Positions 1 through 64,000 of a DNA stretch of 64,000 nt are shown in pieces. The notes under the pieces were generated by a model that saw only the letters and a program-made list of their open reading frames with translations, searched no databases and was not told where the DNA came from. The DNA is taken from assembly GCA_947179485.1 (NCBI GenBank), contig OX359246.1:8680001-8744000 (forward strand), given 5' to 3'. Each line of letters starts with the position of its first letter. Within the stretch, counting starts at the first letter, position 1. The translations under genes were made by a program, and so were the position numbers. The stretch comes from Allacma fusca (lineage: Eukaryota > Arthropoda > Collembola > Symphypleona > Sminthuridae).

Positions 1-24
1 TTAAAAAGAAAAATCCTGTAATAC

Positions 25-957
25 CCATTCCGTCGAAACAATGTTCGTCGAACCAGCCTGCCTCGACTGCATCGGTCCTAGCGTAAGGAACCTCCAGCAA
101 ATACTGATCATCAGGAGTGACTCCATTTTGGTAGTAAAGCGTCTTCACAAACCGATCCTCAGAGGCAGAGGTCTTCTCGTCGCAAATAGTCCCTGTATTT
201 ATTACATCACATAAAATAACTTTCAAAACAAGTACCCATATGTACATAAGTGAAACTGGAAGGTGAATTCTACAGTTAAATATTTGAGGGTACTTGGGTG
301 GCAAAAATAAGCTGTAAGGGTCCAGAACAGTTTTCGTCCGACGCTCGAAACTTGATACATTGGCTCCACGTAAAATTTGTAAGAGTTATCGTCGCCTTTA
401 AAAATGTCATAGTCAACCTGGGGAAAATTATAAAAAACACATGATAAAAATTGAGCTCAATACTTACGTTTATTTATTTGCATGAAAGCTTATTCCCAGA
501 AATAAATTTAGCCGCTGCAAGTAAAGGCAGTAAAAATGAACACTCAAAATTGAGCAATCTGGCAATAAGAAGGAGCAAAATTTGACTCCAAAAAAAATTA
601 ATAATATATGATAGTTCATACAAAAAAAATTCAATTGTGGTAAATTGTAGTGTCTAATATTTGCTGTGCTTAAACATTTAATTACCCTTATAATAAAGTC
701 CCTAATAAAGAGAATAGCCCGTACTTGAAAACACGGACATCCATGAATTTCCGAACATTTTAGTGTTTTAAGGAAATGTTGCAAAATTTTTACCAGCATT
801 TGAACTCCACAAAGATCTCCTTCCCAATTGAACAAAAGTCCAATTGCTGTGTTATTCTTCTCAACCCATCTGTAGCCACTGTATTTACCGAAATTGTGAC
901 ATCCCTTCTCTTCATCATCCAACTCCCATCCTGTTGCAGAGGCTTCAGCAACTGTTG
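25..957 (-). CDS. Partial gene, unrecognised probable extracellular protein (three exons)
   Basis: Three minus-strand exons join in one frame: about 957-794, 417-294 and 192-25. Each intron is GT-AG and the phases agree (0, then 1). The joined peptide runs from ...GWELDDEEKGCHNFGKYSGY through a middle with VDYDIFKGDD and YVEPMYQVSSVGRKLFW to a C-terminal part with CHPRTICDEK and GWFDEHCFDGMG. Scattered Cys, Trp and Tyr and no membrane segment suggest a secreted fold. I do not recognise the family; general resemblance to uncharacterised arthropod secreted proteins is only an impression. The gene continues to the left of the window after a donor at position 24. The 5' end, with any signal peptide, lies at or beyond 957 and was not found. 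Function unknown. Confidence 0.6.
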
Positions 958-3848
958 CTGGGACTGACCAATAGCGTCCCAGAGTTGCTGATTCGAAACC
1001 AAGGTTTATATTTTATATTAAAATTTATACTTACAAATTAAAAAAAATCTGGTATCAATTTTTATGTAATGCTCAAATAGGAATAGAACGATTTTTTTTA
1101 TAGAAACAGTTACATAGTATCGCAAAGTACCCTCGTTTCAGTAGTTCAGAGACTATTACAACATCATTTTTTTTATTATAGGCAAAATATTCGTCCCACA
1201 ATGTGTCAATTTTTTTACCCATATAACCTATATTTTTGATTTACTGATTAAAACTACTACTGTTGTGTAATATTTCTTAATTATTCAAGTTCGACAATTT
1301 GATAAAGCCCGAATAAAATTAAATGAATGTTGTACCTTTCAATCCAAATGCGGGAGCTGTGAATTCTAAATGGAACAAAAGTCAGATATAAAACAAATTT
1401 TAGACATGGTTTAGATACGTGGGTGGGGTTAAATGATATAAAAACATAAAGATTCGACCAAAATATTTTTTTTAATCATAAAAAATCAAACATGCATATA
1501 TAATTAAAACTAGCAGAAGTACTCCCAATATAATCTCAGAAATTATTTGTATTACTTAATGTAGCAAGTAGAAGTAGCCAGAATTTAATCAGAGCCTTCT
1601 TCATTTTCCCTGAATTCGTTTCTATTCGATTGCTACAAATAATCAAATAGAATTAATATTATTTTTGTGTATGATAGGAAACCGGAACTCAACATGCAAT
1701 TTACTTATTGTTAGCCTTAAGAATGACACATTTCTTGCATCCATCCTACTAGAACCAGAGATTTATTTATATATTTTTGCTGAATTGAACTTAATCTTAA
1801 AAAATGGCATGATATTTAAAACCCTTGATTATCCTTAGGACAGCAAATATCCAATTCAGACAGGAATGTAATTATACCATTAATAAAAGGGCCAACTCAA
1901 CGTTTTTCGCATATGATATATGAGTTGGCAGAATGTTCTTGCCTCACTTTACATTTTCATAATGGATTTAATATCATTTTCTCATATTTTAATACAGCAG
2001 CGAGCAAACGGAGGATTTCAATATGGGTCTGGCAGAATTTCTGCACCTACTTCAACTATGACATACTATTTATTTATTAAAACGACAAATAATACAGTCA
2101 CGTATGGGTTTCTGTAACGCCATAACGTTACTCCACAATTTTTGTCTGAAATTAATGTTATCCAATGGACACATGCCAACATAAGTCCCTACTCCCTATC
2201 TATACATACTTAATTACATACATAGTACATACACGGACAAACCCGTAAAGGCAATAAAAAGCCTTCCTCGTATTAAAAGGGAGCTCTTGCAAGAAGATAA
2301 ATTGAAATAGTAAAAAAAATCCGGGTTTCACAATCCCAATCCTTAATTTAACTAATAATAACCTTCTAATGTCATAGACGATGGAATGTATTTATAGCTA
2401 AATCGACGTAAATGATAAACAGTAATAATTATTAGGCGAATAGCATGTTGTGAAATGCCCACTGTTGCCCTGCAGAATGGTTTCATATTCCCTTCTGATA
2501 AAACAACTCACAACCTGAATGATAAAATCCAACACTATATTTATACTCACTTCATAAAGTTGTCAACAATCCCCTGACAATGAGCCCTCCCCTCTAGTCC
2601 ATTTAAGGACACTAAAAGAAAAAATCAGCTCCCCCGGACATCGAGCAAATTTTTTTTTAAAGTCAACCTTTTCCTTGTAGTTTTTAAAACTCTCGGTACA
2701 GCAATCAAGGAGATGCAAGAAAAATATTTTTTTTTTGATAACAATGAAATCATATGTTTGACATTTTTTTCATAATTTATGGCTTTTTAAAAACAATGCT
2801 TTTTTCAAGGAGATTCAGCAAAGTTTTTGCGCCACTTCTTTGAACGCTGTAGTTTTTTGAGTTTTAGCCCGCTGAAATAAAATTTTGAAAGCTATGGAGG
2901 ACAATTTCCTACAGCGTCGGGGAATTGAATGTACTTTTTTGTTGACATCCATCCTAACGTGGGCTGGTGGGAAGGGGGTATATAAACGGTTTCTTGACTT
3001 CCCTATTATTATCTTGAATTTAGTATGACAACTTTTGTCAATGGTAAATAAATATGATAGGATATATATAACCAAAAGTGTCAATATGTTTTTCCTATAA
3101 TGCGTAAGTAAACGCATGATTCATCCGCATATGAAGTGGAAGTCTATTATCCCACGTTACGTTTCAAGGTTGATGAGATTGATACACAGATCATGATGAT
3201 ATATGATTGTTTAAATGCAAATGAGCTGCGTGAAATGATTCTGGCCTGAACCCAGAAAGAGAACAACAACGTCAATACAAGGAGCATAATGAGGAACTTT
3301 ATTATGGCCATCATATCATAGTGAGTGAGTGAAACCTACGAAATGTTTACTCCTGGAAATGCGACGTAAATAAATGTGCCTACGTCAATAAAATGCGTTG
3401 TGCATGCTCTGAGTACCACAGTACTTGCGGAATGTTGCAGATAACTGACATACAACACAACAGCCAACTGAGCCAACTACAACTACAGAGTAGTACAGAG
3501 TTTAGAATAATAGAACCAGAACCAGGGGAGAAGAAAGTGTATTACGCAATGTACTTGCAACAGTTGAAACAGTTTTCAGTGTTCATATAAGACATGGCAA
3601 ATAAGTTTGAATAGGTTCACAATGCAATCATGGGCACTTTCCCAGTAACACACATGTTACTGCATAACGTGTCATATGTATGTGTACTGCTTGACACATG
3701 TAGCCAATGGAAACCATCTGAAAGGGCAAAATATGTGCAATTAACTGGAATTATATTATTAAATGAGCCATACTAATTTTTCGAAGGAATTATTTAAAAT
3801 TTGGGTGATAATACTTGGTAGTATTAAAATTTCCAAATTTTACGTGTA

Positions 3849-3879
3849 TATCGCCGCTGAAGAGGCAAAATTTCCAAGT
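3849..3879 (+). repeat. Copy 1 of a dispersed repeat, fragment
   Basis: A block of about 25 bases, TATATCG-C/T-CGCTGAAGAGG continuing into CAAAATT, recurs at 57615-57643 on the same strand with one internal mismatch. In the same reading frame both copies encode Y-I-(A/V)-A-E-E-A-K-F. The second copy lies inside the inverted-repeat element at 57323-58072, so this one is probably a remnant of the same family. No element ends are visible here. Confidence 0.45.
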
Positions 3880-4207
3880 GCTGTACGCGCACATAGATCA
3901 TTTGCCACTTCCGGGACGATATGCATAATTCTTAAAATAATAATTCTTGAAATTTTCAATATATAGACAAAAAATGTATTCTAAATGTACTTGTGCTTGA
4001 TCTATATCTGAATTACCGGATGGCATACAAATAATATCAATATTAATAAAAGTAACATTAATATAAGTTATATCATGAAATAATTTCTTTTAAAAGTCTC
4101 AAATGTTTCGAAGTAGTATTGTTTTCTCCAATGGTATTTTTGAAGCGATTTTTGAAACGAGTTCCTTATTGTTTCTTCATAAATAAACATTATATTTGCC
4201 AGATACA

Positions 4208-4833
4208 TTTTTAGGGGTGAAGACAAGAAAGTCCCTGTTATGTATGACGCGATGCCTTGTCTTGATCCATATGTCATTGAAGCAGCCTATTGGTTTTGAA
4301 GTAGATCAGCTCATCCGTTCCTGGCCAGAACATTAATTGATGTAACTTGGAAACAGACGCAAATACATTCGTACAGATCCTTGGAGTAAATTTGCTCCAT
4401 CTATCGTCTAAGTTATTGTTGACATTCCATTGTCTTTCCTATCGACCGACCGATGTCGCATCTACTCTTGTATTTGATTCCTATTGTAAACGTTTATCAA
4501 AATTTAGCTCATATGCATACTCCTACGATTATAAGCACGGAATTTAATAAATCATTAGATCATTATCATACCAACCAAACGTTTTCACAGCGTGGGTCTT
4601 CGCCCGTTACTAACTTATTACACTAGTACTGAGCTCAGATGATTTTTTAGGGGCGAACTGAAACAAAATTCCCTATCGTCATCGTTTTGATATCCCCTTG
4701 TCTGTTATCTGCTTCTCCGTTCACCACACAATCCAAACTTATGTTACAGTGACACAATACCTCCTGTCTCAGAATCAAATTGATTTTGGAGAAGATCGGG
4801 TCATCCGATTGACCTCCTGAAATTAAAGTAACT
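4208..4833. repeat. Diverged tandem duplication
   Basis: Two segments, about 4208-4345 and 4645-4833, share ordered blocks: TTTTTAGGGG-C/T-GAA, then TCCCT, then CTTGTCT, then a block with GATCxGxTCATCCG. On the minus strand the last block reads T-D-E-L-I-Y-F-K-T-N in one copy and S-D-D-P-I-F-S-K-I-N in the other. This suggests an old duplicated coding fragment, now broken by stops. The family is not recognised. Confidence 0.35.
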
Positions 4834-5589
4834 CCCATCTAAATACATGCTAAAACAAACAGTTCCAACAGAGGCTCTGTCCGAAGTCCCTGTACAAAAA
4901 TCTCAGAATTTGTTACAATATCGAGCTATGTATAGGAGTCGTGCAAGTATCACTTTGCCCCTTATTGACTTTTCAATTAAGTCCTATAGTCACACATTAT
5001 TTTTTTAAATTAAAGGCTCTCTTATAGCAAGAGTCTACATTAGCACAATAATTTTGAAGGCCTCTGTCAGAGTGAAGGCCCTTATTTTATTTTATTAAAA
5101 TAATGCATGTTATTGAATGGTAGGGCATTTCCAATGCTCAGCTCTGCTCAAGATCAAAAATACATATGTACATGACTTCGTACATATAACAAGTCTATAT
5201 AGAATGAACTTGTGTGCTCCTTCAACTGGACTTGAGCCGGAATTCCGTCGTAGTACAGACTGGAATTTTGAAGCGGGACGTTCAAAATAATTGAGAAGAA
5301 CTCTCCGGAATGGTTGCTTAACTTGAGCACGACTTTCAAAATAATAAGAGAGTCCCCGCCTCCTTTGCTTTACTCTCTGTGAGCGGAACTGTGTTATTAT
5401 TATTTTTAGTTGACGAAGAATGCGTATACATACAAACAGGTCCTGAAGGATCCATGGATCACACACATAGACAGAGCGATTGTGATAATAACTTGTTTAC
5501 GAAAACACATCACGGAATATAATTGTGACTTGACATTGACACTAATTGAAAAATATTGCTAATTCTCCCTCCGACTTCTCGCAAGTGTG

Positions 5590-5709
5590 ATAATTAATTG
5601 ATTCTGCAGGGGACATAATGGAAGACATAATTAAGCAGAGCGTATTGACGACGACGACGACGGTCAAAGCCATATGCTGAATACAGGGCGGAATTGACTT
5701 CAACTTCTT
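5590..5709 (+). other. Probable 5'UTR exon of the NFAT gene
   Basis: The sequence ends in a strong donor (CTTCTT followed by GTAAGT at 5710). A good acceptor (polypyrimidine run then TTTTAG) ends at 5943, 21 bases before the NFAT start codon. The exon holds a (GAC)n run at about 5647-5663. The transcription start was not located, so the left limit is a guess. Confidence 0.5.
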
Positions 5710-5964
5710 GTAAGTTCACTATTTTTAACTTATATTATTAAGATATTGTCCAGCATATTTTTTGGAATAATTCTGTTGTAATCTATACGGATATTTTGTT
5801 AGAATGTATTTGTTTTAGTTGTGACATAAAAATTAATAAAGTATTTCAATGGATTGTGTGTCCGGGGAAGGCATTGTGGGAAGTTTGGGCTACTCTGTGT
5901 AATTTAGGAATTTAATTGTATTTTTGTTCTGATTCATTTTTAGACTTGTTGTGATACGGCCGCA

Positions 5965-8900
5965 ATGCCGAGGAAGGATGTAATACGCTCCCCGAAAATT
6001 CAGTTGCCTCTTAATAAGTACGAAGTAGTAGACGGGAAAAGAAATCAAGTTTTGTTAAGAAGTTCCGGTCAAGGTAACCCATATTTGATTTAATTTGTGT
6101 TATTGTTGGGAAGGGTTACGTTGACATGCTTTTGTAAATGCGGTGTGAGGAGTTCTGTACAGTTGACAGTCGGATGGGGGGATATCTGAAGACGGGGAAC
6201 GTTTTAATGAGTATTTTAATTTTTCGGGGTACTAATTTCCCGGGTTGGTAGAGATCCAGAGGGATTATTTCCGATTTCGTAAATTGTATCTGTCTGTTAT
6301 GGACGCTTGTAATGGGTGTAGGTTTATTTGAATCATGTCGAAGGGATATGATACATGTGCTCATCATGATTTTTCACTTTTACGAAATTTTAATGTCAGA
6401 TCAATTTACTTTATGAATTTTGAACCTCTTTTATGCCTACAGAGAGACAGAAATAGTGTTATTGGAAATCGCCTGAAGGCAGCTTTTAGAGAAATCCTAT
6501 TTTCGAAATTCGTACGGTATCCCTTCACAGAAATTATGGCCCATGGATTTTTTGGGATGTGCTGGAGTCCAAGGAGATTATTATGAGAACCCTATAAAAT
6601 GCTAAACAAAATTTAGACTAATGGTTTTGGTGTTGAATTTTATTAGTTTCAATCCGAAAAGCAATGTTAGATGGGCCTTCAATTCTTTCTATTTCCAATA
6701 GTTGTATCCTAATTTGAAATGGTATGGCCGGTTATGTGAAAGCCGATTAAATATTTGTTCGACATGAACATTCTTGATTGCGGGAAAGATGGAGCTGCTC
6801 GTATGTATTACAAATGGAGATTTTGCCTACATGCATATTTGGCGTCTACTATCAAAGGTACCTCATAAAAAGTCTCTTTGAATTTAATTCAGATTTTTAC
6901 GCTCCTCCAAGAGAGTGTATAGATCAGAGATTAGTTGATGGGTATTTGAAGGTACCTTTCACACGCATTTGATTTTAGGGATATAGTGTTACAGTTATTG
7001 TCGAAATGGATTCAGTGTCAGCCAGAACGGCAGGCAATTTTCTTGGTAGAAGGTGTCATTGACACTTGTCAGCAGGATTCTTTTTCGATTTTTTACGAGC
7101 AAGAACATACCTTACTAAGAGGGTGCTGTTCGGTGTCAAATTAGGTCAATTTGAATTTGATTTATGGTCCTTGGCGCTAAATTACCGTTTTTCCTCTTTG
7201 GAACGTTGTTGAAACCCGAGACGTTTAGTTGATCTGGCCTTAGTTTGTCCTAGGTATACAGAAGTACTTGTTTTATGCAGTTTTTGGAGGGTGATGATTG
7301 TCAATTAATGTCGATCGAGTTTTGGAATGTTTCATGAATCTGGAATTCGATAATGACATAATAAGCTTGTCTGTTCCTCCCAACGTCTTATTTACAGACT
7401 CCTTCAATTGGACCTTATACTTGTGTTGAAACACACAAGTGCAAAGTCAAAGTTTGAAAAACTTGTTGTACCCAAAAATGGTTCCATCTTTTACGCAACT
7501 CGGTGTAGTTAACATTTTAATTTCATAACAAATTGACATCAGGTGGATGTTTACAATGTCTAGGTATTTATTGAAAGATTTTAGAATAACAGTGATGATT
7601 TGTAAGAAACATTTGAGACTGATTGCATGTTCTGACAACTGTCTTTGAACATTGCCAACAGTGTGAACCACATTAATAAGTGAGATTTACTACTGTGTGT
7701 AAATATGGACGATCGTTACCCAATGTCTAGTAATTTTACTGTCCAGTTAATGACTAATTCTAAGAACCATTTAAATCCTACATTAATTTGTTTACCTGAT
7801 ATTAGTAAATAGATAGTAGTTAGTGAAAATATATTTGTCTACTACCAGTCTACCAATAGCAGTTGTTACGAAACGACTCAGTTGGTAAATACTCCTTTTT
7901 AGGAATTTATTTGAACTGCTAAAAACAACAACATTATGTATTATGTAATCTCATGATTTAATTTCCACTCATAAATAATTTCCAAATATGACAAATGAAT
8001 CCATAGAACCCACGAGCAGGGGTTGACATAACAGCTGGGCTATATGAAACCAAAATGAATGCATGTTCAAAACACCTTAAAGTCAAAGGAGAAATCATGC
8101 AAAGGTACACACCTACAACTTATCAATTAAGTAACATCTACGAAATTTATTCCGTTCAAAATTTATTTTGAGGTAAATGCACATAAATAATTTTCTTATT
8201 TCTTCACGATTTGGAAAGTTTAATTTATATTTTTACTTTTCATTCCAGTTGTTCTTCCACATATTTACTTGTAGTTCGAACACAGAATCCTGTTGTTATC
8301 ATTATATGACCAATACCAGTCCCGGTGTTTCAATTCCACATTAATAATAATTATAGAGATCCTTGTTCCCAGTTACTGTGTACTTACAAGAATTCCTGGA
8401 AAAAGTCAAAGTCAACATGTTTTGAAGAAAGTTAAACAGCAAAACCTTTAGCTTCGCTGTTGTCAACAATAATTTTCTGGGATTGTCGATAGCAAGTACA
8501 TATTTAACTTTGAAAAACAAGAGTCACTTCTTATGTGACTCAGATTCGGAATAATGTTCACCCATTATATTCAGATTTTTGCTTGAAGCATCTTCTTTCC
8601 CGTTCTTATGCGAAAGGGAACATATACATTTACAGTGTATGATATATATATACTTACAAATCAGAATAATAATTTATGTCAGGAAGCTCTCTATATTACA
8701 GAAGCCAAGTATATAGCAGGGTTGCCTTGTGGAGTGAGAGTCTCATATTGTAATTATCCCATCTCACTCCACGTGTACAAGATGTGGAGAGGAGAAAATT
8801 ACATGCCACTGACAACTACAAGACGAGGTTACAAGCACTTATACTTATTGACACTATTAAAATCTACTGATACTCGGCGTGTTTACTCTCAATTCCGTGG

Positions 8901-11900
8901 TTTTGAGATCAAAGTCAAATTTGATAAGGGATTTTAGCTCTGCATCTGTAGTTACATGCTACGTGTAGGTACACAAGTATGAATTATTGCGTACTAAAAT
9001 ATATATATACGGAACGATGGGAATGCAACTTGCCGTAATAAGTGCTAGTAAAATTCAGTGTGTGTGAATACGAAGCTCCAGTAATTCCTCCTGAGATGAC
9101 TAAGTTCGCCACTAACATTTAGTATTAGCTCAGTGAAGCTTCTCCTTTTTACTATTAGATGGCTAGCAGCTATAGGATTTACTCCCAAAAGTATAGATCA
9201 TTCTGTATTGATCCTGTACAGAGATGTAATTAGTTTTACTATGCCCGTGGTGATTGGTATGGTAACAATAGCGGAGAACTATCGATTTTAGTATACATTT
9301 ATTTCATCACTGGCTTCACAATATCCATGTCATTTCTATCAGCTCTACCTTTCCCATAATTTTGTCTCGTTTTTTGGTTTATTCCCAGCTTAACGTGTCA
9401 AATTGTGTAGGTTTCTAGTAATCGAATTCGCTCAGCTCCTGGCTACATTTTATTGTCTATTTACAAAGGAAGGCCATGATGATGAAGAAACTCTTGAATG
9501 ACTATTACACGCTATTATACTTTATCTTCCCTCAAACAAATATTTATGCTCTTATGACGTTCCTGTTATCAGGGATGCAAGAAGGAGTTCATCTTTTTCA
9601 TGCTATACTTGCTACTTACTTCTCTCCGTTCCTTGTATCTCCCTCACTCTCTTTTAAAATAATAAATAATATTTCCTGAGTTAATGAGCTATTCCCGTGA
9701 ATTGTAACTATGGTTGTTGGGACAATGTTTCCCTTCACAGTCACATTATTGGGCAATAATTTTTGCCACAGTTCAGGAGAATAAGGAGCAGGCTCCGCAT
9801 GGGCTCTGGAATAATAGTGCTTGATGGAGGAACGGATACGATCCGAATGCTAAAAATATCTATAGGCAAAAATATGTAAGAAAAAATGTCAAGTCTCCTT
9901 TTAGGGACAAATGGAACGGTTCTTAGGTAGTTTCCAACGTAAATTAAGATCTTAGAGTGGTTTTGTATTTTTACAGCTAACAATAAGATTGTAATCAAGG
10001 CAATAATAAATTCTTTATTCTCAGAATCAGCTAAGAAATGTTTTGAAAAATGTACGTAACTGCTAGACTTGCGAATAAAATTAAATAAGCAATTTGCAAG
10101 TTATAAATAATATTTACACATCAGATATTCCAGGCATTTTTTATTTTCCCAAATTTAGCTGAGCTTGATGGGTTCCCCAAAAAATGAGTAATTAATAATA
10201 ACTAATTGAATAATTCTTGGGCACAAGAAATGAATAATTTGGAAAAATTATGAAGCTACATTCCAGCATTGTTGTTGGCAATTGTAAAAAATTATGTATC
10301 ATGGTGGGGGTGTAAAGGAAATTTTAGTATTTTTAGTCAGTGTAAGTATCCATATAAGACTGTGTAAGTCATTAGAAGTAGGTATATCCGAAATTCGGGT
10401 ACGGGCTCGAAATGTCAAAACCCTGCAGAACCACTGACTATGAGATCCCGTCCCTGAACACATCTAATGGCATTTTAATTGCCTCCAACAACACTGTTTA
10501 CATAAACACCGGGAGTTTGCAGCAATTGCGGTAATTACCCTCGGAGTTAATCTTGCTTTTGTGCTTTAATGGTATTTTCCCGTGCCTTGGAAGTCTTATT
10601 GCATCAGTTCTTATCATTTCCGAGTTTGATACCCGTGATTGACTTTTTTCTCACTTAATAGATACCTTTTCTTTTTCAATTAGTGGGACAGGAGTAAAAT
10701 GTAATTACGCGTATCAGCACACATGTTGTATTAGCTATATGGATTATTGTCATTAGTAAGGACAGTACTTGGCAAAGTAACAACGTGTCCCTTTTATTTG
10801 GAAGTACCTGTTCCACGTGTTCAAATAATAGGAGTTAATTAGGGAAATACGATTTTAACAGCTGTTTCCCCCCTCGTCTCTGGACTCGAGGTTGCTAAAA
10901 GGCAAGGTTTTTTTGTGGTTTGTCAAATCCAGGAGGATTACAATTTAGCACGGAAAATGTGTAGGAAATAGGATCTACCGAAATGCAATAATAATTATTA
11001 TTGATGCGTAACATTGCTTATGTTTTCACTCATGACTTCTCTTACGGGTAGATACTAGATACGTTGTTATTATACATGCGAGAGTAAAGATCCGTAGTTT
11101 TATTCTGTTTGAAGTAATCAGCCTCTCTGGGTAAATAAAATACGGTGAGTACGAAAATGATTTCTAAATAGCAGGAAATACGATGAGACCCAAGGTTTGA
11201 GCCTGTTGCAAGGGAAGGTCAAGTAATTACTAAAAGTAAGTATACAGGATCAGGCATTACTGTAATTTCATGGTTAAATATATTGACTTTGGAAATTCAA
11301 GGCCTGGTCACGGACTACATTTTGAAAATAGGCTCCGTATAAATATCTGTATGTTGTCCTCCAACCACCTGGAATATAGGGTTTCTTATGCTTGAACCTA
11401 TAATTACTTGAAAGCAGTGAAGTAAAAGCAGTGTCTACGTGACCATAGTCTAGTAGTAGTGGATGTCCCAGAATCTGTATCCGTATTCTGGAAACTATTA
11501 TCTCAGAATATCTGACGTGAGGAAAGAATTCTAAGAAAGAGGAACACGACACAAATGTACTCCATTTACAGACTTGTCACAATGATGCTTGTCCCATGAC
11601 AGTAATAATAATAATAATTATTATTACAATCACAATTTTAAAGTAAATTACATTTTATCAACTTTGATGATGTTGAAAGTTCTGGCTTGGTATTAATGGT
11701 GTTAGAATTCGAAAAGGGAAATCGATTCTTTAACTTTAGTAACCAAACCCGTGATTTAATATTTCAAATACTGTATATTTACAGTCGTTTTGTAAGAATG
11801 GAATGCCTGGATTGTAGATTCGTTTATTTCTCATGATTGACCTTGTATTTTTCTTGTTTAGAAGCCTCCAGTCTTAGAGCAGGATCTGAAATTTAACCTT

Positions 11901-14900
11901 TGATCAGGATTACGTCGTAACAACATCAAGTCTCGCCTATTGGCACCTCCGACTGCTGTTCAAACGTACTAGTGTACATATGTATGAGATGGATCTCTCT
12001 CATGTAGTCACCCGATTGTAATGTTCGAACAATGTTTACCGAGAATGTGGCAGATTTTTCATTATTATAGATATTATATGCGTCAGCTGTTGATTGCGGC
12101 GTTATCCTCAAAGGGAAAAGCCCTTAATGTGGGCCTTATTTCGTGAAATCCAAAGTACTTTTAAATCCCTGAAATACCTTGTCTACAACTGAAGATTATA
12201 TATAGGATCTAGAGAATTTTGAAGGGTTATGTAATTTTTGTATGTTATTTTGTATATTGCAGAATATGTATCTGTAAAAGTTGACGCAAGCAAAAGCGAA
12301 AATGCACGTTGTATGCAAAATCGAAGAAGCAATAATATACAGAACAAACAAAAAGATTTTTGCAATTGGGTTTCAGTATATTTATTAACCCCTCTATAAA
12401 AAAATATGTGTACGCATATGGGTGTATGTATGTAGGTAATTATGTACTATGTTAAGTTTATTATTTTTCAAGGAACAATATTAAACATGCACATTAGATG
12501 TTTATACTTATAACTATTGTTTCATAGAAACTGTTGACTTTATATATAGACCCATGACACTGTCGCCTACAAATCCGGACACTATAGGACAGGACATTAT
12601 ACCCCTTCACTGGAGTCTATTTCTGAATTTCTTATTTACCTGCAACCCCCTCTGGACCCTATAATCTCTGAAGTGTCAGACCAAGCATTGACAATTATTA
12701 TTATTACTTGTCTTATTCTACGGACATACATATACTTATGGATACATTTAAATAAATGCCTGTATACAAAAGTCAGGATAATCTCTCAAGGGAAAGGATT
12801 GTATATATGCGTAGGTATGCCATTTTATATTCAATAGACTCATCTATATTGTTTACTTTCACAATAGTAGTAATAGAGCCTCATCCATAGTCATAGTATT
12901 TATTTTTGTGTATTTATATAAGCCTTGAGAGACCCTTATGCGGCCTCCAAGTTATTATCAGGATAGTTAAGAACCTTGCTGGCTGTGAAGAGTGACTAGT
13001 AAGCAAGTATGAGTAATAAGGTCAGGATTCTGGCTTCAGTTATAAGGGTCTTTTCTATATATGTAGGTACAGTCCGCTCCGAGACACCCTAAACAATCGA
13101 CTATCTATAGGTAAATAGTATTTGATGAGTAATAGTCAAGTATTCATATGCGCGACCCCGAATTTCCCTAAAAATAGATTAAACGTACGTGTGCAAGTGT
13201 ATTTGACATATTTGCTTAAACTTACAATGTAACCACAAAGTGATCAATGTAATACAACTTAAGCACATATTCTTACAAATAAGTAACAGCACAAGGCTAT
13301 GCATAGGCTCGGTTATAGTTATTGAGAGAATATTGTGTAGATAATCTGGGCTGAGACTAATAGTAATAGATATTATTTTTAAGAAGAATGAATTAGAAAT
13401 GATTCTTAATTGAAAAATATTATAAGAGTCAAAATTATTATTATTGTCCTAGGACATATGCTAATGGGGTTAAAATATGCTTATGCGGAATATTTAAATA
13501 ACTGACTGGTATGTTTGTCTAATGGTATTTTTTTTTGCGAACATCAGATCCATTATCTCCTCCTCATAATCAGAAAAGCTGCTGCTTCTACTTCTTCTTC
13601 TTCTTCTCGAAACAGAGTCGGATTTATTCAGTGAAGACTGAAGACAGTGAAAGATAGCTTCTCCATTAGTTTTTTTTGTGTGTTATTTGTCTCTCCATTA
13701 CAAGCCAGTCAACTCTTGTTGTTATTATTGTACGAATGATTCAAAAACATGGATATTTACATACAGATATGAAGTTACGTATGTGTGTAGAGTGTAGACA
13801 AATAAGACAGACTGTCGTAAATTACTGAGAAGGAGGGAGTGAAATTATGATGGGAAACATGTTGCTGGGATATTTTTGCGTTGTTCCTGAAAGAAGGCAA
13901 ATAATTTTATCTTCTTCAATATAATTATTATTACTTGTAGCTAGTTAAAGTTTGTTGGAACATACACGATGAAGTAATGGGAGTTGGATGAAGCAAGAAA
14001 TATTATCCTCACACAGGGCATGTAATAATTATATGTTTTTAAACGGTAGGGATTGATCTGTAGAATCGAATTATTGGAAGGTTCAAGTACTGAAGAGAAT
14101 TATTGTAAAGCAGAGTTAGGAGTGTGTAGAGTGAACCAAGATTTTCTAACTTGAATGTTCATACACCCCAGTCCAATGCTAGTTATAATAATATTAATTA
14201 TTACATCCAGTTACTTTTACTAGTTGTGTATTTTGTTACTTGCTTGCTTGTGTGTGTGTATGTGCTAGTATTATAGCCCTGTTATGTATGAGTATTTTAC
14301 TTGCATTAGAGTTAGACGACGAGAGGATTTTAGATTACATTGTGCTAACATTTAAAGCTCATTTATGTCAGGACAGACTCCCCCTCATTTATGGCCAGCC
14401 CTTCTATGTGTACTAGAGAGATAGATAGATAGTACATAGTACGCTAGTCCTAAAGAGTGTTCTAATGTATAGTTTTAGCTGAGAGTTCCTCCCATACCCC
14501 GATGTCTCTGGGTGATGATATTTCTCTAACTGGATGAGACTGGCCTGCTCCAAAGTTATCCGTACTCTCGTCGTAGACACTACTCTAGTCCACTGCCATG
14601 GTTGTCAATAGATCAGTCCGTGCAACGCACTTTCTTGTCTATCTACATAAATCTTGTTGAGAGAAGAATACTAAAAAAGTAAAATTTTCTTACCTCAGAG
14701 CCGCTGCTCTTTGAGGAGCATTTAAATTTTCAAAGCCTAAAATATCATACCTGTTTGCTATAGTATGGTAATCATTCTAACTGTTGAATTTCAACTGGTG
14801 TGAAATGTTCACTTGTGATATCCTTATTTCTTGGGAAGTATCAACAGTTTTTTAATAAACATTCCCTACATTTCCTCAAAACTGTAACAGAAAATATTTT

Positions 14901-17900
14901 AATATATTTTTTTTTTTGAATAATATATATTATATTATATATCAATATATTCCTGAAGTTACATATCAAGACTTTTTTAAAGTTCGGCAGCAATATATTT
15001 TGAAACTATACCAGAGCAACTATAATAATTGTAAAGTTATACACGGCAATTGTGTAGTTTTAAAACTACAAAGCAATATATCTGTACCTAATTTTTCAAA
15101 AACTAACAACGGCATTGAGTGATACATGCTGCTGGAGATAAACGTGATATTTGTTATAGGGACCCATTAAATTCCCATTTCTTTAACGTTTGTACATGGA
15201 GTTGGGTTCCATATTTGAGACACCAATTCTAATACATATTGACGGTACAATATGAAGTTCCGAAAGACTGTTGCTACCAAGTATCAAATGAAGGCATGTT
15301 TGCAAGAGAATCTAGGATCTAATGATCATTCAATGGACTCCTCTCAAGGCTATCCTCCGGGTGCTAGATTTCCTTGGACGCAGTCAACCCCATTGGGCAG
15401 AGTTAACAGACCTTCAGGTCAGATTCTTATATTTTGAAGAACTGTCTCTCCGATCCTTGGTTTGAGATTTAATTGTTCTTAACTGGGGGGTTCTAAATTT
15501 TTGAGGATTTGAGGGACGGACGAGTGGTTGTACATTCAAATTTGAATGATTTAATATAATGTCATTTTAAAGAGAAAATGTTATTATACATATATGTGTA
15601 GAAATGCTTGTGAGGATTAATTTCTCAAAATTTTTGATGAAGTCAAACTTTCGTATGACAGAATATTTTTAGAAGTTGACTTTTTCTTGTTAGGGGAAAA
15701 TGATGCTTCTTTGCATGGTTTGAAATGAAGTTTGAACACATGTCAATGGAAGGTAAAAGGGAATCGAAAAGAAAGTCCATGCTTTATGTGTATTTTGGGA
15801 TGGTACGCTTTTGAGCGCGAGGGAAGAGAAAGGGCAACTGTATTTTTGGATATATATTTATACGAGAGAATACAATACAAGGCTTGTCATACATGTGTGC
15901 AGTGTGCAGCAAAATATGTAACTGTATCCATAACTACTATAGATGCATCTATAAAGTATGTATGTAGAATAAGCACTGGATAATAAGGTAATCACGAGTT
16001 CTTTAGTTCCACACCTATGACAAATCTTGAACCCGATGACTAATTATGAAGATGGGGTTTTGGGATAAAAAAACATTTCATTTATTTGTGTGTTGTACTT
16101 TCGATTTAGTTTAAATTGTATGTATGTATATGGTCAATATTGTCAAAATGAACAATCGATGATGAGCACAGATAGGCAAACTCTTTGACTTTGATATGAA
16201 TATGAACAGCGTCGAAAGCATGGAAGAGTTGTTGTCACTAAAATACATTTGGGATGTGATTGTAACAAAAAATGGACGATTTTTATTTTTTGGTTACAGG
16301 AAAAGGTCGATTTGGAAAGCGTGCTCCGGTTTGTTTGGATCGGCACATCAACGATAATTCAAGTGATTCAGGATTTGAGTGCGATTGGAACTCTCAGTCC
16401 GAGTCACAGTTTGGTTGGAGATATACAAATACCCATCAGGGATTCGTGGACCATTCCGAGGATTCTAATACTCAAGCGTCCAACGTCTCACTCCCTAAGT
16501 TCCCTGTATCATCTTATGCGGTATGTATTTTTTCTCGAGGTCATGCTCTCTCTCTCTCTCTCTGTGACACCCTCTGATGAATTATGTTTCTGCAAATTAT
16601 GAACATATAAGTACATATTTGTACGCTCATATGTGCAAATGTCCACCTGTGTTATATGTACATAGTTGCTAACACAAAGGAGATCTTCGCTCATTTGGCA
16701 GGTCAATAATAATTACATTGGCTATTAGGGGTACTGCATTTGGTGTAGACATATCTATCTACATATGTCATAATTACATGTATGTATGTATCTGAAGTGT
16801 ATAAAGGCGGTTATTAATTCAGGCTGGTGGTAAATATGGGGATTCAATTAGAGCTGAATGAACTGATGCACTTTAGCTGCATTTTAAAAGTGTAATGTGC
16901 CACTATATATTTGTAAAGTTGATGACCCCGGATGCAGCTTCCGAGCAAATATTAGATTTGATACGTTCTTTTTAAGGGGATCTGTACATTGCATTTTAAA
17001 TGCATTCGGAAATATCATGTGACATGGAGCTGATACATTTCCGAAGAGCTTATTCACAGATGTTCTAACTTATTGAAACCATATTTCATGTAAAGGCAAC
17101 ACCCTTTGGGAATCTGAGCTACTATACAGAAACTATTGTTACAAACTAGAGCAAATATTTCTGAGACTTCCCAAGGCAAGATTTATTTAATATGAGAGAT
17201 TGAAGCTGTTCTGATAGAATGTCAATTTTTTTTTTGCGTGTGTGCATTTATTTTTGTAACTATTATTACGAGTTATTTTATTTGATGTGACGATTTACCT
17301 AATTGACATTTTTGATTAGCATGTTATTATATGCAGGCGTAATTAAGGCTTGTATTAATAAAGAGATTTAATTTCATTAAAATGTCAACTAGCAAAATTT
17401 AGCCAAATTAGTTACAAAATTCTCTTGAAAGGTTTGTGCCTCTTTTAAAAGTGACAGTGACAGTAGAGACGGGGCACAGCATTATGTTTTCCTCAAGGTT
17501 ACCTCACACATTTTAAATGTAATTCTGGAGTCAGAGTTCACAGTTGCATTAATTCCGCTTTAAATTACTTTTGACCTTCGTAATAATGGTCCAGGTTCTA
17601 ATCACACACGATGTGCAGAGTCTGAAGTCAGTTTGAACAGTAGGCTTCACCCTTTGCTGAGTGAGTATCAATATTATATTTACTCTTTGACAAAAGTACG
17701 TTACACAGTAGTGGAAAGCAAAATTGACGAAGTATAATTTATACAAGAGCACGTTCGAGAGAGCACCTGTCAATTTCATGTTCGCATGTGAGAGGTTCCG
17801 TAATTTAATTTGTATGTACGTCATTGGTAATATACACATTAATTAACATCAAACATTTGTATTGCATGACGGCTGTTTAGTGCTGTAATAATTGTTGTGT

Positions 17901-20900
17901 AATTCCTATGCCTCTGCACACTCTTATCCAACTACAGCTCCCAAGTTCCCAGTAGCAAGCCGTAGTTATACAATAAGACGAAAAAGTGCCATTTAATTTA
18001 ATACAACTCAAAGCTGACAATGAGTGATTCATAGGGTTGACTTTATCTATCAGCCATGTGTATGTATTTTCTGCATACGAGCTAATGCATATATGAGGCT
18101 AATTTTTTGTTAGTAGGACCGAAAAAATCGTGGTTAACATAAGGGCTGAGAAACATGTGTGCATGTGATCTACATATGTTCTTAATGATTCTAATTATTA
18201 TTATTTACTTGTACAGATTGAGTATGCTAAGTAAGCATCAGGATATTTTTGAAAATTAGTACCCCGGTAGAAATAATATGTACATAAGTATTTGTGTTTT
18301 GTCCAGTTATGTCAAATGTGTAATTTACGAAATGTAATTTGCTTTTTTAACAGGAGGTGAAGTCAAACCACGTACCACAACACCCCAACAATTTTGATCT
18401 GAAAAATTTCGGAGATTGTTCACCCGTCAAAGACGTGAATGCTGATATCAGTCCGGATCAAAAGTTATTGTCACTGCTAGGAAAACGAATTATGTAAGTT
18501 GGGCTCTACATTTTGTAATCATATAATTATTTATTGGTGAGTTTATAAGATTAATCTTAGCGTTTATATTTATATACATATATAATTGTAAATTTTTTAA
18601 ATGTCTATCTCAGTTTTTGTGACATATATATAAGTACCTTTGTAAAAAGAACCCGCTTCATGCTGATTAATTATTATGAGATTAATTGACCATTGCCTTA
18701 AGGTAGGACTCTTAAAATATTAATTTCGTAGCAGTTATGAACATTAAATAAAAGTAGGACAGACAAATATATGTTCTGGGCCGTTTTGTAATTGATTCAA
18801 ACTTGTGCTGTATATTTTGAGTCCTAAAAGAGCACGGCGCAAGTAATAGGAGTTATATAATATTTTTATACAAAACTTTTAAATGTTAAAACGACAGAAT
18901 TTTACTTGAGTAACCCAAAATCGTTAGTAGCATGTATGTATATATGTATGTATATATAAGGAGGAACTCATAGGTATTCAAGGTTTATCTCCTGCTGGAA
19001 TAATTATCTCCTTTAAAAAGGAAGATAGAATTCTCTAGTAAAGTGTGGAATGATGATACTGGCTTCACTTGACACTTGCTAGTAGAAAATTAATGATCAA
19101 GTTACGGTTATTTCTTCGCATGTAATGTCTTGAAAGTGTAGTCTATGAATACTATTAATTGATACATACATTCAAATGGGACAATAAATATCTTGTTCCC
19201 TAACCACCAAAATATGTATCGTGTCTTGATTGCAAGCAGCAGTTCAGCTGGACACACACAAGTAAGTAGATGTACACAGTTGAAGGGTTCAACATTTGGG
19301 CTACTGTAAATTTTTACACTATGAAAAAATTAACGGCATAGATTACTTTAAAATTGACACTGATTTAGAAGGTTAAGTCCGTGTTGACCCAGTTTGTGCA
19401 AACGGTCCGTCATGAAATGACTAAATGACCCTGCAGTTGGAAGAGTAACAGTAGATGGCGGTTAATTCAGAAAGTCATCAAATATCACAGGAACAAGAGC
19501 AGGTTCAGGAATAATTTAGGTAGTATGTGACCTCATAATCTAGGGATGTTAATGTTCGTACAAGTAAATTTTTCGTAGTTCGTATATCTATGTAAATTGA
19601 ATTTCTGACATTCCCAGATTATCTGAAAGATGTAACTAATGGCACGGAAAAGGATCTTATTGTTAGTTAGTATTGAATGTAGACGTCTCGAAGGTGATAT
19701 TGTTTTACGAGTAAAATGTGCCGAACTTGAAACACTGGGAGATAATTCTATTCCGGAGAACTTTGACCCTTGAACTCATTACTTCAGAGTACAACGGAAA
19801 ACTCGTGTGTGTCAACGTATTTAAAAATAATCAATAATGGGGTTTTAACAATGCGCTCTCTTGCATACTAAGTAATGTACGACACATGAAAAAAAGCAAT
19901 CAATATCGGTATTATCACAAGAAGCAACTAATACGCAGTTTTCCCAGCCCCAGTTATCAAAGTTGTTTTTCTAGGTTTCTGCACATTATTTTTTTAAATG
20001 ATTATGTTAAGTTTTGACAATGGAGTCGTCGGAGAAAATCCTAGGAAAATTCTGTTGCTGTGGATGATGATAATGGCTTAATTATACCTAATTTTGTTTC
20101 AAAGGTCACCGGATAGTACCATGAGGTCACCGAGGGCATCGCCAACTTCAGCCAACTCCCCCCAGGGCCAGACTGGCGCTACAACAACCCCGTCTCCTGT
20201 TCCCCCAAAGAGACCGCGCTTTAATTTCTCTGCTCCAGCGCCCTCTAAACCTACTGGACTTAAACTCCGCAATCAAAATGGTGTTCAGATGAGAGGTGGT
20301 AGCGTGGGTAAGAGACTTCCACCCGGGACAACTCCTACTCTCACGTCACCCCTAGCTCCTGTGTCAAGGGACGGGAGGGTTCATCTTCAAATCCTTGCCC
20401 AACCCGAAGTTCAACACAGGGCACGTTATCAAACTGAAGGCTCCCGTGGGGCCATTAAGGATCGAAAATGCAATGGTTTCCCCACAGTCAAACTATTCGG
20501 TTATGATAAACCAGCCACGCTTCAGATTTTCATTGGAACTGATCAAGGGAAAGTTACTCCGCATATGTTTTACCAGGCCTGTAAGGTGACTGGCAAGAGC
20601 TCAACTCCCTGCATTGAGAAGAAAACAGAGGGCACTGTTCTAATTGAGATTGAATTTGAGCCCTCAAAGGAAATGGTTATCAGGTAAAATTTGTTTGTTC
20701 TTTTTTTTTTTTTTTTTGTCGTTTGAGGAGTTTAAAATCTAATAATTCGGGTATCAAAATGTTTTTTGGGGTATCTAAGTTGGTGCAAATTCGTAGCATC
20801 TCCAAGGTTTTATCTCGGACCTAACAATTATTGTTGCTTTATATTTTGACAGTTGTGACTGCGTCGGTATCTTAAAGGAACGTAATGTGGATGTGGAACA

Positions 20901-23900
20901 GAGATTCCCATTTCATCACGCATCAGCAACTCAGAGTCGGAAGAAGTCCACGAAATGTCGAATGATCTTCCGAACGACAATCATCAACTCTTTGGGACAG
21001 GAAGAGACTTTACAGGCAGCTTCACTACCTATACTTTGCAGTAAGTATTGTTTATTTGTGTATATTTTCATGTCGAAGTTTATGGAACCTTTGATAGAAT
21101 TAAATATTTAAGAGCTGAGGAACCCGTTTTTAATTGTTGGTAACATTTGTCATAGGTCAACCACCTGGTCAACCGGAAATTTGCAAACAGTCACTAGCGG
21201 AGTGTTCAGTAGCAGGTGGAAAAGAACTGTTCATTATTGGGAAAAATTTCCTAAAGGATACGAAAGTCATGTGGCAAGAAGAAAACAATCAAGGAGATGT
21301 TGTGTGGGAGGCTAAAAGCATACCCCTCAAAGATTATCTCCAGCAGGTGCGTAGAAATTCAGTCTAAAAGACGAAGTAGTTTAAAGTATTTTTGGAGTTT
21401 CAATTAACCCTGCCCATGTCTGAAAACCTTAATTTGGCATGGTTTGTATCAAATTTATATGTACTTTCCTAGACTCACCTAATCTGTATCATCCCGAGTT
21501 ACAAGGACGAAAGTGTCAACATAAATGTGGACTGCAAAATATCGGTTTGGTCTGGGGGTAAATTAAGTGAACCTCACCGGTTTACTTATCTCCCAAATAT
21601 CTCCGCTGGTGAGATGACTTTTACATACTTAAGTAGAAGTTTAGCGTGTGCTTTAGTGGGACTGACCGTTTCGCGCATTTATCGACCCGATACTTGTCAT
21701 TTCCCCGTGTCTTCTGCCATTTGGCACAAACGGGAACTTCCCTTCTATTATTTTAATAGTTGTTCTTAGAAATTTTAACTACAATGTTTTTTATTATTCG
21801 GCGTAACCTTCTGTCAGCAAAGCGCTAAATAACGGATCCAGCTATTTGGAATCCTATAATTTTGTGGATATTTTGAAAGTTTGTAGTTTTTGGTTCCATA
21901 ATTTTTTTAAAGTATTCTCTTTTATCTTTAAAAGTGAAAAAGTAACATGATTTGACAAAAACGGTCAGTCCTTCAGCTTTATGAATGGTTGACTTGTATG
22001 TTAGTGAATGTTTCTGTCAGTGGAATTCTTTTCATCTAACTTACTTCTAGTCCTCAATCATGTATATCTCTTCTTTGAGTATAGAGTGTGGACTCCCAAG
22101 GACACATGAGTCGCTGAGTGGTTCCTCACTTGCTCTCTTATTAAGTGCTAAGTCATGCCTTGCCCTATACTGCATTAAGAAAATTCTTTTTTCTTTTTTG
22201 CTCAAAAACTTGATCTTCTTTTGCCTTGGCAAAATGTCGTTCTGCGGAACACTGACCTAATTATATCTAAGTAATGATTTCAATGTTGTAGTTGTTATGA
22301 GAAAATTTTGACAGATGGAATGACTGGGGAGTGCCTGTGATTTAATTCATGCTTTATTCATTATAAAGGGCGATTGAAATGCAAAAATTTTAGAGTCAAA
22401 AGGCCAGTGTAGTTTAGAATCTCATTTTAATTGATGTAACAATCCTCAAGAAACCATTTGTTTTCTAAAATGTAATGTTTCTATATTGTATTGTACATAG
22501 ATAACATTGTCTAGATTTTGAATCTCGATGTTTAAAAATTGTATCATTCTATTGTTGTTAAATTGTAATAGTCTTTTCTGTGTATACACTTATGTAAAAA
22601 AAATTATCACTCGATGGAAACACTGGCCTTGGCTCTGCCAATATGACCCACCGATGTTGTCCACAAATTATAATTTTCGAACAGCACTTTCTCTGTAATT
22701 TAAAATTTTCCATTATAATGGATATTTCGTTTCTTTAAAACTTTTTGAAAACGGGTTAAATTTGGGTCGAGTTTATTATTAAGTGGGTAATTCCTTTTGT
22801 GAAAAAAAGTGGAACTACGTGTGAATCATATTAATTGGCGTAATAAGGTGAGTAGTGTCAGATCAGAATCTGAACTGACTGTTGATTTGCCTTTCTTTGC
22901 CCTTAGCATCATAAAGTTTCACTCGAAAGAGGTGTAGTACAGCTCCACATCGTCTCAGACTGCCATTCAGGCTCTGTGCCCTTTTGGCGACCCCGTTGGC
23001 CCTTGCGCCACAGGTTCCATATCTTTCAAAAACAATACGTTTTTTAAACACAAACGACACATAGCAGAACAAACAGTGCACACTAACATACATTACACGC
23101 GGTTTGGTTGTTTGAAGCAGAAGTGCCAAAAATAGGTTCGCTTTTCGACTATAGATTTGTTTCACCCCAAAATTTCAATCGAAATTTGCTTTGTGTAGCG
23201 CAAATTAAATTTTTTGAATATGTATTTTGACTAATCAAATTACATTTTACTTACAAATTATACTTAAGAACAATTCTTGTTAGTTTCAGACATTTGTTAG
23301 ATTTTTGTTGTTGCGAAAAATATGTTTGTACTTCTGTAAGCATAATTGCAAGCTTGCTGAAAGCCATATAACTACCCGGGTTTTAACCCCTTAAAAGTTA
23401 GGGTTTGAATTTTCTGGTATTAACTCTGTATTTCCCGTAATATTTTTTGGCACTGCTTGTAAAACCGATAACCCTTTTGTAGCTTACTTGCTTTTTTCGT
23501 AATAATAATTATTGTTTTTTTTTGTGATAGGCAGTTTAACATGTGAATACAATTTATTTTGTAAGTCCAGCCCACGCAAACACGCACAGGGAGAATTCAA
23601 TTGATTATTTAATTCTGGAATTTTTTTTTTCAAAAAAAGTAAATAGTTTTCTTGAAGTTTTATTTTGATTGACGGTTTCATTAAAATTGCCTACAATTAT
23701 TCGAGATATGTACTTATATGTATGTAGTTAAAAAAACATGCACTCCACAAACACTTTTGGGAACGATAGTTGATAAGGGGTGGGAATAATTATACGAGAA
23801 AAATGCTTGGAAATGTTTTTCCAAGGGACAACGATTTTGACAGTTTGAACCTAGCTGCTTGATTTACTGTAGTAACGTAGGTAGAATTTGTTTCGTATTT

Positions 23901-26323
23901 GCTGTTGAGGATACCTCAGAGTTTTGAAACATTATTAGAGTTTTGGGGAAATTTCCGCGTCATGTATCTAGTACTTGTCGTAGTGTGTAGGATTTCAAGT
24001 CTGTCATTATTATTCCGATCACTAATAGTGACGTGCAGTTGCTATGCAGGGTTTAAGTTTTTAAAATTGTAGGATATATATGTTCATATATTTTGGTTGG
24101 GTTTTTAATTTCTGTGAGTAGGCTTTAGTTGTACGAAATACATACTCCCCAGAAAACACATTTAAAATACACTTACCACAACGAAAGAAATGATTTAGAA
24201 ATATTTAGCAGGCTATATTAATATGCTCTCGGCCATTATTGTTTTTTGTAGCTCCGTTATTTTATTTGTCAATCAGATGTTGGTCCTGGTTATGCAAGCA
24301 TTGTATTTTAAAACATTGTAGCATATAGTATCTATAGGGACAGTGTTATGTGTCCAGTATGTACAACGTTTGAAGTGAACCTATAATTACAGTCAAATCT
24401 CTTCGTAACCGCATGATTGGGGTCACATTTGAATGGGATTATTATGAAAATCCTCATACAAATGAATACTTATGTACAGTTGCCTCTGTTGTACCTGACT
24501 ACACAAAAAGGGGCGACGAAATTTTAGGGGGACATGACCCACAAACTTTATCTATCTTATTTCTCTTGCGGGTTCTAATATTACACGGAAGGAGAAACTC
24601 TGATATGTCGATTGTTACCACAAGTAACATACATATAAGAGGGGCTCATATTTAAGTATGGGGAAAACAGTTCCCTGGAGATTTGACTGTGAATATTGCA
24701 ATCTCATAAGCTAATTGGCTGTAAACCTAGAATAATTAGTTTTGAGATTGGACAAAATGCTTACATAATCGTTTACAGGTGTAGTTTTGGTCACCCACAT
24801 TTGGCCGATCGTCAGTGTTTAATGAGCAGTGTACAAGATGACGTTCCGTCATCTGTTATATAGGTTTGATTGTGTCCGGCTGAAACCTAATGAAATTTTT
24901 GGTATCTTTAGCTACAATGGGACATGCTAGCTCAATAAGCTCAACATCGATTTGTGACAGTCCAACACAGCAGTCGGTTTTAATGCAACACTCGGTGGGT
25001 CAAAGTTTGACAAGTGAGTGAATTTTAATCAATACCTTTTGGAAAAATTTGCTTGTGTATACTGCTAAATGCTCACAAATATTCATTAAAGTATTATAAA
25101 CAAATGGATTTATTTTTGTAGACTATGAAATGAAAGTGTCTCCAGCGGGGTCGGACTGCCAGCAGGTGATTTCTATGGATTTGAAGCCAGTGATCCAGGG
25201 AATGTCTCCCGAGCCTATGGTGTCTTCTTCGTTTGTGTCCTCTCCTTCCGGTAATATTTTATTTTCGAATGAAACTTTACTTTCCAATCCTACTTGGAGT
25301 TACTTTAATTCATCGACAGGTTATAGGCGGTTTTTATTATTTCTCTGATTTTTTGAAGTTTTGCGGATCTTCTTAAACCAGCACTCTTGAAAAATAATGG
25401 GTGTAGACAGTCGTCTGTAGTCAGGCGGTATTTATAATATTTATAGTTATTGATGTCATAATTTTGTTGTTGATTTTGCAGGAATGTCATCAGGGTGTCA
25501 CGTAAGCCCAATGTCCAGTATGGACAGTCCAATTCTTACTAATCAGATGTGCTCTCCTGAGCAGTCACTGAATGAGGTGATTCCGTCTTGCACTTCTATT
25601 GGGCAAATCCAACCTATCACATTTGAGAGTACCATAATGGCGAACACCCAGCCTACATATTCTGCTGCTGCTGAGGAACTGAAAACCCTTCTCGAACAAA
25701 CCACACAATCCAGTCCACAGTATGAGGAAGTTGCTATTAGCATGTCGGAGGTAAAATCAGATGAACTTTTGTCAACAACGGCACTTCTGGATATCAAGCC
25801 ATCTCCCACATACAGTACACTATCTCCCAATATGTCAGCCTCAGTGGTTAGCCCGACTGAGCTATCCTTTCAAAACGAGCCTGATATGTTGAATGTTGTC
25901 ACAACTGCGAACTTCTCCAATAATACTAACCCTTTCCAGATGGACCCCCTCATGTCCACAGCACAGATGCCTCAGCTCATGAGCTCATCCAGCGCATCTC
26001 TCATGAGTGCATTGGTCAATGAAAACAGCCAACATCAAATGCTTCCCATGGTACAGGGAACTACAGTGGTAGGAACTTCTAACACGACCCCAATGGAGGG
26101 CATTGTAGGGAGTCAAATGACGCCAATACCAATATCCATGAATAATGACACGACACAGCAGATGATTCAGACAGCTAGGGAGGGTCAGCAGCAGCCGGGA
26201 AACTCTGTTGTTTTTATAAACGGAGAGTTGCAAGGGCCAATCGCGAATGCACTCACTCAAATGAGTGACAATGAACTGATAAACTATATCAATCCTAGCT
26301 GTTTTGACCAGGGATCATTCTAA
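5965..26323 (+). CDS. NFAT: NFAT-family (NFAT5/TonEBP-like) Rel transcription factor
   Basis: Eleven exons join in phase: 5965-6073, 15316-15417, 16300-16520, 18354-18493, 20105-20683, 20853-21040, 21156-21346, 21473-21608, 24912-25013, 25122-25250 and 25482-26323, giving 912 residues. A Ser/Pro-rich N-terminus precedes the Rel DNA-binding domain (about 281-445). That domain contains RARYQTEGSRGAIKDR, the recognition-loop signature, and GFPTVKL. An IPT dimerisation domain follows (about 447-555, with CSVAGGKELFIIGKNFL). The tail (556-912) is rich in Gln, Ser, Met and Thr, as in NFAT5 activation domains. The recognition loop and IPT sequence match NFAT5 better than the calcineurin-regulated NFATs. 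NFAT5 acts in the nucleus as a dimer and controls osmotic-stress genes; arthropods generally have one NFAT gene. Exon 1 was assigned because its phase-1 donor and the 15316 acceptor restore a Gly codon; ATG at 15252 is an alternative start. Confidence 0.9.
6074..15315 (+). other. NFAT intron 1 (9.2 kb), no internal gene seen
   Basis: AT-rich sequence with many stops on both strands. Short frames, for example 8608-8937, have no recognisable motif and no splice context. It holds low-complexity runs such as (CTT)n near 13590-13606, (GATA)n near 14421 and (AAT)n near 11604. An intron this long in an otherwise compact region may hold enhancers, but nothing specific can be named. Confidence 0.6.
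16546..16563. repeat. (CT)9 microsatellite
   Basis: A perfect CT dinucleotide run in NFAT intron 3, starting about 25 bases after the donor at 16521. Confidence 0.9.
21609..24911 (+). other. NFAT intron 8 (3.3 kb)
   Basis: Non-coding between the last IPT exon and the first tail exon. One minus-strand frame at 22863-23165 is richer in GC than its surroundings but shows no recognisable domain and no splice partners. The other large NFAT introns, 16521-18353 and 18494-20104, likewise show only AT-rich sequence. Confidence 0.55.
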
Positions 26324-27171
26324 ATCCAATTAAAATTCCCTGGGTATAATTACTTGTGTTCGGCAGTAGAGTCTCTTTGTAACGGCCATATCAAGGGGTA
26401 CTAAATATTTAGTCGTTTTTTGTTATACTAATATAAAATCATAAAATCGTAGATAAAAATATATTTGCGTAGATATATCTATATATATATATATATATAA
26501 TTAAATATATAAATCAAATGTATGCAAATGTTATTATTAATAATAATTACATGGAATCATGTAATTCTGAGAATTTATCTTTATGAAATATATATGTTTT
26601 GCACGTACAAAACCTAACCTGCTAGTTGTGGTACCTATGTAGATTAACAAGTAAGAATGAGATGTTTTGGAAGGTAACCGTTATTTAAGAATTCTACTGC
26701 AAATATTCGAAAGTGCGCAAGATGGGCCTGCGTTTTATTTTGATAAAGAGAAATTTTATTGTTGTGTCGGAAGTGTGCCTGTCGTAACGCATATAAATAA
26801 TGTATGTATATTGTTTTGAATGGGGCAGTTATATGAGCATTGATATAATATATAATTATCTACAGAAAGAATACTATAATATTTTGCTTGTGTAGGAATA
26901 CTACTCTTGAGATTCAAGTAATTTATGGAATTATGTGTAGATAGAATTATTACAGTTATTTGAATTTACATAGTACGAATGCTATAAATTTGAAGAAGGT
27001 TATATGCATTCTGTAATATGGCAGTTGAAAGGGCGTTTGAATTGTGATTAAAAGTTATGTATAGTAAATGATTACACTTTATTTTATTTTAGTGTATATT
27101 GTATGGACTTTCGTGCATTTGATTTTGTTCGATTTAGATGAAGCACTGAAAATGTTGAACGTCCAAATAAA
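26324..27171 (+). promoter_or_regulatory. NFAT 3'UTR with poly(A) signal
   Basis: AT-rich sequence after the stop codon, with an (AT)n microsatellite at about 26473-26499. An AATAAA hexamer at 27166-27171 is the best candidate poly(A) signal, implying a 3'UTR of about 860 bases. The transcript end is inferred, not observed. Confidence 0.5.
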
Positions 27172-27189
27172 TAACTAGTTTTAAACAAA

Positions 27190-29400
27190 AATCCCGTTAT
27201 GTGTGTATATTATCTCATTGAAAAATCTCATGGATGTGTTCATTTTCGGTCGTGGTTTCAGCTACTCATCGATAGTACATACATGGAGAACTAATGCACC
27301 TCGCCACATTACACACTCAACTTTTAAGAGCATTCCTAAAGGCCGCAAAACATTATTCTTAAAATGGCATATTTTTGGAAGGAAAAAATTCACAAGTAGA
27401 TGTGAATAGGAAGGAACCTCCAAGCATATTTGCCACCTGTGAAACACTGGTCTTAAAAGAAATATCTTGATAGCTATGTAGCCTGTAGTGTGCACCGTGG
27501 AGACTATATACAGCGTTGTATTAAATGTTTTGTTTTAGAAAAAATGGCAATATAGTGGACCTTTGATATGAAATCAATACCACTACTCCTGTTAAAAATG
27601 TGTCATTGTCAAATAATTTCCGACTTTCACTGAGTCAAGAATAAAACAAAAAATCCGTATTTTCCATTTGATTATAGCAGGTGCTTAAGAGAATGATAAT
27701 ACCTTCAAGTTCACTCAACATATTCGAAGCTGTTTCGTTTGTTAGCAAGTATTTTTACGATTGTCCAGAGCAAAAATGATTTGACGAAAACTACTGACGA
27801 TAGGAATATTTTAAATGGTAGGGATTTATAATTCACTTGAAAATCGGTTTTTTGTGCACCCTTTTGACAATTCTTGCAAATTATCCTTGGTATATACTAA
27901 TAAATTAAAGACATGCCGCAGAGGATGAATTTAAGATTAGACTACACCTAAAAATACAAATAAGAATTTTATGATATTCGACTTCTTCACTTGTATAAGT
28001 ATCTATTATAATTACATACTTGCATGGTATCAATTAGATTTTCCCTTTCATAGTTCTGTTTTTCATACAAAAAATTCTGAAAGATACGGATACTTTCTGG
28101 AGCTGACCATATGATAACAAATAAATGTAGAGAATAATACTAATTACAAAATTATGCTACGTAGCAAAAACTGTAGATACTTACTTATACATATATTTAC
28201 ATTCAAACAAATTAACGCTAATGTCAGTATGTACTGGTATATAGAAATCAGGAAACAAATTTCTATCCTGCCAGTGCAATAATTCGTAGTGGTATCAACA
28301 TTTTAACAGCACGTGGAGTACGATTATGGAATACAATGTATTTATCACGCCAAATGTTGAATCACTCAATCATTGTTTCATTTTCATCTAAAGTTCAAGC
28401 GAATTGCATTACAAACTGCTTGACTCTTGGCTCGTAGTTATCTTAAGCCTGATCATGCAAAAATCATCCGGAATTCCCGTGCACAAATTGACGGCTGACA
28501 TAAAAAAATATGAACTGAAACGCGATCACGGAGTTTATTGTATTTTTTCTTTTTTGCTGAAATTTTTTGAATAATTTGTCAAAATTCCTTCCCAAACTGA
28601 CTTCTGATTCATAGAGACTGTATCATGCCTTATTCGTTTCTTTTGAATGCGAATGATGAGTATCACAACACCCCACAACATGTTTTTTTTGTGATTATAT
28701 ACATTTTAATGGGTCTTCAAATTTTCCTGTTTTGATTTAAAAAAAGGACAAAAAAACTACATCAAAGTTATTTACTATGTGTGGTCCATCAACTACTAGT
28801 AACTCCCATTAAGTACATGTTAGCAGACGACAAAGAAAAATTGCTTTAACATGTAATTTGTATTTGATTTGTTGGATAATCGGAAAAAATAAATATTAAT
28901 TAATGACAAAATTATAATTTTTCCTACATGTGTGTTTGTACATACAACAATTAACCACGAATTTTACCCTGCATAAATAAGCCCAACCCCCATAAATACC
29001 CAAATCATTGGAGTTTTTCGTACTTCTTCCCTATTGACTCTTCGTAATTGATCCAAAGCCACAAAACTTTTCATGTCTAACACATTGTATGAGAGGAAAT
29101 CCAGACAAATCCAGTTGCAAGTTAGAGTTGTGACATTGGACATTGACATAGATGAAATTTAATGAGAGAAAACACTTGAAAATTTTTATACTGAGCAAAT
29201 CTTTACTTTCACCAGCTTTATTTCTAAAGCCCCCTGAAGTATCTACAGATACCAGTATATGTACACTTAATATTCAACAATGAGCTTATCACAATGAAAA
29301 GTCCGTCTGAGCAAGATAGATTTTTATCGAACAATGGGGTTCGAACAATCACGTTGATAAAATCTACCTAAAGCCTGCATTAGTGCTAGACTGCAAAATT
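27190..29400. other. Intergenic between NFAT and the ZIP transporter
   Basis: About 2.2 kb with only short unsupported frames on both strands. No motif, repeat pair or splice chain was recognised. Confidence 0.6.
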
Positions 29401-29421
29401 TTGCTTGTATTTAAGCTATTT

Positions 29422-29488
29422 TGCACACGGACCGTCATGCCATTTCCAATTCTACTATCTGATCTCGAAGTTGCATATTTTTGCGCAC
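29422..29488 (+). promoter_or_regulatory. Two metal-response elements upstream of the ZIP gene
   Basis: TGCACACGGACC at 29422-29433 matches the extended MTF-1 site TGCRCNCGGCCC at 11 of 12 bases. TGCGCAC at 29482-29488 matches the TGCRCNC core. A TATTTAA box-like sequence lies just before, near 29408. The pair sits about 270-340 bases before the ATG, in or before a likely 5'UTR exon whose donor is at 29554 and whose partner acceptor ends at 29720. MTF-1 regulation of a zinc transporter is biologically sensible, but the sites are predictions. Confidence 0.5.
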
Positions 29489-29758
29489 GCTCTTCTAAAA
29501 TATTACCTGGTATGCTGAAAACTAGTGCTTCAAGTTCTACGGTTACAACGAAGGTGAGTTATCTAAACCAAACCATACTACTCTAATTAATAGATGCAGT
29601 TTAGCACCTACGTACACAGAAAGCTAATGGTTCCCCATACCTATTTTCTGAGAGTTCTGTGCTGATAACAATATAAGCAGCAAAAGTTCATCTTATCTTA
29701 TTGAAAAATAATTTTTACAGATAAAGACCTACGAGAGAAAACTCTTTTCACCGACAGA

Positions 29759-31102
29759 ATGGATCTTTCCTGGGAAAAATGGCTCGTAATGGCAGCCTTG
29801 GCTGTAATCTCGATTATCTTGGGCATGATTCCCTATGTAATGTTCAATAGCAAGAAGTCGTGTCTTCCAGCACTATCGGCAAAATCTTCAGGCTCCCTTG
29901 CCTTTAATTTGACCCTAACTGTCTTATCGTGCTTTGGTGGAGGAGTTCTGCTTTCCACGGCTCTCGTTCATATGTTACCGGAGGCTCGTTACGAACTTGC
30001 ACAAATCCCAACTGTCATCTCCCACTTTGATAGTCACTTTCCTCATGCCGAGATCCTGACTCTTGTAGGTTTTGGACTGATATATCTTGTGGAGGAAATA
30101 GCCCACTTGATTATTGGCCAGGACGGTCATGAGCACCATCCAGTTGTCCGACACAATTCCAGTGTTCACTCAGTCACCTTCGAAGACCGGAAGGTTTTTA
30201 AAAAACCAAAAGGATCCCCTACGTCAAACCATGAGGATGGCGTCGACAACGGTGGAGTTACGAGGGCCATGAGATCCATTCTGGCATTGATTGCATTGTC
30301 CTTTCATGCTATCATGGAGGGCATAGCTGTTGGCATTCAGGTTATCATCAATTATCAAATTAATGCCTTCATTTATCATTTGATTATAATTATTGCAAAA
30401 AGTGAAAGGTATTTGAATGACAGTTGAAAGCGGATCACTAACCTTCCTGTTTGTATCTTCCTCGCAGGAAAATGAATCTCTGTGGTTTATGTTCGGAGCA
30501 GTGGCATCTCACAAGTTTGTGATATCCTTTTGCATGGGCATAGAACTGTATGCTACAAGGGCTAAATTATCGACGTATGTTGGATCCGTGACGTTTTTTG
30601 GGATAATTTCTTCCGTAGGGATTCTCATTGGAACGTTTATCTCAAGTGATGATAGCAATACTTTGGCTATCGCAATTATCAAGGTAGTCTCAAAAATATA
30701 CAAAAACCATGAATATTCTAACAGTCATGTTCATGTCAATAATAATCACACATAAAATATAGAGCTTATAAATAATATAAATCATGATTGCAGGCACTGT
30801 CCACGGGTACGATTTTGTACGTTGTTTTCTTCGAGATATTGAGCCGCGAGCGAAGCAAGAAGGTCTTTTCAAAGTTTAGACAATGCTCTAAAGTCATCGG
30901 TTTGGTACAGTTTATGAGCATCTCATTAGGAATAACAGCCATGGTATTGCTGTTCACGATGACTGGACACAGCCACGGGCACGATCACATTGATCCAGAA
31001 GCTACAACTGAAGATCCAGACCATGACCACGATCATGATCATGATCATTATAACATCAAAATCGTTAGACTACCATTGCAGGCGCTCAATGCGCTTCGTT
31101 AA
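29759..31102 (+). CDS. ZIP-family zinc transporter (SLC39A1-3-like)
   Basis: Three exons in phase 0, 29759-30340, 30468-30683 and 30794-31102, give 368 residues. ZIP proteins carry zinc and related divalent metals into the cytosol. Hydrophobic segments are visible near residues 8-29, 47-72 and 96-118, followed by a cytosolic loop with a His cluster (GHEHH). TM4 contains SFHAIMEGIAVG (His183, Glu187), and TM5 starts SHKFVISF (His209). These are the ZIP metal-site positions, and the STGTILYV...FEIL segment is typical of the ZIP1/2/3 subfamily. The C-terminus has an unusual His-rich stretch (HGHDH, then five DH pairs), whereas ZIP1-type proteins usually end soon after TM8. That tail may bind or sense zinc. 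ATG 29759 is the first start after the acceptor at 29720. Confidence 0.9.
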
Positions 31103-31724
31103 GCTATACTCACAATTTACCCTACACAAATTATCACATCAACTTATATGCTCATACAATTTATTTTTATTACAAAAGGTGGATCATAAAGTAATTACAT
31201 GAAACAAACGTTGGCATTTTTAAAGCAGTATTTAAGTACAAGCAGTGAAAACAAAGAAATCACAACTCAAACTTTATACGTAAATGCAAAATACGAGGAG
31301 TAAATACATACCTATATCTAGGTACTGTTTTGGTGTATTGAGCCATTAAAAAGATTAAATGGGATGACAAGTCCGGAAAGTAAAATTTCAACGGCAATCA
31401 CTTAATGTGAATGTGCGATATCAGGAAAGAATTCATAGTTATTTGCTAATATAAGCGAAAAATAAGGTTAGAAGTAACCGAATAAAATCATCGAATCTTT
31501 GAATACTCTATTATGGATTCTTTTTGCTTCTTAAAGATTCAAGGTCGTGTAAAAATTAAGAAAAAAGGTATAATCATTTAGCCAGCAGATACTTATTGTA
31601 ACAACATTATTATAGATTTATTACGGTTAGCAAATTAAATTCTCGACTTGTTTCCTATTTTTAGCTACTTTTAAAACCATGTATGATGTATTTAATTGTA
31701 ACATTTTTAAATGCGTTTTTAATT

Positions 31725-31730
31725 AATAAA
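31725..31730 (+). promoter_or_regulatory. Candidate poly(A) signal, ZIP gene
   Basis: An AATAAA hexamer about 620 bases after the ZIP stop codon and 126 bases before the convergent end of SPO11. It would give a compact convergent gene pair. Confidence 0.4.
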
Positions 31731-31855
31731 AAATTAAAGGAGTAAACCGCCTTTGAAAATAACCTGCTCATAAATTAGCATAAAAACTAAGTCTAAACGA
31801 TAAAACAGTACCAATCGGGAAAGGTAAGTAAATACTAAACCTCTTATCTGTATAC

Positions 31856-33601
31856 TCAAAACACCATGGAGCAGTTAGAGACTCTCGATACAATTTTATT
31901 GTACAAGTATTCATTGCATAAGTACGCCCACCCCAGAGACGCCACAGCTTCGATTTCCGTTTTAAAGTTCAACTTCCTCAAAGCCTCAGCTTCCCGAATC
32001 CATGCGAGATCATTCTGAAAACACCATCAAGAAATTCAAATCAATACTGAAAAATGAGGACGTTTGTATCTACCCAACGCAACAAGAAGGGGAAAAAAAT
32101 CCAAGAATTACATAAATGCTGATTCTAGAAATTAAAATATCAAGCTTGGTGTAGTCACGGGGCTGGAAAGGGATCTTAGTATCATCAGGGAAACCCAAGG
32201 AGGGGATTTCAGAAGGGAGGACACCAATTAGAACAAGATCAGGAATTACCAAAGAAAGGTTTTCATGAGGAAACTTCTGCTGTGCTACCGAGCCCCACTT
32301 GTAAATCGATGCTATTTCCAGACCATACGGGTCCGCATCGACAAGTACAAAGCTCGGAATTTTTAAATCCCGGCTCAGCTTACTCACAAATGCACGGGTG
32401 GCTTTATCCGGGTAGCCTTTCCCTTCGATTCCAAATCCAAAACCCACAGAAAACAATATTTTATAACCGTTGCATCTCATCACACATTGACGAACCCCAC
32501 CGTTGTCACATCAATAAATATTAACACCACAAACTTGCTCTGATTAAGAGCACAAAAATCTCAGTCTTCATCTAACAAAAATTCAAAATATTCCCAAACA
32601 AGAAAATAAACAATCATTAATAATTGTCCGTGTACACAATACCTCAAGTTACATTTCAATCAGAATTAATTTCACTACCTATTTCCTCCAAAAACACATA
32701 TGTCCAAGTACTTATACTTACCCGTCACCAAAATGAACGGCTCAAATCGATTAAAGATATCCTCCTCAGTCAGCCGATAGAAAATAGCATCCTTCTCAAC
32801 AATCAGCACAAACTTAGCATTCGATCGGAATTTCCCCCATTCTCAATAAACATCAAATAATTAAACAAAATCCCTCAAACACAATCAAACCAAACGCCCA
32901 ACAATCATAAATCACACATTCGCATCATAAAATTACAACCAACAATTAATTTTTTTACTTTTAATCACCCCAAACCGCTGAATTAAAGTCCCAGTTTTGT
33001 CCAATTGAACAGACACCGGCTCACTCTTCCCAACGTCCCTGGTCAATTTCAGATTTCCTCCAGCAGCCATTAGTCCTTTGGCACTTGGGACAAATGGAAG
33101 GGCCGAAGGTTCTACCTATTAGAACATTCAAAACAAATATTACATTTTATTCACCAACTATGTACCCATAAAAAATATTTCAAAACCATAACTTATACAT
33201 GTGCCTCAAAATCCTTCAATCCAATAGGATCCAAATTTTTTAAGACAAATAAAAATCCTCTATAAACCACGAACCTCCAAAAATACTGCTAATTCTTGAA
33301 TTGCTTTATCCACTTGAGACTGATCCCCGTAGAGATTGACATTTTCGTAGTACAGGTCCCTCCGGGTAATTGTCTTCTCTTCTTGGAGTAATTCATGAGC
33401 CTTGCTCATAATTGTCATCATAACCGTGAATTTATTCCGACTCGTGTCCTTCCCCCAGTCCACCTTCTTATTTCTTAAATTCCCTTCCGAATCCTCCAAA
33501 ATCACTTCGAAACATGGCTGCTGTCCTTGACTTATCGACTGCAACATCCCCAGGATAATTTTTTCAATCCGTCCCACTAGAATTAATTTATCGGAGGCCA
33601 T
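31856..33601 (-). CDS. SPO11: Meiotic recombination protein SPO11 (Top6A-like)
   Basis: Five exons, 33601-33275, 33115-32959, 32841-32722, 32422-32112 and 32014-31856, keep phase throughout and give 357 residues, close to the length of short animal SPO11 forms. SPO11 makes meiotic double-strand breaks through a tyrosyl-DNA transesterase reaction, in a complex with a TopoVIB-like partner. The 5Y-CAP domain has TRRDLYYENV, with the adjacent tyrosines 84 and 85; one is catalytic. The TOPRIM metal site is intact: Glu177 in FVLIVEKDA and the Asp pair D230/D232 in VDADPYG. KGYPD, the GxLPSE-type loop and the TEIEA helix near the C-terminus also fit. Exon 1 could instead end at 33268 with acceptor AG at 33112, changing one residue. 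The start lies about 450 bases from the 3' end of the cholesterol oxidase gene. Confidence 0.92.
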
Positions 33602-33761
33602 CTGTTCCGAACTTCACACAACTATTACAATTCCTGGCGGAGGAGACTTCTGGCGGTGCTGTTAGAGGTCCGACGAGCAGGGAGAGACTGAAGCAGCAGT
33701 GAGCGTCCTCCAGCGTGAGCGTGTCTTCTGGCATTGTTCCAAGCTTGTAGCTATTGCAGTA

Positions 33762-33930
33762 GCGTACATATATGAACGTTCCAAGTTTCTATTGAATGAA
33801 ATCCTGGCGTGCGAAAGATATCATTCACAATTGCCTTAACAGGGTGCTCTGTGATGCATTACCAATTAATTTTTAGAACGTTTGGACATATCTCCTGGAT
33901 AATATGACCCTAATTATGATAACCCTAAAC
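33762..33930 (+). repeat. Flanking direct repeat, copy A
   Basis: It shares GAAATCCTGGCGTGCGA (33799-33815), then AG, T and TCA spacing, ACAATTG, ATTAATTT and CCTGGATAATA, in the same order with copy B at 37107-37255. The copies lie on either side of the cholesterol oxidase gene in the same orientation. Only diverged identity remains, so this is old. Confidence 0.6.
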
Positions 33931-34051
33931 CTGGGACGTATTTTATAATTTTATCTGTTTCTACCTGGACTTTCCTGGAGGAAGCCCCTGAATAATTTTT
34001 ACACAGAATAATAGTACATGTACGGAATAATATACCGTGCAGGATTTTATT

Positions 34052-35943
34052 CTACTGAAACAACGTATGTAATAAATGACTGGAGTAAACCTGGAATGGG
34101 TCAAAACTATTTAAAATTTTCCTGGTGGATTCCCATTGAGTCCAACTTTTCGGAATGTTTTTTTTCAAAAATGAGTCATTTGTCCAGGGGAAATCATGGG
34201 AACTGCTGTAGGCAAAACCTTTGGACCACTCTACCCTCAAAACAGCGAAACTTTCATCAAAAACCTCATCCAAGGAGTTTTGAATTTCTGATACGAACCT
34301 CGAAACTTGAATATTTGAGCGGAAGGTCAGGATATTAAACCAAATAACAGTGTCCAGCTCGGGTCTACCTAAAACAGGGGAGCCTGGACAAATCCCACAA
34401 GTTTGAGCATTGTCGACCCTGACATCTGCCGGATTGTCCACACCTGTCACACGAAGGCAGAGCGGTCCGTTAATGGGGTAACTGTTTCTAGTGCTGAAAT
34501 TTTCAAGTTTGCGGGTATAAATTTGATAGAAGATTCGAAGAACTTTCTCAACATGGCCTCGGGAAGTCACAATGGCCCAGCCGGCCTCAGTCATTTTTAA
34601 TGTTGTTGGCCGGATGTAACTGAAAACATTCCTTGAGGGGCCCCAGATATCCCAAGAGGTTGATACAGTTAGTCCGAGCGGAATGAATTTCGTGTATAAG
34701 CGATTAATCGTTTTGGCGTTATTCCAATGGCTGATTAAATTTCCTAAGAGCGAAGCCAGAGCTTGAGGAAATCTATCTGTGAAGGGGTAATTGTAGGGTG
34801 AGCTGACATATGTAGAGGCCCCAGGTTTGGTTTCTTCTACCGTCCAGACTTTCAGCCATGGATTGGCTGTAAACGGGAACCAAATTACTTCGATTCGACC
34901 GGATGTATTCAGAAATTTGGAAATTGTTCTTAATCCTTCTATCTGTCCAAACAATTCTTCAGCGGAAATGTCTATAAAACTTTGACAACGAAGATGCTGC
35001 AAGGGTCCCGCCCGCATTGTCACATTCGTCACGATCGTTTTCCCCAGATGGGCCAAAAAAGCCCCTGAAACAACATCCGACCGCTGGAATTCTTTTAAGG
35101 TATATTTCCCAGAGAAATCATCGTAAACAATTGCAGTGAACGCCATGATAAGATTGCTTAAGGATCCGAATGTATGTCCTGGAGATAGCGTCTCATTCTC
35201 TGCTGGAACACCTGTACCATGTCCTGCAACGGCTAGGGCGCCACCTAGTGTAATACCTCCAACGGCGGGGTGATTTGAAAATCCTAATTTCCGGCTCTCC
35301 AAAATCTTTAACAAATCCTCCAGCATGACACCAGGCTCCGCCCAAAAGGATGCGTCTCCAGGGTCTGCATTGATAACTTGCATGTTGTTTAAAAATCTTT
35401 GTGTCTTTACTAAAATAATTTTTGGGGGGATTTTCCGGAAACTGTAACAAGACAGCGGGGCCAAGATATATTTTTTGCAGTAGGCCGAATTTTTGTCCAG
35501 ATTGACCGTCAGAGGGGACCAGCTGTGCATGGCTCCACTGGCTCGAACAGTGTAGTTATAATCTTTGGCCCAATTAATTAGAATTACGATCTCCTCCGCC
35601 GATTTTGGATAAACTGTCCAAACATCGTTTGCGATGACCTCATCTGCCCAATTGACAAAATTGCTAAGTTCCAAGGAAATATTCTTGGGGAAATTAGGTG
35701 GCTTTGGGAATCCTGTTGGTAAATGTTGTCGAGTTAGTACACCAGAATTCATTTAAAATATCAACTTAAATGCCAATATTTTGCAAAAAACAATCAACGC
35801 AAGGTGTCAGTACCTGAGTTAAATTCGAAGTTGAAAACCACAGCGATGGAAGGAATTATGATTCCAAACAAAATTGGGTAGAAGAACTTGACCTTAGAGT
35901 GGGTCGTGGTTGCTGGTTGCCCCTTCAATTTTCGTACACTCAT
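34052..35943 (-). CDS. VAO-type (class II) cholesterol oxidase with N-terminal membrane anchor
   Basis: Exon 1, 35943-35814, and exon 2, 35712-34052, join at phase 1 across a 101-base GT-AG intron, giving 596 residues. The enzyme should oxidise and isomerise the 3beta-hydroxyl of cholesterol to cholest-4-en-3-one, making hydrogen peroxide. Residues 21-38 form a hydrophobic anchor after a basic start. The FAD-binding fold follows (about 70-235: VWTVYPKSAEEIV; GAMHSWSPL with His106, the likely covalent flavin site; GVMLEDLLKIL; GGITLGGALAVAGHGT). The long substrate-binding domain includes LRCQSFIDISAEELF, EVIWFPFTANPWLKVW and PYNYPFTDRFP. Such enzymes are known from actinobacteria and proteobacteria. 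Exon 2 has 1.66 kb without an intron, while neighbours have introns every 100-600 bases. An in-frame ATG at 36030 would add 29 residues. Horizontal origin is inferred; an animal VAO homologue with another substrate is the alternative. Confidence 0.82.
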
Positions 35944-37106
35944 TTCAAGCTCAAAATAATAACAACAGTACAGTGGATGAAGTAAACACGGTATAACAAC
36001 TGTAGGTTTTAGTTTGGATCTGATAATCATGCTTTGGTTTTAAATCACATGTAAATAGACGAATCAAATCAGTATATTATAATGCGGCGGAAATGCTGTG
36101 GAAACACAAAATCCGCTGAATCTCCAAAATAATTTGGATCTATTGAATCCCCTCCTGAGGTTACGAGGTGAGTGTACCCATAAATATCCAGAAGCATTAT
36201 AAACAATACTCGAAATATTTTTACTCCAGGAAAAAAATGAAACAAGAACATCAGGCTTGGTACGATTTGAAAGACGGAATGGTTCCAGTGTAAAAAATAG
36301 GATGCTCCATCTTATACATATTTACGGAGGAATCCCAAAAATACTTGCCCCTTTTCTATAGCTAACCAGATGTATAGGCTGCCGCTCATGAAATTTTGAA
36401 TGAATTTAGTACTTTGCAAATTCTTTTCCAGGTTTTCAAAAATCGCCTTCAACATACGTCAATTTTTAGGGCGACAGTGATCACAAATGTAATGTGTGAA
36501 GTTGGAAATTTTCCGAAATTTTGAATTCAACAATTATGTCCATTGAAAATTATGAGCACAAGCTTTTAATCCCTATAAAGAGCAAGATTAGAATAAGTCA
36601 AAGAAGCTCGATTAAAAAAATTAAAAGAAGGAACAAGACCTGATCGAGCAATTTTTCCTGACAGATTTGATCGTCGTAAAAATATTTTTAAACTCTGGAC
36701 TTTGATCTCTGAAATTTTATGGGGATTCATTCGTATCTATTATCATTAGCCTAAGTCAAAATTCGGCAGCGGAAACTAACAAAGTAAACCAAGTTTATTA
36801 AATATTTCAGAAAGTTGTTCGGATGATGATGGATTAATCTTTATTCAACCCTTGAATTAACATTTTTGACCCAAGCGGACGTAATATTTGTACTGATTGT
36901 GAGTTGATGACCAAATTTACCTTCACAAAATGTATCTATTATAAATTCTTCAATGTTGGAGTTTCTCCCACTTGTGTTTTGAGGAAGGGTACCGTCATTT
37001 ATGGGAGCACTGTACATATACCCATGAAAGTTGTATAATTTGACCGGAAGTTTCCATGTTTTAATTTATGATTTATTTTCAGGTGATATAATAAGTCCTT
37101 AATGGG

Positions 37107-37255
37107 TGCGCACATAAATATAATTACTGACAAGGTAACTGTCCCGAAGGAAATCCTGGCGTGCGAGAGGTGTCAAATACAATTGCGTGATCTTGTTAAT
37201 TAATTTAACACTTGCGTATCCCCTGGATAATACAACTTAATTAGGGTAGTCCCGA
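37107..37255 (+). repeat. Flanking direct repeat, copy B
   Basis: Partner of copy A (33762-33930). The best block, GAAATCCTGGCGTGCGA at 37150-37166, is identical in both copies; identity then falls, with short indels, to the CCTGGATAATA block. Distance between copies is about 3.3 kb. Confidence 0.6.
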
Positions 37256-38066
37256 GCCGGCCACGACAGTAAAAACCTGTTTGAAGGGCTGTCGAACATC
37301 CGCCTTGTCCAAGAGTGTCGCAGGCTGTGGTTAATTATTTTTCATCGTTCATACAAAAAATACATGAGAAAAACTCTGTTTTTCAGGGATTTCTCATTTG
37401 GAGATTTAATGCTGCTCTTCAATTCCTTTCAATTTTATGTGGCATGTTATACTGGGTTCCTCCAATAGGAATTTTTGACTTATGGGCGATATATGTTTTT
37501 AGAAGCCAATGAATCCCCTTTTTTTCCCATAAAGACAGCGCTTTGAAATATGATTATGCAATAGCCAATAATACGCAAAAGCTTTCGAGGAACCCGTAAA
37601 AGTTGAGAAAAACGATAGGGATCAGAATTTATTCTTAAAATTTGTGTTGGAAATAAACTTTGTTAATTTTGAAATTCTGTCCAAAATTCTAATAACTTTC
37701 CTTCTTGCTTTTGAGCCATGTGTCCCCCAAGTATGTTGACCTAATTAAATGATCTTTTTTGTAAATCTGGAATAAACTTTGCTAAAGCTCCCTAAAAATA
37801 AGAATGAATTAAAATAAATAAAATATTAAAATAAAAAAATAATCACGTCATACCGTAGTTAACCTAATACCTTCCCATGTCTTACTTAGTTACAAAAGAA
37901 ATTCAAGTGTATTTTGTGTGGAGGTATGTACCGAACTGGTGTGTAATATTTAATTGCAAAATATTGAGTCTTAAGAATTATTATCATCTATAATAATTAT
38001 ACTGTATACAATGCGGTGGTTAAATGTGAACGGGTACAGAATAATACCTATTTGAGTCGATTCCAT

Positions 38067-38112
38067 CAGGTACAGGTTTTACAGGTACGAGTGCTTGAAA
38101 TACCTGTGCCTG
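38067..38112. repeat. Short imperfect hairpin
   Basis: CAGGTACAGGT at the left and ACCTGTGCCTG at the right are inverted copies with one mismatch in 11, separated by 24 bases. It may be a degenerate mini-element or chance. Confidence 0.35.
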
Positions 38113-38612
38113 ACCTCCAACTACCTTAAATATTTGGGAACTTTTATGAAAACGTAAAATCGAGAAAAACAGCCTGCTCTACAACATTGAACATGTGCTG
38201 TGTTGAGCACAATACAAATATATTATTTTATGAACCATTTTTCAATATTTTTCATTGGACTTTTGGCATGCCGTATTACAAAAACTACGCGTATTTCTTT
38301 AAACTTTTCCAGGCTTGATATTTCATAAAACTCAAAGCAGTAAGTAAATTAAAATTCCCAGTAATTAAACTTCGAAATATACTAAATACTTTGTGGTCGC
38401 AAAATAAGTATTTAAAAATACTGCATATCTCTGAAATCAATACAGTTTTGCAAAATACATTGTAGCAGCACCCATATATGTTTACAAAATTGTGTCGGCC
38501 CTTTTGCATTTTTCCAGGTGTCACAGAATCAAAGGCTAATAGTTGTGGAAATAATGATAATCATTTGCAGATATTTATACTTAGTTTACACTGAACAGAA
38601 GGAATTGTGCAA

Positions 38613-38632
38613 TCTTATCTGTTACGATAAGA
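38613..38632. promoter_or_regulatory. Inverted GATA-factor sites upstream of the P450
   Basis: TCTTATCT at 38613-38620 and GATAAGAT at 38626-38633 form a dyad of two GATA consensus sites about 135-155 bases before the P450 start codon. GATA factors commonly drive gut, fat-body and steroidogenic genes in arthropods. Function here is a prediction. Confidence 0.4.
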
Positions 38633-38766
38633 TACGACTGTTTTAGAATGTCATGGAACCAATAAACCTGATCTAATTTTAACGGATTGGACCTTCTCAG
38701 TCCTGATTCATTGTTTATAGTCAAACTGTCTGAGAGGGAAAAGCATCTTGAGTAATTTAATTGATA

Positions 38767-40816
38767 ATGGTCTCGTTTTTACTGGCCTTGCTGGGGCTAG
38801 CAGCTGCTTTGGTCTATTATTTTCTCTGCAATGGTGGCAGTGACTCCAAAGGGAAATATCCTCCTGGTATTTCCAATCTAAAATTTCCTTTAAAAATATT
38901 TTCGAATCTATATACTCAAATATAATAATATTTATTTCATAACATAAGATATGATTAATTATATGCTTACAAAATACCTGGAAATAAAAACATTATTTTG
39001 ACATCTGCAGCCCCCCGACTGGCTCTCCCATTTATCGGCCATTTGCATTTACTGGGGGCGAAGCCCCACGTGACCTTTCTCAGGTGGAGCCAGAAGCACG
39101 GGAAAATATTTTCCGCCCAGCTTGGGCAATACAAGTAAATTAAATTAATTCAATAATTCATTATAAATACTTAATAACAGTTGCATTATAAATTTAAAAT
39201 TATCCCAATACATCTGGGCACATGGTTGGGACTGACTTTCAGAGTCCTGGTCATAAATGGTCACAAGGAAATCCAGCTCGTGTTGAATGACAGTCGGATC
39301 ACTGGGAGACCTCAATTCCCTCTCTTGGAGACCCTCACAAACGGACCAAATGGTATGGAAAGACGTTTTTTCTGTACCATTTAATATTTTAAAAATTATT
39401 GTGTAATTATTACGTTTTTATATCTATTTCTGAAGGTATCCAGAACAATAGGACGGAATCATGGAACGATCTCCGGCGCTTTACCTTGCACAACCTCAAG
39501 GGCTTGGGCATTGGCAGGGGACTCCAGAGCCTCAATATTCAATCTGAAATAGCACATCTCCAGGGAAATCTTTCTAAGGCCAGAGGCCCTGTAGATATCA
39601 AAACTGCTGTCCTTGAGGCCATGGGTAGTTCAGTATGGGAGATTGTGGCTGGCCAACGCCTGGAAGATGAATTCGTATTGAGGACATTAAGGAATATTGA
39701 CAGGTAATTGTATTTTTTCAATACGCTGGAATAACTTCGGAAATTGTATCAACATTAGGGATTTTTGCATTTCTTACAGCATTTTTTTAATTTAAAATTT
39801 TGTATGAGAAGATGTGTAAACAAAATTGGGGTAGCTACGTATTTCCCTCACTGGTCAACCCCCTTGTTGGTCCCTGTTTGGAAGGAGTTAGCATTGCTGT
39901 CGGGACATCTGGCGGAGTTCCAGCATAAGCAAATTGAGGATCACGTGAAGAGTTTAGATCCAGAACATCCTCGGGATTTCATAGATTTGTTCATCATGGA
40001 CAGCACTCTCCGGAAACAAGACTTAGTGTCCGTAATGAACGAGTTCCTGATTGGGGGATGTCTTCCGACAGCTTGGACATTGGCCTGGGCTATTCTGTAT
40101 TTGTCGGTGAATCCAGATGTGCAAGACGGACTTCAGGAGGAAATTGACTCTGTCCTGGGATCCACTCAGCCTACAATGGAGGCTAGACCGAAGTAAACAA
40201 AATTAAAAGTAAAAATCGTCACAAATGTCTCGGTGTGAATTTCCCTGGAAGAAATTTTTTTCCGAATCCGAAAATAATTACAAAATTACCTAAATATACC
40301 AAATTTTAAAATTTTATCAGGATAAAATATCTTTGTACATGTTTTTTTACTCTGTTTTGCAGGATGCCATTAGCCATTGCAGTTTTGATGGAAACATTAC
40401 GAAAGTCATCTTTTTTTCCGTTGGGGGTATTCCATTCAACGACGGAGGATATGACCCTTTTTGACTTCCAGATACCAAAGGATACCATCATTTGCGCCAA
40501 CTTATACTCGGCTCATCATGACGTGGAGGTTTGGACTGATCCCGATAATTTCCGGCCGTCCAGATTCATTGCACCGGACGGGAACGGTGGGAAAAAATTA
40601 CTCCGGAATGAGGCCTCCATCCCGTTCTCTACAGGGAAACGGTCCTGCGTGGGGGAGCTTATGGCAAAAGAACTACTCTTTCTATATTTGACTAGTTTAT
40701 TCCAAAAATTTACATTCCGACTTTCGAATGAGGCTGAAATCACGAGGGACATTGAGTCTCGTGGGGGATTTTTATCCTTGCCCCCCGACTTTAATGTAGT
40801 GGTCACGGAGAGGTGA
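38767..40816 (+). CDS. Cytochrome P450, probably CYP2 clan, atypical I-helix
   Basis: Six exons, 38767-38866, 39011-39134, 39243-39352, 39436-39703, 39812-40192 and 40363-40816, give 478 residues. An N-terminal membrane anchor (FLLALLGLAAALVYYFL) and the proline hinge YPPGAPRLALPFIGHL indicate a microsomal P450. The ExxR motif is ETLR (338-341), the PERF-type motif is FRPSRF, and the haem loop is FSTGKRSCVGE with Cys423. IPKDTIICANLYSAHHD resembles CYP2-clan enzymes. The I-helix reads GGCLPTA (282-288) where A/G-G-x-D/E-T-T is usual, so the acid-alcohol pair for oxygen activation is missing. Exons 3 and 5 have weak acceptors chosen by phase. An open frame also runs upstream of exon 3 to 39181, after a strong acceptor, but its phase does not fit exon 2. 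Substrate unknown. Confidence 0.85.
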
Positions 40817-41292
40817 TTAAATTGAGTTACCCCATGTAAACAGATGTGTTAGAGGGGCGAGGCGTTTGCGCAGAATGTTTACGTCCCATGCGGAATTTTT
40901 ATAATACAATTAATGTAATTATTACCTTCTAACGGATACATATTGTTTTATATTAGGGGAGAAATATTATTACTTTTTATCAATCCTCGGTCGATGAGAC
41001 CCTTTTCATATTTTTAGTAATTTATTTGATGCTTGTTGGCATAATTAAAAATATCACCTTAATGTATTAATTTACTAATTATTCTTACTCCTGTAAAGCT
41101 GAAATTGTAATTTATTAGAAGAAGAATTTTAAATAATACTGAAAATTCATCTGGAGTTTATCCGTCTGTCATACTCTCTGTAAATATGAACACACATGTT
41201 TTGAAGGGATTTTGAAAATCTGAAGATGACACCGAAATAGGTAATTGCTTGTGAGATGAATATTGTTATTGGCCATTTAGTTTAATACTAGT

Positions 41293-41298
41293 AATAAA
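41293..41298 (+). promoter_or_regulatory. Candidate poly(A) signal, P450
   Basis: An AATAAA hexamer about 480 bases past the P450 stop. The 3' end is not otherwise defined. From here to 42039 I see no gene; the open frame 41318-41710 has no recognisable motif. Confidence 0.35.
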
Positions 41299-42039
41299 GA
41301 CATATTTTTTTTACTGATTGGCCGTATATTTTGGGCGTGAAAGTTCTACTGCTAAAACACGATTTGTTTTAGTTACCAATTTCCCCCCTACGTCATATTT
41401 CTGGCTCCCGCGGGCGCAATATTTTACTGGCGCTGGTGAAATATATGATTTGAATCCGAGTAACTTTTGTCAAAGACTTTGCTGCCAATCACAAATTTTG
41501 ATATTTATATTTCATAGACGGAATATTACTAATAAAATGACAACGTCCTTCATACTATACTTATGCAGAGCAATTGCAACTTACAATCATACAGGAACCA
41601 CTTTGGTCACTCCTTTGGTACTAACTTTTAAACTACGCTACAGCCCTAAAAATATTTTTTTATTATTGTGCTCCATAAAACTCATTCTTATCGGAACACT
41701 AGTATATTGAATCCAGAGAGCATTAATATGGACCAAGGTCAATTAAAAGTCTACAAACTCTCCATAAATTCTGCAATAAAATTTTATACATGATATCTAC
41801 ATGATAGGTCGCGTTGACTATTTCATGCGTAAGTCCAGTATATACGCCAAAGCAAAGATTGTTGGTAATAATAATTATGCACTTATTTTTACCAAAATTC
41901 TAGGAATTTTCTTCATTTTCGGTGTTAAAGTAGACATTAGTCCTTGAAATTTCCAGATCTGTTCCGAGACTTCTGGTCTCATCTGGTCTAGAGCTTCCAC
42001 AGGGGCAGGGCCGTCCCGCGGGACACGGGGCGGTCCCAG

Positions 42040-42280
42040 GAACAAACATACTTCGCCCACACAAAATCGGGACGAAAACGCGGTCATTAAAATTGTCTCC
42101 ACATAAGTTCGCGATGGGGACAAAATTTTTCCCCACATTAAATAGGGACGGGACACGGACAGCAAGATTGTCCCCGTAGATAATCTGGACGGGGACAGAC
42201 AAATTGTCGCAACAGATAATCGGGACTGGACGGGGACAGCAAAATTGTCCCCGTAGATAATAGGGACATTAGGGACCCGA
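42040..42280. repeat. GC-rich degenerate minisatellite
   Basis: About six units of roughly 33-46 bases, starting near 42042, 42088, 42121, 42164, 42200 and 42241. The core reads CAAAATTGTCCCCGTAGATA followed by ATxGGGAC. The last three units are best preserved. GC content is strikingly higher than the AT-rich surroundings. A sequence like CAGGGCCGTCCC at about 42007-42018 just before it resembles a hAT terminus, so the array may be the subterminal region of a truncated element; no matching right end was found. Confidence 0.7.
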
Positions 42281-42476
42281 TATGTCCCGTTTCTAGTTCT
42301 TGGTAGACCCAAGGACAGCTACTTCAGCTCTATTTACACAGGGGTTGGGACAGCAACAGGAGCAACCTGTAAGAGCTAAAGCTTTCAAAACTCGTCTCAA
42401 ACTTACCCCAGGCTGGTCATTTGTAAGGCAGGCGCCCACCCTTGCCCTTCCCAAAACGTTCCCTCTCACATTTCTC

Positions 42477-43546
42477 CAGTGATGCTCATTCGAATTCCCA
42501 CTACTCTAAAATACGCTATGTAGAAATGCGCCAGTTACACCTGCCGTTACTACTACAAAATTCAGATGTGACAGTGTAAACCACTACCTCTAATTACAAC
42601 ACATTTATATTTACAGAAAACACTACCCACTACCACTACCAGTACTTTTGTTGGCGCCTACATAACCACTACCGAACCTCTACTCTAAAAACATTATATT
42701 CGCCACCCACTACTCTACACTTCGCTAACGCAAGACGCAAAAAAATGTTCGAATTTTGAAAGTATTTTTTAATAAATGTTTCAAGTAATTCCAAGCGATA
42801 CCTAATAACCTAATGCGAGAACTACAGCAAAGCTACTACGTAACATACGTAACACTGTCATCCCCCACTATCATACATAACGCAATGATAATTAATTTAT
42901 GCATAACTTAAATAATTAGTACTAAAATTATGTCGGAAATTACTCTTGTCTTGTAGAAATTGCAGTCCTTTGATTTTCACACATATTCTTAACAATTAAA
43001 CCTCGCTCTCAAATATTTTCACTAAATATGCCAAGAATGCCTACGCGTTGAAATCGGGTCTAATCAAATATTGCGTTAGGTAAAAGAGTACAAAAATACC
43101 ACCTACTGTGCGTAACGTTAGCATATCGTTAAGGAAAACCACCACCGATCGACTAAGCGTTACATAATTTATGCATGCCGTCTTACTTTGAAATTAGGTT
43201 ACGCACGCTTAGGCATAACGTTTAACATTATATAACTGGTGCGTTTCACTCTTTCACTTGAGGAAGTAATGGTTAAAGGTTAGCACTACTTATGTATGAA
43301 ATACTGAAGCCTATACCACTACCTCTACTCTGTTGCCACTGCAATAATTTGACGGAACTACAATGCGTTATTTTAATAAGTACAGCAACCCGCTACCTCT
43401 ACCTACCACTACTCCTAGCAGAAACTATCTGAGTGCGGTCCTACTCTACCAATAACTACTTAATATATGTACTTATTAGAAATACTCTACACTTTACCAC
43501 TATTCCACTACCACTACGGAAAAGTAGAGTAGTGTGAGCATCACTG
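42477..43546. mobile_element. Non-autonomous hAT element with perfect ends
   Basis: The element is 1,070 bases long. The left end CAGTGATGCTCA (42477-42488) and right end TGAGCATCACTG (43535-43546) are perfect 12-base inverted repeats. They are followed inward by related CACTACTCTA blocks. Both sides are flanked by the identical 8-base sequence CATTTCTC (42469-42476 and 43547-43554), the target duplication length of hAT transposons. CAG...CTG termini are also typical of hAT. The interior is rich in CACTAC and ACTACT motifs, and no transposase frame is present, so it must be moved in trans. Perfect flanks suggest a fairly recent insertion. It lies between the P450 and COPB2. Confidence 0.9.
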
Positions 43547-43980
43547 CATTTCTCCCATACAGAATCAAACTTTAGCTCCAGTTCTGGTCTTCAAAAGGGA
43601 ATCTCTTCCTGTAAACAGACATCCTTGCCCCTTCCAAGAGCCAGTGTTCAAAGGCTGAGCTGAGTTGTCATCTACTTTTGGCCGAAAGTCAGGACGGGGA
43701 CTCGATAGAAAGGGAGCATTAACATAAGCCGCTGTAATAAGTCATCAAAGCCAGAGCGTTAATGTTGGGAGGATTTCATTGAAACATCTCAAAATTTAAA
43801 GGTTCCAAATAAAAAAAGGAAATATTTTTTTTTAATAATCCTATAGAATTCCTGGGATTTGTCGGAAATAGATTCCTTCACATATAAGCTCCATATTACA
43901 TTAATTACCATTGGTACAGACCCGCTCCTTCTTTTTGACCCGTCTGGCCTCCCGGATTCGTCCACTACCCTTCCGTCGTT

Positions 43981-46900
43981 ATGGTAACCTTTTTGAAACT
44001 TAAGACTCACTTTAATATTTTAAGTGCTTATTTATGACTGTGAAGAGCAGCCGTGGAGCTGACATTCCAAAAATTCCCCTGCATTTTTTAAAATCAGCCT
44101 TACATATGTTCCAATTTTGTTTAAAAATTTTTTGAGTTCCATAAATAATTCCGTAATATCCAACGTCTGTTTAGAATTGTGTTAAAGATTTGTGGTGATC
44201 CCAACTTTAAAGGAAATAGGAAAGAAATAGATTTTTAAAAACGGGAGCATTTAATTCCTTCCAAATGAGAAATTATGAACAAAATTTTAGACAGATTATT
44301 TCTTGGGGATGGCTCCAGCAACAATAGCACCGGCAATAGTAACAGGAGTGGCTATAATGGAGCTGTTCGGTTTGGGGCTGTAAATTTATTTATTAATGTT
44401 TATTGGGATTTTTAGTATGATTGTAAATTAATTAAGTTACTGTCAATGGGACAAAATATTTGAAATGTTTTGAAATGATGTTTTTGCTGAATGTATTTAA
44501 TTGAAGAAGTTGAAGACTGATGTGTTGAGGGAAGAAAGGGATTTTGCTAATTTGTTGTATTATTCTATTTTTCTAGCCTCTCAAATTAGAAGTGAAGAGG
44601 AAGTTGACCGCCCGATCTGACCGGGTCAAATGTGTGGATCTGCATCCGACGGAGCCGTGGATGCTAGTGGCGTTGTACAACGGGAATGTCCATGTGTGGA
44701 ATCATGAGAATCAGCAGTTGATCAAGACATTTGAGGTATTTATGAGAGATATTTTTATTTGGATATCAAATAACTCATTCATTTAATGACGCTGATAGTT
44801 TTGGTAATATTGTCTGCTGAGGTAATCTCATTGGAATGATTTTAGGGGACAAAAGCGTACCTCCGACCCCCTTCCCCGTAATTTAAGTTGGAAGGCTTTA
44901 AACTTGAAAGTAAAATATGCTCATATATGGAACAAATCATAGTCCAATGAAATGTTTGAGGGAAACTTTTAGAATTTAGGACAGTAGTGTATTGTTAGGA
45001 AAGTTTCTTCAAAAACATATATTTTTGAAAATTACCATGTGTCAAGTCCTATCAGGACAAATAGGTTAGGAGTAATGTTGGAAATTGACAAAAACCTGAA
45101 TTTGACCCGATTCGGGTTACTGTGTTTCAACCAATGAAACAAAATACGCAGGCATGTGTAGTACGTTCTCTCCCCTCAGTTTTCGATGCCTTTAATGGTA
45201 ATAATAATAATGTGGTCTATATCAGCTGATATGATCTGAGTTCTTACATCATGCAAATTTTGTTGACTTATGGGTAGATGTGCTCGATGTGTTCGCCGTT
45301 AGTTTCCTACTATTTTTCTCTTGGTGGTCTTGGCCTCTGTATCTTGTGGTAGCTCTTTAAATTTACAAGCTGGTTTTCAGTTTCAATGGCATATTCCTTA
45401 CGAGGGAGTAGTTCTGCGGAGTCTACAGTAAATTAATTGGTCTCCACTTCCACCTGCCCACCTTTTCCATATTGCGTTCAGGTGGTTGGACTTGGCCACC
45501 CATATTCTTGTTGCCCTATTCCGAAGTTCTGAATAAATATTTACAGTAGGGAGCTCATATTGGTTTGGTAGAATTCTTCTGCGCCCTCGTGTATCTCTGT
45601 ATTTTTGTAGTTCTCATTCTGATATTTCTGCACATTTTTAGTCGATTTACGTCTATTTTTTTCGAGTAATTGATGCTCTTTCGTCACCAGGTAATCGCGG
45701 CTCGGTTTATTGAATTAATCAGTTAGCAGATTCATCAGATGATTAGTTTCGTGTGCAGTATTATTATCCTCGGCTGTTGACGATACTTGTGTAAGGTACT
45801 TATGGCATTCCTTCGCATACTTAGTGGCTCCCTCTCTGTATGTGTTGTATGTGGGTAAAAAGCATTTGGATGTTTCGTTATTAGGCTTTTTATGGGTTAA
45901 CAACCAGTCTCGACCTTCTGCGCGTACCCGGGTGTTAATATGTAGACTCTAGTGGCTTTATGTAAAAGCTACTTGTATTTCTAGAATCAGATCTGACTTA
46001 CTGCACATTGTAATAATAATGTACATGTAATTACACGTGTTTTAATTCACAAATCACAGCAAGTTATTTAAAGGGATTAAATTGCATCACTTGTGTGATG
46101 AAACTATTTAATTGATTGCGTATAACATTAATATACACATCATATTGTCATTAAGCGTAATAATTAATATTTCAGTGATAAGCAGTATCATTCCCGTTAA
46201 AATTCCCCTGTACTTATGACAAAATTAAAGTCTGGACGACAAATTACAATTTTTAGATTTGAGATTTGAGATGTTTGCATTTGATTGGTAATATTACAGT
46301 TTTTATTGATGCGATGATTTTAATTTCCAGGTGTGTGATCTCCCAGTGAGAACAGCAAAGTTTGTTCCGAGGAAGAATTGGGTGGTTACAGGTTCGGATG
46401 ATGTTCAAGTTCGAGTATTCAATTACAATACTTTGGAACGCGTACACTCCTTTGAGGCACACTCGGACTATGTTCGTTGCATTGTTGTACATCCCACTCA
46501 ACCTTATGTGCTGACAAGTAGTGGTGAGTCTCAATTTTGATGTACATATGTCAAATGGCAACCGTCAGGTTGGATACATTAGTGTCATAATGATGGTTTT
46601 ACTTTATTGTGTCTTCGATTTACGTGTTATGTAAAATTAGATCAGTTTTTGATCATTTAAATTTTAGTTTTTGGGATGTAAGTAGTTGCAATTCCATTAA
46701 TTAGTATTTGCTTTTAAGACGACATGGTGATCAAGTTGTGGAATTGGGAGAAGGCCTGGACCTGCCAACAAGTCTTCGAGGGTCATACTCATTACGTAAT
46801 GCAAATAGTGATTAATCCCAAGGACAACAACACTTTCGCCTCGGCATCTTTAGATCGGACTGTTAAAGTAAGTCTTAATTCCCCTGAAACAACTAAGGAC

Positions 46901-49900
46901 GTAATCATACAAATTATTGTGATTCATAGTGAAAAATAGATCATAAACATGGTTTTGATTTACTTTTTGCACCAGGTGTGGCAATTAGGTTCCGCCACAC
47001 CAAACTTCACTCTCGAAGGCCACGACAAGGGAGTGAACTGTGTGGACTATTACTATGGCGGGGACAAGCCTTATCTGATTTCTGGTGCGGACGATCGCTT
47101 GGTCAAGATTTGGGACTACCAGAACAAGACCTGTGTTCAGACCTTGGAAGGTCATGCCTCAAACGTATCTGCTGTAGCTTTTCATCCCGAACTCCCTATC
47201 ATCCTCACAGGCTCTGAGGATGGTACAGTTCGACTCTGGCATGCGAATACTTATCGACTCGAATCTACTTTGAACTATGGCTTGGAAAGAGTCTGGACTA
47301 TTGCATGTTTACGTGGGTCAAACAACGTGGCAGTGGGTTATGATGAGGGAAGCATAATGGTGAAAGCAGGTCGGGAAGAGCCCGCTGTAAGCATGGATGC
47401 CAGTGGTAAGATCATTTGGGCTAGGCATTCAGAAGTTCAGCAGGCTAATCTTAAGGCATTGCCGGATGGGGGTGAGATTAAGGACGGGGAGAGACTGCCT
47501 TTGGCTGTTAAAGACATGGGCAGCTGTGAAATCTATCCTCAAACTATTGCACACAATCCCAATGGACGGTAAGTTCTAAATTCACCATCAATCATCAATG
47601 ATGAAGATTTGTTTAAGTCAAAAATATAGATTCGTATATTAATAGTGGATCAAGTATTTAATCTATTTGTCTCAGTTAAGTTCTGAAGTTAGCCCCTAAT
47701 GTGTGGCTTTAACGTATGTTGATTTGATATGTTAGGTTCGTGGTAGTCTGCGGCGATGGAGAGTTTATCATTTACACTGCCATGGCTCTTCGAAACAAGG
47801 CTTTTGGCTCTGCACAAGAATTCGTGTGGGCCCAGGACTCTTCTGAGTATGCCATCCGTGAGAACACTTCTAGCATAAGGATCTTTAAAAATTTCAAGGA
47901 GAAGCGAGCTTTTAAGCCTGAGTTCGGGGCTGAGAGCATCTTCGGAGGGTATTTGCTCGGTGTCAAGAGCATCTCGGGTTTGGCCTTTTACGACTGGGAG
48001 ACGCAGGAGCTAATTCGTAGAATAGAAATTACTCCTAAATCTGTTCACTGGTCCGAGAATGGGGAGCTTGTTTGTATAGCCACAGAAGAGAGCTACTTCA
48101 TCCTGAAATTCAGCGAGACGGCTTTGGCAGCAGCAAGAGAGTCCAAAGAGGGGCTGTCTGAGGATGGATATGATGATGCTTTTGATGTAAGTGTTCCCGT
48201 TTCTGTACTTGAAAACTTCTGGCATGTTATTTCAAAAATCTTAATAAATGTGTTTTAATGTAATAGGTATTGGGAGAGAACCAAGAAGTAGTGAAAACAG
48301 GTATTTGGGTTGGAGATTGCTTCATCTACACCAACAGCGCCAATAGGCTCAATTATTATGTGGGAGGGGAGATTGTGACAGTGTCCCATTTGGACAGAAC
48401 AATGTACCTTCTGGGATACATCCCGAAAGACAACAGGCTCTATTTGGGAGACAAGGAGCTGAATGTGGTGTCTTACTCTTTGCTTCTGTCTGTACTCGAA
48501 TACCAAACTGCAGTAATGCGGCGGGACTTTGAGACAGCTGATAAGGTTCTCCCTACAATTCCTAAGGACCAACGAACTCGGGTGGCACATTTCCTCGAGA
48601 AACAAGTACGCTATTCTATTTCATTACAATACGGAATTAAGGTTTTCTTTCGTATTCATTGTGGTTGGTTTTATGTTACCTTTAATCTCTAATTTTTATT
48701 ACCAGGGATTCCGAAAACAAGCCCTAGCCGTCACCTCCGACCCGGAACACCGCTTCGACTTGGCAGTGGGACTTGGTGACCTCAAAGTAGCTTATGAAAT
48801 TGCTGCAGAGGGAGACAGTGAGCAGAAATGGAAGCAACTTGCAGAGTTGGCAATTAAGCGGTGTGAATTTGGTTTGGCGCAAGAAGCTCTTCATAAAGCT
48901 AATGACATGGGTGGGCTTTTACTGTTGGCTACTTCCGCTGGAAATGCTGATATGGTCCTCCGGTTGGCCCAGAGTGCTGAAGAGGCCGGAAAAAACAACG
49001 TTAGCTTCACATCTTACTTCTTATTAGGCCAGTTGGATAAGTGCTTGGAAATTCTTATAGAGACAGATCGACTCCCAGAGGCTGCTTTCTTTGCTAGGTT
49101 TGGCTTTGCTACATTATATTTAATTTGATTCTGTAATAGTTGTGACCACAAAAATATTAACTCTCTAACAGAAACTAATCATTTAGTGGGATATTGTCAG
49201 TAATGATTTGATCATTCCTTCAGAACTTATTTGCCCTCCGAGGTTCCTCGCATAGTTTCTCTTTGGAAAGATTCTCTGGCCAAGGTGAGCGAAAAGGCTG
49301 CTGAGAGCTTGGCGGATCCTATCACTTATGAAAATCTATTCCCGGAGTATCAGGACTCACTCAAGGCCGAACAGTTTGTCAGGACTGAGCGTACCAGACT
49401 TGTCCCTGCGGCGGAATATCCTAACATAACTGTAAGGCTATGAATCATTATATTCATTATTGACAATGAGTGCTTAATTATGATTTATAACATATTTATT
49501 TTTGCCGTGAATTGTTTAATAATATTATGAATGTAGCTCTACTATAAACTTTAATTTTCAGAGCGCACCAGACCGAAACCCAGTAGAAGAGATGAGAGCT
49601 GCAGAATCCCAGGGTAAGTTCCGTTATATAGCTCCAGTAAAAGGGGACGGTCGGGATGATTCCAAACCGGAATTTGAAGAGAAAGAAAAGCCTGCTTTTG
49701 TAGCACCGTCGCTACAGAAACCAATAGTGCCTCAAGTTGTCGCTCCTGTTATTGCTCCAGTGGCTCCTCCACCCACATCTATACCCAAAGTAGCTTCCAG
49801 CGATGAGTTTCTGGACCCGGAGTTGGATCTAGACCTTGATGGAGTTACTTTAGATGACAATTTAGATTCTGGGGTGAGTTTTCTTTAATTATTTTGGTAT

Positions 49901-50014
49901 TCAATTCTTTTATTAATTTATCTACAGTGGAAACAATGTAATAATAAAATGTTTATGCTTTGATTATGTCCCCAGGATATCAATTTAGACGATGACTTTT
50001 TATCGGATGAGTAA
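43981..50014 (+). CDS. COPB2: Coatomer subunit beta' (COPB2)
   Basis: Exons: 43981-43983 (ATG only), 44577-44735, 46331-46523, 46719-46867, 46976-47568, 47736-48186, 48267-48605, 48706-49097, 49224-49431, 49562-49873 and 49976-50014, giving 945 residues. COPB2 is part of the COPI coat on Golgi membranes and binds dilysine retrieval signals. The N-terminal WD40 propeller starts [20 protein letters not shown]; a second propeller, including [20 protein letters not shown], and an alpha-solenoid ([24 protein letters not shown]) follow. The acidic tail ends [12 protein letters not shown]. Conservation with animal COPB2 is very high along the whole length. The start is inferred: the conserved protein begins M-P-L, exon 2 begins with the Pro codon, and 43981 is an ATG directly followed by a GTAACC donor. 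Exons 2 to 11 are secure. Confidence 0.95.
44296..44377 (-). other. Possible minus-strand terminal exon
   Basis: Inside COPB2 intron 1. On the minus strand a TTTACAG acceptor precedes an open stretch encoding about 26 residues, [20 protein letters not shown] and then GAIPKK, ending in a stop. It reads like a small hydrophobic C-terminus. No upstream exon was found, so it may be chance. Confidence 0.2.
44736..46330 (+). other. COPB2 intron 2 with degraded repeat-like sequence
   Basis: A 1.6 kb intron, much longer than the others in this gene. The minus strand of 45050-45900 is unusually open in pieces (for example 45903-45715, with [19 protein letters not shown]). This suggests a decayed retroelement or other inserted coding sequence, but no diagnostic domain is visible. 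Confidence 0.35.
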
Positions 50015-50151
50015 ACTGGAGATTTTTAAATCGTTTTCCTGGATTTGCAAAAGGGTTGGCAAAGCATTCAAAAGCAAGAGTCAACATTGTTTAATTATTA
50101 TTGTTATATGGATTTCTGCCGTGTCAAAACTCTTCAGTTAGAGTTATAGGA

Positions 50152-50157
50152 AATAAA
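50152..50157 (+). promoter_or_regulatory. Candidate poly(A) signal, COPB2
   Basis: An AATAAA hexamer 138 bases after the stop codon, a normal spacing. COPB2 and PEX14 are convergent. A minus-strand AATAAA at 50560-50565 is the likely PEX14 signal. Confidence 0.5.
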
Positions 50158-50780
50158 TGTAGGCAAACGCAAATGTTAGGTATTTGATAAAAGTGTTTTG
50201 TGTAGTACAGTAAATGTAATTTGATAAATTATTCACTCTGGGTGCATTCGTATATAAATAATTATTTAAATTGTGTAGCGCAAGTGTTAAGTTAACCACA
50301 GGTCCGGTAAAGCTTCTATAAATGTGATGTTTTTTAATTTTTGTGTGAGTGCTATCGCCAAGAAAAAAAACGTACTTGTTTTTATTCTGTGGGTTGACCA
50401 TCTAGCCCTGTTTGAGGTTCAATCAAATAATTATTTGTAAATTAAGAGTTTATATCTATATATAATGTAAAATTCTAAATATGAAAAACTAATAAAATCA
50501 TACTTCATTCCATTGCTATATATTATGTCCTGTACGAGCGGTAGTGGTCATAATATTATTTTATTTCAAATATTTAGCAAGGTTTTCAAATAGGATGTAT
50601 TTCCAACAATGGCAGTCCTTTTTGAGTGTTCCAATAATATTTGGAGGAAATCAAATATGGAAAAGTTTCATTAACAGGTAATCATGTACATTAACCATTG
50701 ATACCATTCAGAAGGGTTAACCAGAATATTAGTAAAACTAAAATCATATAAAGCTTCTGGAATTCAATTAAAAGTAAACA

Positions 50781-52426
50781 TCAATCATCACTATGGTCCG
50801 GCTCGGAGTCATTTTTCCCTCCCACGAAGACAACTTCACAGGAACTTCCGGAATGGAACCCATTATTGGAATCTACAGAAGGGTGCTTTCTCATAGTACT
50901 GACTCCGCAACCAGAACCAGAACTTCCTGCTTCACTTAAAGAAAGAATGTCTTTTGGGTTCTCATCTGCCTTACGGGCCAGCTTTTGTGATTTGCCCTTC
51001 CGTCGCCGCGAAGCTGTGTCAACATCCGCACCCTCATCGTCCTGATTGTGTTCGTCACTGACACTCGGTTCACCTCCGATCATCTGCCAGGCGGGAATAC
51101 CGGCTGGGGAGGAGGGGAACTGTGAGCGACTCAATAAGAGACTTTTGATTGATGTAAGCTCATTTTTGATTTCCTGTAGCTCATAGGACTGACGAGCTTT
51201 TTGGTGAGAATTATTTCCATTGGTTTGTAGTTCCCGGATTAGTTCCTTCAATTCCATTACATTCTGGTTTAAAGCGGAGATTGCTGCCAACAGGGACTGG
51301 TAGTTCTGCTCATTACGGGAGCGAGTGCCGAATAGACGAGGGGCAATGTATCGCTATTGAAAAAGTGGAGTTAAGTACTTATTAAACGAACGATACATTT
51401 TCGATTTATAGCGTAGGCAAAATGAACTAGATACATTTATTGGAAAGGCGAAATGAATTACATGTATGCCTAAGTTTCACTAAAAGCAAAATGAATAAAC
51501 GAATCAAATATTACTAAAGATATGATGCAAAAAGGTTTATTTCCCTATTAAGATAAATCAAACTGCATCATAACTATCTTGCCTATCTATTAGTGCTATC
51601 TACTGAATTAAATTTAAAAGGAAATACATTTTGCCTCCTTACTGACTGCATTTTTTCCTATCAACAAATTTCTGAACTAATAAGGGTCGGACAAGGACCC
51701 CTGAAGATTGAACATATAAATAACTTACCTTCCAAAGCGAATACAAACTGTAGGAGCCGATGGAAAATAACGCGACTAAATTTGCTACATCTTTGGCTTT
51801 TATCCAGATCGATGGCTTTTCATAGTATGATCGAGGGACTACAAGCGGTCCTGCGGACATTGACTAGAAAATCCCAGCATCATTGTCAGTTATTATTACA
51901 TCACCATTTTTGTACACTCATTCCTTAGTTTCTATACAAAACACGGGAGGATTGGACCGGAATTGCAAACAAAAAATACGGGTGCACACGTGCACATAAC
52001 AACTGTTTCGCTAATCAACAATTACCGCTTTGTCCAGTGCAAAAGCCCCAGCTTTCTGACACGCCAGCTCGATCTCCTCATCCGTCAGGCCCTTTTGCTT
52101 GAGGAATTTCTGCTTGTGACTTAGACTGGTTGGTCGGACTCTGGGGTTCTGGAGGAATTTCACTGCCGTGTTTATCTATTACAAATAAATATAAAACAAA
52201 TAAAAACAATCACACAATTCAAATCAGCCCTTATCTTTCCATCCAATTCAGATTCGATGATTCCACTTAAAGGAAATTTTATTAAATCAATACACAATCA
52301 TAGTAAGCATTCCATCAGCCCTTGACCCAGGTACAGACGTACAATACTCACCAAACTTTCTCTCGGTGGTTCTGGAAATAGTGTCGCTGGATCCTCCGTC
52401 GCACTCTCGCTCGCATGTGGTGACAT
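50781..52426 (-). CDS. PEX14: Peroxisomal membrane protein PEX14
   Basis: Four phase-0 exons, 52426-52352, 52175-52026, 51863-51729 and 51353-50781, give 310 residues. PEX14 is the docking protein for the PEX5 cargo receptor on the peroxisome membrane. The N-terminal PEX5/PEX19-binding domain is clear: [19 protein letters not shown], then [19 protein letters not shown] membrane segment follows ([19 protein letters not shown], then [10 protein letters not shown]). Next come a predicted coiled coil ([20 protein letters not shown] to about SIKSLL) and a low-complexity, Ser- and acid-rich C-terminus. The length is somewhat short compared with the human protein, owing to the variable tail. The start ATG 52426 gives a short acidic leader typical of the family. 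Confidence 0.93.
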
Positions 52427-54584
52427 TTTTTATTCCGGGTGTGCTGCTTTAATTCTCCTTAAACAAAAAACAAAAATATTCTTATAATTTCACTTATAAT
52501 ATCAGACATCATCGTCTCTTCCTATTCCACGTGTAACATAACTGTCACACCTTCCTATTGTTGACCATACATAATTACTCCCTGCAGTCAAAGTTCAAAT
52601 TCCCACTAGAATCACTAAATTCTAAATCAATAATTTTTTTTCATAAGTACTTTTGCCAAAACCATCAATTTGCAAAAAACCTGACCCATGACATTATTTC
52701 GTCAGTTGCGACGAGTGACGACAGTAATTTTGTGAAGACAGAGGTGCACATGTCGACAACTACCACCACCATTTCTGGATCCATGTCTGCACATTAATTA
52801 TACATTAATTACATATTCAACAAAATGACTGGCTCAAACACATCATCCCATAAGAATAACCTCAAAACTGCACCCAAACTTTTGAATTAACTCAGTTCCT
52901 ACAGCAAAATCAAATATTCGTTTCAATGTATCACTAAAATATTATTTCCTCTTCATCCACGTTAATTTTTTTTTAAATCCTTATTCATTCTGCTTTTTCA
53001 AAGACCCTTACAACTACACAACTTACAATAATAAATTCCAATTCCATCAAATTATATAACTAATTAATAATTCATTGACATTACAAATGTATATATACTA
53101 TAATTTATTTTTACAACAAACTAAAAACTCACCTTTAACTTATTTAATCCCGGGTATTTTACTTTTTTTACGTTGACAGTCGTAGCGTTAAATTCGGAAT
53201 CTAGTTGACACGTAGCATTTTTGCCGTTAAGCACATTATTCTAATAATTTGATTTTTTTTTAAAGTTGTGCGTTATGTCTGATGGATAGAAATGATTGGG
53301 CTTAATACTCGGGCGTGAAATGAATAATAATGATATTCCAAAGTTACATAAATAAAATGGAACTTGTCAGAATTTATTGTTTAGAAAAAATAATAATTTC
53401 TAGCGTACAAGTTACTATACTTTGGTGTAGTCAGTGTATAATGTAATAAGTAAATAAAGTATTGATATTAAATATCTCACTATATGATAGTTAGTTCAGT
53501 AAAGGAATATTCAAGTTTGAGAAGGTTTCTGGTTTCACGCTCACACGAAGAACTTCACATGATGATGTAAATAACGTGAACATGAACTCTCCACCACAAT
53601 CACAATATTACCGTCGATCGACTTTAAATGTTTGGCAGTGTTGAGCGCGGGTTGAGGTTTCAAGTCACGGAGAGAGTTCAGAGGAAGAATTTGTAGGGGT
53701 ACAGTGAGACGGAGTTCTGTAATGTTAACGTCTTGAGGGTTGGCTGTGTATGCATTTTAGATAATGTCGGTATAAAATCGCATTTATTGTTGTAATAAAA
53801 TGTAAATAAATATTTTCAATAGTTTTGAAAATTAGACGAACTGACAATGAGAATAATAAGTATATAGAGTAGTGAATAATTAAAATGGATAGCTTGGCAG
53901 AATATAATTTTGTAAAAACAAATGTATGGGGTTTTATAATACACTGGTTAAAGCACGGGAAATTAATTTTAATTTATGGACATATATGGAAATGATTGTT
54001 ACATAGAAACATGGTTTGATAGCCTAGTGTATTGAGAAAAATAGTGAGTGCGAGTGTTTGTTATATGGACGTATGATAATTTAAGTTACCAAAGTTGTTT
54101 AACCAATGCGGGACCTACGGTTCAAAATATGGGACTATAAGAGCGGGGGAATATTTTAAAGAGCTGCGATTTTGTGGGAGAATGTGGACATATTGAAGGG
54201 GATTGGGATCATGGCAGTGAATAATGATTAGAAGAAATAAGGGTTGAGTGATGATATATGTGGAGTGGAATTATTTAAGAATTTCCAAATGTAACTCAAG
54301 AAGAGTATGAAATTAATTTATTAAGAGGCTGCATTAGCTCCTAGGATTGTATAAAAGGCTTACAAAGATTCCACAATGCGACAACAATTTAGACCTAGTA
54401 CATAAATCCCGGAAGGGCATTATTCTCAAGAGGACTTGCTAGACTTACACAATTTAGAGACATGCTAAGTAAATTGTATGTTCAAGAACATATATGAAAA
54501 TGTTTTTTTAAAGGAAATTAGATGCAGAAACTATGCAAGGAAACAAAATTAACTTGTTCCAATTTAATCAAAACATTTTAAGAT
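52427..54584. other. Intergenic between PEX14 and MEMO1
   Basis: About 2.2 kb of AT-rich sequence without a supported gene. The part nearest 52427-53170 may contain a PEX14 5'UTR exon, since several acceptor-like sites precede the start codon, but none could be chosen. A minus-strand AATAAA at about 54316-54321 could serve MEMO1. Confidence 0.5.
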
Positions 54585-56463
54585 CTATTGGGCAATCAGA
54601 GAAGCTGCAGCATAGCTGACAGATGAGTCACTCTGTGAGTGGCACTGATTCGATTGAGCGTACTTTAGAAACCGGAGGTTTATCTTCTTACGCTCACTAT
54701 CCGGAAGACTGTTCACAGCCTGTAAATAAATTCAAAAGTATTTAGCATCGTTAGAGTACAATAGGAAATTTATGAGGGGAAGTACGTAGAAGGCAGGAAT
54801 GACCCAATTCTTATTGGAATTTCTAGAAAACTTTCCGTGCCCTGGTACTATTTATTTTATGAATTAGCAGTAGTTAGAGCACGATTACTCAAATGACCAG
54901 CGACGAAATTAGTCCGTATTAAATCCCTTATGTGGATACCAAATCAAAATTTTTTATAAATACATATACCGACCAAAATACACCATTCAAAATACTTACA
55001 TTCAACAAAACACCTATAGGATGTCTCCCACATATAGTATTGCCAAACTTGTGTAAATATTCCGTGAAGTCCCCTGGTTTCAATGTTTCTATTATATCCA
55101 TGCCCTAAAAAACAATCAAGGCGTGTCAACGTCAAACAATAAAGTGGCGCTACAATACAAATAACAAAAAAACATTGACAAATATACCAGTTTGTCTAAA
55201 CTCTGGATAGATTGGTAAATCGGTCCTTTGGATTCCTCATAGTAAGTATATCGAAAACGACTTCCCCAATGACAGAAATCTGACGAGATAACAAATCTGC
55301 AGCCAAAAGAAAATTATGAAACCGTAATCATATCACTTATACCTAAATCTCAACTCGGAATTAAAACTTAAAAAATTACAAGTTTGCTGGATCTGCCAAA
55401 TATGACGACAGTATTCTTCCGTAAGTAGCTTCTTTCTCTGGAGTGAGAGATCCAACCATCACAGGGACAATAGTAAAAGAATTTTTGAAGCTGGGAGCAA
55501 AAATAACAAATTAATACGGAGGCGATTAAAAAATGAGAATATTCCCTCCCGAACTACGAAATTGGGTTCCTCCCTTACTCTTCCATAACCTTTGCCACAT
55601 AAGGTAGGGTCATTTCAAGAGAATGCTCATCTTCATCCACACCAACACTCATGCGTTCAAAGGCACCCGTTGCATCCAGTTCGGAATACACTTGTTGATC
55701 AATTACTAAGTCGTAAAACGGGGTTTGATATTTCCCAACGGAAGATAATGCACACCCACCAAGTCTTACATGATGAGAAGGGCCTAGGATGAACACTCGT
55801 TTCACTACACTTGGGCTTATCTACAATCATTTAATGAAATACACACAATTCAGCATCTCAAACAAATTCCCAATCCAATCCCAATCCAAAAACAAACTAT
55901 GACAAGCTCATCACATATTTCCTTCATTACAGCTCCTCAAATTCCTACTCAACAATTTCACGTCTCTAGAAACCAATAATAATTACCTGCCGATATGCAA
56001 AGGCGGCACATTCTCCACAATATACATACCCAGCATGTCTGAAATAAATATTAAAAACAGAAAGTTACCCAACCTCCAAAAACCCATTTATCCCATCAAA
56101 AATGTCTACACATTCTCTGGAACTCTACAAATTAACAGCTTTAACACCACATTTATCTCCCCCATAATCTCAGTCACAACTTTCAAAAAATCTACTTCGA
56201 ACTCTGAACTTACGGAACAATAACAGCCCTAGCTGGTCCATGAATTAACTGCGCATTGTTCAACCACCCATCAAGCTGCTTGTTCAGTTCCTTGGCTGTC
56301 ATTCATAAATCATCAAAAATAGTTAATTACATCCTTCGTAAATTTATACAGAATAAAAAAAAACAAACTTATTACCCAATGATTTCAAAAACAAGGGTCA
56401 TAACTTACCCGAGCCAGAATACCAGCTTCCGGCATGAGATGCCTTTCTTATATTGTTCGACAT
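54585..56463 (-). CDS. MEMO1: MEMO1, mediator of cell motility / iron-binding redox protein
   Basis: Eight exons, 56463-56409, 56295-56214, 56038-55987, 55820-55579, 55490-55380, 55296-55188, 55104-55000 and 54719-54585, join in phase to give 296 residues; human MEMO1 has 297. The fold is related to non-haem iron dioxygenases. MEMO proteins act in the cytoplasm in receptor-tyrosine-kinase signalling and redox or iron handling. The start [44 protein letters not shown] and [14 protein letters not shown] match animal MEMO1 closely. The metal-site residues are kept: His47, His79 and Cys242, corresponding to human His49, His81 and Cys244. No breaks are seen. Confidence 0.95.
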
Positions 56464-57322
56464 TGAGATCCTGGAATTATATTGAGGGGGTTCCGAGGTA
56501 ATTTTTTTTGAGAAATCTGCAAGAAATGTTTCCAATAAAAATAAAAATTTTAGAACTGTTAAACAATGAGGACACTTTAACTACGCTGTCACTCTCCCTC
56601 AAAGCAAAATCATCCGAGCGAGGTTATGAATAATAATTATGAATTGTGAAATCAATCCCTATAGTAATAAATAAATCCTATCTTTACCTGACTCTGTTGT
56701 ATAAGTATTAACTACAGCTGAATTGAGAAGTTATTTCTGTTATTTCCTTAATATTGAGCAGGGGGTCCTATCCTGGTCCTGATCTTGGTAGGGGCAAAGG
56801 CAAAGGCGAAGTGACCACAGAAGCAATCTTCGCTGACTTAACTCGCTCTCATTTAACACACAGTCTTCAGTTCAATGTTCAAACTTTCACACCGCTTGCG
56901 TCCAAATCTCCAATCCAATCTCTATAAAATGCACTCATTTATTTGCAGAGCTAGTTTCCTTTTTCCTATAGTAGTTATAGATACGGATTTACTCTATGGC
57001 ACTTCCCGAGCTCTACTTCTGGAGACACCGTCTTGGTGAGCCGATAATTCTGGAGTGTCGGCTAGAATTAGTCAAATATCATTCCGGTCGATATTTTGAT
57101 CCTACTCCGTTCTACAAGAACAGTTAGGAATCAGAGGATTGCAGTTAAATAAAATTAATGTAGAATAGATAATTTTCTAACAAATAGAAGGCTACTATAG
57201 AGAGCGACAGAGGAAGCCCCAGGAATTATTAAATTGTCGATTTGGGGACGGGGAATTTGTCCCTCTCAAATAAAATGATAGTAAATATCTGAAGAATTTT
57301 CTATTTCCAATCCCTATTTTCT
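56464..57322. other. Intergenic left of the MITE
   Basis: Likely MEMO1 promoter and 5'UTR sequence near 56464-56560. The rest shows no gene. Confidence 0.5.
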
Positions 57323-58072
57323 AAAATGCCCTGGAAATGCCTTACTCTGAAAATACGGCATTTTTGGCAGACATTTTCGGCATATTGGGCATTTTGACAG
57401 AAACATATACACAATGACCATTATTGTTCCTTTATCGTGCATAAGGAAGTTTTTCATAGCAAAATCAAACCCACCCAGTTTTAGAAAATATTATTGTTGA
57501 TTTTAAAAAATATTGTTAATGTATCTGATTCGCTATTTATGACCAGTGGTTTTTAAGGATTTCAATAATCCTTAAAAAAATTGAAACAGCAACAAAGTTG
57601 CAAACATTCAACGTTATATCGTCGCTGAAGAGGCAAAATTCCATTTCATCAGCCCTAGTAAAATATTGTAATCTAAGGAGTCAAAAATGTTACAATAAAT
57701 GCATTTATGATGACGAATTTTGAAGCTCACAAACAACGGTGTTTTTAATCTACTCACAACAATTTAATCCTTTTGTATTGCCTCTTTGCACGAATGTTTT
57801 CTCACGAAGTCTAAATAGTTAGAGACACTCTGCCAACGAATTCTTACAACAATATAATTTATTGTTTTTCATACAGTTGTCTATATCAACTTGCAACATA
57901 CTGCTTTGTGATTTAATAAGCAAAATTAGTAGGTAGCTAAAGCCACAGATCGACAAAATTTGAGTGAATATGCCAGAAATGCCTGCCCTATAGGTTTAAT
58001 ATCCCCAAAATGCCCAAGGTGTCATAGGTGCTCAAAATGCCATTAAATGAAAATGATAGGGCATTTTCAATT
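57323..58072. mobile_element. MITE-like inverted-repeat element
   Basis: The left arm (about 57332-57405) has AAAATGCCCT, GGCATTTT and TTGGGCATTTTG in that order. The right arm (about 58002-58072) carries the same three blocks, inverted, at similar spacing. Terminal arms are imperfect over about 75 bases. The element is about 750 bases and has no transposase frame. It contains copy 2 of the dispersed Y-I-x-A-E-E-A-K-F repeat at 57615-57643. Exact ends and target duplication were not found; CAACCCTG at about 58128-58135 could be a true hAT right end beyond the arm. Confidence 0.55.
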
Positions 58073-59618
58073 ATTAACCAATTAAATTATTAATTGATTT
58101 AATAATTAAATTATTATTTCAATTATACAACCCTGGCACGAGCACTTTTTGGATCCATGCTGGGGCGGAGAGGTAAAATTGATTGTAACTATAATTGCTT
58201 TATTGGTTAGTCATAATCATAAGGAGGATAATCCGAAACTGGGGAGAATTGAGACGCCAAATCCCATCCCGGAATTAGGTGGTTGGTATAATGCATGTAA
58301 TTTTAATTTTAATTTTCTAATTTACACTACTGACAGGGTGGGAAATGTATAGTGTGATGTCATAATTATAGATGCATTACAAATTGTGTTATTTACTAAG
58401 TCGTGTTTTCATAATGTGATAACCGAATGTTAAAGTTGATAAAATGCGTTCTAGTGTTTAAAGACTTATTTATGCTAACTGTGACAGGATATCGGAGTTC
58501 TCTCTGCCTATTTACATCACAGCTGACTAAGAAACTCTATTGTGGGAAGGTGGGAAATTTAAATAAACGTATGATAGCATAGCATATGCATCTCTAATCT
58601 CTGATCACTCACGTATATGGTCCCACATAGATGGGCCGGTTTCAACCAACCCTACGTTTTTGGGAGTGCACAATTATTCACGAACTCCCAATATAGGGTC
58701 TTTTTTTGAAGGCCTCGGGCAGATTCGTGTCATATTTTATTTCGGGCCGCGAGTGGATTCAGGCCTATGTTTAACAAGCATAGACTGTAAATATTGTTAT
58801 TCATTCCAGCCCAGGCGGGCTGGCGTTATTCTGACGGGTCCGTGTATTTTTATTATCATTATTATCTACACAATCAATATTATTATGTACATATCTGCCG
58901 CCTTAAAAAATCCAAAATTGTTTTTCCAGCTAAATTAACTCAATTTAAAATAAGTTTGAAGATGGTACTTTAAATCCGTCTAGTATCCCTGCCTTTTGAA
59001 AGCATCATTTACGATTTACGATACACAAAAATATAAAAAAAACTTAATTAAAATATTTTGTGAAATCTTGAAACAATTTGCTACAAAAGTGTGGGAACTG
59101 AATAATTCCCACTGCTAAGCCCTTCAATGTGCGAGTAGGGTTTCAGAATAAGATTTCCGGTATTCTCCAAATTTTGAAGTCATTTATTAACACTTTAAAA
59201 AATTTAACGTTATTTTATTAAAAATTTAGAGCAGGTTTGTCATTTTAGTGCCAAACGATTTTTTGAGGTCATGAGTGTCACTGCGAGTACCACGCCCATC
59301 ATTGGTTAGTTTGGTTTCAGCAAGCCTCCATGCTTTGTGTATATTGCCGTGCTGTTTTAATAACACAATTTGTTAACAAAATAAGGATATTTATGTTCCT
59401 GATTCATTCATGTGCTCCTGCTGGCTTTTGCTTTGAACGTGGCTCCGTTGGGATGTAAATAGCAGATCGTCCTTTTTATAGTACAGACGGACATTTGGAG
59501 TCAGAGTGTGACTTTGAAATACAAATTTATCTTCAGGATTCTATTGAATTTTCGAAAAACATAATCGTCGGATTGTTTCTTCGGCTTTTGGTAATTATCC
59601 CCCCAAAAAAATACAATA
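58073..59618. other. Intergenic before LSG1
   Basis: No gene supported. An imperfect hairpin at about 58650-58702 (ACCCTA...TGGGAGT paired with ACTCCCA...TAGGGT) and a GC-richer patch at 58700-58850 suggest repeat-derived sequence. The LSG1 promoter should lie near the right end. Confidence 0.45.
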
Positions 59619-61711
59619 ATGGGCCGGAAGGCAAATCATAACCCCAGTCTGGGGAAGGCCCTCATGAATAGGAAAAAGATCGCTTGGAATCGGCTGACAA
59701 ATTCGGTAATGGAATAATATTTTTTTGATTTAATGATTAAACTGGGAAAGAAGTGTCATTATGTAAACTTATTCTGAACTCATTTAAATTATAGGAGCGT
59801 CATACAAAAGAGGACCCCACCACGGGTCTGAAATCCGTGACGGAAGAATCCTCCTACGATGAGTTCATAGCGACAGCAGCCCTGGCCAACAAGGATTTTA
59901 CCGCAGAAAAATTAAACATTAAATTTGTGTCCTTCAGTACGGCGGATGACTTGAATGAGACGGATGTGACGGAGGATGAAAAGAAACTTGTAGTAGTTCC
60001 CCGGAGACCAGCCTGGACCACTGAAATGACGGGTGAAGAGCTGGAAGAAGCTGAGAAGGATGTGTTTTTGACTTGGCGACGATCCATGGCCCAGTTGCAA
60101 GAGAAAGAGGGTATAACACCATTTGAGAGGAATTTGGAAGTCTGGAGACAACTGTGGAGGGTCGTGGAGAAATGCGAGATTGTTATTCAGATTGTGGATG
60201 CCCGGAACCCTTTGATGTATCGTTGTGAGGATTTGGAGGAGTATGTGAAGGAAATGGGGAAGACACCGGTTTTGCTAATTAATAAGGCGGATTTCCTGAC
60301 TGAGGAGCAGCGGAACCATTGGGACCTGTATTTTAATTCTATTCAGTTGTCTCATGCTTTTTATTCCGCTGCACTTGCGTCTCTGAAAGATAAGGTTATC
60401 GAAGAGGAGGACGAGGTTGAGGAATCTACAGATGATGAGGAAGATTCCGAAGGGGATGAGGAAGAGTCTGTAGAAGGGAATTATGAGGTTGACGAGGATG
60501 CCGTAGGATCCAAAAATGAGGGGGAAATCAAAGCGGAGCCAATTGCAACAAGTCAGTTCTCACCCTTTGGCACCTTGGTTTTAAACCGACAACAATTAAT
60601 TGAGTTCTTGCGAACTTTCCAAAAACCGGATCAAGATCTGTTAAATGTTGGACTGGTAGGTTATCCGAATGTCGGGAAAAGTTCAACTATCAATTCTATA
60701 ATGGCGAGCAAGAAGACCTCTGTTTCATCCACGCCGGGCAAGACCAAGCATTTTCAGGTATGATGGAATTTTGTTATTAATACTGATACAAGAATATTAT
60801 TTTAGTTTAGTTTGGTTATCGTATAGAACCAGTATTTTAATTTAAATAAATGGGTCGCAGACTTTGTTCTTGGACGATGATCTACTACTTTGCGACTGTC
60901 CCGGTCTTGTCATGCCAGCCTTCGGAGGTTCGAAAGGTGCCATGGTGCTGGGTGGTATACTCCCAATTGATCAACTAACAAACTACGCCCCAGGAATGGC
61001 CATTCTAGCTGAGCAAATTCCCAAAGCAACATTAGAAGCTAGATATGGGATTTCTTTACCGAATAACTACAACTTTGAGGATGTATTGTCTTCTTATGCT
61101 TGTAAGTTAACTATCTCTTGCATTGTTAAAATTAAATATACGGCGTGTCGAAAGAGATAAAAAAAATTATCTGGTAATATATTTAATTCTATTTGAATTG
61201 TTAAGACATTCGAGGGTTCATGACTGCCCGAGGTCTGCCGGACAGCTCCCGAGCTTCCCGGATTATCCTAAAGGACTACGTTGACGGTCGGCTCGTTCAC
61301 TGTCACGCTCCTCCGACAGTTCCACAAGAACAGTTTCATCCAGTTCGTCGACTCGAAACAATCGAAAAAGAAGACCGACCTGATATGAAAAAGCCGACTG
61401 TCCGGAAAGCCAATTTAGAGAAGATGTTAGACAACCAATTCTTCGCTCCCAACACTTCCAGCGCACACGTCAAAGGGGTGCAGTTTATTCCTAGCGGCCT
61501 CTCCGTCAAGTCCTCAAGGTACAAATCTACTAAAACTGTTTCCTTGCAATATTCTGTTTTATTATATTCAACTCAATGTAACCAATACTTACATAGAAAT
61601 GTTGGCTATTTATACAGTGGCACCCTGTCCGAGAAACCTTGGAGACAGAACAATAAGCGGAATAAGAAAGAGAAACTAAGACGAGTCTATCGGCACTTGG
61701 ATGTTGAATAA
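59619..61711 (+). CDS. LSG1: LSG1, cytoplasmic 60S-subunit maturation GTPase
   Basis: Five exons, 59619-59705, 59795-60757, 60861-61101, 61206-61518 and 61618-61711, give 565 residues. LSG1 is a circularly permuted GTPase that releases the export adaptor NMD3 from pre-60S subunits in the cytoplasm. The permuted order is visible: G4 as LLINKADF (NKAD at 192-195) comes before G1 as GYPNVGKSS (318-326), and G3 as DCPG (362-365) follows. The N-terminus is MGRKANHNPSLGKALMNRKK, and AEKLNIKFV and TPFERNLEVWRQLWRV are family signatures. A long acidic insert (about 230-275) separates G4 and G1, as in other animals. The C-terminus KPWRQNNKRNKKEKLRR is basic. An AATAAA at 61804-61809 is the likely poly(A) signal. 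Confidence 0.95.
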
Positions 61712-63240
61712 TAATTTAATAATTATCTAATCTTCCCTATGATTTATATTTGTTTCGGTAATTCCCTTGTATTTTCAAATTATACAGCGCCTTTGGATTT
61801 TCAAATAAACGCAATTTTAATTACCATAAATAATTCACACGTGAAACCTTCCTGTAGCCGGTTATACCTCAGCCCTTACAACCCATCACATGTCCGTTTG
61901 ATGTCCAATCTCAAATAAAATATATGAAAATAGAAGAATATTTCCTTCCCGATCTCTCCTCGCCTTAGCTCATCTAGAGTCAGGTATTTACAGTTCAATC
62001 CGAATACTTTTAGTGGGTTTTTGCATTAACCTTAAAAATCCGAATACTTTTATTGGGTTTTCGGATCGACGATCGACCTTAAAAATCCAAATACTTTTAT
62101 TGGGTTTTCGGATCGACCTTAAAAATTCGAATATTATGGCTAATTTAACGAATTGTCCGGAAATAGTTTGACCGATATTATTTGTCCTCCAAGTTGTAAG
62201 TACTTAAATTGTATCCGGAAATGGATATTCCTCACGTTTTTGAGTTATTTCTAGCATTCCTTATGCTGTGAATTGTCAGATACCTTTCTGACAAGCCAGT
62301 AAAATATGCAACAAAATAGTTTCAATATTTTTGAGATTTATAGATACACAAATCAAAAGAATTCCTCAAGACTTTACTTTGATTCATGTTTTTGACCTTT
62401 GACCTTTAATGAACCCAAAGTTGAACCAGCCACCAGGTCAATGCAGCAAAGTCTAAAAAATCTGGACAAAATTCGCTATAAACGAGCAGATATGAACCAT
62501 TTATGGTGACTTTAATTTAAACTGAGGACTGATTGTGAGTTCTGTTGTAAAAATTATATTACACATATGTAATATCTATGTCTCATTTACAAAACAATGA
62601 TTTGTTCTTGACAATGATGTCATGTATTAAATATCATCTCCTACTTCTTGATTCACATCCTGTTGTTTTCATCTAACTCGCTGACTATTATGCGAACATT
62701 GCGAACCTTACATTTATTGTCAGGGCTTTATTTACTATTTGATGGAATCATGACTTACAATTAATGCATTACTGTTATTCCTACGTAACAATATATACAA
62801 CAAAAAAATTGCATTAATTTTGCAAAAAACGAATCGTCGAGCAAGGTCATCGGGTAATGTCCAACCGGTCTATTAACTAAAATAAAATTAGTGAATAAAA
62901 CTCGAAACAAATGACAAAAGTAGTGCTTTTGATACGGACATCAATAGCAGGGTAGACAAATGCTCATGCACATCCCTCCTATTTTAAAAATCCTCCTTTA
63001 AAAGTTACTGACATGGAATAGATGCTCAAGCATGAGCTGACAGAAGCTGCAGGGCTCTTCCCTCTATGAGCATTTAAATGAACAATTCCCACAAGCGTTG
63101 ACACTGTAACTACTCCCAGCGCCCTAAGTGAGCATTGCCCGGACTAAATTCCATACACGAGAATACACCGCCACACTCCATCATCACAGCCTAAATTCAC
63201 ATAGTCTTAGAGAGAGCACACGGACGAAGGTGGAAGTCGT
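61712..63240. other. Intergenic between LSG1 and RPL27
   Basis: Apart from the LSG1 3'UTR and the tandem repeat at 62000-62130, no gene or motif is supported. The region before 63277 should contain the RPL27 promoter. Confidence 0.5.
62000..62130. repeat. 40-base tandem repeat, about 3.2 copies
   Basis: Units begin at 62000, 62040, 62087 and 62127 with CCGAATACTTTTATTGGGTT, followed by TTCGGATCGACCTTAAAAAT. The second unit is 47 bases because GATCGAC is duplicated within it, so slippage is visible. The first unit is the most diverged in its second half. Confidence 0.9.
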
Positions 63241-63277
63241 GCTTCACTTGTTGGAATTAAATTGGAAATTTTTACCG
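63241..63277 (+). other. Probable 5'UTR exon of RPL27
   Basis: A strong donor (TTACCG followed by GTAAGT, GT at 63278) lies upstream of the RPL27 coding exon, whose acceptor TTGTAG ends at 63628. Ribosomal protein genes often have such a short leading exon. The transcription start was not located. Confidence 0.45.
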
Positions 63278-63639
63278 GTAAGTGTAATTTCTTTAACCAT
63301 ATTTGTAATTAAATATTGGAAACTGTAAGGTAGATTGTTCCCTCAAAATAAAAAAAAGATTTTAGTTTGAAATGACTCTGTTAAATAGAACATTAATTAC
63401 GGCGTGCTCCGTATGCTGCAACACGGCGTATGTATTACAACGTCGTGTACATATTTGTTGTGCAGGGAGTTTGGCCATCGTTAAAAAGTTGAATTAAATA
63501 GGGAGTAATAAATTGGAGATCAATTCTATGTTTAATAAATTAGAGGATTCATTTTTAGTAATTAGTATTGAAGAATTTATTTGAGGATTTTAATTTTGAT
63601 GGTTTTGAATGATTTTTTGTTGTTGTAGACTTAATCACT

Positions 63640-63858
63640 ATGGGTAAAATAATGAAACCGGGCAAGGTTGCCCTTATATTGAATGGACGCTATGCTGGAC
63701 GGAAAGCTATCGTTATTAAGAATAATGACGATGGTAATTCAGACAAGCCCTATGGACATGCCTTAGTGGCAGGCATTGACCGATACCCCCGTAAGGTCAC
63801 CAAGAGGATGTCAAAAGAAAAGATCCACAAGAGGAATAAGATCAAGACTTTTGTCAAG
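63640..63858 (+). CDS. RPL27: Ribosomal protein L27 (eL27), first coding exon
   Basis: ATG at 63640 is 11 bases after an acceptor. The exon encodes 73 residues beginning [20 protein letters not shown] and ending [10 protein letters not shown] at a phase-0 GTAGGC donor (63859). The sequence matches the N-terminal KOW-type part of animal eL27, a component of the large cytoplasmic ribosomal subunit. The remaining roughly 60 residues lie beyond the window. The frame runs ten bases or so past the donor to a stop, but the conserved protein does not. Confidence 0.95.
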
Positions 63859-64000
63859 GTAGGCTGTGCATAAGATAAGAGTTTTGGCCTTTTGAAGTTA
63901 ATTTTTGAAAGATGTTTTCAAGATGGGTTGGTTCAAGTGGGAGTTATATTGTTTATTGTGGGGTTGTTGGGGATGATGAGAGGGGTAAAGAAATTATGGA

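Follow-up and report, generated by a model that had tools for sequence, protein, structure and literature searches.

A cholesterol oxidase gene of bacterial type in an animal chromosome raises the questions of whether it belongs there, where it came from and whether it still encodes the enzyme after which its family is named. Such a gene had been placed at positions 34052-35943 of the window, the whole stretch of 64,000 nucleotides analysed here (positions 8680001-8744000 of contig C8), by an earlier note that took it for an old, intact and probably functional horizontal transfer. The present analysis confirms a real, chromosomal and apparently spliced gene, one member of an expanded arthropod family of class II cholesterol oxidase relatives whose origin was probably by transfer.

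Gene model and chromosomal setting

Contig C8 is 75.6 Mb long, in an assembly of 392.7 Mb and 91 contigs. That the chromosome belongs to an animal is supported, since the genome holds at least 150 scored matches to the RR cuticle-protein family PF00379, from which the host is taken to be an arthropod. Arthropods require dietary sterols. A search of the genome found no match to a sterol cyclase, as expected for a sterol-requiring arthropod, although a gene divided into many small exons could have escaped it.

SPO11 and cytochrome P450 genes do flank the gene, and both were confirmed by domain matches on either side (Table 1). Farther out in the window lie a ZIP transporter, a WD40 protein with a weak COPI match, a GTPase and a Rel-homology domain; ten frames were covered by the neighbour scan, one of them without a family. 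A search of the window for tRNA genes found none. Tandem repeats with units of 41 and 40 bases, in about three copies each, occupy positions 42141-42267 and 61997-62133 of the window. A 41-base direct repeat, 83% identical between its copies at 33794-33834 and 37146-37186, flanks the gene and is perhaps a dispersed element.

Table 1. Features of the locus and its neighbours (window positions)
Feature	Position	Strand	Details
Uninterrupted frame	34052..35752	-	566 codons
Two-exon model	35943-35814 + 35712-34052	-	596 residues, predicted from sequence
Exon 1	35814..35943	-	43 codons and one base; hydrophobic N-terminal segment, candidate signal anchor or signal peptide
Intron	35713..35813	-	Predicted; 101 bases, GT-AG; TACTAAC ends 20 bases before the intron end
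Exon 2	34052..35712	-	Entire enzyme body and stop codon
AATAAA	34046..34051	-	Directly 3' of the TAG stop; candidate polyadenylation signal
PF01565 (FAD_binding_4), best stretch	35201..35419	-	Residues 112-184 of the 566-residue frame, E 1.2e-11
PF09129 (cholesterol oxidase substrate-binding domain)	34058..34993	-	Residues 254-565 of the 566-residue frame, E 1.2e-88
His106 codon	35525..35527	-	Aligns with the histidine that binds FAD covalently in B. sterolicum (His121, or His69 in mature numbering)
Glu311 equivalent (B. sterolicum numbering)	34889..34891	-	By alignment; Glu in the window copy
Place of Glu475 (B. sterolicum numbering)	34457..34459	-	By alignment; the window copy has Cys and L002 has Gly
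Arg477 equivalent (B. sterolicum numbering)	34451..34453	-	By alignment; Arg in the window copy
SPO11 neighbour	32070..33613	-	Two open frames: PF21180, 2.5e-22 (32070-32507), and PF04406, 5.4e-18 (33260-33613)
Cytochrome P450 neighbour	39759..40813	+	Two open frames: PF00067, 1.3e-20 and 6.1e-38

Among the window's 47 stop-to-stop frames with at least 100 amino acids, the one that carries the enzyme is the longest, followed by one of 322. The coordinates and anatomy given earlier were confirmed by the enzyme's frame, by its domains and by the two-exon model. The main exon is intron-less, as had been described, with the whole enzyme body in one frame whereas the adjoining SPO11 and P450 genes are split, and the spliceosomal intron that had been claimed corresponds to a predicted GT-AG intron. 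The donor of exon 1 is CAG/GTACTG, in phase 1. Hydropathy, with a mean of 2.51 across 15 residues of exon 1, is the sole basis on which a signal sequence is proposed. A comparable exon was found in the sister copy L002, with FEFN near the exon end in both, and short signal-peptide-like starts in the copies L003, L007 and L008. The hydrophobic stretch is preceded by about 22 residues in the window copy and by about 12 in L002 and L005.

The gene has a GC3 of 0.45; the values for seven stretches nearby, one of them with a stop in it, are 0.44-0.50. Chromosomal residence is combined with the features of a host gene, namely host-like GC3, flanking genes and a predicted intron. Seven N-glycosylation sequons are present in the predicted protein. 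A bacterial terminator scan found no terminator-like sites (shuffles, 2.6); 11 promoter-like matches (shuffles, 6.3; sd, 2.4) were discounted as not meaningful in AT-rich animal DNA.

Sequence family and active-site residues

Both domain matches lie above the curated cut-offs of Pfam, and the joining of PF09129 to PF01565 places the window copy in the class II cholesterol oxidase sequence family. NCBIfam returned four matches, all far under the cut-offs, the best three being models of FAD-linked oxidoreductases. Three distinct sequences, deposited as cholesterol oxidase or oxidoreductase, were retrieved from the PDB with phmmer (3js8, 1i19 and 2i0k). The match to 3js8 extends over residues 17-564 of 566 (E 3.3e-125), and that to 1i19/2i0k of Brevibacterium sterolicum is weaker (E 1.2e-100).

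According to one paper, the FAD of the class II enzyme is attached to His121, and crucial roles fall to Glu475 and Arg477 (PMC7588053); another gives a specific activity 35-fold lower for a non-covalent form of the enzyme (PMC2890692). His121, Glu311, Glu475 and Arg477 are each invariant in 35 of 35 bacterial rows of the alignment, rows that comprise 29 of 80 genome loci, four plasmid loci and two PDB sequences. These rows are interdependent, with two from Chromobacterium nearly identical to 3js8, and the list of 80 loci is biased toward the best matches of L005. Glu311 presumably has a catalytic role, and we take Glu475 to be an oxygen gate. At the flavin-His position 2i0k has Ala where 1i19 has His.

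The intact copies in the host genome (n=13) keep His121 in 10 cases, Glu311 in nine, Glu475 in 11 and Arg477 in 12; all four residues are kept in seven of them (L003, L004, L005, L009, L011, L013 and L014). Because His121 is absent in three of the 13 copies and Glu311 in four, sterol oxidation is regarded as unconserved across the family. The window copy and L002 both keep His121, Glu311 and Arg477 and have Cys and Gly, respectively, in place of Glu475. The candidate flavin-attachment histidine named in the earlier note falls at exactly residue 106 of the 596-residue model, and its flavinylation is predicted. The bacterial rows have 65 invariant columns, of which 58 are kept by the window copy, 58 by L002, 59 by L003, 59 by L004, 61 by L005 and 40-45 by the eight other own copies; the window copy and L002 depart at the identical seven sites.

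Judged by these residues, the window copy is a divergent, non-canonical member of the class II cholesterol oxidase sequence family, and the Cys that stands in for Glu475 keeps it from being filed as a canonical cholesterol oxidase. The earlier description of a complete VAO-type cholesterol oxidase stands as regards the two domains and the completeness of the substrate-binding domain, and needs qualifying for the Cys in the position of B. sterolicum Glu475.

The window gene is under purifying selection: dN/dS against L002 is 0.156, at a dS of 1.5 that is near saturation. Ratios against L003, L004 and L005 mean little, since dS is infinite by the formula for the first two and 3.29 for the last. 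Six pairs of short copies on contig C1 gave dN/dS of 0.18-0.23, and the pair L007-L008 gave 0.61. Of the view that the gene is intact and probably functional, the intact frame and the selection on it are upheld; function as a cholesterol oxidase is made less likely by Cys here and Gly in L002, where all 35 bacterial rows have Glu.

The gene family and its bacterial relatives

The gene had been reported alone; it is real, and belongs to a set of at least 19 loci spread over the four contigs C1, C8, C10 and C12 (59-82 Mb). A protein search of the genome gave at least 36 matching pieces and the PF09129 profile at least 21, and pieces were joined by hand into the 19 loci. An intact long frame, meaning the enzyme body in one frame, is present at 13 of these (the window copy, L002, L003, L004, L005, L007, L008, L009, L010a, L010b, L011, L013 and L014), and six are broken or fragmentary (L006, L012, L015, L016, L017 and L018), so that copies of the family do decay. 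L002 is 65% identical to the window copy, and the five further own copies in the alignment are 30-49% identical to it.

Short copies of about 500 codons form a partly clustered group on C1, at 28275959-28314069 (L011-L014), 40396763-40401249 (L010) and 41271075-41272532 (L009). They have a deletion inside the substrate-binding domain; one copy of the group has 567 codons with the signal in frame, and L012 is a fragment. Glu475 is present in all intact copies of this group and the flavin His in all except L010b. At C12:38959178-39014000 lie L007 and L008, 93% identical, together with the fragment L018. L007 and L008 have Phe at the flavin His and Gly at Glu311, and are possibly decaying or non-enzymatic. 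The 500-residue copies of C1 and L007/L008 may be non-oxidases.

Exons were picked by hydropathy and a look at splice sites, and the gene structures are predictions from sequence. On this basis a hydrophobic exon 1 and a phase-1 intron near the first domain motif were modelled in nine of 12 copies examined. Seven of these nine modelled introns are 93-150 bases long; the lengths of the other two are 551 and 601 bases. No signal exon was found under the exon filter for L013, L014 and L010b, the exon model of L004 is undecided, and L010a has a hydrophobic start in the same frame as the body. An AG in the phase-1 register lies within 11 bases of the domain-start motif in 12 of 12 copies, with AGs in other phases nearby in some. 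The shared exon and intron are the pattern expected if a host secretory exon was gained once and duplication at the DNA level followed. The claim that the transfer is old gains support from an intron position common to diverged paralogues.

Bacterial relatives were sought by an alignment-based scan of contigs from 84,980 prokaryote species, which gave 295 stretches encoding relatives, of which the best 80 were kept. Closest among these 80 was Sorangium cellulosum (two loci, L042 and L122), with 49-51% identity to L005 and 42% to the window copy. The window copy reaches 42-43% identity with its best bacterial match, and bacterial relatives of the own copies stand at 38-51%. Relatives occur in six of 282 genomes of the Sorangium phylum (three strong, including Sorangium itself, and three weak) and, within the Litorivivens class, in two genomes out of 369, that of Litorivivens and one whose match is partial and contains a stop. 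With homologues so patchy among bacteria, no donor is named. Ten plasmid records matched, all below 60% identity. An earlier single-protein scan of prokaryote contigs gave 16 pattern matches, none a relative, and was superseded by the alignment scan; two pattern matches in viral contigs, considered for a viral carrier, were likewise not relatives. PF09129 was found in none of 14 control genomes, a result uninformative on animals because the controls are probably prokaryotic, as the two named ones are.

Two of the bacterial loci have features of their own. L129, from the Sorangium phylum, is a frame of 2132 amino acids with a cholesterol-oxidase-like stretch of about 30% identity, apparently a multidomain protein. 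On a plasmid of Burkholderia stagnalis (L134) the homologue lies between genes for a thioesterase domain, a methyltransferase and a non-ribosomal peptide synthetase, neighbours suggesting a role in specialised metabolism.

In an unrooted tree of 48 rows a single branch separates the 13 intact own copies from all other rows (97/95), as happens in 96% of 200 bootstrap trees. An earlier version with 49 rows, which included L128 in a wrong frame (branch length 10), gave 99/99 for the own copies. A single origin of the copies in this genome is well supported in analyses without far outgroups. A rooted tree of 32 rows was made with two outgroup rows, omitting eight fast own copies, 11 near-duplicate bacterial rows, L129, L130 and L133. 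The five slower own copies again stand on one side of a branch (100/99). The bacterial group within which they lie (93/99, not starred) is a mixed one, with sequences from Sorangium, Solimonas, Litorivivens, one further bacterium and actinobacteria. Constraining the bacteria to monophyly was 1.61 log units worse and was not rejected (AU p 0.069). In a 53-row tree with the fast copies and far outgroups, in which L128 was re-read and L129-L132 were added, the outgroup attaches within the own copies, next to the long branch of L007/L008, and only 6% of 200 bootstrap trees set the own copies apart by one branch. This placement is treated as long-branch attraction, in line with a warning from the tree program that long branches meet at that point; it still counts against the certainty of nesting.

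Transfer from bacteria is the better reading, with nesting inside bacteria, the donor and the direction of transfer all unproven. On phylogeny the earlier claim of transfer is favoured by the nesting in the pruned rooted tree, and held back by the unrejected constraint and by the loss of nesting in the 53-row tree. The larger interpretation holds in part, for the gene, its histidine, its setting, the predicted intron and the codon constraint, and is qualified by unproven nesting and a weakened case for canonical function. No report of cholesterol oxidase transfer to arthropods or other animals was found in the literature, judged largely from abstracts and with arthropod genome annotations outside the scope. 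A 2026 paper that surveyed 319 arthropod genomes for fused transferred genes does not contain the word cholesterol in its main text, as far as available (PMC13389597), and the one paper found to name PF09129 concerns gut bacteria.

Readings of the locus and comparison with known systems

Bacterial contamination or misassembly is of negligible probability, in agreement with the earlier note. Its sole point is that the family name is known from bacteria, and it is contradicted by the gene's place between SPO11 and P450 within a contig of 75.6 Mb, by paralogues on four contigs of 59-82 Mb, by the predicted GT-AG intron and host-like GC3, and by a best bacterial identity to the window copy of just 42-43%. 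A rather unlikely reading, to be taken more seriously, is that the family is older or wider in eukaryotes and reached this genome by vertical inheritance with losses, or by transfer from another eukaryote, and not by direct capture from bacteria. The unrejected monophyly of the bacteria (AU p 0.069), the outgroup falling among the own copies when far outgroups are included, the long branches that separate these copies, and a comparison drawn from prokaryotes, plasmids and viruses would all agree with it. The placing of the own copies within the bacterial rows of the pruned rooted tree (93/99) and the many bacterial relatives at 38-51% identity argue for capture from bacteria, as do 13 copies whose enzyme body occupies a single frame while SPO11 and P450 alongside are split, although the intron-less body of these 13 follows from the definition of an intact copy.

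As regards function, the window copy and L002 may be a neofunctionalised pair, covalent flavoenzymes that act as a dehydrogenase or on another alcohol while other members keep the original reaction; we give this somewhat less than an even chance. Glu475 is absent in both (Cys and Gly) with His121, Glu311 and Arg477 kept, they depart from the bacterial-invariant columns at the identical seven of 65 and yet are under purifying selection, and the window copy has its longer run of residues ahead of the hydrophobic stretch (about 22, against about 12 in L002 and L005). Retention of 58 of the 65 columns and a complete substrate-binding domain speak against it. It is very improbable that the window locus is a decaying, functionless remnant: six of the 19 loci are broken or fragmentary and L007-L008 look relaxed (dN/dS 0.61, His and Glu311 absent), whereas the window copy has an uninterrupted frame of 566 codons, plausible splice sites and a dN/dS of 0.156 against L002.

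On balance we lean toward an old acquisition of a bacterial gene, to which a host secretory exon was added and which expanded into a family of sterol 3-hydroxyl oxidases from which the window copy diverged. The account is based on homology, the family, tree grouping, residue states and codon constraint, together with the predicted exon 1 and intron; from these we infer transfer, secretion, reaction and substrate. An arthropod ancestor would have acquired one bacterial gene for a class II (VAO-type, covalent-FAD) cholesterol oxidase. A host exon for a signal peptide or signal anchor would have replaced the bacterial export signal, with a phase-1 intron just before the mature domain, and multiplication at the DNA level would have given the at least 19 loci on four large contigs, the intron being kept in most copies where it can be checked. 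The products would most likely enter the secretory pathway by way of exon 1. FAD may be bound covalently at His106, take a hydride from a steroid 3-hydroxyl and be reoxidised by O2, which would yield a 3-keto steroid and H2O2 from dietary sterols or from host steroids or steroid hormones. In the window copy the loss of the Glu of the Glu-Arg pair should alter oxygen access or the charge balance of the active site, and its oxygen reactivity or substrate has probably changed.

A more specific proposal, which we consider improbable, is that the family are secreted steroid 3-oxidases acting on the animal's own moulting hormones or their precursors, an analogue of ecdysone oxidase, with the window copy and L002 retuned at the oxygen-gate residue and other copies turned into non-flavinylated binding or decoy proteins. 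Insect ecdysone oxidase belongs to the GMC family and oxidises a steroid 3-hydroxyl with O2. The reaction on a steroid 3-hydroxyl in an arthropod would be alike, the protein family is unrelated, and the enzyme would be an analogue only.

In a paper already cited, cholesterol oxidase activity is called 'unique to bacteria' and a Streptomyces cholesterol oxidase is described as developed as an insecticide (PMC2890692). An arthropod with a class II-type gene family would own sterol-oxidising chemistry, made and presumably tolerated by the animal. Copies with all four residues, without one of them and without the flavin His, apparently of single origin, form a natural series in which to study the secretion, flavinylation and remodelling of a bacterial oxidase after its capture by an animal. 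The signal-type exon and phase-1 intron that the copies share would be a clear example of a bacterial secreted enzyme made exportable in a eukaryote.

Among known systems, class I cholesterol oxidase, a GMC-type enzyme, has the reaction name in common with the window copy and was not matched by it in the Pfam and PDB searches. The two classes are described in the paper that calls the activity bacterial as having no significant sequence identity and different folds, with non-covalent FAD in class I (PMC2890692). The Sorangium cellulosum homologue is the closest bacterial sequence found and, unlike the window copy, keeps Glu475; it is a bacterial gene and not clearly the donor. The class II enzyme of Brevibacterium sterolicum (1i19, 2i0k) has the sequence family and the covalent-flavin His in common with the window copy; it differs as 3js8 does, and is more distant. 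The class II (VAO-type) cholesterol oxidase of Chromobacterium sp. DS-1 (3js8) shares both domains with the window copy, which has equivalents of its flavin His, Glu311 and Arg477. The window copy differs from 3js8 in the Cys at the Glu475 equivalent, in additional residues at about 84-110 of the 566-residue frame, in its sequons, and in a predicted N-terminal host exon with a hydrophobic segment, followed by a predicted intron.
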